A stretch of 22,385 nucleotides of DNA from a virus, in IMG/VR virus record IMGVR_UViG_3300008627_000066, positions 1-22,385 of that record; one strand, written 5' to 3'. The notes below the pieces were generated by a model. That model was given only the letters and a program-made list of their open reading frames with translations. It ran no database searches and was not told the origin of the DNA. Shown here in pieces: positions 1 through 22,385 of this stretch (the first letter of the stretch is position 1; the number at the start of each line of letters is the position of its first letter). The translations under genes and the position numbers were made by a program.

Positions 1-132
1 CCACCATGTGCCTAAATTCTTAAAACATGAACTCGAAAAATGAAACTGCAAAGTGTCCATTATCGCTTTCCCTATCCCGGCAATAACCAGGGCTACACCC
101 GTTAAGATTAAAAGTAGTATCATATCCTTCAT
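1..132 (-). CDS. Small membrane protein, 3' end cut by window edge
   Basis: Reading leftwards from an ATG at 132-130, 44 codons are open to the window edge. The protein begins MKDMILLLILTGVALVIAG, a single hydrophobic segment of about 20 residues, followed by a polar stretch containing DTLQFHFSSSCFKNLG. The start lies directly against the TAA stop (133-135) of the preceding gene, so the two are probably translated together. The hydrophobic N-terminus followed by a DTLQFHF-type segment recalls a small conserved Bacteroidota membrane protein of unknown function; this is from memory and not a verified match. It is downstream of the tail genes, where lysis or late membrane proteins are common, but nothing here shows a lysis role. 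Confidence 0.6.
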   Translation of the reverse strand, partial: MKDMILLLILTGVALVIAGIGKAIMDTLQFHFSSSCFKNLGTWW

Positions 133-630
133 TTAATATCCACACTCAAACCATGCAGTACCGTTAAACAGCAATATCATGCCTCCGGATACCCGGTTAA
201 AAATAACGTCCCCTCCGTTGTTTAGGAAGATTTCTTCGCCTGTCCCTTCGTCGTGTTCTATTGTGAGCCTGTTAGTGGCATCAATGATCACAATGAAAAC
301 TATTTGCCCGGTCACACCCCCGTCAAACCCTCCTATAACCATGTCCCCATCCGTTGTATTAACAAACACAATAGAAACCTCGCTAACATCAACAGCATCA
401 GAGCTACTAATTATAGTTGTCGTGCTACTAACATAAACTTCAGCACTCAGATCGCTTGCAATCACGACATCACCCGTGCCTTTTGGGTCAATCAACAGGT
501 CACCGTTAACATCCTGGGTGGTGATCGTGTCAGTTGCCGTCTTATCGAACCACCCCTGCTCTTTCTTAATTCGCTTCTGTGAAAAGCCCAAAATAGGTAT
601 TATAAGCAATAGGAATAATAGGTATTTCAT
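133..630 (-). CDS. Signal-peptide tail-fibre-like protein
   Basis: A 165-aa protein with an N-terminal Sec-type signal, MKYLLFLLLIIPILGFSQ, predicted to be cut after SQ. The mature part is rich in short beta-strand-like repeats of Gly, Asp, Thr, Val and Ile, including DPKGTGDVVI and a C-terminus reading GGMILLFNGTAWFECGY. Such a pattern is common at the distal end of tail fibres and secreted beta-structured phage proteins, but no specific domain can be named. The ATG at 630-628 lies in the second copy of a 20-bp tandem duplication; the first copy carries an identical ATG that is out of frame and ends after seven codons. A virion tip or host-surface role is inferred from position after the other tail-tip genes. 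Confidence 0.7.
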   Translation of the reverse strand: MKYLLFLLLIIPILGFSQKRIKKEQGWFDKTATDTITTQDVNGDLLIDPKGTGDVVIASDLSAEVYVSSTTTIISSSDAVDVSEVSIVFVNTTDGDMVIGGFDGGVTGQIVFIVIIDATNRLTIEHDEGTGEEIFLNNGGDVIFNRVSGGMILLFNGTAWFECGY

Positions 631-650
631 AGGAATAATAGGTATTTCAT
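611..650. repeat. Exact 20-bp tandem duplication over a start codon
   Basis: Positions 611-630 and 631-650 are identical (aggaataataggtatttcat on the plus strand). Each copy carries one ATG on the minus strand. Because 20 is not a multiple of three, only the copy at 611-630 is in frame with the 165-aa protein. Each unit holds two similar AT-rich halves, which could favour slippage. Confidence 0.95.
627..650 (-). other. Seven-codon minigene made by a tandem duplication
   Basis: The ATG at 650-648 opens a frame that reads MKYLLFL and stops at TGA (629-627). Its start overlaps the TGA of the upstream 82-aa gene as ATGA, and its stop overlaps the ATG of the 165-aa gene as ATGA. The peptide repeats the first seven residues of the downstream protein because the 20-bp unit was duplicated, shifting the frame. 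A ribosome could pass through three coupled stop/start junctions here. Whether the minigene is translated is unknown; it may be a harmless by-product of slippage. Confidence 0.4.
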
Positions 651-895
651 CTGTTTATTATTATCGTGTCGTTTCTTCGTTTCACCCCTCTTAACTTCAT
701 CTCCTTTTCAAACATCCAGGCTTTCAGCTCACTCAATACCCGCTTAGGCATCTTTTGATTATCTTCTTTCAGGTCTTTCAAATCATCTTTAAACTCGTTA
801 TGTTCTATCTGGTGTTGAATGTATAACCCTATTCCAGTACAAACAACCCCGAAGCAGAAAGCTAATATACCCCACCATTTTCTTACCCATTCCAT
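647..895 (-). CDS. Small membrane protein with coiled-coil tail
   Basis: An 82-aa protein with one N-terminal hydrophobic segment at about residues 8-27 (WGILAFCFGVVCTGIGLYI), then a charged, probably helical region rich in Lys, Glu and Asp (about 31-72). The ATG at 895-893 overlaps the TAA of the upstream gene by one base (TAATG), and its own TGA overlaps the next ATG as ATGA, so it lies in a coupled chain. A short anchor plus a charged helix just after the tail genes fits a spanin-like or other lysis accessory protein, but many unrelated small phage membrane proteins look the same. Function unknown. Confidence 0.7.
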   Translation of the reverse strand: MEWVRKWWGILAFCFGVVCTGIGLYIQHQIEHNEFKDDLKDLKEDNQKMPKRVLSELKAWMFEKEMKLRGVKRRNDTIIINR

Positions 896-1131
896 TAATC
901 TCTTTTCAATAACTCTTTGTACTCACTTGTTAACTCAAACCCATTATTATTTACGATTTGCTCAATATTTGGAGTAGCTAAATCAAACCAAAACTCCTTG
1001 TATGCAAACATTGTGGTTTCTTCTCTTTGTACTTCTTTTATATCGAAGCGAATTAGCATGCCTCCTTGTGTTTTTTCAACTAATAGAGGGCTGTTATTGC
1101 TTTCTGAATTGCGAAAAATGTGTGGTTTCAT
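895..1131 (-). CDS. Unknown 78-aa protein
   Basis: A 78-aa soluble protein starting MKPHIFRNSESNNSPLLVEK. It contains GGMLIRFDIKEVQREE and a C-terminal part with FWFDLATPNIEQIVNNNGFE. There is no signal peptide, membrane segment or recognisable catalytic motif. The middle (residues about 16-50) looks like a small beta-sheet and the end like a helix. It starts 49 bases after the stop of the lectin-like tail protein and shares its last base with the start of the following membrane-protein gene. I do not recognise its function. Confidence 0.65.
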   Translation of the reverse strand: MKPHIFRNSESNNSPLLVEKTQGGMLIRFDIKEVQREETTMFAYKEFWFDLATPNIEQIVNNNGFELTSEYKELLKRD

Positions 1132-1180
1132 TTCTATTTATGTTAGTGATTTATCTTTTCTTATTTATAATCATGCTAAA

Positions 1181-1315
1181 TTAATAGCAAAGGCGACCGG
1201 CAAGATTCACATCGTCAGCCGACCAAGCGTCATTCACCTTCAGCGCAAAAACGCCAGCCACGCCACCGGCATTCGCATCCCTGCCCGCGAGAACGACCCG
1301 CCAATAATCCCTACC
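1181..1315 (-). other. Candidate variable repeat of a diversity-generating retroelement
   Basis: This is the 3' end of the lectin-like gene. The encoded tail runs from about YWRVVLAGRDANAGG to NLAGRLCY. Its layout (spaced N, D, A, G and V residues around AGVFAL, AW and GRL) matches the general form of retroelement target proteins. The coding strand is sharply poor in adenine, as expected where template adenines have been replaced. A weak 5-bp inverted repeat (tgcta/tagca, 1174-1178 and 1185-1189) straddles the stop codon. No reverse transcriptase or template copy lies in this window, so the call rests on composition and protein pattern only. Confidence 0.45.
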
Positions 1316-2866
1316 AACTTGACTATATTGATAATAATAATCGCATAAATCAGTCGTGCTGCTTGCTCCAACTGCTGAAGGAATAAATCCTGTTGCTTCT
1401 TCTATATTACTTATATATCCAGCATCTGCACCTATGTACGAAGCATCACATAAATGTTTCATATTTGTACTTACCTGATCGGCAAAATAGCTTGAGTTGT
1501 TGGTAACATAAACTGGTTGTGCTGCTGCTGCACCTGTCCAGCTTCCATCCCATGCTATACCATCCAGCATTTTCCATACGTTGCCAAAAAGGTTTTCTAT
1601 ACCACGATACGTCATGTAATCGGTAAGATAACCAGTTCCATTAATACTGTAAAGAGTGCCACTCATAACAGAATTAGTTCCATTACCGTCACTTATACTA
1701 AGTCCGGTAGGTGCTATATAACTATCGGCTGTCCATCCGCCTCCTGTTAAATTAGTTCGCCCTCCACCTATCATTGATTGAGCATTAAAATCAGCATACT
1801 CAACAAGATATAAGAGTTGTACCGCTGAATGAAGGTAGTAATCTAATTGCCGGAAACCCGCGCCGCGTTCAGCTGCCATAGTTCGGTATTCTGCACGTGT
1901 TTCGTTTACTTTAGGCCATTGCCCTGCCACGCTGCACATCTCATCATTAGCCGCGTATAAATCTGTTGGAATGCTTGCTTTTGCTGTCATCGCTCCCTCC
2001 GAATCATCGTACATTGAACCTTCAAATGCTGAATAATATCTGTAATCTACTTCAGCTCCATCTTTCCAAAAAGCAGGGTGAAGGTCAAAGCCCGGAAGGT
2101 CATATTTAGATATATACCAACTGTTAACCGTCCCGGTTAAATCATGTTTGAAATAAAATTTTGGAATCTCAACCATTACCTGCCCATCATCGCCATTAAG
2201 AACAGCCGTCCCAATTACATAAACCTCTCCGCTTACCATTATATCCCGATCAAGACTTAATGTGTTTAGATCGTCCCTTGCTGTAATCATTGCCCACGTG
2301 TCATCCGTAATGTTATGAACCATCATTCCGGCAACAACAGCGTCCGTTACGAAATCAGCTCCACTGTCTTCCAGTTTATCTCCTGTTGTACCGTCAGTTG
2401 TACCGGATGTTTTAACTGTCGTGCCTTCCTTCATGTAAGAACTATCAGCGTCAAGATAATAGTTAACCGTTCCGGCATCAGCTAATAAGCAGCGTTTCAT
2501 GTCGGATTGAATAGGGAGATAGGCATTTCCAGCGCTTTGAGCAGTTGCTATTCCTTTCAGCGAACCTAATCTTGTGTAAGTATCACCATCAGAATCCCAT
2601 GTTACTCCTTGACATAACGATAGACTCATTCCATCCATTGTAATTGCTTCAGTTGTGATTACTCCAGCTACATCTAAAGTAGTATTAGTTTCATCCCAAA
2701 GGATTTTACTTACACTCGCTATACTCCATAACCCCGTCGAATTATCATAATAAATTATAGCCCCATCAGCAGCCGTCCCGCTAAAACTCGCTTCCTGGGG
2801 GCGGTATTGAGCCGAAACGCTGAACGCTAAAAGCAATCCAGCGAATATTAGAATTAATCTTTTCAT
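1181..2866 (-). CDS. Tail-tip protein with C-type-lectin-like C-terminus
   Basis: A 561-aa protein with a signal peptide (MKRLILIFAGLLLAFSVSAQ), a beta-rich N-terminal part, a middle segment (about 150-220) of the DSGADFVTDAVVAGMMV type, and a C-terminal domain from about 235. That domain has EIPKFYFK, HPAFWKDGAEVDYRYYSAFE, GIENLFGNVWKMLDG and ends LAGRLCY. The NLFGNVWKMLDG pattern and the GRL ending are typical of the formylglycine-enzyme/C-type-lectin fold used in variable receptor-binding proteins of diversity-generating retroelements. The last 120 bases (1181-1300) are about 59% GC and only 13% A on the coding strand, against about 35% GC and 34% A in the 120 bases before. I infer a host-recognition adhesin at the tail tip. 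No conserved sulfatase-activating active site is evident, so enzymatic FGE activity is unlikely. Confidence 0.82.
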   Translation of the reverse strand: MKRLILIFAGLLLAFSVSAQYRPQEASFSGTAADGAIIYYDNSTGLWSIASVSKILWDETNTTLDVAGVITTEAITMDGMSLSLCQGVTWDSDGDTYTRLGSLKGIATAQSAGNAYLPIQSDMKRCLLADAGTVNYYLDADSSYMKEGTTVKTSGTTDGTTGDKLEDSGADFVTDAVVAGMMVHNITDDTWAMITARDDLNTLSLDRDIMVSGEVYVIGTAVLNGDDGQVMVEIPKFYFKHDLTGTVNSWYISKYDLPGFDLHPAFWKDGAEVDYRYYSAFEGSMYDDSEGAMTAKASIPTDLYAANDEMCSVAGQWPKVNETRAEYRTMAAERGAGFRQLDYYLHSAVQLLYLVEYADFNAQSMIGGGRTNLTGGGWTADSYIAPTGLSISDGNGTNSVMSGTLYSINGTGYLTDYMTYRGIENLFGNVWKMLDGIAWDGSWTGAAAAQPVYVTNNSSYFADQVSTNMKHLCDASYIGADAGYISNIEEATGFIPSAVGASSTTDLCDYYYQYSQVGRDYWRVVLAGRDANAGGVAGVFALKVNDAWSADDVNLAGRLCY

Positions 2867-2868
2867 CT

Positions 2869-3294
2869 CTATTGTTTTTTAATTGTGTATTTTACCGTAA
2901 AAGTAGCTACCTTCCCCCCAGCTTCCATATCAAAATAAACCCTGACATAATTAAACTCGCATACACTGGGGTCGCTAAACGATACCGTCCCCGTAGCCCC
3001 TGTCATAGTGGAAGTTGTCATATTAGGGTAATCTACCCAGGTCGTACCGTCCATTGAAGCGTCAATACTCAAAACGGAAGCAGTCCCATCGTGAGCAGTC
3101 CAATCGATTACCGCCCCCCAGGATAGGGGAATTTGTTTCTTTAACATATTTTGGGTTGTCGGGTTGAGCTGGATAACCAAACTTGAATCCGTTATAACCT
3201 TAACCGCATTTAACCCTGTACGGTACAAAATATTCTGCCCGAAGCCCACCCAGGCAAAAGCCAGAATTACTAAAATCATTGTTACTCTTTTCAT
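2869..3294 (-). CDS. Signal-peptide beta-sandwich protein of the tail tip
   Basis: A 141-aa protein with an N-terminal signal (MKRVTMILVILAFAWVGFGQ). The rest is predicted beta-structure: LSIDASMDGTTWVDYP, followed by FNYVRVYFDMEAGGKVATFT. Strands of this type (SxDGxxW, then YVRV) are common in discoidin-like or carbohydrate-binding beta-sandwich modules, but the match is only a pattern. It sits between two other signal-peptide tail genes with gaps of 2 and 11 bases, so it probably belongs to the tail-tip or fibre complex. No catalytic residues are visible. Exact function unknown. Confidence 0.7.
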   Translation of the reverse strand: MKRVTMILVILAFAWVGFGQNILYRTGLNAVKVITDSSLVIQLNPTTQNMLKKQIPLSWGAVIDWTAHDGTASVLSIDASMDGTTWVDYPNMTTSTMTGATGTVSFSDPSVCEFNYVRVYFDMEAGGKVATFTVKYTIKKQ

Positions 3295-3305
3295 TTTTCT
3301 ACGTT

Positions 3306-4067
3306 TTAATCCAATTTATGTAAACTTAAATTTGCTGACCTTATATTAAAATCCGTCCCGTCTGTTTGACATACCAAAGTAACCGTAATACGTTCACCCG
3401 TGATAACTCGAATAAAGCCACCCATAGAACCCCCATCATCTACGTTCAGAGTAGCCCAGACTTTCTCCAACCATATATCCGTTTGTTTAGTGGTTTCCTT
3501 GTAGATGTTCAACTCGTATGCCTTCGCACTTGCATCCGAAAAACCATAAAAAGAACAATAGAGGAAGTATGTGCCCGTCACGCCACAGGTAAGATAATCA
3601 CCCTCGTCCCAATCACCAGCCTGGTCGCTTACCCAGGCGGTAGTAATCTTAAAAGTGTTTACCGTTAAAGAATCAATTTCCCAAACTCCATTATAATTCG
3701 TAGTTCCCCGTATTGATATTATTGCATCATCTAACAAGCCGTTAGCAGCGGAGGTCATTGTAACAGTCCCACCACCACCATCAGCAGCAGAAGCAATCGC
3801 ACCCGTTCCACCAACAGTATAAGTCCACCCCGCACCTACGGTTCCCGTGTTCCAACCAAAGAGCATATTATCCGTCCCCGCTTCGTCGATCGTAGTTCCA
3901 GCCCCTTCGTGGTAGCTGAACATTTCCGCACCCTTAACCATGTGAACCGTGTCATACAAAGCGTTGAGGTTAGTCCGTACAGTATAACCGCTCTCACCGT
4001 CTGAAATTAATTGAGAGTAGCCACTTAGGGCAACTATTGTAAATAGCATTACTAAAATCTTTTTCAT
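3306..4067 (-). CDS. Signal-peptide tail protein with C1q/TNF-like end
   Basis: A 253-aa protein. I start it at the ATG at 4067-4065, one base after the stop of the preceding gene, because this gives a clean signal peptide, MKKILVMLFTIVALSGYSQ; the frame is open further upstream to 4130 but that would place 21 residues before the signal. Residues about 90-150 hold a module with TMTSAANGLLDD and ISIRGTTNYNGVWEID, a beta-repeat found in many phage structural proteins. The C-terminal 95 residues (from GTYFLYCSFYGFSDASA to SANLSLHKLD) alternate strands like a C1q/TNF-type jelly roll, which often forms trimers at fibre tips. I infer a trimeric tail-tip or fibre protein. Confidence 0.75.
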   Translation of the reverse strand: MKKILVMLFTIVALSGYSQLISDGESGYTVRTNLNALYDTVHMVKGAEMFSYHEGAGTTIDEAGTDNMLFGWNTGTVGAGWTYTVGGTGAIASAADGGGGTVTMTSAANGLLDDAIISIRGTTNYNGVWEIDSLTVNTFKITTAWVSDQAGDWDEGDYLTCGVTGTYFLYCSFYGFSDASAKAYELNIYKETTKQTDIWLEKVWATLNVDDGGSMGGFIRVITGERITVTLVCQTDGTDFNIRSANLSLHKLD

Positions 4068-4068
4068 T

Positions 4069-6411
4069 TTATGTGTCCTTCCATTTATCTGAATCATCCC
4101 ACCTTCCGGCATCTCTCCACTTACCATCATCCTGAATCCAGTACCTTCCTATCTTACCTATTAATTTATATATTGACATAATTATTTTACACCCTAATTG
4201 AAAATCATTCTCAAACGTATTACTAACTACACTTATCGAAGTAGCACCGGGGTCCTGGTCTGAAGATACAACTAACTCCTCGTAGAAACCACCGCCCCGG
4301 CCAATAATACGGATAACATCCCCGGCCTGTAATACCTGGGTATCCATTAATTCAACCGTAAGAGTTGCTTTAGCGTCCCCTGTGGAGATATTTTCATTGA
4401 GTTGGGCTATCTTTAGTATATCGGTTAAAGTCTGAACCTGGGCCATTAAATCATTTGTAGCAGATGAAGGCATACCTACCCTATTATCAACATCGTTAGG
4501 TACGTCCTCCTCATCCTCCACTAAATTTTGAGTTGACCAGTTTTTAAGGTTCCATACATACCCGGCCTCATAAACAGCAGGTTCTATCCATAACCCTGTT
4601 TCAGGGGTGTAACCGGATAGTTTTAGTTTCCACCATTGGCCCTGCCATATATCATCTTTAGCTGAAAGTGTGATGTTCATAGGGATATAAACAGCAGCCC
4701 CGACCAGAAAACACTTCTCTGCGGAGTAGGCACTTGAAACGTAAGAAGCTGAAAATACATCTACTGGTTGCTGCCTCCTGGAAATAGTTTCGTTTACTAA
4801 AAGTTGGTGTATCTTTGTATCCCTTGCCCCGTCTTTAAACCCCCAAAGGGTAGAATTAATAGTTGTACTCCCGTCTGACGTTTCTAACCTACCCAAAGAA
4901 TAAAGGTTAGGCCCGTCCCCTATATGTGAATCAGGTAAATCTAACGCTTTAGAATATTCGCCCGTGTTGTCATTTGTTGCCTTGAAGATTAACGTCCCTT
5001 CAGGAGCTACCTGGTTTTCATAAATCAACAGTAAATGAAAATCACAGATATACTCCATATCACTTGACCCCTGAATATGAAATACCTCGTCCCCCTTTTC
5101 AGTATAGAAATTTACAAACCTAAAACGAAACGTACCGGTAGCATCCCAGGGCAGTTCATTGGTATTAAAATTAATACCCTGAAAAATGTTATAATATGTC
5201 CTTTGGTTCATTCCTATCATACTCCAGATAGTAACGTAATGGTTGGAATTTGTGGACCAGCTATAAGCATCCGTACCGTTAGGGCCGTTATACAGATACC
5301 GCTTTGAGGCATCAGATTTGGTAATAACAATATCCATTCGCCACTTAATTTTAAACGGCTCCTGAACCTGTGAGAGTTCCAATATGATATGCAAGGCACT
5401 TGCAAACATTAAATATTCATCATTCCCCCCGGATACATCTGTTATAAAATCTACGGCAGTTTCATACTTATCCTGTTCAGGTATAATGTTTGTCCCTTCG
5501 GGGCTTTGCTTATATAGATACTTCCGTTGAACGTATTGCAAAGGAGGAAGGTAACGTGTCATACCCCCGGCTAACTTATCGTAACTTCCGCTGTTGACCA
5601 TGTACTGCTCAAAGTAAGCATAGGAATTGAACGTGCCGGACTTATCAAACGTGCGAGTCATTATAGTTTCATTAATCAACTCGTTTGGTTGAATAATCTG
5701 GAAAAGCCCGTCGGCCTGTTTAAGAACACACCCAAAGGTTACTAAAATATCTTCTAATATTTCCCAGCATTTCTTAGGCTTGTTCTCCTCATTCTCGTAA
5801 TCGTAAAAAGCCATGTGGTCAATGTCTGTATATTTTAACGGACACCACTTGGCATAAAACGGATCAGGATGATGTGCATCATACCAATGTACACAAGTCT
5901 TTAAGAAGTCATCGTTGGCCCCGAACTGGTCTGCTATCCCGGTCTTATCCAGAATCTTTAATATAATACCCGTTATATCCTCCCGGCCCGTATACAATGT
6001 CCCTGAATTATCAAAGTCAATGTCTTTCAATGCACCTACCCCGTCGGTGAAGGTCATGTCAAAAGCATACGGGTAATAACGGTCTTGTTTTGAAGCCTGG
6101 TCGATCAGCATTTTTCCCGTCCAATACAATGAGGCATCCTTATATATCTTTACAAAAAACCTATCTTCCCCGGAATCAGCAAGGTCATCTATCAGGTCCT
6201 CCAAGTCTGAATCTTCAACCAACCCAAATACCTTTGCCTGTGAAGCGTGAATCGGGTCCCAAGGTTCATCCCCGGCTGCATACTTTAGCTGGAAGCCAGG
6301 TGATTCGGTTTCAAAAGTTAAAACAGCAGCAGCGTAATCTTCGTCTATGACATCTATCTTCCATGCAATAGCGTCAATACTGTTAAACTCATTTCTTAAT
6401 CTAACTCCCAT
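4069..6411 (-). CDS. Large tail hub / distal tail protein
   Basis: A 780-aa protein directly after the tape measure gene, with which it overlaps by 11 bases. This is where siphophages encode the distal-tail and tail-hub proteins. The first 130 residues (FNSIDAIAWKIDVIDEDY onward, with DPIHASQAKVFGL and FFVKIYKDASLYWTGKMLID) look like a beta-rich distal-tail module. The centre (about 140-620) has many aromatic residues and is probably the hub. The last 35 residues contain spaced Trp-Asp repeats (YWIQDDGKWRDAGRWDD). There is no signal peptide, unlike the next genes. No lysozyme or peptidase motif is evident. The role is assigned mainly by position and length. Confidence 0.72.
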   Translation of the reverse strand: MGVRLRNEFNSIDAIAWKIDVIDEDYAAAVLTFETESPGFQLKYAAGDEPWDPIHASQAKVFGLVEDSDLEDLIDDLADSGEDRFFVKIYKDASLYWTGKMLIDQASKQDRYYPYAFDMTFTDGVGALKDIDFDNSGTLYTGREDITGIILKILDKTGIADQFGANDDFLKTCVHWYDAHHPDPFYAKWCPLKYTDIDHMAFYDYENEENKPKKCWEILEDILVTFGCVLKQADGLFQIIQPNELINETIMTRTFDKSGTFNSYAYFEQYMVNSGSYDKLAGGMTRYLPPLQYVQRKYLYKQSPEGTNIIPEQDKYETAVDFITDVSGGNDEYLMFASALHIILELSQVQEPFKIKWRMDIVITKSDASKRYLYNGPNGTDAYSWSTNSNHYVTIWSMIGMNQRTYYNIFQGINFNTNELPWDATGTFRFRFVNFYTEKGDEVFHIQGSSDMEYICDFHLLLIYENQVAPEGTLIFKATNDNTGEYSKALDLPDSHIGDGPNLYSLGRLETSDGSTTINSTLWGFKDGARDTKIHQLLVNETISRRQQPVDVFSASYVSSAYSAEKCFLVGAAVYIPMNITLSAKDDIWQGQWWKLKLSGYTPETGLWIEPAVYEAGYVWNLKNWSTQNLVEDEEDVPNDVDNRVGMPSSATNDLMAQVQTLTDILKIAQLNENISTGDAKATLTVELMDTQVLQAGDVIRIIGRGGGFYEELVVSSDQDPGATSISVVSNTFENDFQLGCKIIMSIYKLIGKIGRYWIQDDGKWRDAGRWDDSDKWKDT

Positions 6412-8962
6412 ACGTCCCCCGTGTTCTGTTACGGCTGTCTGCTGCCCGTTTTGAGGACAGTAGTATAGTTTCTCCAGACAATATACCGTAAACTTCTACG
6501 GGCTTCCCTTCACCCATAAACGCTTTTAATTTACTCAAAGGGGCAATTACTTCCGGGTCTAATCGTGCATTTGGGTTGTCCCCTACCATAGCCATAGTAG
6601 GTGCATAGGCTAACCCACCTTCGGCAAGTGCCGGAAGGGGTTGAGATAAGATGACGCCGATTTGAATTGCGGCCAAAGCCCCCACGATTATAGCGAGTGC
6701 CACCCCAGCCGGGGGAGGCATCATTGACAGGGCGGTAACAACAGCCAATGCCCCGGCAATAATAGCCTGAATAATTGCAATAGCTTTAGCATCTTTAGCT
6801 TGTTCCCTGGCTATCTCTTTTCGTTTTTTCTCCGCATCCTTATCTAACTTATGAAGTGCCTTTGCTTTCTGGTCCTCCGACAATAACGAGTTCTCTATCC
6901 GTTCCCGTTCCCGTTCCTGTTTTTCATTTAAGCGGTCTAAATCCCTTTGGTGACTTTCGTTAAGAATATCCCCTATCATTCCAACAACATCAGCAGTAAT
7001 ACTCGCTATCAGTTCAAAGGCATTTTTCCAACCCTTTTTAAACTTATTAGCTATTTCAAGGGCAAGGTCACCGATTTTATTAAACATCCCTTTAACCCGG
7101 CTGAATATACCCCCGGCCCCATCAGCAATAGTATTAAAGGCATCTTTAAAATTATTAACTTTATCGGTTAAGGTTTCAACTTTGGTTATCATTATATCTA
7201 TACCGTTGCCAAGCGTAGGAGGTACTACGGGTTGCGGGGTAAGTGGGGTTACACCACCACCCGGACCAAAACCCCCCATAGTTGTAGGTTGGGTAGGCCC
7301 GACAAACTCACCCGATTGAAGCATTACCATCCGGGCAATATAATTATCTAAGGCAGTATTAGCTTTATCAGTTGCGGTTGTTATTTTGTCAAATTCAGGA
7401 ATAATAACCTCCGATACTTTCCCGGCCTCCCTGATTTTATCAAACTGTTCTATCAGTTCATGTGTCTTGTCTGCTAATACCCAAAAATGTTTCGCTGCAG
7501 CTGCATTTCCTTCAGCCTGTGCTTTTTTTGCCTGTTCAACATACTTCCACCAGGTGTCTTTCCAACCGTTGTAAAATTTATCCTGTAACTCTTTATGCGT
7601 ACCTAACTCTTTAAATTGAACTACTAACTGTTTATCCCTCGTTTTCCGGGCATCATCCATTGTGTTGTTTAAATCTATCTGCCTGTCCTTAGCAGTCTTA
7701 GCAGCAGCAGCATATTTCAACAGTCCGGCAGTAGCAATAGCAACCGCACTCGCAACAGCAACCCAGGGATTAACAACCAAAAATAAAGCAAGTTTTTTAA
7801 ACTGCCCTATCAGTCCAACCATACCCCCGATTATAGCAGCCAGGATACCGGGTATTTTACCGATAATAAATAACAGAGGTCCAAGACCAGCAACCAACCC
7901 GGCAACAACAGTAATTATCTTTTTTGTAGCTGGTTCTAAATCTTTAAACCATGTAGCGAGTTTTGCTACCCCGGCTGCAACCTTTGTAACCGTAGGAGCC
8001 AGGATTTCACCAAAAGCAATACCCATCCCCTCAACAGCAGACTTCATCCGAAACAAAGCCCCCTGCATAGTGTCATCCATAATTTCGGCCATGTCTTTAG
8101 CAGACGTTTTAGCCTTGTCTAATTTGGTTGCGAGTTTTGCGGTTTCCTGTTGCGTAGCAGATAGAATTACAGCAGCAGTAGAACCACGCTTACCAAACAT
8201 ATCTAAAGCGGTTGCACTTACATTTGTTGAGGTGTTGATTTTATCCATAGCCTCTTTAAACGTAAGCCCCGTTTTGGATAACTCTAAAAATATATTTCTT
8301 AAACTTGTCCCGGCTGTTGAGGCATCCATACCCCTGTTAGCCAAAACACCTAACATAGAGGTGGTTTCCTGAATAGAAAAACCAGCGTTTTTAGCAACCG
8401 GGGCCACCGTTGCCATAGCAGTTTGAAACTTCTCCAAATCTAAGGCAGAACTGGAAAAAGCCTCTGCCATTGTATTAACAACTACACCCATTTGAGAGGC
8501 ATCCAGCCCAAACCCCCTTAATGTTGCCCCGGCTACCGTTGCACTTTGGGCTAAGTCCTCACCAGTTGCAAGGGCTAAATCTAAAGTAGCCCCCGTTATT
8601 TTCTGAATCTCATCACTTGAAAATCCCAGCTTACTATAATTCAACTGAAGTTCGGCCACCTGTGAGGCTGTATAACGGGTACTGGCTCCCAAATCCAGAG
8701 CAAGTTTTTCCAGCTTTTTAAACTCATCCCCCGTAGCCCCGGAGATAGCTTTTACCTTTGCCATTGACTGCTCAAATTCTGCAAAAGTTTTACCAGCTAA
8801 GAACCCCAGCCCGGCAATAGGAAGGGTAAGGGAGGTAGTTAACGTCTTACCTACCCTTGTCATATTCCGGCTGAACTTATTCATTGACCTTTCAGCCCGT
8901 CTAAGTGACTTCAACAAAGGATCAATGTTGCCAGATATTTTAACCGCTAAACTTATCGCCAT
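6401..8962 (-). CDS. Tail tape measure protein (TP901 core)
   Basis: An 853-aa protein that sets tail length and is held in the tail lumen until DNA ejection. Residues about 30-340 show the TP901-type core: FAEFEQSMAKVKAISGATGD, LALDLGASTRYTASQVAELQ, and the STAGTSLRNIF segment. Hydrophobic segments follow at about 345-415 (including LVAGLGPLLFIIGKIPG), then a charged coiled coil at about 665-710, a hydrophobic segment near 715-760 and a C-terminal LAEGGLAYAPTMAMVGDN, common at tape-measure ends. At about 1.5 angstrom per residue the tail would be near 130 nm. The ATG at 8962 gives a 23-base overlap with the chaperone gene. No peptidoglycan hydrolase domain is visible. Confidence 0.93.
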   Translation of the reverse strand: MAISLAVKISGNIDPLLKSLRRAERSMNKFSRNMTRVGKTLTTSLTLPIAGLGFLAGKTFAEFEQSMAKVKAISGATGDEFKKLEKLALDLGASTRYTASQVAELQLNYSKLGFSSDEIQKITGATLDLALATGEDLAQSATVAGATLRGFGLDASQMGVVVNTMAEAFSSSALDLEKFQTAMATVAPVAKNAGFSIQETTSMLGVLANRGMDASTAGTSLRNIFLELSKTGLTFKEAMDKINTSTNVSATALDMFGKRGSTAAVILSATQQETAKLATKLDKAKTSAKDMAEIMDDTMQGALFRMKSAVEGMGIAFGEILAPTVTKVAAGVAKLATWFKDLEPATKKIITVVAGLVAGLGPLLFIIGKIPGILAAIIGGMVGLIGQFKKLALFLVVNPWVAVASAVAIATAGLLKYAAAAKTAKDRQIDLNNTMDDARKTRDKQLVVQFKELGTHKELQDKFYNGWKDTWWKYVEQAKKAQAEGNAAAAKHFWVLADKTHELIEQFDKIREAGKVSEVIIPEFDKITTATDKANTALDNYIARMVMLQSGEFVGPTQPTTMGGFGPGGGVTPLTPQPVVPPTLGNGIDIMITKVETLTDKVNNFKDAFNTIADGAGGIFSRVKGMFNKIGDLALEIANKFKKGWKNAFELIASITADVVGMIGDILNESHQRDLDRLNEKQERERERIENSLLSEDQKAKALHKLDKDAEKKRKEIAREQAKDAKAIAIIQAIIAGALAVVTALSMMPPPAGVALAIIVGALAAIQIGVILSQPLPALAEGGLAYAPTMAMVGDNPNARLDPEVIAPLSKLKAFMGEGKPVEVYGILSGETILLSSKRAADSRNRTRGTYGS

Positions 8963-9623
8963 CGTATAGTTTCTTTGCTCTTTCTAACTCCTCCTGGGTA
9001 ATAGGTTTCACCGTTTTCTTTTTGTCATCATCCCAAGGGAACACAATCAAATCACGGGGGGTAATTTGTTTCTTGCCGTCACCGTGAGCCAGGACCATCA
9101 AGTAGCTTTCCCACCGTGACCTCTCCCACGCCTCCTGTTCCCGTAGCATCTCCCTTTCGTAGTACCCCTTCATTTTGTAGTGAAACTCCTTTGGGGATAA
9201 GTCCCAGAACTCGTCTGCACTCATCCCCATCGTTCCTAATCCTACTTCTAAAAGGTAGTCCCATGTTATTTCTTCACCTGGTTCGCCTTCGGTTTTTTTT
9301 TTATCGGCCGGGGCCTGGGATTCTCCGTAGTAGTCCATAATTTCAGCTATCAAGTTAGGGTCTTCGTCTAACCAATCCGCTACAATTACTTCGGTAATGT
9401 CAACTGTTTTACCATTGATTTCTGTATTGAAATCAGTCCCCTCTTTCCTTGCCCCATCTTTCAGTATGCACCATATTAAAGTAATCGTATTGGCTATTGT
9501 CAAAGTATCCCCTAAATTCTGAAGACCACTTAGAGTAATCCCAGTTTTCCGGCCAAATTCCGCAAGGGTATTAAACCCGATTTTAATAGGTCTTTCTTTA
9601 CCGCCAATGTTTACTGTTTGCAT
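8940..9623 (-). CDS. Tail assembly chaperone (G/GT-like), single frame with slippery run
   Basis: A 227-aa protein between the tail-tube and tape-measure genes, the standard place of the two overlapping chaperones (lambda G and GT). Residues 1-105 are a compact N-terminal domain (IGGKERPIKIGFNTLAEFG); residues 117-170 carry WDYLLEVGLGTMGMSADEFW and the KEFHYKMKGYYEREM helix typical of the C-terminal T part; the tail is charged. The parts are joined by DKKKTEGEPGEE, coded by ten successive A bases (9302-9293). Here the unshifted frame gives the long product. A -1 shift after the run would add six residues and stop (about 116 aa), and a +1 shift would add eight and stop (about 118 aa). It probably binds the tape measure during tail assembly. 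Confidence 0.82.
   Translation of the reverse strand: MQTVNIGGKERPIKIGFNTLAEFGRKTGITLSGLQNLGDTLTIANTITLIWCILKDGARKEGTDFNTEINGKTVDITEVIVADWLDEDPNLIAEIMDYYGESQAPADKKKTEGEPGEEITWDYLLEVGLGTMGMSADEFWDLSPKEFHYKMKGYYEREMLREQEAWERSRWESYLMVLAHGDGKKQITPRDLIVFPWDDDKKKTVKPITQEELERAKKLYDGDKFSG
9293..9302 (-). other. A10 slippery run in the tail chaperone gene
   Basis: Ten consecutive A residues on the coding strand (T on the plus strand) cover the three AAA Lys codons 108-110 and the first base of the next codon. Such runs support -1 ribosomal slippage and also transcriptional slippage. They lie exactly at the linker between the G-like and T-like parts, where related phages place their programmed frameshift. 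Confidence 0.7.
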
Positions 9624-9633
9624 ATTTGTATAT

Positions 9634-10053
9634 TTAGTCTGGTGTTGACCCGGTTAAGGTTAACTGCCCGTTGCCTACAAAAGAACAAGCAAAGGTTGCG
9701 TTAGCCTGGTTTGGAGAATCTATACTCACGTTCTGAAGGTAAGCGTTCCCCCCGAAGGTAAAATCATCTACGTTTGCAGTCTTAAAAAGCAAGGCTATGG
9801 ATGTTTTATTTAATACAAGGTTCATCAGGTAAGCGTAGTTATGGGCCGTGTCAAAAGTAATTAACCCGCTTGTTTCCATAGTCCAGCTTTGAAGCCCCGG
9901 AAGTATTGTTTTCCACCCGCTACTGTCTTTAGTAGTGGTGTCCCTCATATCCAGGTTTAAGCTAAGTTTACATGATTGAGAGTAAGCTATTTTCGTCCCT
10001 GCTGCATATATACAAAGGTCTGTCCCGTTTATAATTCCCGCTGTTACTGCCAT
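9634..10053 (-). CDS. Tail tube protein, TP901-1 type (second copy)
   Basis: A 139-aa protein starting MAVTAGIINGTDLCIYAAG, with the tail-tube patterns SCKLSLNLDMRDTTTKDSSG, SWTMETSGLITFD and a C-terminal FACSFVGNGQLTL. This is the TP901-1-like major tail protein family, which polymerises into the hollow tube of non-contractile tails. About half of the residues in the SCKL to FD segment are identical to the 135-aa protein encoded immediately upstream, so the two are tandem paralogues. It is followed after 10 bases by the tail chaperone gene. Either this or its neighbour may be the main tube subunit; which one cannot be told from sequence. Confidence 0.85.
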   Translation of the reverse strand: MAVTAGIINGTDLCIYAAGTKIAYSQSCKLSLNLDMRDTTTKDSSGWKTILPGLQSWTMETSGLITFDTAHNYAYLMNLVLNKTSIALLFKTANVDDFTFGGNAYLQNVSIDSPNQANATFACSFVGNGQLTLTGSTPD

Positions 10054-10094
10054 TTCGTTTTATTTTAAATCGTTAATAACAGGCAGTCAACTTT

Positions 10095-10502
10095 TTAGGT
10101 ATGAGCAGCCTTTGTGAGTACTCCGGTTCCTACGAAGGAGGCTGAATATGTTACACTATCCTCATTCGGTGCATCCATGTCAATAGACTTAATATAGCCC
10201 TCACCATGCCAATAGGAATCTCCGCTTGTTCCGGTCATCATTTTAAGATGTACCTGGGTACGGTTTACTACCAGGTCTGTAAGTTCATCGAACTCATACC
10301 CGGAAGCATCAAAAGCGACCATGCCGTCACAGGATACCTCCCAGCTTCTTTTACCTTCGGCATTGGTCTGCCACCCGTTGTCATCCTTTGTGAATGTATC
10401 CCTCTCATCATGGTTAAGGGTTAACTTACATGAAGTTGACCCGGCTATTGCTTCACCATCTACATAAAGAAGGAAATTCTTTCCATTTACTACTGTTGCC
10501 AT
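10095..10502 (-). CDS. Tail tube protein, TP901-1 type (first copy)
   Basis: A 135-aa tail-tube family protein: MATVVNGKNFLLYVDGEAIA at the N-terminus, then SCKLTLNHDERDTFTKDDNG, SWEVSCDGMVAFDASG and a C-terminal YSASFVGTGVLTK. The same landmarks appear in the same order in the following gene. It lies directly after the tail terminator gene (4-base gap) and 41 bases before the second copy. Presence of two tube-type genes could mean a tube of mixed subunits, or one tube protein plus one decoration or tail-end protein. No contractile sheath gene is present. Confidence 0.85.
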   Translation of the reverse strand: MATVVNGKNFLLYVDGEAIAGSTSCKLTLNHDERDTFTKDDNGWQTNAEGKRSWEVSCDGMVAFDASGYEFDELTDLVVNRTQVHLKMMTGTSGDSYWHGEGYIKSIDMDAPNEDSVTYSASFVGTGVLTKAAHT

Positions 10503-10506
10503 TTGT

Positions 10507-10890
10507 TTAAGTATTAAGTGTTCGTATTAAGTATTCTGTAATCGTTATATATTTCTTTAAATCGTTATCCCATTCAGTATTTTGGTCCACGAAGTAAGCT
10601 GAATTAATATACACCGTCCCGGCAGTTCCTTCATATTGGTCCAGGATTGTACGGATAGACTTTGCAGCCGTTTGAGCCAGTACCCTTGTTTCTGCATAAA
10701 CGATAATAAATACCGTTGCATCATCAGCCCAGCTAACTTCCTGTTTCACCATATCAGGCTCTACCCTTATGGTATCATATACAGCGTATGTCCCCGAAGT
10801 ATTCTGGGGGGCAACCGTTGGGTATATTGCAACAGTTGAATTAATCAAACTGTATAAAGCCTTGCCTATGTCCGAAACAGCGTTACTCAT
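10507..10890 (-). CDS. Tail terminator / completion protein (DUF3168-like)
   Basis: A 127-aa protein starting MSNAVSDIGKALYSLINSTV, with YPTVAPQNTSGTYAVYDTI, a middle helix (LAQTAAKSIRTILDQYEG) and a C-terminal strand ending YITITEYLIRTLNT. The order helix, strand, helix, strand and the PTVAPQNTSGTYAVY segment are characteristic of the DUF3168-type proteins that cap the tail tube and join it to the head. Its ATG overlaps the TGA of the gp10-like gene as ATGA. Position between gp10-like and tail-tube genes supports the call. Confidence 0.8.
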   Translation of the reverse strand: MSNAVSDIGKALYSLINSTVAIYPTVAPQNTSGTYAVYDTIRVEPDMVKQEVSWADDATVFIIVYAETRVLAQTAAKSIRTILDQYEGTAGTVYINSAYFVDQNTEWDNDLKKYITITEYLIRTLNT

Positions 10891-11345
10891 AATCGGTTAA
10901 TTCTCTCCTGTATCATCCTGTTCATGTCGCTTTTTATTCCACTTTTCACCCCTGCTTTAGTTGCGTTCCATGCCCTGTCTATAAATGGGTCTGGGGTTTC
11001 CCCCTTGCCAAATCCACCAATAGGAAAGTGTTCATACCAGGGGTTCCATTTGCCCTTAAACCGGGGCCTCACCCACACGGTTGGATACTTACCCTTCCGA
11101 CTTGCAATAATTCCAATACTCGCTTTTAGGTGTCCGGCAGGGTGAGAACGTGAAGGATATTTTTTAGACTTTGAACCAAAATCAGATAAAGGGGCTTCAA
11201 ATCTCATTTTCTTCTCAACAGGTTTAGCTTGTTTGCGTAATACAGCCCGAAATATCTTATCTTGAACAGACGTTGAAAGCATATTAAACTGCTTACGAGC
11301 CTTTCTAATATCCTCCGGGTTTGCCTTTATTTCAATCGCAATCAT
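10887..11345 (-). CDS. HK97 gp10-like head-tail protein
   Basis: A 152-aa basic protein with an N-terminal helical part (NPEDIRKARKQFNMLS, KQAKPVEKKMRFEAP), a central SRSHPAGHLKASIGI segment, and WYEHFPIGGFGKGETPDPFI followed by a C-terminal helix. The AP...GHLKxSI...W.HF...G....PFI order is the pattern of the HK97 gp10 / tail-component family, which acts at the head-tail junction or in tail completion. Start ATG at 11345 overlaps the upstream stop by one base, and its end overlaps the terminator gene by four. Confidence 0.85.
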   Translation of the reverse strand: MIAIEIKANPEDIRKARKQFNMLSTSVQDKIFRAVLRKQAKPVEKKMRFEAPLSDFGSKSKKYPSRSHPAGHLKASIGIIASRKGKYPTVWVRPRFKGKWNPWYEHFPIGGFGKGETPDPFIDRAWNATKAGVKSGIKSDMNRMIQERINRL

Positions 11346-11659
11346 CAGTACTTTTTCTCTGCCGTTATTTCCAGCCTTCTTTTCCTATCTGGTTTTTCAA
11401 TCGTTACAATATCGTAGTATTCCGTATCAAATAGTATCTGCATAGCTTCCGTTACATCGGTTCTGAATCGTATCGTAAACATCACCCTGTTAGAAGCTGT
11501 TACCTTGTCCCCTTCCGTATCCTCACCGCCACCAACCGGGGTTATCTTAGCCCAAACCGTAGCTAATATTGCAGGGGTTTCAACCGACTGCCCCATACTA
11601 TCCCTTGCCGTTGTAGCGGTGTATATTACTATCCTCCTATCTAAATCACCTGTTCTCAA
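11345..11659 (-). CDS. Head closure protein (head-tail adaptor), TTG start
   Basis: A 104-aa protein, RTGDLDRRIVIYTATTARDS at the N-terminus and ITPVGGGEDTEGDKVTASNR in the middle, ending in a Lys/Arg-rich strand. This is the pattern of the phage head-tail adaptor (SPP1 gp16 / HK97 head closure) family, which seals the connector and attaches the tail. No ATG precedes the conserved N-terminus. The codon at 11659-11657 is TTG, overlapping the TGA of the connector gene as TTGA, so start by TTG with translational coupling is the most likely reading. Confidence 0.85.
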   Translation of the reverse strand: MRTGDLDRRIVIYTATTARDSMGQSVETPAILATVWAKITPVGGGEDTEGDKVTASNRVMFTIRFRTDVTEAMQILFDTEYYDIVTIEKPDRKRRLEITAEKKY

Positions 11660-12231
11660 AACGTAAACAATCTATATGGGTTCATTAAATATTCAGAGCC
11701 TTTAGGTAAATCGTTTACCATAGTCCCGGTAATTACTTCCTCCCGGTTCTCGTAAAGGTGCCCTATGATTAACAACATAGCAGACTTTAACGGACCTGGA
11801 ACCAAAGCAGCCGAAGCATAACCCGCCAGAAACCGTATTTTAACATCATTGGTAAACCCCCTGTTAGTAGGCCACGATTGGTCATAAGCAAGTATAATTT
11901 TATTCGGTTCGTTGCTTTCATCAAGGGTGTAAACGGTGTTAGCAAGGGTTTGCTCTACGCTGTCCGCATCATAATACTTAACCGAAGTGATAGACTGCAC
12001 GGGGGTCTTTTCTAACGAGTATTCCGTTTCTGAAAAAGAATCCATTTGCAACTCCCAGGTTTGGTCAAGTAATGCCCTCCGGGTGTACTCCTCTACCATT
12101 TGCCTTGCAGTTGGTATCAAAGTGTCCTCAATCCAGGTATCCTCGTCCGTGTCGGCTGTTTCAATCTTCAGGTGTAACTTAGCTTCAGCTAACGTAATCG
12201 GCTCGGATGTCGGTGCAGTTATCAGTTTCAT
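11656..12231 (-). CDS. Head-tail connector protein (gp6-like)
   Basis: A 191-aa protein starting MKLITAPTSEPITLAEAKLH. It carries the typical sequence of head-tail connectors of the HK97 gp6 / phiE125 gp8 type: PITLAEAKLHLKI, then WIEDTLIPTARQMVEEYTRR, a beta region (TPVQSITSVKYYD), and C-terminal helices with PLKSAMLLIIGHLYENREEV. These proteins form a ring below the portal. The gene lies between the small basic gene and the closure gene, as in many HK97-type modules, and its TGA overlaps the following TTG. Confidence 0.87.
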   Translation of the reverse strand: MKLITAPTSEPITLAEAKLHLKIETADTDEDTWIEDTLIPTARQMVEEYTRRALLDQTWELQMDSFSETEYSLEKTPVQSITSVKYYDADSVEQTLANTVYTLDESNEPNKIILAYDQSWPTNRGFTNDVKIRFLAGYASAALVPGPLKSAMLLIIGHLYENREEVITGTMVNDLPKGSEYLMNPYRLFTF

Positions 12232-12242
12232 TTCATCTTATT

Positions 12243-12500
12243 TTAAGTCCTCGCTTCCTCTGCCTTTGGTTTTGCCCTTGCCACAATTACAGCCTTCTTA
12301 CGTCTGCGGGGTTTCGGTATCTTCTCCGATTTACCCTGCTTTTTCGGCTTATGGATAACGTCTGCTTTAGGGAACTCGTAATCATCAGCGTACTCCGCTA
12401 ATCGGTTCTTTACCCAATATTCCGTAACCTTTTTTTTGAGGTTTATAGTTTCCCCTTTACGTATTTTCCCGGCTGAAACTCTGGAAATAACCTTTACCAT
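12243..12500 (-). CDS. Small basic protein of the head module
   Basis: An 85-aa protein. Residues 1-42 (including GKIRKGETINLKKKVTEYW and KNRLAEYADDYEFP) look like the small head-region proteins in which a KG-E-I-N-L-type strand is followed by a helix ending in RLAEY. The last 35 residues are a Lys/Arg/Pro/Ala-rich tail (KPKKQGKSEKIPKPRRRKKA) that is probably disordered and could bind DNA or the acidic capsid surface. It sits between the major capsid and connector genes, where head-fibre, decoration or head-completion proteins occur. Specific function unknown. Confidence 0.6.
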   Translation of the reverse strand: MVKVISRVSAGKIRKGETINLKKKVTEYWVKNRLAEYADDYEFPKADVIHKPKKQGKSEKIPKPRRRKKAVIVARAKPKAEEART

Positions 12501-12523
12501 TCGTTTTAGGTTTAGGTGGGATT

Positions 12524-12543
12524 AGGAGGGGTTGCCCCCTCCC
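12524..12543 (-). promoter_or_regulatory. GC-rich mRNA hairpin with GCAA tetraloop after the capsid gene
   Basis: In the transcript, a 7-bp all Watson-Crick stem, GGAGGGG with CCCCTCC, plus one outer G-U pair, encloses the loop GCAA, a stable GNRA tetraloop. It lies 31 bases after the capsid stop and 23 bases before the next start. There is no U-tract after it, so it is unlikely to be a strong terminator. A role as 3'-end stabiliser or processing element for abundant capsid mRNA is inferred. Confidence 0.55.
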
Positions 12544-12573
12544 GTTGCCACATTACCAAATCCACGCTAAAGA

Positions 12574-13794
12574 TTAAGTAGCTCCGCAGACCAGTTTTTT
12601 GATAGGATTTGTCCCTGCATTTAATGCATGAGAGCTTGACCTTGTATAGGCCACAAATCCAATCAAAAGGTTGGCCATGTACAGCTCGTTCAACCGTACA
12701 AGGTTGTACCCTGCCACTCTCCTTATGATGAACCTTTTGAAATCTCCGAATAACATGATAGTGTTTCCACTCCCCAGAGAAGCCATTTCATCATTAATGA
12801 TATAAGGACGGCCCTCGATTGTATCAGGCTCACCTACTCTCATTGAAGGCTGCCAAAGCGGTCTTGCATCTGCGGTCCCGATTTCAAGCAATTTCAATGA
12901 TTTCAGAAGCAAGTCCTCCATCATGAAAGTACCGTTTTTACGGTAGTCTGCATTGAGGGAATGATACAGCCCTACAATGTTATCCCGTGTTGGTCCGGCA
13001 ATCAATGAAACTTCACCTGAATCAGAGGCATTAGTAACAACCCCTTCGGGCTGACTTGACCCGGTCCCGGTAGTGAAATACTGATTTTGAATCCTGCCAA
13101 TCCTTTCAGCCAACGCTTCAGCTATAATCGTTTCAATTGGTAAAGCGGAATCCTGAAGCAACTGAACCGAAGCCTTTATAACATCGGAACTCCACAGATA
13201 GTCCTTCAACGTAACTGAACCAAAAGTTAGCCCGGTTGCAGTTAAAGCCCCTTCTTCAGCCAATAGTCTACCCTTATTGCTGGTGTCGTCCATTGTAGGC
13301 CAGGGAATGTCACCGCCTGTATTGGTTGTTAACACACGGGCAAAGTCCCAGATTTTAACATAAGGAAGCATAGCCTTTTCCAGCTCTGCCTTGAATCCTT
13401 CAGGTACCAGATAACCACCCTGGGCATCTGTTCCAACGGTCTGGTTAGCTCTTTGCTCCAGAACTTCCCGGTTAGCTGGTTTCATTTTAGCGTCACCGTT
13501 CAAACAGTAATCCCGGAAAGCGTCACTAACTTTCCTTTTCTCTTTCTCTGGGTCTGTTTTGGTTTCGATTTCAATGAACTCAAGCCTTTCCTCCTCCTCT
13601 TTGTTGATAGCCTCCTGTCGTTGAAGTGTATCAACATCTTTTTTAAGGGCTTCCTGTTCCAAGTCCAGTTTATCCCACCGGGTCTGCTCATCTTCCGCTA
13701 ACCCTCTGTTCTCCGCTTCGGCCTTGCTAACGATTTCTTTCATTTCATTGATAAGGCCACCACGTTGCTCTAATTTGTCTTTTAGAATTTTCAT
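12574..13794 (-). CDS. Major capsid protein, HK97 fold
   Basis: A 406-aa protein. Residues 1-75 are a charged coiled coil, the delta or scaffolding domain normally removed by the prohead protease. The capsid body begins near residue 118 (TVGTDAQGGYLVPEGFKAEL), the usual start of the mature N-arm, and continues with SSDVIKASVQLLQDSALPIE (P and E domains), TTGTGSSQPEGVVT, and FMMEDLLLKSLKLLEIG. The C-terminal GRPYIINDEMASLGSGNTIM and the FGDFKRFIIRRVAG segment are typical of the HK97 family. It follows the protease gene after 32 bases. A coupled cleavage is expected near residues 110-120 but cannot be proven here. Confidence 0.95.
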   Translation of the reverse strand: MKILKDKLEQRGGLINEMKEIVSKAEAENRGLAEDEQTRWDKLDLEQEALKKDVDTLQRQEAINKEEEERLEFIEIETKTDPEKEKRKVSDAFRDYCLNGDAKMKPANREVLEQRANQTVGTDAQGGYLVPEGFKAELEKAMLPYVKIWDFARVLTTNTGGDIPWPTMDDTSNKGRLLAEEGALTATGLTFGSVTLKDYLWSSDVIKASVQLLQDSALPIETIIAEALAERIGRIQNQYFTTGTGSSQPEGVVTNASDSGEVSLIAGPTRDNIVGLYHSLNADYRKNGTFMMEDLLLKSLKLLEIGTADARPLWQPSMRVGEPDTIEGRPYIINDEMASLGSGNTIMLFGDFKRFIIRRVAGYNLVRLNELYMANLLIGFVAYTRSSSHALNAGTNPIKKLVCGAT

Positions 13795-13826
13795 TTTTGT
13801 TAATGGTGTTGGTTAATATTCGCCTC

Positions 13827-14441
13827 TCACAAGGCCGTTTCTATCTCAAGTAATCTCGTTCTTTCTTTATATGTACCCAGGTCATCATCCGGGCTGTCAT
13901 CTGGTTTGGGTTTCTCTTTTGACTTTTTGTATTCGTCAAACTCTGAGCGGAGGCTAACGTTATCATCCGGGTAAGCCGGATATGTTACCGGGGATAAATC
14001 CCGCATCATAGAGAATTTAGTTACCTCCCTTAATACGGTCCCATCCTCCTCCTCTCTCCAGTTTACCCCATCAGGAGCAACCCGGAAAGCAAACGAAGTG
14101 CCATCTATATCCCCCCGCTTTACTTCCTCCTGTATATCTCTGCCTACTGTGGTATTAGGTAAGTCAATTTCATACCCCAGGTTGCCCTCTTTGTCAAGTT
14201 TCATCCGTAGGGTTCCGCTTTTTGTCCGGCCTAATATCAGGTTTTCATCATGGTTTTTCAGCCCCCTGACATCATTATCCAGAATATTATCGAATACTCC
14301 GGGCATCAATACCTCCCGGAAGCCTCCCAGGTCAACACTTCTCACATTGACTTTTACCAGCCCGTTTAATTGGGTTGGCTTTCCTTCCTCTGCTCTCAAC
14401 TCTACCGTAGCTTCAAAAGACCTTTTTTCTATCTTACTCAT
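13827..14441 (-). CDS. Prohead protease, HK97 family
   Basis: A 204-aa protein that cleaves the capsid delta domain during head maturation. The core (about 5-165) includes FREVLMPGVFDNILDNDV, LKNHDENLILGRTKSGTLRM with the probable catalytic His64, DIDGTSFAFR with the probable catalytic Ser116, and a final DLSPVTYPAYPDDNVSLR. The remaining 40 residues are charged and rich in Lys, Pro and Asp, as in other members where the tail is lost or acts in assembly. It overlaps the portal gene by 8 bases. Catalytic assignments follow the family pattern of His and Ser; the third residue is probably a Glu near 139. Confidence 0.93.
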   Translation of the reverse strand: MSKIEKRSFEATVELRAEEGKPTQLNGLVKVNVRSVDLGGFREVLMPGVFDNILDNDVRGLKNHDENLILGRTKSGTLRMKLDKEGNLGYEIDLPNTTVGRDIQEEVKRGDIDGTSFAFRVAPDGVNWREEEDGTVLREVTKFSMMRDLSPVTYPAYPDDNVSLRSEFDEYKKSKEKPKPDDSPDDDLGTYKERTRLLEIETAL

Positions 14442-15687
14442 CTGTATTTATGTTTTGTTTTTGTACCTGTTCCAGCGGAGCCATGTTGACCATAACTAAA
14501 CGGCTGTCCCCTTCCGGCCCTATCTCGTTTTTATCTTCTAACTCCCGGACCTCGTTAATAGAGTAAACCCCTATCCGGGTCATTATCTCAAAGTATTCTG
14601 CTCTGCTCTTTGCATCCCCCCGGAGTAACCCGTTGAGGTTGCACTTAACAAACATCCTACCCCTTTCAGATTCCTTAAATAGCTTCCGGTTAAATTCCTG
14701 TTCAAACCTCATACACCAGGGCAACATAGTATAGGTCACAAATTCAATTCCCTGGTGTTCTATGTTATTGTTAGTTGACCTTTCAAGGTCTGCAATCATG
14801 TGAGGCGGGACCCTGAAAATACGGGCTATCTCGTTAATCTGAAACTTACGGCTTTGGATAAATTGGGCAGCTTCAGGAGGGATAGCTTTTTGAGCATACT
14901 TCATTCCCTCCTCTAATATTTGTACCCCGTGTCGGTTGCCCTGTCCTGTGGTTTTCTCCTTTAGTGATTCCGATAAGTGTTTATATGCTTTATCTGAAAG
15001 TTTGCCAGGGTGTTCAAATACCCCCGTTAAACTTGCTCCGTTCTTAAAGAACTCCGAACTCCAACGCTGCATAGCTAACCCCAGCCCTATACTGTCTGCT
15101 GCTATATCTATCGGGCTTTGTCCTATGATACCGTTATACGATAAGCCAGGTACATGAATCATATTAACGGCCTGTATATCCCTGTCTTTTGTCTGCCCGT
15201 CTGCCTTTTTAACTTCATAGCGAAGTCTGCCGTTCTTAAATAACTTCGGCTCAACCAATCCGGGATGTATAGGAATTAACTCTTTAGGTACATGGTCCCC
15301 GCCCCGTTTGATTTCTGCATAAGCATTACCCCAGCCCACAGCATGAGCCATAAGGGTTTCATAGAACGTAAAGGCAGACATTAAAGGGTTAGGTTCTGAA
15401 TGAACCAAGTCATATATTTTATGGTCCGTAGCTGGGAACTTCTTACCGTCCTCCAGTTTAATAACGTGCTTTGGGATAGAGGCCATTGTTTCCCCTAACA
15501 CCCGGATACAAGCGTAAACAGCAGAAAACTTTAGGGCCGTTTCCTGGTCCACTTGCTCCCCGGAAAGGGCTTTACTGCCTCCCCAGAAGCCTTCAGTTAA
15601 CCACTTGATGAAATTAGAAATAGAGGACTGTGGGTAGTCTGTCCTCTGTTCACCTTTTTGGCGGGTAATCTCAAACGATAATCGCAT
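14434..15687 (-). CDS. Portal protein, HK97 family
   Basis: A 417-aa portal protein, the dodecameric DNA gate of the head. Landmarks: ETALKFSAVYACIRVLGETM near the start, HVPKELIPIHPGLVEPKLF, MIHVPGLSYNGIIGQSPID, RWSSEFFKNGASLTGVFEHP, ILEEGMKYAQKAI, and EIARIFRVPPHMIADLERST. This order is diagnostic of the HK97 portal family. I start at the ATG at 15687-15685; a TTG at 15693 would add two residues. Upstream is a 90-base gap holding a palindrome, then the accessory cassette. Confidence 0.95.
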   Translation of the reverse strand: MRLSFEITRQKGEQRTDYPQSSISNFIKWLTEGFWGGSKALSGEQVDQETALKFSAVYACIRVLGETMASIPKHVIKLEDGKKFPATDHKIYDLVHSEPNPLMSAFTFYETLMAHAVGWGNAYAEIKRGGDHVPKELIPIHPGLVEPKLFKNGRLRYEVKKADGQTKDRDIQAVNMIHVPGLSYNGIIGQSPIDIAADSIGLGLAMQRWSSEFFKNGASLTGVFEHPGKLSDKAYKHLSESLKEKTTGQGNRHGVQILEEGMKYAQKAIPPEAAQFIQSRKFQINEIARIFRVPPHMIADLERSTNNNIEHQGIEFVTYTMLPWCMRFEQEFNRKLFKESERGRMFVKCNLNGLLRGDAKSRAEYFEIMTRIGVYSINEVRELEDKNEIGPEGDSRLVMVNMAPLEQVQKQNINTDE

Positions 15688-15732
15688 AGGCAATATAAAA
15701 GTGTAAAATTAATACCTCTATTGCCTGATACT

Positions 15733-15749
15733 ATGTACCAATGGTACAT
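15733..15749. promoter_or_regulatory. Perfect 8-bp-arm palindrome upstream of the portal gene
   Basis: The arms atgtacca and tggtacat are exact reverse complements separated by a single base. The site lies in the gap between the sulfotransferase stop and the portal start, about 46 bases from the portal ATG. Its symmetry and tight spacing suggest a dimeric regulator binding site. I find no clear Bacteroidota -7 box (TAnnTTTG) nearby, so a promoter is not claimed. A one-base loop and absent T-run argue against a terminator. Confidence 0.5.
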
Positions 15750-15777
15750 TTGTTAGAAAAGAGTTTTTAACACTCCC

Positions 15778-16194
15778 TCAATGATTCTTATTTAGATGAG
15801 GGAAGGGAACATCTGGAATAGGGACATTCAGGAACTCGCATAACTCTTTCCAGCCGTCCCCATTTTCCCAACAAACTACAAGACAGTTAGGGAGTTTTGA
15901 GCATACGTTAATATGATGGGTGTATATATCCATCCACCAAGATTCTGGATACCACGACCCATACATATCCAATCGCTGTTTGTATATCCCTTGCCCCATT
16001 GTATGTTTTTTATCCCATTTTATTACACTTTGTAGCCAAGTTAATGAATCTTTACGGGTTGTAAGTATCAACTTCCCGTCCCACTTCGGAAGGAAATGTA
16101 CATAGTCCCCGACCTCCGCTTCAACCCCTAATATCTCAAGGGCTTTCTTTAGGGTAGTGGTTCCTGTTTTAGGTAGTCCTATTCCGTAAATCAT
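15778..16194 (-). CDS. Short sulfotransferase-family protein
   Basis: A 138-aa protein. The N-terminus IYGIGLPKTGTTTLKKALE is the phosphosulfate-binding loop (PKTGTTT, residues 8-14) of PAPS-dependent sulfotransferases; KLILTTRKDSLTWLQSVIKW (41-60) matches the 3'-phosphate site with Arg47 and Ser50; the end GWKELCEFLNVPIPD and FPHLNK are usual at the C-terminus of the sulfotransferase_17-like group. Most members are around 200 residues or more, so this one is compact, but both cofactor sites and the C-terminal element are present, so it is not obviously broken. It would sulfate a hydroxyl or amine of an unknown acceptor. Its ATG overlaps the PanD stop as ATGA, so the two are coupled. Confidence 0.78.
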   Translation of the reverse strand: MIYGIGLPKTGTTTLKKALEILGVEAEVGDYVHFLPKWDGKLILTTRKDSLTWLQSVIKWDKKHTMGQGIYKQRLDMYGSWYPESWWMDIYTHHINVCSKLPNCLVVCWENGDGWKELCEFLNVPIPDVPFPHLNKNH

Positions 16195-16532
16195 ACCGCT
16201 TTATTATTTTCGTCTGTGTGAATAATCATAGGAAGTGGTGACCAGCCAAATTGAGGTTCTATTAAAACAAACGCTAAAACGTGAATCTTATCCCCTTTTT
16301 TAAAGAATAAAGAAGCCCCACCGTTTAACTTTATTTCTCCTTTTTCACCAGGAATTACATAGGTCATTATTCTGGATGGGTGGTTTTTCCCATTTATATA
16401 TACTTGCTGATAGGGTGCTATCCCAGCCCGTCCCATTAAATCACGACAAATAGTAATAGACCCCTCATAATCTTTATTTGCTTCGGTTACTGTAACCTCT
16501 TGCAATTTGCCCTTTAATACGTTAATATACAT
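16191..16532 (-). CDS. panD: Aspartate 1-decarboxylase (PanD-like)
   Basis: A 113-aa protein that should convert L-aspartate to beta-alanine and CO2 using a pyruvoyl group made by self-cleavage. Starting at the ATG at 16532, numbering matches E. coli PanD: Lys9 in VLKGKL, the Gly24-Ser25 cleavage site in DYEGSITI, Arg54, Thr57 and Tyr58 in SRIMTY, and an NGGAS segment (Asn70) for the conserved Asn72. GDKIHVLAF follows. All residues required for processing and catalysis appear present. A longer start at 16577 exists but adds 15 residues absent from the family and overlaps the neighbour by 56 bases. It overlaps the PP-loop gene by 11 bases and the sulfotransferase gene by four. PanD normally serves pantothenate synthesis; use by a phage is unexpected. 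Confidence 0.88.
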   Translation of the reverse strand: MYINVLKGKLQEVTVTEANKDYEGSITICRDLMGRAGIAPYQQVYINGKNHPSRIMTYVIPGEKGEIKLNGGASLFFKKGDKIHVLAFVLIEPQFGWSPLPMIIHTDENNKAV

Positions 16533-17637
16533 TTTCGTAAACTGTTGCGAAGCCCCATAGTTTAGCTTCATATCCATATAAATTACTTGTAAAATCTAAT
16601 CCTTTAGGTATGTATTCTTTATAATCCTGGTATAGTTGTGACTGATAAAACCAGCCTTCGATATATTCTTTTCTTAACTCTGATATATTCCAACTATAAT
16701 CATGTTCCCCGTATTTGATATAAAAACAATCTACCCCGTGACTGTCAATAAAACTCCTCACCACCTCACCCCTGACACTATCCCTTTGCCCGTCCCAGCT
16801 CACATCAGGAGAGTTAAGCAGGGATACCCCTAAATATTGATACGAGAAAAAAGGCAGATACACTTCTTTGAACACCCTGCGATAATACCCCTCCCACTGG
16901 CCTTCGTCCGGGTATTGATTTAACAGTAGGTTGAGATTCTTATTTAGCGTCCTTTGTGGGTCATACTTTGGATTTGGTTTGGCTAAAAACTTAAACAACT
17001 CACCCCCGACCCCCGTTATTACATTCCACTCCTTTTCGTTTTCAATAATGTCACTCCAAAAATTCATCTGCTGGTTATAGTTCTGCCACCCGTTCAACGG
17101 CCTGTCTGATCTCCCTATGTCGTAATGATCTGCCTTTGTCCCTGTAAATACTGAGTATTGTGATTTCTCCCACCCTTGTTGTGTCATTATGTCCAGAAAC
17201 ATCGGACCTTCTGGCTGGTAACAGCGAAAGTGAACCCCGGACATATCATGCCCTTCATCCCTTAACTCCATTAATACAAGTGAGATTATACGGGAATCAA
17301 ACCCAGCGGAATGGAATACTATGTAGTTGCCCTTTCGGATAACTTTGTTAAAATATGATTTTAGAGCAGACCGGATGGCAGCTACCAGGTTTCTCATAGG
17401 GGGCTTTTTGATAGGTGTTAGCATCACCTTAGAATAAATACCCTTACTCATTACCTGTTGTGGGTGAGCAAACTCGACACCTAAAAAAGGAGTAGCATAC
17501 CAGGGAGGCACATATTCCGGGTTAAAAAAGTTAACATCAACTCCCAGGTGTTGGCCTTTGACTAACCGTATCAAGTCGTAATCGTAATTACCTAAAAATT
17601 GATATGTGCCCCTGTTAAACTGCATAAAGCTCCTCAT
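16522..17637 (-). CDS. PP-loop ATPase, asparagine-synthase-like
   Basis: A 371-aa protein with a pyrophosphate-binding loop FHSAGFDSRIISLVL (SxGxDS type, residues 110-115) as in the adenylating domain of asparagine synthases and other N-type ATP pyrophosphatases, and a later VITGVGGELFKFL segment (207-219) that resembles the G-G-x-E-L-F element of asparagine synthase. An N-terminal glutaminase with a catalytic Cys2 is absent, so ammonia or an amine rather than glutamine would be the nitrogen donor. Such enzymes adenylate a carboxylate and join it to an amine. It starts 38 bases after a tiny membrane gene and overlaps PanD by 11 bases. Substrate unknown; a link to beta-alanine is inference. 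Confidence 0.72.
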   Translation of the reverse strand: MRSFMQFNRGTYQFLGNYDYDLIRLVKGQHLGVDVNFFNPEYVPPWYATPFLGVEFAHPQQVMSKGIYSKVMLTPIKKPPMRNLVAAIRSALKSYFNKVIRKGNYIVFHSAGFDSRIISLVLMELRDEGHDMSGVHFRCYQPEGPMFLDIMTQQGWEKSQYSVFTGTKADHYDIGRSDRPLNGWQNYNQQMNFWSDIIENEKEWNVITGVGGELFKFLAKPNPKYDPQRTLNKNLNLLLNQYPDEGQWEGYYRRVFKEVYLPFFSYQYLGVSLLNSPDVSWDGQRDSVRGEVVRSFIDSHGVDCFYIKYGEHDYSWNISELRKEYIEGWFYQSQLYQDYKEYIPKGLDFTSNLYGYEAKLWGFATVYENVY

Positions 17638-17675
17638 TAATCCATTAATATTATTCCATTCTAACCGTATTGGTG

Positions 17676-17798
17676 TTATATTGTCTGTTCTCGTCTCTTA
17701 TCCTTTCTGTTTAAAATTACAAACAATACTAAATAACATCCTATCCCAAACGTGAGGATAGAACCGTAAGCGATTAAAATAGGTATAACTACGTTCAT
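17676..17798 (-). CDS. 40-aa single-span membrane peptide
   Basis: A short frame, ATG at 17798 to TAA at 17676, coding MNVVIPILIAYGSILTFGIG then CYLVLFVILN and a basic tail RKDKRREQTI. Residues 3-29 are hydrophobic, and the positive tail predicts N-out, C-in topology. Its ATG overlaps the TGA of the deacetylase gene as ATGA, the same junction used elsewhere in this operon, which supports it being real. It may anchor or assist the neighbouring surface-modification enzymes, or act on its own; function unknown. Confidence 0.6.
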   Translation of the reverse strand: MNVVIPILIAYGSILTFGIGCYLVLFVILNRKDKRREQTI

Positions 17799-18460
17799 AA
17801 ATCATAACTTTGCGGGTGCATCAACAGTTGATACCGTCCCTTGTTGTTAATCCATTTATCTAAAGTTTCAAAAGGGTCTTTATTCCATTTCCCGCCCCCG
17901 TCAGAAAGGCGATCATCCCGCTTGTCTTGCATAGCTTCAACCTCCAGCCCAAACCGTTCCATTTTCCAGGTCGGGCCTACATAGTCGGGCAACCTCCAAC
18001 AATGGAACCCAAATACATTATCATTAGCTACCCGTTTCTTTACTTGCCACGCCCCTCCATGTGAGGAGGTGCATCTGATCTTTAGCCCCATTCCCCTTAG
18101 TTCCCTTAAAGGTCTTTCAATCGCTTCCTTTATAGGTGTCCCGTTCTCATAATGGTCGCTTAAACAATCGTTATGCCACCCTATTTCATGCCCCCAACGG
18201 TCTTGTAATATTTTAAGAGCCATTACAAAGTATCTATTATTTGGTTGGAAATACGGTTTATCCGGGGGCCAGGTGTTAATAATAAAGATAGTAGATTTTA
18301 TCCCCATCTCATACTCAATCTTTGCAGCTTTCATTGCCCGGGTGAAATCCCCGTCAACATCGTGCCTCAATATTATCCCTTCGCCTGGGGTGTGGAAGTC
18401 TATAACATAGGGTTGTATAATCTCCAGAACCTTTATAAAGTTTTTCCGTGTGAATTTCAT
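17795..18460 (-). CDS. NodB-like polysaccharide deacetylase (CE4-like)
   Basis: A 221-aa protein with the carbohydrate-esterase-4 order: an Asp motif RHDVDGDF (33-38; Asp34 and Asp36), a metal-binding GHEIGWHND (His91 and His96 of the HxxxxH type), a TSSHGG segment (131-136), and a late LLMHPQ (212-217) for the catalytic His. No signal peptide, so it acts in the cytoplasm, probably on a nucleotide-linked or lipid-linked sugar rather than on the cell wall. It overlaps the glycosyltransferase gene as ATGA and the 40-aa gene the same way. Deacetylase activity is inferred from the motifs; some of these proteins have other substrates. Confidence 0.75.
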   Translation of the reverse strand: MKFTRKNFIKVLEIIQPYVIDFHTPGEGIILRHDVDGDFTRAMKAAKIEYEMGIKSTIFIINTWPPDKPYFQPNNRYFVMALKILQDRWGHEIGWHNDCLSDHYENGTPIKEAIERPLRELRGMGLKIRCTSSHGGAWQVKKRVANDNVFGFHCWRLPDYVGPTWKMERFGLEVEAMQDKRDDRLSDGGGKWNKDPFETLDKWINNKGRYQLLMHPQSYDL

Positions 18461-19182
18461 TTTAACAAGTTTTTCAATACATCAATGTCAACAGGCTTTG
18501 CCTTTTCAATAGATGACAAAAACTGGAAGTGGTTAATAGATACGTTGCTTTTGAACCCAGTTGTGAACGGCCTCCAGTTGGTATGAACCATAGTAGGCCG
18601 GATTCCGATTTTCATTAACCGATTCATTGAGGCCGTGTCCATCCCCCTATCCAGATTATAATGATACAAGGGCAGTTTGTATTTTTTTTGCAGCCGTATA
18701 ATAGCTTCAGTCTTTATTAACCGCATCACACCAACCGGGTATTTGTGATTATACAAGTCAAGGTAATATGCCTTCCCGCTTTCCTGATCCACAATATGAC
18801 AGGAATCAATACCTATCAGCTCTTTCCCCGCTTCAATGTGAGGTTTGTACTCTTTCCATATAGAAGCATCACAAAGGTCATCACTACCCATATTCATAAT
18901 GTAATCAGGTTTAAACATAGCAAGGGCAGTCTGTATGCCCGCATTAAGTTTAGCCCCTATCGGGAGGTTCTTATACTGGGTCACGGTAAAATCAAACTCA
19001 TGCCCAATATCAATTAACTCCTGTATGTCCCTATCCTCTGGAGAAACAACACATAAGTAATTCACCTCTACCCAGGCGGGTGATTCCTTTATGAACCGTT
19101 GCATAGACTTACAATGTCGCAACGTCACTTCCCACCTTCTCCACCAGGGGCAAACGATGGTAACTTTAACTTTTTTTCTCAT
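18457..19182 (-). CDS. Family 2-type (GT-A) glycosyltransferase
   Basis: A 241-aa protein starting with a Rossmann-like strand KVTIVCPWWRRWEVTLRHC, then the GAKLNAGIQTAL segment (77-88) and a metal-binding motif MNMGSDDL (96-103), the usual DxD place of GT-A fold enzymes. A region with KYPVGVMRLIKTEAI follows. No membrane segment is seen, so it is a soluble enzyme that transfers a sugar from a nucleotide-sugar donor; donor and acceptor are unknown. Its 5' end overlaps the small 76-aa gene by 17 bases and its TGA overlaps the deacetylase start. Confidence 0.8.
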   Translation of the reverse strand: MRKKVKVTIVCPWWRRWEVTLRHCKSMQRFIKESPAWVEVNYLCVVSPEDRDIQELIDIGHEFDFTVTQYKNLPIGAKLNAGIQTALAMFKPDYIMNMGSDDLCDASIWKEYKPHIEAGKELIGIDSCHIVDQESGKAYYLDLYNHKYPVGVMRLIKTEAIIRLQKKYKLPLYHYNLDRGMDTASMNRLMKIGIRPTMVHTNWRPFTTGFKSNVSINHFQFLSSIEKAKPVDIDVLKNLLK

Positions 19183-19396
19183 CCCTTTTTTTCTTTAAAT
19201 AAATATCCCTGGTTTTGCGGAAAGAGTTGAAACTTTTATACCTCCGTTCCCCAAAGATGAACTTATACTGCCTTTCAACGGCTTCATAAGCATCTTCCTG
19301 TTTTTTGAAATCGCAAAGCATTTCCCAGAAAGCTTCAATAAAGCCTTCTATCTTAGTGAGCCTTGCGTATTGCGGTTCTAATTTTTGTTTGGTCAT
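19166..19396 (-). CDS. Small unknown protein next to terminase
   Basis: A 76-aa charged protein, with a helical first part (IEGFIEAFWEMLCDFKKQED) and a second part rich in Arg, Lys and aromatic residues (YKFIFGERRYKSFNSFRKTR) ending in a Lys-rich tail. The compact helical form with a basic second half could bind nucleic acid, but I see no clear helix-turn-helix. It lies 9 bases after the large terminase and overlaps the glycosyltransferase gene by 17 bases. Function unknown. Confidence 0.65.
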   Translation of the reverse strand: MTKQKLEPQYARLTKIEGFIEAFWEMLCDFKKQEDAYEAVERQYKFIFGERRYKSFNSFRKTRDIYLKKKRDEKKS

Positions 19397-19405
19397 ATCG
19401 TTATT

Positions 19406-20965
19406 TTATAATGTTTTAACTCCCCCATCATCATATACCGAAGTATCCCCATCGAAATGTGTCATAAACTCCCCGACTGCCATAACCAGCCCCACCATGC
19501 CGTCAACCTTTTCGGTACTCTTTGACTTGTCTATCTTGTTATCACCCGCTGCATTTTCGACTATCATAACATTGGAACACATCCACCTTAACACAGGGTT
19601 GCCTAAATGGTTTACCTGTGAGTTATATACCATACCCTCTAACTCCTTTGTTGGAGCAGACATCGAAGCGAAGCCTTGACCGAAAGGAGTACATTCAAAC
19701 CCATCCCCCTGTAAGTTAATCACAAGCTGTGAAGCGTTCCACCTATCGTATGCAATAGTCCGTATCTCATATATATCATTCTGTTCATTGATAAACTTCC
19801 GGATGTAATCATAGTCCGTTACGTTGCCGGGTGTTTCGGTTATAAAGCCCTCCCTTATCCATTGATCATAATTAACACCGTCTTTTTGTGTTCGTTCCCT
19901 TGCCATTAGGCCCGGTACAAAGAAGTGAGAAATGACTATAAAAGTATCCTCATAGGGAAACAGCATCATAAAGGCGCATACATCCCTGCGAGAAGCAAGG
20001 TCAAGACCGCATACACAAGCCTTGCCTTTCAGCTTTTCAAGGTCAAACTCCACTACCCCCCGCATCCAGACTTCATCACTTATCCAACGGGTTTCTGCTG
20101 AAGTCCATTGGTTCAACTGCAACCGCCTGAAGGTGTTCTCATATGAAGGGGTGTTTTTTGCCCGTGTCGCTTCCTCAACGACATACTCTTTTTTCAATGA
20201 AATCTGATAACAGGGGTTAGCCCGTTTCCATACCTCCTCATCAAACACATCATCCTTTTCATCACTCTCATAGATAACAGGCAGAAAGGTATCGTCTTTT
20301 ATTATCCCGTCCCGGACCTTACAAGCGTATTCATATTGTTCAAAGCATATTGTTTCACGGTCAAAACCAGCAGTAGTAAAAGCAAAGGTAAGGGGTTGCC
20401 TCCGGGAACCGGTGGAGGTTGTCAACACATCCCATAGCTCCCGGTTAGGCTGGGTGTGAACTTCATCAAAGATAATCCCGTGAGAGTTCTTGCCATGTTG
20501 CCGGGGGGCATCACTTGACAGGACCCGGTAGAACGACCCGTTAGAGGGGTAGGTAATAGTACTTACAAACGTCCTTAGCTCCTCCGTTAACCGGGGGCTT
20601 TGTAGTATCATCTGTTTGGCTACATCATGGATAATACCCGCCTGTAACCTGTCCGAAGCAGCAGAGAATATCTCTGCCCCTGGCTCACCATCAGCACACA
20701 AAAGATACAAGGCAAGTGGGCTGCCTAACGTGCTTTTGCCGTTCTTGCGGGGGACAAAAATAAACACCCTCCTGTATCTCCGTAACCCTGTTTCTTTATC
20801 CTTCCATCCAAAAGCGGGTATAACAATTTCCTCCTTTTGCCATTCAGCAAGTATCAACGGCTTACCACCCCACTCACCTTTTACATGGGTGCAATATTTC
20901 TCAATCCACTTAACTACCTTCTCCCCGGCAGGGCGGTCCAAATAATATTTATCTGTTTCAGTCAT
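19406..20965 (-). CDS. terL: Terminase large subunit
   Basis: A 519-aa ATPase-nuclease that packages phage DNA into the prohead. Walker A is VPRKNGKSTL (71-80), Walker B is GIIFDEVH (163-170) with the catalytic Glu168, a coupling/motif III segment lies in TFAFTTAG (193-200), and the nuclease domain starts with VCGLDLASRRDVCAF (Asp322). The C-terminal part has AYDRWNASQLVINLQGDG, common in this terminase group. The length fits full-length enzymes of the HK97-like type. Start ATG at 20965 overlaps the small-subunit stop by one base (TAATG). Nuclease metal residues beyond Asp322 are not all mapped. Confidence 0.95.
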   Translation of the reverse strand: MTETDKYYLDRPAGEKVVKWIEKYCTHVKGEWGGKPLILAEWQKEEIVIPAFGWKDKETGLRRYRRVFIFVPRKNGKSTLGSPLALYLLCADGEPGAEIFSAASDRLQAGIIHDVAKQMILQSPRLTEELRTFVSTITYPSNGSFYRVLSSDAPRQHGKNSHGIIFDEVHTQPNRELWDVLTTSTGSRRQPLTFAFTTAGFDRETICFEQYEYACKVRDGIIKDDTFLPVIYESDEKDDVFDEEVWKRANPCYQISLKKEYVVEEATRAKNTPSYENTFRRLQLNQWTSAETRWISDEVWMRGVVEFDLEKLKGKACVCGLDLASRRDVCAFMMLFPYEDTFIVISHFFVPGLMARERTQKDGVNYDQWIREGFITETPGNVTDYDYIRKFINEQNDIYEIRTIAYDRWNASQLVINLQGDGFECTPFGQGFASMSAPTKELEGMVYNSQVNHLGNPVLRWMCSNVMIVENAAGDNKIDKSKSTEKVDGMVGLVMAVGEFMTHFDGDTSVYDDGGVKTL

Positions 20966-21429
20966 TAACTAAAATCATCATCATCCTTCCTGGTTACTTT
21001 CCTTTCTATTTTGGTTTGCATAGCAGGGGATAACCCGAACTCTGCACCAATCTTACGGGCCTCTGCCATGCTCTCAATAGCTATCGCTTGTAACGGATGA
21101 CGTTTGTGTATCTTATTCCCGTCCCGGCTGGTTATAGTATAGTACCCTCCGTTCTCCCGTATCCATGCCCTTGCCTCCAGATGTTGAGCCATAAACCCAC
21201 AGTAAGCAACTATGTAAGGAAGCCCGACCTCCTGAAGTATTCCGTTACCCCAAAGGAACATAGTCATAGCATCCCATAACCGTACCTCCAGCTCCGTGAA
21301 CTCCTCCGGGTGAGGAGGGATTTCTATTAACCTGTCCCCCTCTATATGGTCAATCTCACGGGTTGAATTTATACTACCCTGCATCTTTTTTATGTTCCTG
21401 GGTATTGGTGTTCTACCTTTTCCCATCAT
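20965..21429 (-). CDS. terS: Terminase small subunit, P27 family
   Basis: A 154-aa protein that recognises phage DNA and works with TerL. The N-terminus MMGKGRTPIPRNIKKMQGS, then TELEVRLWDAMTMFLWGNGI, YIVAYCGFMAQHLEARAWIR and the C-terminal MAEARKIGAEFGLSPAMQTK are the layout of the P27 family. I choose the ATG at 21429, which overlaps the preceding TAA by one base, over a TTG at 21444 that would add five residues. It overlaps terL by one base. The placement directly before terL supports the call. Confidence 0.9.
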   Translation of the reverse strand: MMGKGRTPIPRNIKKMQGSINSTREIDHIEGDRLIEIPPHPEEFTELEVRLWDAMTMFLWGNGILQEVGLPYIVAYCGFMAQHLEARAWIRENGGYYTITSRDGNKIHKRHPLQAIAIESMAEARKIGAEFGLSPAMQTKIERKVTRKDDDDFS

Positions 21430-21677
21430 TAACAAATTAAACAAGCTGCCCGTTCTGACAACTCTATGAATATTAGATTTTCATTTTCATAGTCAACTTT
21501 GATCTGTTGGGCCAACTCATTATACCCGTTCCCATTTTGATACTCCTCTGAATTAATGACTATTATTTTTTTGTCCCCTGGAAATTGTTTGCTGATCTCC
21601 TCCATTTTTTTACCCATCTCTTTCTTAGGTGTCACCACCCAAAATACCCTGTTACTTTCATCAATGAAATTCCACAT
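21429..21677 (-). CDS. Unknown 82-aa protein before terminase
   Basis: An 82-aa protein beginning MWNFIDESNRVFWVVTPKKE. It alternates short strands and helices: VFWVVTP, KKMEEISKQFPGDKKIIVIN, ELAQQIKVDYENENLIFIEL, ending in ERAACLIC. This alpha/beta look fits a small domain of unknown function; no catalytic motif is evident. Its 5' end overlaps the methyltransferase 3' end by 17 bases and its TAA overlaps the small-terminase start, so it lies inside the coupled chain. Confidence 0.6.
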   Translation of the reverse strand: MWNFIDESNRVFWVVTPKKEMGKKMEEISKQFPGDKKIIVINSEEYQNGNGYNELAQQIKVDYENENLIFIELSERAACLIC

Positions 21678-22385
21678 AATCTATCGTTTTAAATAATTCA
21701 TACGCTACCTGGGGAACTATTGCGTTCCCTAATCCTTTAAGGCAGTCCACCCTGTCGGGTAACCCATTATCTTTTCTACAAACTGCGGATTTAATATCAT
21801 ATTCTCCTGTAAATTCAACCCTTCCCCTATGTATGTTTCTAAGTTGTGCCTGTGACCCGATTCCCTTATATGTGCATCCATCATCATAGCCCTGGGGGTT
21901 GGGAGCATCTTTAGGTGTTCTGTTTTCACTATATTTGTTAGTTTCGCACCCCATTTCCGCCCCTTCGAATCTACTTCCCGATATTTCCCTTTCGAAAATT
22001 CCAGTTTTTTTGTACTGTTTTGAATTGTTTCTCCTAGAACGGTCGGTGTAGGCAACAATCCAGACTCTATCCCTTCTATGCCACGCTCCGACGGCGCAAG
22101 CTGGAATAACAAAAACCTCGACCTGATACCCTTCATTTTCCAGGTCAAAGAGTATCCTTTCAAGTGTTCTGCCATTTTCCATTGAGAGGAGGCCAGCAAC
22201 GTTTTCGCCAACGACAAAGGACGGTTTAGCCTCGCTGATAACTCTAAGCATCTCAGGCCAGAGGTAACGGTCGTCTGCTTTGCCTTGTCGCTTTCCTGCT
22301 TGACTGAAGGGTTGACAAGGGAATCCACCGGAAATAACGTTAACTCGCCCCCGCCATTCTGCTCCGTTGAAGTCTTTAATATCTT
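21661..22385 (-). CDS. dcm: C5-cytosine DNA methyltransferase, 5' end beyond the window
   Basis: The frame is open from the right edge, with 241 codons visible. Upstream of the first ATG it continues as VISGGFPCQPFSQAGKR, with the catalytic Cys of motif IV (codon 22317-22315), so the true start is outside the window. The ENV motif VI appears in FVVGENVAGLLSM, motif VIII in RRDRVWIVAY, and motifs IX/X in DRVDCLKGLGNAIVPQVAYE. Motif I and the SAM-binding loop must lie to the right. The target-recognition stretch between VIII and X is short (about 85 residues). It transfers a methyl group to cytosine, which may protect phage DNA from host restriction. Another long frame overlaps it on the same strand. 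Confidence 0.93.
   Translation of the reverse strand, partial: DIKDFNGAEWRGRVNVISGGFPCQPFSQAGKRQGKADDRYLWPEMLRVISEAKPSFVVGENVAGLLSMENGRTLERILFDLENEGYQVEVFVIPACAVGAWHRRDRVWIVAYTDRSRRNNSKQYKKTGIFEREISGSRFEGAEMGCETNKYSENRTPKDAPNPQGYDDGCTYKGIGSQAQLRNIHRGRVEFTGEYDIKSAVCRKDNGLPDRVDCLKGLGNAIVPQVAYELFKTIDYVEFH
21729..22385 (-). other. Second long frame overlapping the methyltransferase gene
   Basis: On the same strand, shifted by one base from the methyltransferase frame, about 218 codons are open from the right window edge to TAG at 21731-21729. One possible start is a GTG at 22328-22326 (VDSLVNPSVKQ). The frame contains LPTP twice (GLLPTPTVLGE and LKMLPTPRAM), SLTWKMKGIRSRFLLFQLAP and a C-terminal LNPQFVEKIMGYPTGWTALK. 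Patterns of this kind (LPTP repeats, LNPxxVExxMGxPxGWT) recur, as far as I recall, in other phage methyltransferase regions. It may be a true overlapping gene, a frameshift product, or an artefact of conserved bases in the main frame. Confidence 0.4.

Follow-up and report, generated by a model that had tools for sequence, protein, structure and literature searches.

A probable orphaned diversity-generating retroelement target in a phage tail protein gene

Introduction

Diversity-generating retroelements (DGRs) that act on the lectins of phage tails are well known. Surveys of these elements usually begin from the RT, so that orphan variable repeats (VRs) are missed.

The tail DGRs of crAss-like and Bacteroidota phages, such as crAssE-Sib, are arranged as target, template repeat (TR) and RT (PMC11054128). 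The DNA analysed here, a stretch of 22,385 nucleotides from a virus record (hereafter the window), resembles this type in having a VR at the 3′ end of a C-type-lectin tail gene, with a TaqVP-like fold. Its relatives likewise carry a TR between target and RT; the nearest annotated matches of their RTs are DGR-type phage RTs, with those of crAss-like phages about 50% identical. It differs in that the window has neither TR nor RT, and in that the gene following the RT in the relatives encodes an OB-like protein, g93. The likeness to TaqVP (Thermus aquaticus variable protein, 5vf4) lies in the fold of the C-terminal domain, which here belongs to a phage tail protein with an N-terminal part of its own.

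Incomplete and dispersed systems have also been described. In Epsilonunovirus DGR fragments, the RT is fragmented or deleted (PMC11054128), and the present locus similarly keeps its target after RT loss. Here, however, the scar can be read base by base, a 5′ TR stub remains after three of the four losses (counting that of the window lineage), and VRs differ between genomes that have a stub junction in common. Distal second VRs are reported in gut prophages (PMC12629997). In Thiohalocapsa PB-PSB1, incomplete or trans-diversified DGR loci point to diversification in trans or in a variant-dependent manner (PMC10907252). As in our L002-L004 contigs, targets there lack a complete local DGR while their VRs still vary, but that system sits on a bacterial chromosome with known donor DGRs, whereas ours consists of phage fragments for which no donor was found. 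The window thus holds an orphaned DGR target, a known kind of system. What merits following are the resolved scars, the TR stubs of related loci and the VR differences that follow cassette loss.

The tail gene and its variable segment

The window is a phage genome fragment whose genes include those for the terminase, portal, capsid, tape measure and tail. The features of the target gene are as follows.

1181..2866, minus strand: target gene, an open reading frame for a 561-aa tail protein (phrog_5302, PHROG E=3.6e-81)
1187..1305, minus strand: VR, differing from the L009 TR at 19/32 template A and 6/82 non-A positions
1187..1199, minus strand: GC-rich 3′ motif CGGTCGCCTTTGC, a putative IMH counterpart placed from own-locus VR/TR alignments

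A Pfam search with the 561-aa protein gave no match. The last 120 nt of its coding strand (1181-1300) hold 16 A and 71 G+C, against 41 A and 42 G+C in the 120 nt before them (1301-1420). Recounting returned exactly the figures and coordinates of the original prediction, and translation of the open reading frame confirmed its reading of the peptide encoded by the A-poor end, AGVFALKVNDAWSADDVNLAGRLCY. Over the whole minus strand, the mean A count of 120-nt intervals is 37.5 (s.d. 6.8); counts of 16 A or lower occur in only 0.1% of intervals, and at least 71 G+C in only 0.14%. All of the tail gene's lowest-A and highest-GC intervals fall within its 3′ segment.

The signature of adenine mutagenesis emerges from comparison with the TRs of relatives. 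Positions 1187-1300 align with the L009 TR over 114 nt without gaps, this template being a relative's and not the lineage's own. Differences are concentrated at template adenines: 19 of 32 are altered, against 6 of the remaining 82 positions (Fisher p=1.3e-8). A-directed differences also separate the window VR from the TRs of three other relatives (p ~1e-4 to 1e-5) and, at p=0.04, from the most divergent one (L015). Where relatives preserve both repeats, differences between VR and TR are almost confined to template adenines: for A and non-A positions respectively, own-locus pairs give 20/31 v 1/83, 21/30 v 4/84, 23/32 v 0/82 and 21/33 v 4/81. Judged by these alignments, the A-poor segment is a genuine DGR variable repeat, which bears out the DGR-type variable segment originally predicted here.

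The 5′ edge of the VR, at about 1305, was placed from the TR stubs of L002-L004. At the other end, the alignment stops 3 nt short of the stop codon, at the 3′ end of the target gene. By the logic of IMH (initiation of mutagenic homing) and IMH* in BPP-1, the 3′ motif CGGTCGCCTTTGC would be the IMH counterpart. At the final three template adenines, the VRs of the window, L015, L016, L019 and L020 have G, G and T, which looks like the IMH/IMH* difference of BPP-1.

The C-terminal domain of the target, about residues 220-561, is of the TaqVP type, C-type-lectin/FGE-like. An AlphaFold2 model of residues 200-561 has a pLDDT of 74 and a pTM of 0.81, with pLDDT of ~52-66 over much of the VR. Foldseek matches it to TaqVP at E=1.9e-8, far above all other matches, and VIA-align superposes 260 residues at Z 22.4 and rmsd 3.0; the value for Mtd is Z ~10. 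Profile comparison of the C-terminal domain with TaqVP agrees (E=1.4e-6). As modelled, the variable domain has a C-type-lectin fold, and the target is probably a receptor-binding tail protein. The lectin-like part of the earlier proposal is therefore supported by the fold (TaqVP Z 22.4), and its host-recognition part is probable.

Intact cassettes in related loci

Viral contigs were scanned with proteins and sequence patterns to collect relatives of the tail protein, and a scan with the L009 RT reached 80 loci. The order target-TR-RT-g93-g76 is intact in L015, L016, L018, L019, L020 and L105. L009, whose contig begins inside the TR, has TR-RT-g93-g76 and an RT of 350 aa. The structural genes around the target-TR-RT module are mostly not common to the relatives; the module therefore seems to move among unrelated phages. 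Searches of the viral collection turned up no intact sibling of either the window or the L002 group. When genome contigs were scanned for a named host, the one match was a contig from a distant rumen bacterium, which has an RT of its own. Two matches of a short VR pattern, in L011 and L012, look like chance and have no related gene.

In many unrelated DGR loci, the RT is followed by a gene for the 93-aa protein g93, a candidate DGR accessory protein.

L009:4554-4832, minus strand: g93, with homologues in L015, L016, L019, L020, L105, L021, L037, L064, L140 and others

Its model (pLDDT 87) is OB-like, with best Z scores of 7.3 to a RuvBL2 domain and 6.6 to SSB. This likeness to OB-fold nucleic-acid-binding domains is suggestive only. 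The Avd type of DGR accessory, by comparison, is a four-helix bundle.

A deletion scar at the window locus

The window locus has neither an RT near the target nor a TR that is a near-copy of the VR, both expected of a complete, active DGR. An RVT_1 search found no RT in the 22,385-nt window, and an ungapped, A-tolerant search of both strands found no near-copy of the segment elsewhere in it. The overlapping contig L001 (metagenome 3300007759), which reaches 754 bp beyond window base 1, also has no RT. It represents the same phage, with 2 mismatches in 9278 bp and an identical VR and scar junction. Nor was an RT found in L118-L121, fragments of the same species from four more metagenomes that overlap the window, or in backbone relatives. 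L118-L121 are 98.1-99.7% identical to the window, and all of them stop short of the tail gene.

In the window, g76 comes next after the target, to which a scar of 43 bp (1138-1180) joins it. In both the window and L001, this scar lies at the exact spot where relatives carry TR-RT-g93.

1150..1180, minus strand: left half of the scar, TTTAGCATGATTATAAATAAGAAAAGATAAA, the pre-TR leader of relatives (29/31 against L002 and L004)
1138..1149, minus strand: right half of the scar, the g93 stop and the three codons before it (SLT), TCACTAACATAA, by sequence and position
895..1131, minus strand: g76-type small gene, 78 aa (73% identical to L009 g76, 76% to L015 g76)

The left half matches the sequence between VR stop and TR in both L002 and L004 at 29 of 31 positions, a score equalled by 0/500 shuffles. 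At 12-13 nt, the right half is short; it is also A/T-rich, and 2-14 of 500 shuffles do as well, but its spacing to the g76 start codon is the same as in L002. The case for the scar accordingly depends on the left half and on position, the right-half shuffle test being weak. The expectation that this genome carries the retroelement was not borne out, as a deletion scar stands in place of TR-RT-g93 in both the window and L001. The original prediction had also proposed that the absence of TR and RT within 10 kb would tell against a DGR. They are absent over 21 kb to the right and 1.9 kb to the left, yet the identity of the VR survives, because it is shown by comparison with relatives.

Two contigs of another metagenome, 3300009320, share part of this region. 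L005:10001-10161 and L095:1-65 match the window's tail gene and g76 at 100% identity over 161 and 65 bp. They come from contigs of 22.9 and 75.2 kb with another phage backbone, with the matches lying at a contig end and start. Neither L005 nor L095 has an RT. On this identity, the receptor-binding module of the window may also occur in a different phage.

Repeated loss and continued change

The cassette has been lost elsewhere as well. In L002-L004, which have lost the RT, the segment is partly repeated just downstream of the target gene, as a TR stub of ~72 nt fused into g93. In L007, which has also lost its RT, a stub of ~50 nt is fused near the g93 end. L145 retains a stub of ~45 nt and an intact g93, with the RT replaced by a 195-aa open reading frame.

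L145:4591-5331: RT-loss locus, with TR stub and a 195-aa open reading frame without a Pfam match

A reading of this frame as an HNH endonuclease was dropped, as Pfam gave no match. The RT has been lost independently in at least three other lineages (L002-L004, L007 and L145), leaving 5′ TR stubs; the losses are independent because their junctions differ and because L007 groups as sister to L020, whose cassette is intact (support 97/100). By hand count, among loci reached from the target alone and with downstream sequence present, three lineages are without an RT and six have one.

Loss of the cassette did not always end change in the VR. L002 and L004 have a common stub junction and 0 mismatches in the ~900 bp before the VR, yet their VRs (114 nt) show 16 differences, of which 14 are at template adenines. 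L003 is ~97% identical to L002 and has the same stub, but its VR is of a different template type, as in L102, and bases just upstream of the VR are changed. The pattern fits a VR swap by recombination.

L003:7340-7500 and L102:6400-6568: VR-sized exchange, second template type

Since the VRs of L002 and L004 differ despite a shared junction and identical flanks, VRs can be renewed without a local cassette, whether through trans activity, exchange or a DGR lying beyond these fragments. The window lineage gives no sign of this, its two contigs carrying a single, identical VR sequence.

Origin and present state of the variable repeat

We consider it likely that the segment is a DGR-written VR of a TaqVP-like receptor-binding tail protein, whose TR-RT-g93 cassette was later deleted, leaving the VR orphaned at its locus. 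In the history we infer, the RT would have copied an A-rich TR with adenine-specific errors, and the cDNA would have replaced the 3′ end of the target gene. TR, RT and nearly all of g93 would then have been deleted in the window's lineage, joining target to g76 through the 43-bp scar. The VR, now an orphan at its locus, is most likely a fixed, already selected receptor-binding variant. This frozen state is the leading reading, with alternatives remaining; through its intact 3′ homing motif, the VR could still receive sequence if a related DGR acts in trans.

Several alternatives concern whether the VR is still being rewritten. Compatible with deletion is a mosaic population, in which intact siblings persist in the community and orphans gain VRs by recombination, or from a trans-acting RT and template RNA during co-infection. 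The 14 of 16 differences at template A between the L002 and L004 VRs favour it, as does L003, with its L002 stub, L102-type VR and altered upstream bases that fit recombination; structural variants and trans activity of a like kind occur in Thiohalocapsa DGR loci (PMC10907252). The viral collection, however, yielded no intact sibling of either group and a single VR sequence for the window lineage, and we regard such a population as possible but somewhat doubtful for this phage. Less likely still is the broader proposal that phages of this group repeatedly discard TR-RT and keep recipient-competent VRs, which are rewritten in trans by the DGRs of co-infecting or co-resident relatives. It is also rather improbable that TR and RT lie elsewhere in the phage genome and still rewrite 1187-1305, the scar being a degenerate second locus. 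Distal second VRs are indeed known in gut phages (PMC12629997), the window's homing motif is intact, and the L002/L004 differences, arising behind one stub junction, imply that an A-directed source acts after local loss. Against a remote cassette stand the identical VRs of the window and L001 and the lack of any RT in 22.4 kb plus 754 bp, or in the overlapping L118-L121.

Two further explanations would remove the deletion or the retroelement altogether. Repeats such as VR and TR can break assemblies, and an assembler might have jumped from the VR region to g76 with the cassette in fact present. But the scar lies outside the VR/TR repeat, removes all from the TR start to the g93 end, is identical in two contigs and has counterparts with different junctions in other lineages, so an artefact is very improbable. 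That the segment is an ordinary GC-rich lectin C-terminus, depleted of A by codon usage and with no retroelement history, is scarcely credible. A low-A segment is weak evidence by itself, but the A-specific divergence from TRs (p=1.3e-8 with the closest TR and ~1e-4 to 1e-5 with three more), the TaqVP fold and the adjoining scar of a DGR cassette all speak against it.

On our preferred reading of an orphaned VR, the locus is an example of a hypervariable receptor-binding segment that can be identified although no RT accompanies it. It adds base-level evidence that phages lose DGRs repeatedly yet keep the target, with the VRs of one group differing despite a shared deletion. This raises a testable question: once the RT is lost, does a phage VR stay frozen, or do others rewrite it in trans? 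If trans rewriting proves true, diversification would be a shared service exploited by genomes without a cassette.

Other features of the window

Between the terminase and portal genes, at 15778-19182 on the minus strand, lie four non-structural genes. By eye they resemble sulfotransferase, polysaccharide deacetylase and glycosyltransferase types, but the three that were tested had no Pfam match. At 609-650, a short tandem duplication, AGGAATAATAGGTATTTCAT in plus-strand reading, lies at and just upstream of the start codon of a 165-aa gene.

Follow-up and report, generated by a model that had tools for sequence, protein, structure and literature searches.

The window analysed here is a 22,385-nucleotide stretch of a viral record of IMG/VR (IMGVR_UViG_3300008627_000066). 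Between the genes of the terminase large subunit (TerL) and the portal protein lies an island that includes panD, the gene of a PanD-type pyruvoyl-dependent decarboxylase (Table 1), as the preliminary description of this DNA had placed it. The panD open reading frame extends on the minus strand from an ATG at 16532 to a TGA at 16191. Position 16532 is taken as the start, despite an in-frame ATG at 16577, because the homology and the orthologue of the related phage L028 begin there. The gene overlaps the upstream gene of a PP-loop-like protein by 11 nt (ATGTATATTAA) and the downstream sulfotransferase gene by 4 nt (ATGA), so the overlaps behind the coupling previously proposed for both sides of panD are real.

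Table 1 Features of the window and of related loci
Feature	Position	Strand	Basis and relatives
C-5 cytosine DNA methyltransferase fragment at the window edge, upstream of TerS	21661-22383
Terminase large subunit, upstream border of the island	19406..20965	-	PF20441/PF03354
76-aa conserved island protein	19166..19396	-	homologues in L032, L034, L037, L039, L043
GT2-like glycosyltransferase (weak), NMGSDDL motif	18457..19182	-	PF00535; homologues in L032, L034, L037, L039 islands
LRHDVD-motif protein, polysaccharide-deacetylase-like	17795..18460	-	motif only; homologues in L032, L034, L039, TerL-portal interval
371-aa PP-loop-like protein, motifs FHSAGFDSRI and TGVGGELF	16522..17637	-	motifs only
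PanD-type pyruvoyl-dependent decarboxylase, PanD2 lineage, 113 aa	16191..16532	-	PF02261, fold match, tree; predicted cleavage between G24 and S25
Short sulfotransferase (Sulfotransfer_4), 138 aa, intact 5' GLPKTGTTT motif	15778..16194	-	PF17784, E 6e-20; counterparts L003 4664-5080, L002 918-1334
Portal protein, downstream border of the island	14434..15693	-	PF04860, E 1.6e-110
561-aa secreted-looking tail-end protein	1181-2866
PALP - TseH-like/DUF6695 - PanD2 operon	L183 9274-11679; L182 9358-11798; L195-L213
GNAT-like acyltransferase	L028 779-1384; L032 5918-6655; L034 6219-6878; L037 4402-4992; L039 3887-4471
Second PP-loop family (DUF6395, QueC-like)	L032 3145-4275; L028 1727-2851
ABC-ATPase(-GNAT), PanD, CoA-transferase III-like module beside terminase genes	L019 3329-6094; L125 273-2970

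The window PanD matches positions 1-114 of the 115 positions of the PF02261 profile (E 3.3e-30, 104.7 bits, cut-off 25), and its best match to PanD sequences of the PDB has an E-value of 1e-12. Its AlphaFold model (mean pLDDT 87.7) has the double-psi barrel fold of solved PanD precursors, and the top PDB matches in a fold search are all PanD precursors, with TM values of 0.90-0.92 (2c45, 1ppy). The window PanD resembles the bacterial PanDs (PF02261; TIGR00223; PDB 1ppy, 2c45, 1vc3) in fold, length, and the Gly-Ser processing site. The alignment bears out the catalytic residues listed in the preliminary description and adds Y22 to them: K9, Y22, G24, S25, R54, T57, and Y58 are kept, and N70 is the equivalent of E. 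coli N72, because the preceding hairpin is shorter by two residues. In contrast to bacterial PanDs, the window protein has this shortened 57-72 hairpin, a cysteine at position 29, and a truncated C-terminus, and is encoded in a phage operon in which no pantothenate genes were recognised. We consider it very likely that the window encodes a functional pyruvoyl-dependent decarboxylase. Judging from sequence and model, the protein would act on L-aspartate and would undergo self-cleavage; its putative product, beta-alanine, is named after the family as a whole and not after the PanD2 lineage, to which it belongs. The shortened loop and the Asp29Cys replacement could alter its specificity.

Two separate IMG/VR contigs (L002 and L003) are 98.1-98.5% identical to the window over 7.6-10.2 kb and have the same gene arrangement. 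A distinct phage (L028, IMGVR_UViG_3300033064_001358), the portal and capsid proteins of which are 76% and 74% identical to those of the window, has the gene order PP-loop-like, small ORF, PanD, sulfotransferase, portal. Amino-acid identity between the two phages is 75% for the PP-loop-like protein, 69% for PanD, and 72% for the sulfotransferase. The comparison of their panD genes gives a dN/dS of 0.18 at a dS of ~1.4, and the PanDs of the window and L003 differ by zero amino-acid changes. Since the block is kept in L002, L003, and the ~70%-identical L028 at this dN/dS, the window panD is neither a chimera nor debris. The joining of the contig with host DNA, which the preliminary description had named as grounds for dismissing the gene, is excluded by the arrangement shared among the three relatives.

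The proteins encoded next to PanD are assigned with varying certainty. PF00535 was matched by three of five members of the GT2-like family, with a best E-value of 0.0012, and the LRHDVD-motif protein has no Pfam match. The 371-aa PP-loop-like protein is a possible ATP-pyrophosphatase or amide ligase of the AsnB type, judged by its motifs. It has no Pfam match, its hhalign alignment to AsnB covers the P-loop only (probability 6%), a fold search with its low-confidence model (pLDDT 43) gave no significant match, and no relatives of its gene were found in the bacterial genome scan.

Many other HK97-type prophages have adjacent TerL and portal genes. In contigs with related terminases (L032-L039), the TerL-portal interval holds overlapping sets of genes, including those of GT2-like, deacetylase-like, GNAT-like, and 76-aa proteins, but no PanD. 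Therefore, we regard PanD, the PP-loop-like protein, and the sulfotransferase as forming a sub-module within a tailoring island of exchangeable content. A second PP-loop family and a GNAT-like acyltransferase family, FemX-like by eye and absent from the window, recur in the islands of related phages. The variable TerL-portal content of related phages and a slightly lower GC content (0.40-0.41 versus ~0.44) would fit passenger cargo in a recombination hotspot that brings the phage no benefit. Such a cargo is highly improbable given the low dN/dS relative to L028, the intact catalytic residues, and the identity of the neighbouring genes in both lineages.

To place the window PanD among bacterial ones, we compared it with those of Bacteroidota. 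Four of the 395 sampled genomes of this phylum carry a PanD 47-50% identical to that of the window, whereas canonical Bacteroidota copies are at most ~44% identical to it; a canonical PanD is also present in each of these four first-found genomes. We define the paralogue clade as PanD2 (loci L141-L144, L186, L195-L213, and L216). In a maximum-likelihood tree of 38 rows, in which the tested clade consisted of nine PanD2 sequences, the window, and L028, the two phage sequences are placed inside the PanD2 clade with support of 100/99. Grouping of the window PanD with canonical Bacteroidota PanD was rejected (p-AU 0.019). As the tree shows, the phage gene appears to have been acquired from the Bacteroidota PanD2 lineage and not from a housekeeping panD.

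In two of the four first-found genomes, PanD2 follows genes of a PALP enzyme and a TseH-like/DUF6695 protein; in the remaining two it adjoins, by eye, a TerC-like gene. Within the order of one carrier, 44 of 301 genomes contain PanD2, and the PALP - TseH/DUF6695 - PanD2 operon is present at all 19 loci that were read. This context is missing around the phage PanD and is not a strict criterion of PanD2, because the bacterial loci L184 and L185 lack it too. The window PanD shares with the bacterial PanD2 proteins stretches of the SRIMTYVLPG, NGGA, and KGDKIHILSF type. In contrast to the window protein, they retain the 13-residue loop and Asp29, and in one order of Bacteroidota they are encoded in the PALP - TseH/DUF6695 - PanD2 operon, whereas the window panD lies with the PP-loop-like and sulfotransferase genes.

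The origin of the gene bears on its use. The derivation of the enzyme from a side-branch of bacterial PanDs, and not from the housekeeping copy for vitamin B5, suggests a use of beta-alanine or a related amine outside coenzyme A synthesis, and we think it probable that the window PanD is not dedicated to coenzyme A. As an auxiliary metabolic gene, it would raise beta-alanine, and through pantothenate coenzyme A, during infection. The provision of beta-alanine for pantothenate is the canonical function of PanD, the catalytic residues of which the window protein keeps; nevertheless, we find this role improbable. The window PanD scores 80.9 bits against TIGR00223, the NCBI pantothenate equivalog with a cut-off of 106, its lineage of origin was found beside canonical PanD in four of the four PanD2 genomes checked for both, and its neighbours are of a tailoring type. 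No panB, panC, or coaA was recognised among the window proteins scanned, in agreement with the earlier remark that no other pantothenate gene lies nearby. The preliminary proposal that beta-alanine serves something beyond pantothenate thus gains independent support from the PanD2 lineage, whereas its option of a boost to host coenzyme A becomes less likely. Conjugation to DNA has no support in the window phage, and the idea of a glycan, virion, or surface conjugate draws on neighbouring genes, several of them weakly identified.

The chief competing explanation is a change of substrate, given the CysK-type enzyme that accompanies PanD2 in bacteria. The window enzyme might decarboxylate cysteate, cysteine sulfinate, or another beta-substituted alanine to a different amine, for example taurine or hypotaurine; the CysK-type PALP enzyme at the start of the bacterial operon could make such a beta-substituted alanine. 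The sulfotransferase gene directly after the phage panD would fit this, as would the loop shortening and Asp29Cys close to the active-site strands. However, the residues by which known PanDs handle aspartate (K9, R54, T57, Y58, and the N72 equivalent) have all been kept, and a PALP gene was not found in the phage window. We regard a shifted substrate as unlikely.

PanD also occurs in other phages, which the preliminary description had missed. In Rhodococcus phage Jace (gp87) and the environmental contigs L125-L127, PanD lies near terminase genes, as in the window, between genes of an ABC-ATPase, with GNAT, and a CoA-transferase III-like protein. A ParB-like gene is also present in Jace. The Jace-type module is possibly a DNA- or small-molecule-modification system; a link to coenzyme A may hold in Jace and L125, because a CoA-transferase-like gene neighbours PanD there. 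In Achromobacter phage 2-1 and contig L128, PanD is located beside RNaseH/DNA polymerase genes and forms a very long branch. The activity of this PanD is doubtful, because histidines occupy the Arg54 and N72-equivalent positions. Both types are placed elsewhere in the tree than the window PanD. The constancy of PanD neighbours, raised in the preliminary description, holds for the block shared with L002, L003, and L028 but does not extend to the Jace and Achromobacter types. Matches in supposed phages of Listeria, Staphylococcus, Enterococcus, Escherichia, Salmonella, and Acinetobacter were set aside as contaminating bacterial DNA or as bacterial contigs under a wrong label, and those of the first viral scan (L004-L018) were chance matches inside phage head proteins. 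No clear viral PanD was found in BFVD, and no report of a phage PanD or a viral aspartate decarboxylase in the literature searched.

The phage PanDs share a short active-site hairpin, of 11-12 residues in all five, versus 13 in every one of the 71 sequences that are non-phage or contaminant-like. Cys29 replaces aspartate in four of the five, including the Achromobacter type, whereas the 71 compared non-phage sequences have Asp29. These features are a lead and not a proof of convergent adaptation, given the non-random choice of the compared sequences, the long branches, and the small number of phage lineages (three). A single phage-specific clade was tested because the loop deletion and Cys29 are shared; it was weakly rejected (p-AU 0.0225, with long branches), and convergence is therefore our working reading. 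It is a speculative and rather doubtful extension that unrelated phages independently recruited PanDs and reshaped them alike, with a short hairpin and usually Cys29, so that modification pathways of DNA, glycans, or virions are fed with beta-alanine or a similar amine; a beta-alanine conjugate would then await discovery on phage particles or polymers.

The host of the window phage is probably a member of Bacteroidota, as indicated by the relation to PanD2 and by signal peptides of a Bacteroidota style in several tail-end proteins. Against this, the terminase finds its best matches among bacterial genomes (53%) in Burkholderiales. The C-terminus of a 561-aa tail-end protein resembles, by eye, the C-type-lectin variable domains of targets of diversity-generating retroelements; a template repeat for this gene was searched for in the window and not found. 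A fragment of a C-5 cytosine DNA methyltransferase gene is situated at the window edge.

We hypothesize that PanD supplies beta-alanine, or another PanD product, late in infection for the tailoring of a glycan, the virion, or a surface, and give this reading somewhat less than an even chance. Self-cleavage of the proenzyme at the Gly24-Ser25 bond would yield the pyruvoyl enzyme, which would convert L-aspartate into beta-alanine. From the position of panD in the small TerL-portal tailoring island, and from this only, we infer late co-expression; the common function is equally conjectural. The PP-loop-like enzyme would activate a carboxylate and join it to the free amine of beta-alanine, and the resulting amide would be carried by a sugar or small ligand. 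The glycosyltransferase and sulfotransferase would complete the amide product, and the virion or cell surface would be decorated late in infection. The neighbouring genes, several of them weakly identified, weakly suggest such amide attachment and sulfation on a virion or cell-surface glycan. Among the papers searched, none described a phage glycan with beta-alanine. The nearest published precedent is the island of the Corndog-group mycobacteriophages, in which an O-methyltransferase and glycosyltransferases encoded between portal and protease were proposed to modify the capsid (PMC4351075). As in the window, tailoring-enzyme genes (gp35-38 of Corndog) lie inside the head operon; unlike in the window, they occupy the portal-protease interval, with no PanD, PP-loop, or sulfotransferase reported (PMC4351075).

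The central segment of the sulfotransferase is allelically variable: the protein has 81% amino-acid identity to its counterparts in L002 and L003, against a background of 98-99.9% identity and with most flanking genes 98-100% identical, and the dS of the gene relative to L003 is 0.50. This variability may reflect allelic exchange or a diversifying acceptor specificity. It would also fit a change of the host outer polysaccharide, of a lysogenic or superinfection type, that blocks other phages in place of virion decoration, and the GT2-like, deacetylase-like, and sulfotransferase genes are of the kinds that alter surface polysaccharides. However, the genes belong to a packaging and head operon with overlapping starts, which suggests late lytic expression, and the 22-kb fragment, possibly an incomplete record, has no recognised integrase. 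We consider this exclusion role improbable, and tentatively retain the late tailoring of the virion or surface.

This work also brought to light a conserved operon of Bacteroidota that contains a PanD paralogue and is apparently uncharacterised. For phage genes of this kind, the automatic label "panD, CoA auxiliary metabolic gene" could be mistaken. If the proposed role is true, phages would have recruited a vitamin-pathway enzyme for a non-vitamin purpose, and the island would point to a so far undescribed decoration, with an amine, on phage particles or host polymers.

Follow-up and report, generated by a model that had tools for sequence, protein, structure and literature searches.

A cargo operon between the terminase and portal genes of a probable Bacteroidota phage and its possible role in amino-sugar modification

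What might an HK97-type phage do with a string of enzyme genes between its large terminase (TerL) and portal genes, and do the genes work together? The window (the whole stretch analysed, 22,385 nucleotides; positions 1 to 22,385 of IMG/VR record IMGVR_UViG_3300008627_000066) derives from a phage whose host was probably a member of the Bacteroidota. TerL (19406..20965; PF20441/PF03354 and phrog_9) forms the upstream boundary of the locus and the portal gene (14434..15693; PF04860, 1.6e-110) the downstream one; these genes and all cassette genes between them lie on the minus strand. Open reading frame calls recovered six cassette genes in the order given by a preliminary description of this DNA: a putative GT-A glycosyltransferase of 241 aa (18457..19182), a CE4-like polysaccharide or amino-sugar N-deacetylase of 221 aa (17795..18460), a 40-aa peptide with a single transmembrane segment, as judged from its sequence (17676..17798), a PP-loop ATP-pyrophosphatase-type protein of 371 aa (16522..17637), the pyruvoyl aspartate 1-decarboxylase PanD (16191..16532), and a short PAPS-type sulfotransferase of 138 aa (15778..16194).

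The cassette genes are translationally coupled. ATGA overlaps join glycosyltransferase to deacetylase, deacetylase to peptide, and PanD to sulfotransferase, and 38 b separate the peptide from the PP-loop gene, each as first described. The reported 11-b overlap between the PP-loop and PanD genes also holds, with PanD starting at MYINVLKGK, a start that aligns with known PanD N-termini (the frame is open from 16577, an alternative start). The sulfotransferase gene ends 84 b from the portal gene, which begins at 15693, and no longer gap occurs within the TerS-TerL-portal-capsid operon that embeds the cassette. A 76-aa ORF (19166..19396, minus strand), absent from the original list, is the first gene after TerL and brings the TerL-portal stretch to seven genes; it overlaps the glycosyltransferase start by 17 b and has no Pfam match.

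The location was originally called one where HK97-type phages usually carry no genes. Among 77 relatives with both TerL and portal, that description fits 36, in which the two genes are ≤122 b apart, but not the other 41, in which the spacing is 263-2597 b. Because these 41 relatives carry inserts, the TerL-portal gap is a recurrent cargo site, and the cassette is a cargo (moron) operon at that site, within the late operon. Arthrobacter phage Laroye likewise has five genes at this spot (PMC5513430). The 3.7 kb stretch in the window is longer than in any of the 77 relatives. As in the window, most cargo of the relatives lies on the same strand as the structural genes; unlike the sugar enzymes of the window, it appears to be mostly of toxin-antitoxin, Fic, Abi-like, HTH or unknown type. 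If the reading given below is right, phage cargo is worth seeking in this gap.

Two of the original assignments are firm. PanD matches PF02261 (5.1e-30; 104.1 bits against a cut-off of 25), and alignment with solved structures 2c45 and 3oug shows that the Gly24-Ser25 self-cleavage site, the source of the pyruvoyl group (PMC4537548), is kept (YEGS/YKGS), along with K9, R54, T57, Y58 and the NG motif; position 11 is Gln, not His. The protein falls below the NCBIfam equivalog cut-off for the function of host PanD (TIGR00223; 80.3 bits against 106). PanD matches in 'phage' records of Listeria, Staphylococcus, E. coli and similar hosts were discounted, since these records are unannotated or draft and the matching DNA is probably that of the host. 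The sulfotransferase matches PF17784 (Sulfotransfer_4; 6.3e-20, 72.4 bits against a cut-off of 22.8) and solved sulfotransferases including SgdX2. It carries the PAPS-binding (5'-PSB) motif PKTGT within an invariant GLPKTGTTTL, as well as ILTTR...S, and is a short form: 138 aa against 215 profile positions, with two matched stretches, the better covering only positions 139-212. Its middle (codons 36-106; 15877..16089, minus strand) exists as two allele types that are 64% identical in nucleotides, in phages about 99% identical around it. The segment has thus been swapped among phages that are otherwise almost alike, the pattern expected of a part that selects the acceptor. A diversity-generating retroelement was ruled out as the source of this variation; many of the changes are synonymous, and they are not confined to adenines.

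The deacetylase call stands through kinship rather than by direct match. The phage protein has no PF01522 or NCBIfam match, but it finds cellular homologs (6e-10 to 0.004 per genome), and one distant homolog (L105) matches PF01522 clearly. The CE4 metal-site motifs (Asp; H-x3-H) are present as ILRHDVD and HEIGWH, together with LMHP; an alignment of eight cellular homologs keeps RHD[VIC]D and H-[ED/S]-[IL]-G-x-H. In three genomes (L111, L151, L152) the homolog lies a few genes from FemAB genes of the TIGR03019 (VimA) type and amidotransferase genes of the TIGR03108 (WbpS) type, two of these loci also containing sugar aminotransferases and epimerases; in another (L110) it is fused to a Sulfotransfer_3 domain. 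The glycosyltransferase assignment is putative, based on a DxD-like motif (IMNMGSDDL) and a weak fold. It has no Pfam, NCBIfam or PHROG match. An AF2 model of the protein alone (mean pLDDT 43) is too weak for a fold call, with residues 1-100 in Rossmann (alpha/beta) order, and Foldseek searches with this low-confidence model gave weak matches in which GtrB/ArnC were mixed with non-glycosyltransferases. Two weak matches (L102, L104) were dropped, as large ORFs matched outside the motif region. The 40-aa peptide has no Pfam match.

The PP-loop protein represents a new family, with no Pfam or PHROG match. It carries the SxGxDS motif (HSAGFDSRIIS, with GVGGELF 99 residues on), read as HSAGFDSR in both the window and its sister phage L003. 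It does not match PF00733 at E 10, was not significantly similar to three AsnB proteins by hhalign, and lacks an N-terminal Cys2 glutaminase (MCGI...). A PDB profile search with a wider alignment gave no match, and an AF2 model from three close sequences (pLDDT 40) was too weak to assign a fold. A homolog on a Caballeronia plasmid is 26% identical and keeps HSxGxDSR, as HSSGSDSR, without the GxGG motif; it adjoins a polysaccharide export/LpxC-type cluster and a type I PKS. No isolate phage was found to carry the gene, and a degenerate DNA scan of viral contigs for [VIL]FHSAGFDSR returned only the two already known. None was seen in cells in a scan of genome contigs, and none convincing in sampled genomes of two phyla, a null result of little weight.

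Do these genes form one functional unit, as was originally proposed? Searches of phages and viral contigs found only two independent lineages with the cassette core. Within the window's own lineage, L002 keeps the whole cassette at about 98-100% amino acid identity per gene (100% for the 40-aa peptide and the 76-aa ORF), except for the sulfotransferase at 80%, and L004/L008 and L007 carry its downstream part. In the sister lineage (L003/L009), the PP-loop, PanD and sulfotransferase genes keep their order at 64-75% amino acid identity. Omega is <0.07 to 0.19 for these genes, near the range of portal (0.06) and MCP (0.11); the core is under purifying selection. The upstream half is replaced in the sister phage: the glycosyltransferase, CE4-like and peptide genes are missing, a GNAT/FemAB-like protein of 245 aa stands in place of the first two, and a 59-aa TM-like peptide lies between PP-loop and PanD instead of the window's 40-aa peptide. 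The GNAT-like protein has no NCBIfam match and reaches only E 0.04-0.2 to TIGR03019-type proteins; its homolog forms the C-terminal half of a GT2 protein, one encoded in a locus of O-antigen type. The proposal of a single unit is therefore supported for the three core genes, whose order persists across about 25-35% protein divergence, but not for all six, because the other three are missing from the sister phage; for the CE4-like gene it gains indirect support from the cellular fusion and neighbourhoods described above. The preliminary description had held that finding the genes singly and at unrelated loci in relatives would make the linkage a matter of chance; the sister phage goes halfway towards this, in that it lacks the upstream three genes.

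The linkage of the cassette genes is not chance. An account in which the genes are independent morons at a permissive site, with PanD an auxiliary metabolic gene for host CoA/pantothenate and the others acting separately on surface or defence, is nevertheless the strongest rival, although we consider it unlikely. About half of the relatives have unrelated cargo at the site, Achromobacter phage 2-1 carries PanD by itself next to genes for replication, and the upstream three genes were exchanged wholesale in L003. Independence is hard to square with the conserved and selected core, the translational coupling, and the ties of the cellular CE4-like homologs to amide-forming and sulfating enzymes.

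The reading that we favor, at a probability of roughly one half, is that the operon is a small amino-sugar modification module acting on the host surface or the virion. All the enzymatic steps below and their sequence are inferred, as are the acceptor, the part played by beta-alanine and the advantage gained. The glycosyltransferase would supply a sugar, or transfer it, to a glycan at the host surface (a protein of the virion is the less likely target), and the CE4-like enzyme would remove an N-acetyl group and expose an amine. PanD would convert aspartate to beta-alanine. The ATP-dependent PP-loop enzyme would then activate a carboxylate and form an amide, joining beta-alanine to the amine or the amine of beta-alanine to a uronic acid, and the sulfotransferase would add sulfate from PAPS. 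The outcome would be an altered charge or receptor epitope, which could guard against superinfection or help virions to attach. The full chain, in which beta-alanine is made, a new family of PP-loop ligase attaches it to a uronic acid or an amino sugar, and sulfation follows, with phages exchanging the acceptor-recognition part of the sulfotransferase, is a speculative version that we consider unlikely. Speaking for a module are the PanD and sulfotransferase assignments, the CE4 motifs shared with cellular homologs and the linkage of those homologs to FemAB, amidotransferase and sulfotransferase genes, the selected core, the O-antigen-type locus of the GNAT-like homolog, the polysaccharide cluster beside the Caballeronia homolog, the swapped sulfotransferase segment and the frequent cargo at the site. 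Counting against a module are the lack of a significant match to any named family for the glycosyltransferase and PP-loop proteins, the loss of GxGG in the Caballeronia homolog, the absence of the glycosyltransferase and CE4-like genes from the only sister lineage, the small number of independent phage lineages (two), the lack of PanD near the TIGR03019 loci listed for one phylum, and the lack of FemAB and of a glutaminase domain in the window. If the module is real, it gives the new PP-loop family a function that can be tested, and in a phage PanD would act as a supplier of building blocks, not as a vitamin gene.

The late-operon position is as compatible with decoration of the virion as with a change to the host surface. 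That the module decorates the phage's own capsid or tail proteins is suggested by this position, from which the enzymes are probably made when virions are made; we think it quite improbable, as neither an acceptor site nor a domain dedicated to protein glycosylation was identified and the TerL-portal gap is a general cargo site that also receives toxin-antitoxin and Abi-like genes. Still less probable is hypermodification of nucleic acid or nucleotides, yielding a base that carries beta-alanine. In its favor, a QueC-like DUF6395 PP-loop protein adjoins the cassette PP-loop gene in L003, which also encodes the GNAT-like protein, and in phage Jace the genes coupled to PanD encode a CoA-transferase III, a ParB_N protein and a fusion of ABC-ATPase and GNAT. 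It leaves no obvious role for the glycosyltransferase, CE4-like enzyme or sulfotransferase, however; homologs of the GNAT-like and CE4-like proteins lie in polysaccharide loci, and no gene recognisable as serving base hypermodification was noticed elsewhere in the 22-kb window, itself a fragment. A pathway to a diffusible sulfated beta-alanine compound (signal, osmolyte or inhibitor) is very improbable: natural-product pathways also include PanD, ligase-type PP-loop enzymes and sulfotransferases, and the Caballeronia homolog has a type I PKS and an LpxC-like gene as neighbours, but the glycosyltransferase, CE4-like gene and membrane peptide better fit a glycan and the cassette encodes neither a carrier protein nor a condensation domain or exporter.

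How does a surface or virion amino-sugar module compare with known systems? A literature search on phage cassettes of these families found nothing relevant. The O-antigen seroconversion cassettes of phages P22 and SfV (gtrABC/oac) are similar in being cargo that changes surface sugars, in pairing a glycosyltransferase with a small membrane protein, and in an effect that would block superinfection. They differ in that the present enzymes are of amide-forming and sulfating kinds and lie in the late operon, not beside an integrase; no GtrA flippase or bactoprenol glycosyltransferase GtrB was recognisable among the cassette genes. The N-deacetylase/N-sulfotransferase (NDST) of heparan sulfate likewise works as a deacetylase with a PAPS sulfotransferase, and the cellular fusion (L110) is a bacterial joining of the phage deacetylase's family to a sulfotransferase. 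In the phage, however, the genes are separate, the sulfotransferase is of the 138-aa PF17784 type, and PanD and the PP-loop protein have no counterpart in NDST. PEP-CTERM/EPS loci (TIGR03019, TIGR03108) are similar in that cellular homologs of the CE4-like protein lie beside such genes; among the places listed in sampled genomes of one phylum, PanD was not beside FemAB (TIGR03019) loci.

The closest likeness is to the Wbp/Vim linking-sugar pathway of Porphyromonas gingivalis and Tannerella forsythia (VimE, VimA, WbpS; PMC7468200), where deacetylation by a CE4 enzyme frees an amine to which VimA then attaches an amino acid. The kinds of enzyme and the logic are the same, with the CE4-like protein likened at the level of enzyme class, and the likeness takes in an ATP-dependent amidotransferase that works on the sugar's carboxylate. 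The window has no VimA/FemAB (TIGR03019) gene, no glutaminase domain or PF00733 match in the PP-loop protein, and no recognised ORF for the sugar-nucleotide genes WbpA/B/D/E, whose products the host could supply. Because of these absences the phage cassette is not a member of the Wbp/Vim pathway, to which it also adds PanD and a sulfotransferase. The preliminary description knew of no described system with this set: the logic of exposing an amine and adding an amino acid does have a precedent here (PMC7468200), while for the set with PanD the statement holds. If the proposed chemistry is right, a beta-alanyl, sulfated glycan decoration would be one not described before, and phages of Bacteroidota would carry a compact form of these bacteria's own surface chemistry of placing amino acids on sugars.

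The best reading of the cassette between TerL and portal is an amino-sugar modification module. On the minus strand of the window, whose 22,385 bases are the full length of the IMG/VR virus record, the structural genes begin with TerS and TerL; after the cassette come portal, protease, major capsid protein, connectors and tail. TerS, TerL and portal apart, these names were assigned by position and homology. The preliminary description had read the cassette as one coupled six-gene unit, and its six genes, their coordinates and their junctions were all borne out by the ORFs and junctions read in the window sequence. A seventh ORF (76 aa) comes first after TerL, ahead of the glycosyltransferase. 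Upstream of the portal gene is a perfect inverted repeat, TGTACC-AAT-GGTACA (15734-15748); the same short gap in L009, from the sister phage lineage, holds a different one (AGGCACTT...AAGTGCCT). Neighbouring tail-tube-like proteins at 10095-10502 and 9634-10053 are apparent paralogs (39% identity by cross-match). The leaders of several tail-end proteins (133-3294) resemble signal peptides and end in FSQ, SAQ or FGQ, a habit of Bacteroidota, and since these leaders are of that style, the host was probably a Bacteroidota bacterium.

A portal alignment (A5) was used to fetch 80 prophage loci from genomes, mostly of Firmicutes and at 43-48% identity. Counts were based on the 77 relatives with both TerL and portal, with the near-identical phage L002 set aside. 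The expectation that HK97-type phages usually carry no genes here held for 36 of the 77, which have no room for a gene, and failed for the other 41, with gaps of 263-2597 b. By eye, the inserts among these prophages (L013-L092) are often toxin-antitoxin pairs (RelBE-, Phd/Doc- and HigBA-like), Fic proteins or Xre regulators, or an Abi-like protein; one is a PAPS-reductase-like protein. Because about half of the relatives carry inserts, the gap counts as a site for cargo in general, with the cassette as a moron there; the gap is possibly a hot spot for defence-type genes.

Cassette genes were present in four other viral records in a search of viral contigs. L002, L007 and L008 are ~98-99% like the window, and L003 (= L009) represents a second lineage, with amino acid identities of 76-78% for portal, 75% for the PP-loop protein, 64-69% for PanD and 72-73% for the sulfotransferase. 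The order PP-loop, PanD, sulfotransferase, portal is the same, with a small membrane peptide, unlike that of the window, between PP-loop and PanD. Omega between the lineages was <0.07 for PP-loop, 0.18 for PanD and 0.19 for the sulfotransferase, as compared to 0.06 for portal and 0.11 for the major capsid protein; these low values and the shared order imply that the three genes have been kept and in use since the lineages separated. The glycosyltransferase and CE4-like deacetylase are replaced by five ORFs: a 144-aa protein (methyltransferase-like, judged by eye), a membrane peptide, a 245-aa GNAT/FemAB-like protein, a 123-aa protein and a 374-aa QueC-like DUF6395 protein. The upstream half was thus exchanged while PP-loop, PanD and sulfotransferase stayed. 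The DUF6395 protein (L003 1727-2851) lies directly upstream of PP-loop; no further viral relative of it was found.

Comparison of the window with L002 gave 127 differing sites across the 3.4-kb cassette and 29 over the other ~6.8 kb that were compared (Fisher value 6e-35, which overstates independence because differing sites cluster in patches). Most differences fall in sulfotransferase codons 36-106 (window 15877-16089; 64% nucleotide identity), while the flanking ends, which contain the PAPS-binding motif, are 99% identical. The two alleles divide the window and L007 from L002 and L008, phages otherwise ~99% identical. The divergent middle of the gene has thus recombined as a segment, as would fit phages exchanging the part that binds the acceptor. 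Another patch, PP-loop codons 93-153, is mostly synonymous, and the PP-loop protein is therefore constrained. Outside the cassette, a head-tail connector-like gene (11656-12231; 191 aa) holds a patch of 2.8% divergence.

Pfam profile searches matched PanD to PF02261 (5.1e-30) and the sulfotransferase to PF17784 (6.3e-20); for the glycosyltransferase, CE4-like and PP-loop proteins, no Pfam, NCBIfam or PHROG match was good enough for naming. PanD aligns over its length to solved PanD chains, with the Gly-Ser cleavage site and most residues of the active site retained; its score falls below the NCBIfam TIGR00223 equivalog cut-off, and it is therefore a divergent PanD. The PP-loop protein carries HSAGFDSRIIS and, 99 residues on, GVGGELF, a pair near the AsnB motifs SGGxDS and G-x-G-[GS]-DELF in form and spacing (99-105 residues in AsnB), with a chance expectation of about 1e-8. 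It did not match PF00733, and profile comparison with AsnB proteins was not significant. The only distant homolog found (7e-12; 23-26% identity), on Caballeronia insecticola plasmid p2, retains HS-x-G-x-DSRIIS, D-x-Y-x-IGR-x-D-x-P-x2-GW and QM-x-FW-x-D and lacks GxGG; it adjoins, on the opposite strand, genes for polysaccharide export, a PLP aminotransferase, an LpxC-like deacetylase and a PKS. The window protein is most aptly regarded as a new PP-loop family, for which the fold class suggests amide formation.

In the amino-sugar module, the glycosyltransferase would place or extend a glycan that is then modified by deacetylation, by ATP-driven amide formation with beta-alanine supplied by PanD, and by sulfation. 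The amide could join the carboxyl of beta-alanine to the exposed sugar amine (Vim-like) or its amine to a uronic carboxyl, beta-alanine replacing ammonia (WbpS-like). Enzyme activities, acceptor and benefit are inferred, and the chemistry is plausible. PanD may instead serve base modification. The genes coupled to PanD in the Gordonia/Rhodococcus phage Jace (L113 4329-7094, gp85-88) encode a ParB_N protein, an ABC-ATPase/GNAT fusion and a CoA-transferase III, and this different phage cluster may use beta-alanine; in Achromobacter phage 2-1 PanD lies among replication genes. PanD contexts in phages are therefore several.

Morons altering surface sugars are already known as a kind; this enzyme set, which includes PanD and a new PP-loop family and sits in a late operon, was found neither in the isolate phages nor in the literature searched. 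A search of 387 genomes from a single phylum, that of G001 (source of a Kiritimatiellae MAG contig), gave cellular homologs of the CE4-like protein in about nine. In alignment they conserve RHD[VIC]D, an H-x3-H motif and a closing HP, and one distant homolog is a clear PF01522 deacetylase. One cellular homolog, a 707-aa protein (L110 7355-9478; G064:C33), has its CE4-like deacetylase domain fused to a Sulfotransfer_3 domain, a layout like that of the heparan sulfate N-deacetylase/N-sulfotransferases. Three cellular loci (L111, L151, L152) combine the homolog with a FemAB of TIGR03019 type and an AsnB amidotransferase of TIGR03108 type, both calls scoring under the equivalog cut-offs of those families, and two of the three loci add sugar aminotransferases and epimerases. 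This gene set (CE4-like, FemAB, AsnB amidotransferase) is that of the Wbp/Vim pathway. There, removal of an acetyl group is tentatively attributed to the putative CE4 enzyme VimE, the amine so exposed receives serine or glycine through VimA, and WbpS converts a uronic acid to its amide (PMC7468200). Four further homologs (L109, L148, L149, L150) are not in loci of this kind and have other or unknown genes as neighbours, and the Wbp/Vim-type link therefore holds for part of the CE4-like family. Since a check of the window for FemAB, glutaminase and Wbp genes revealed none, the phage module is no member of that pathway, yet it would work like the Wbp/Vim enzymes.
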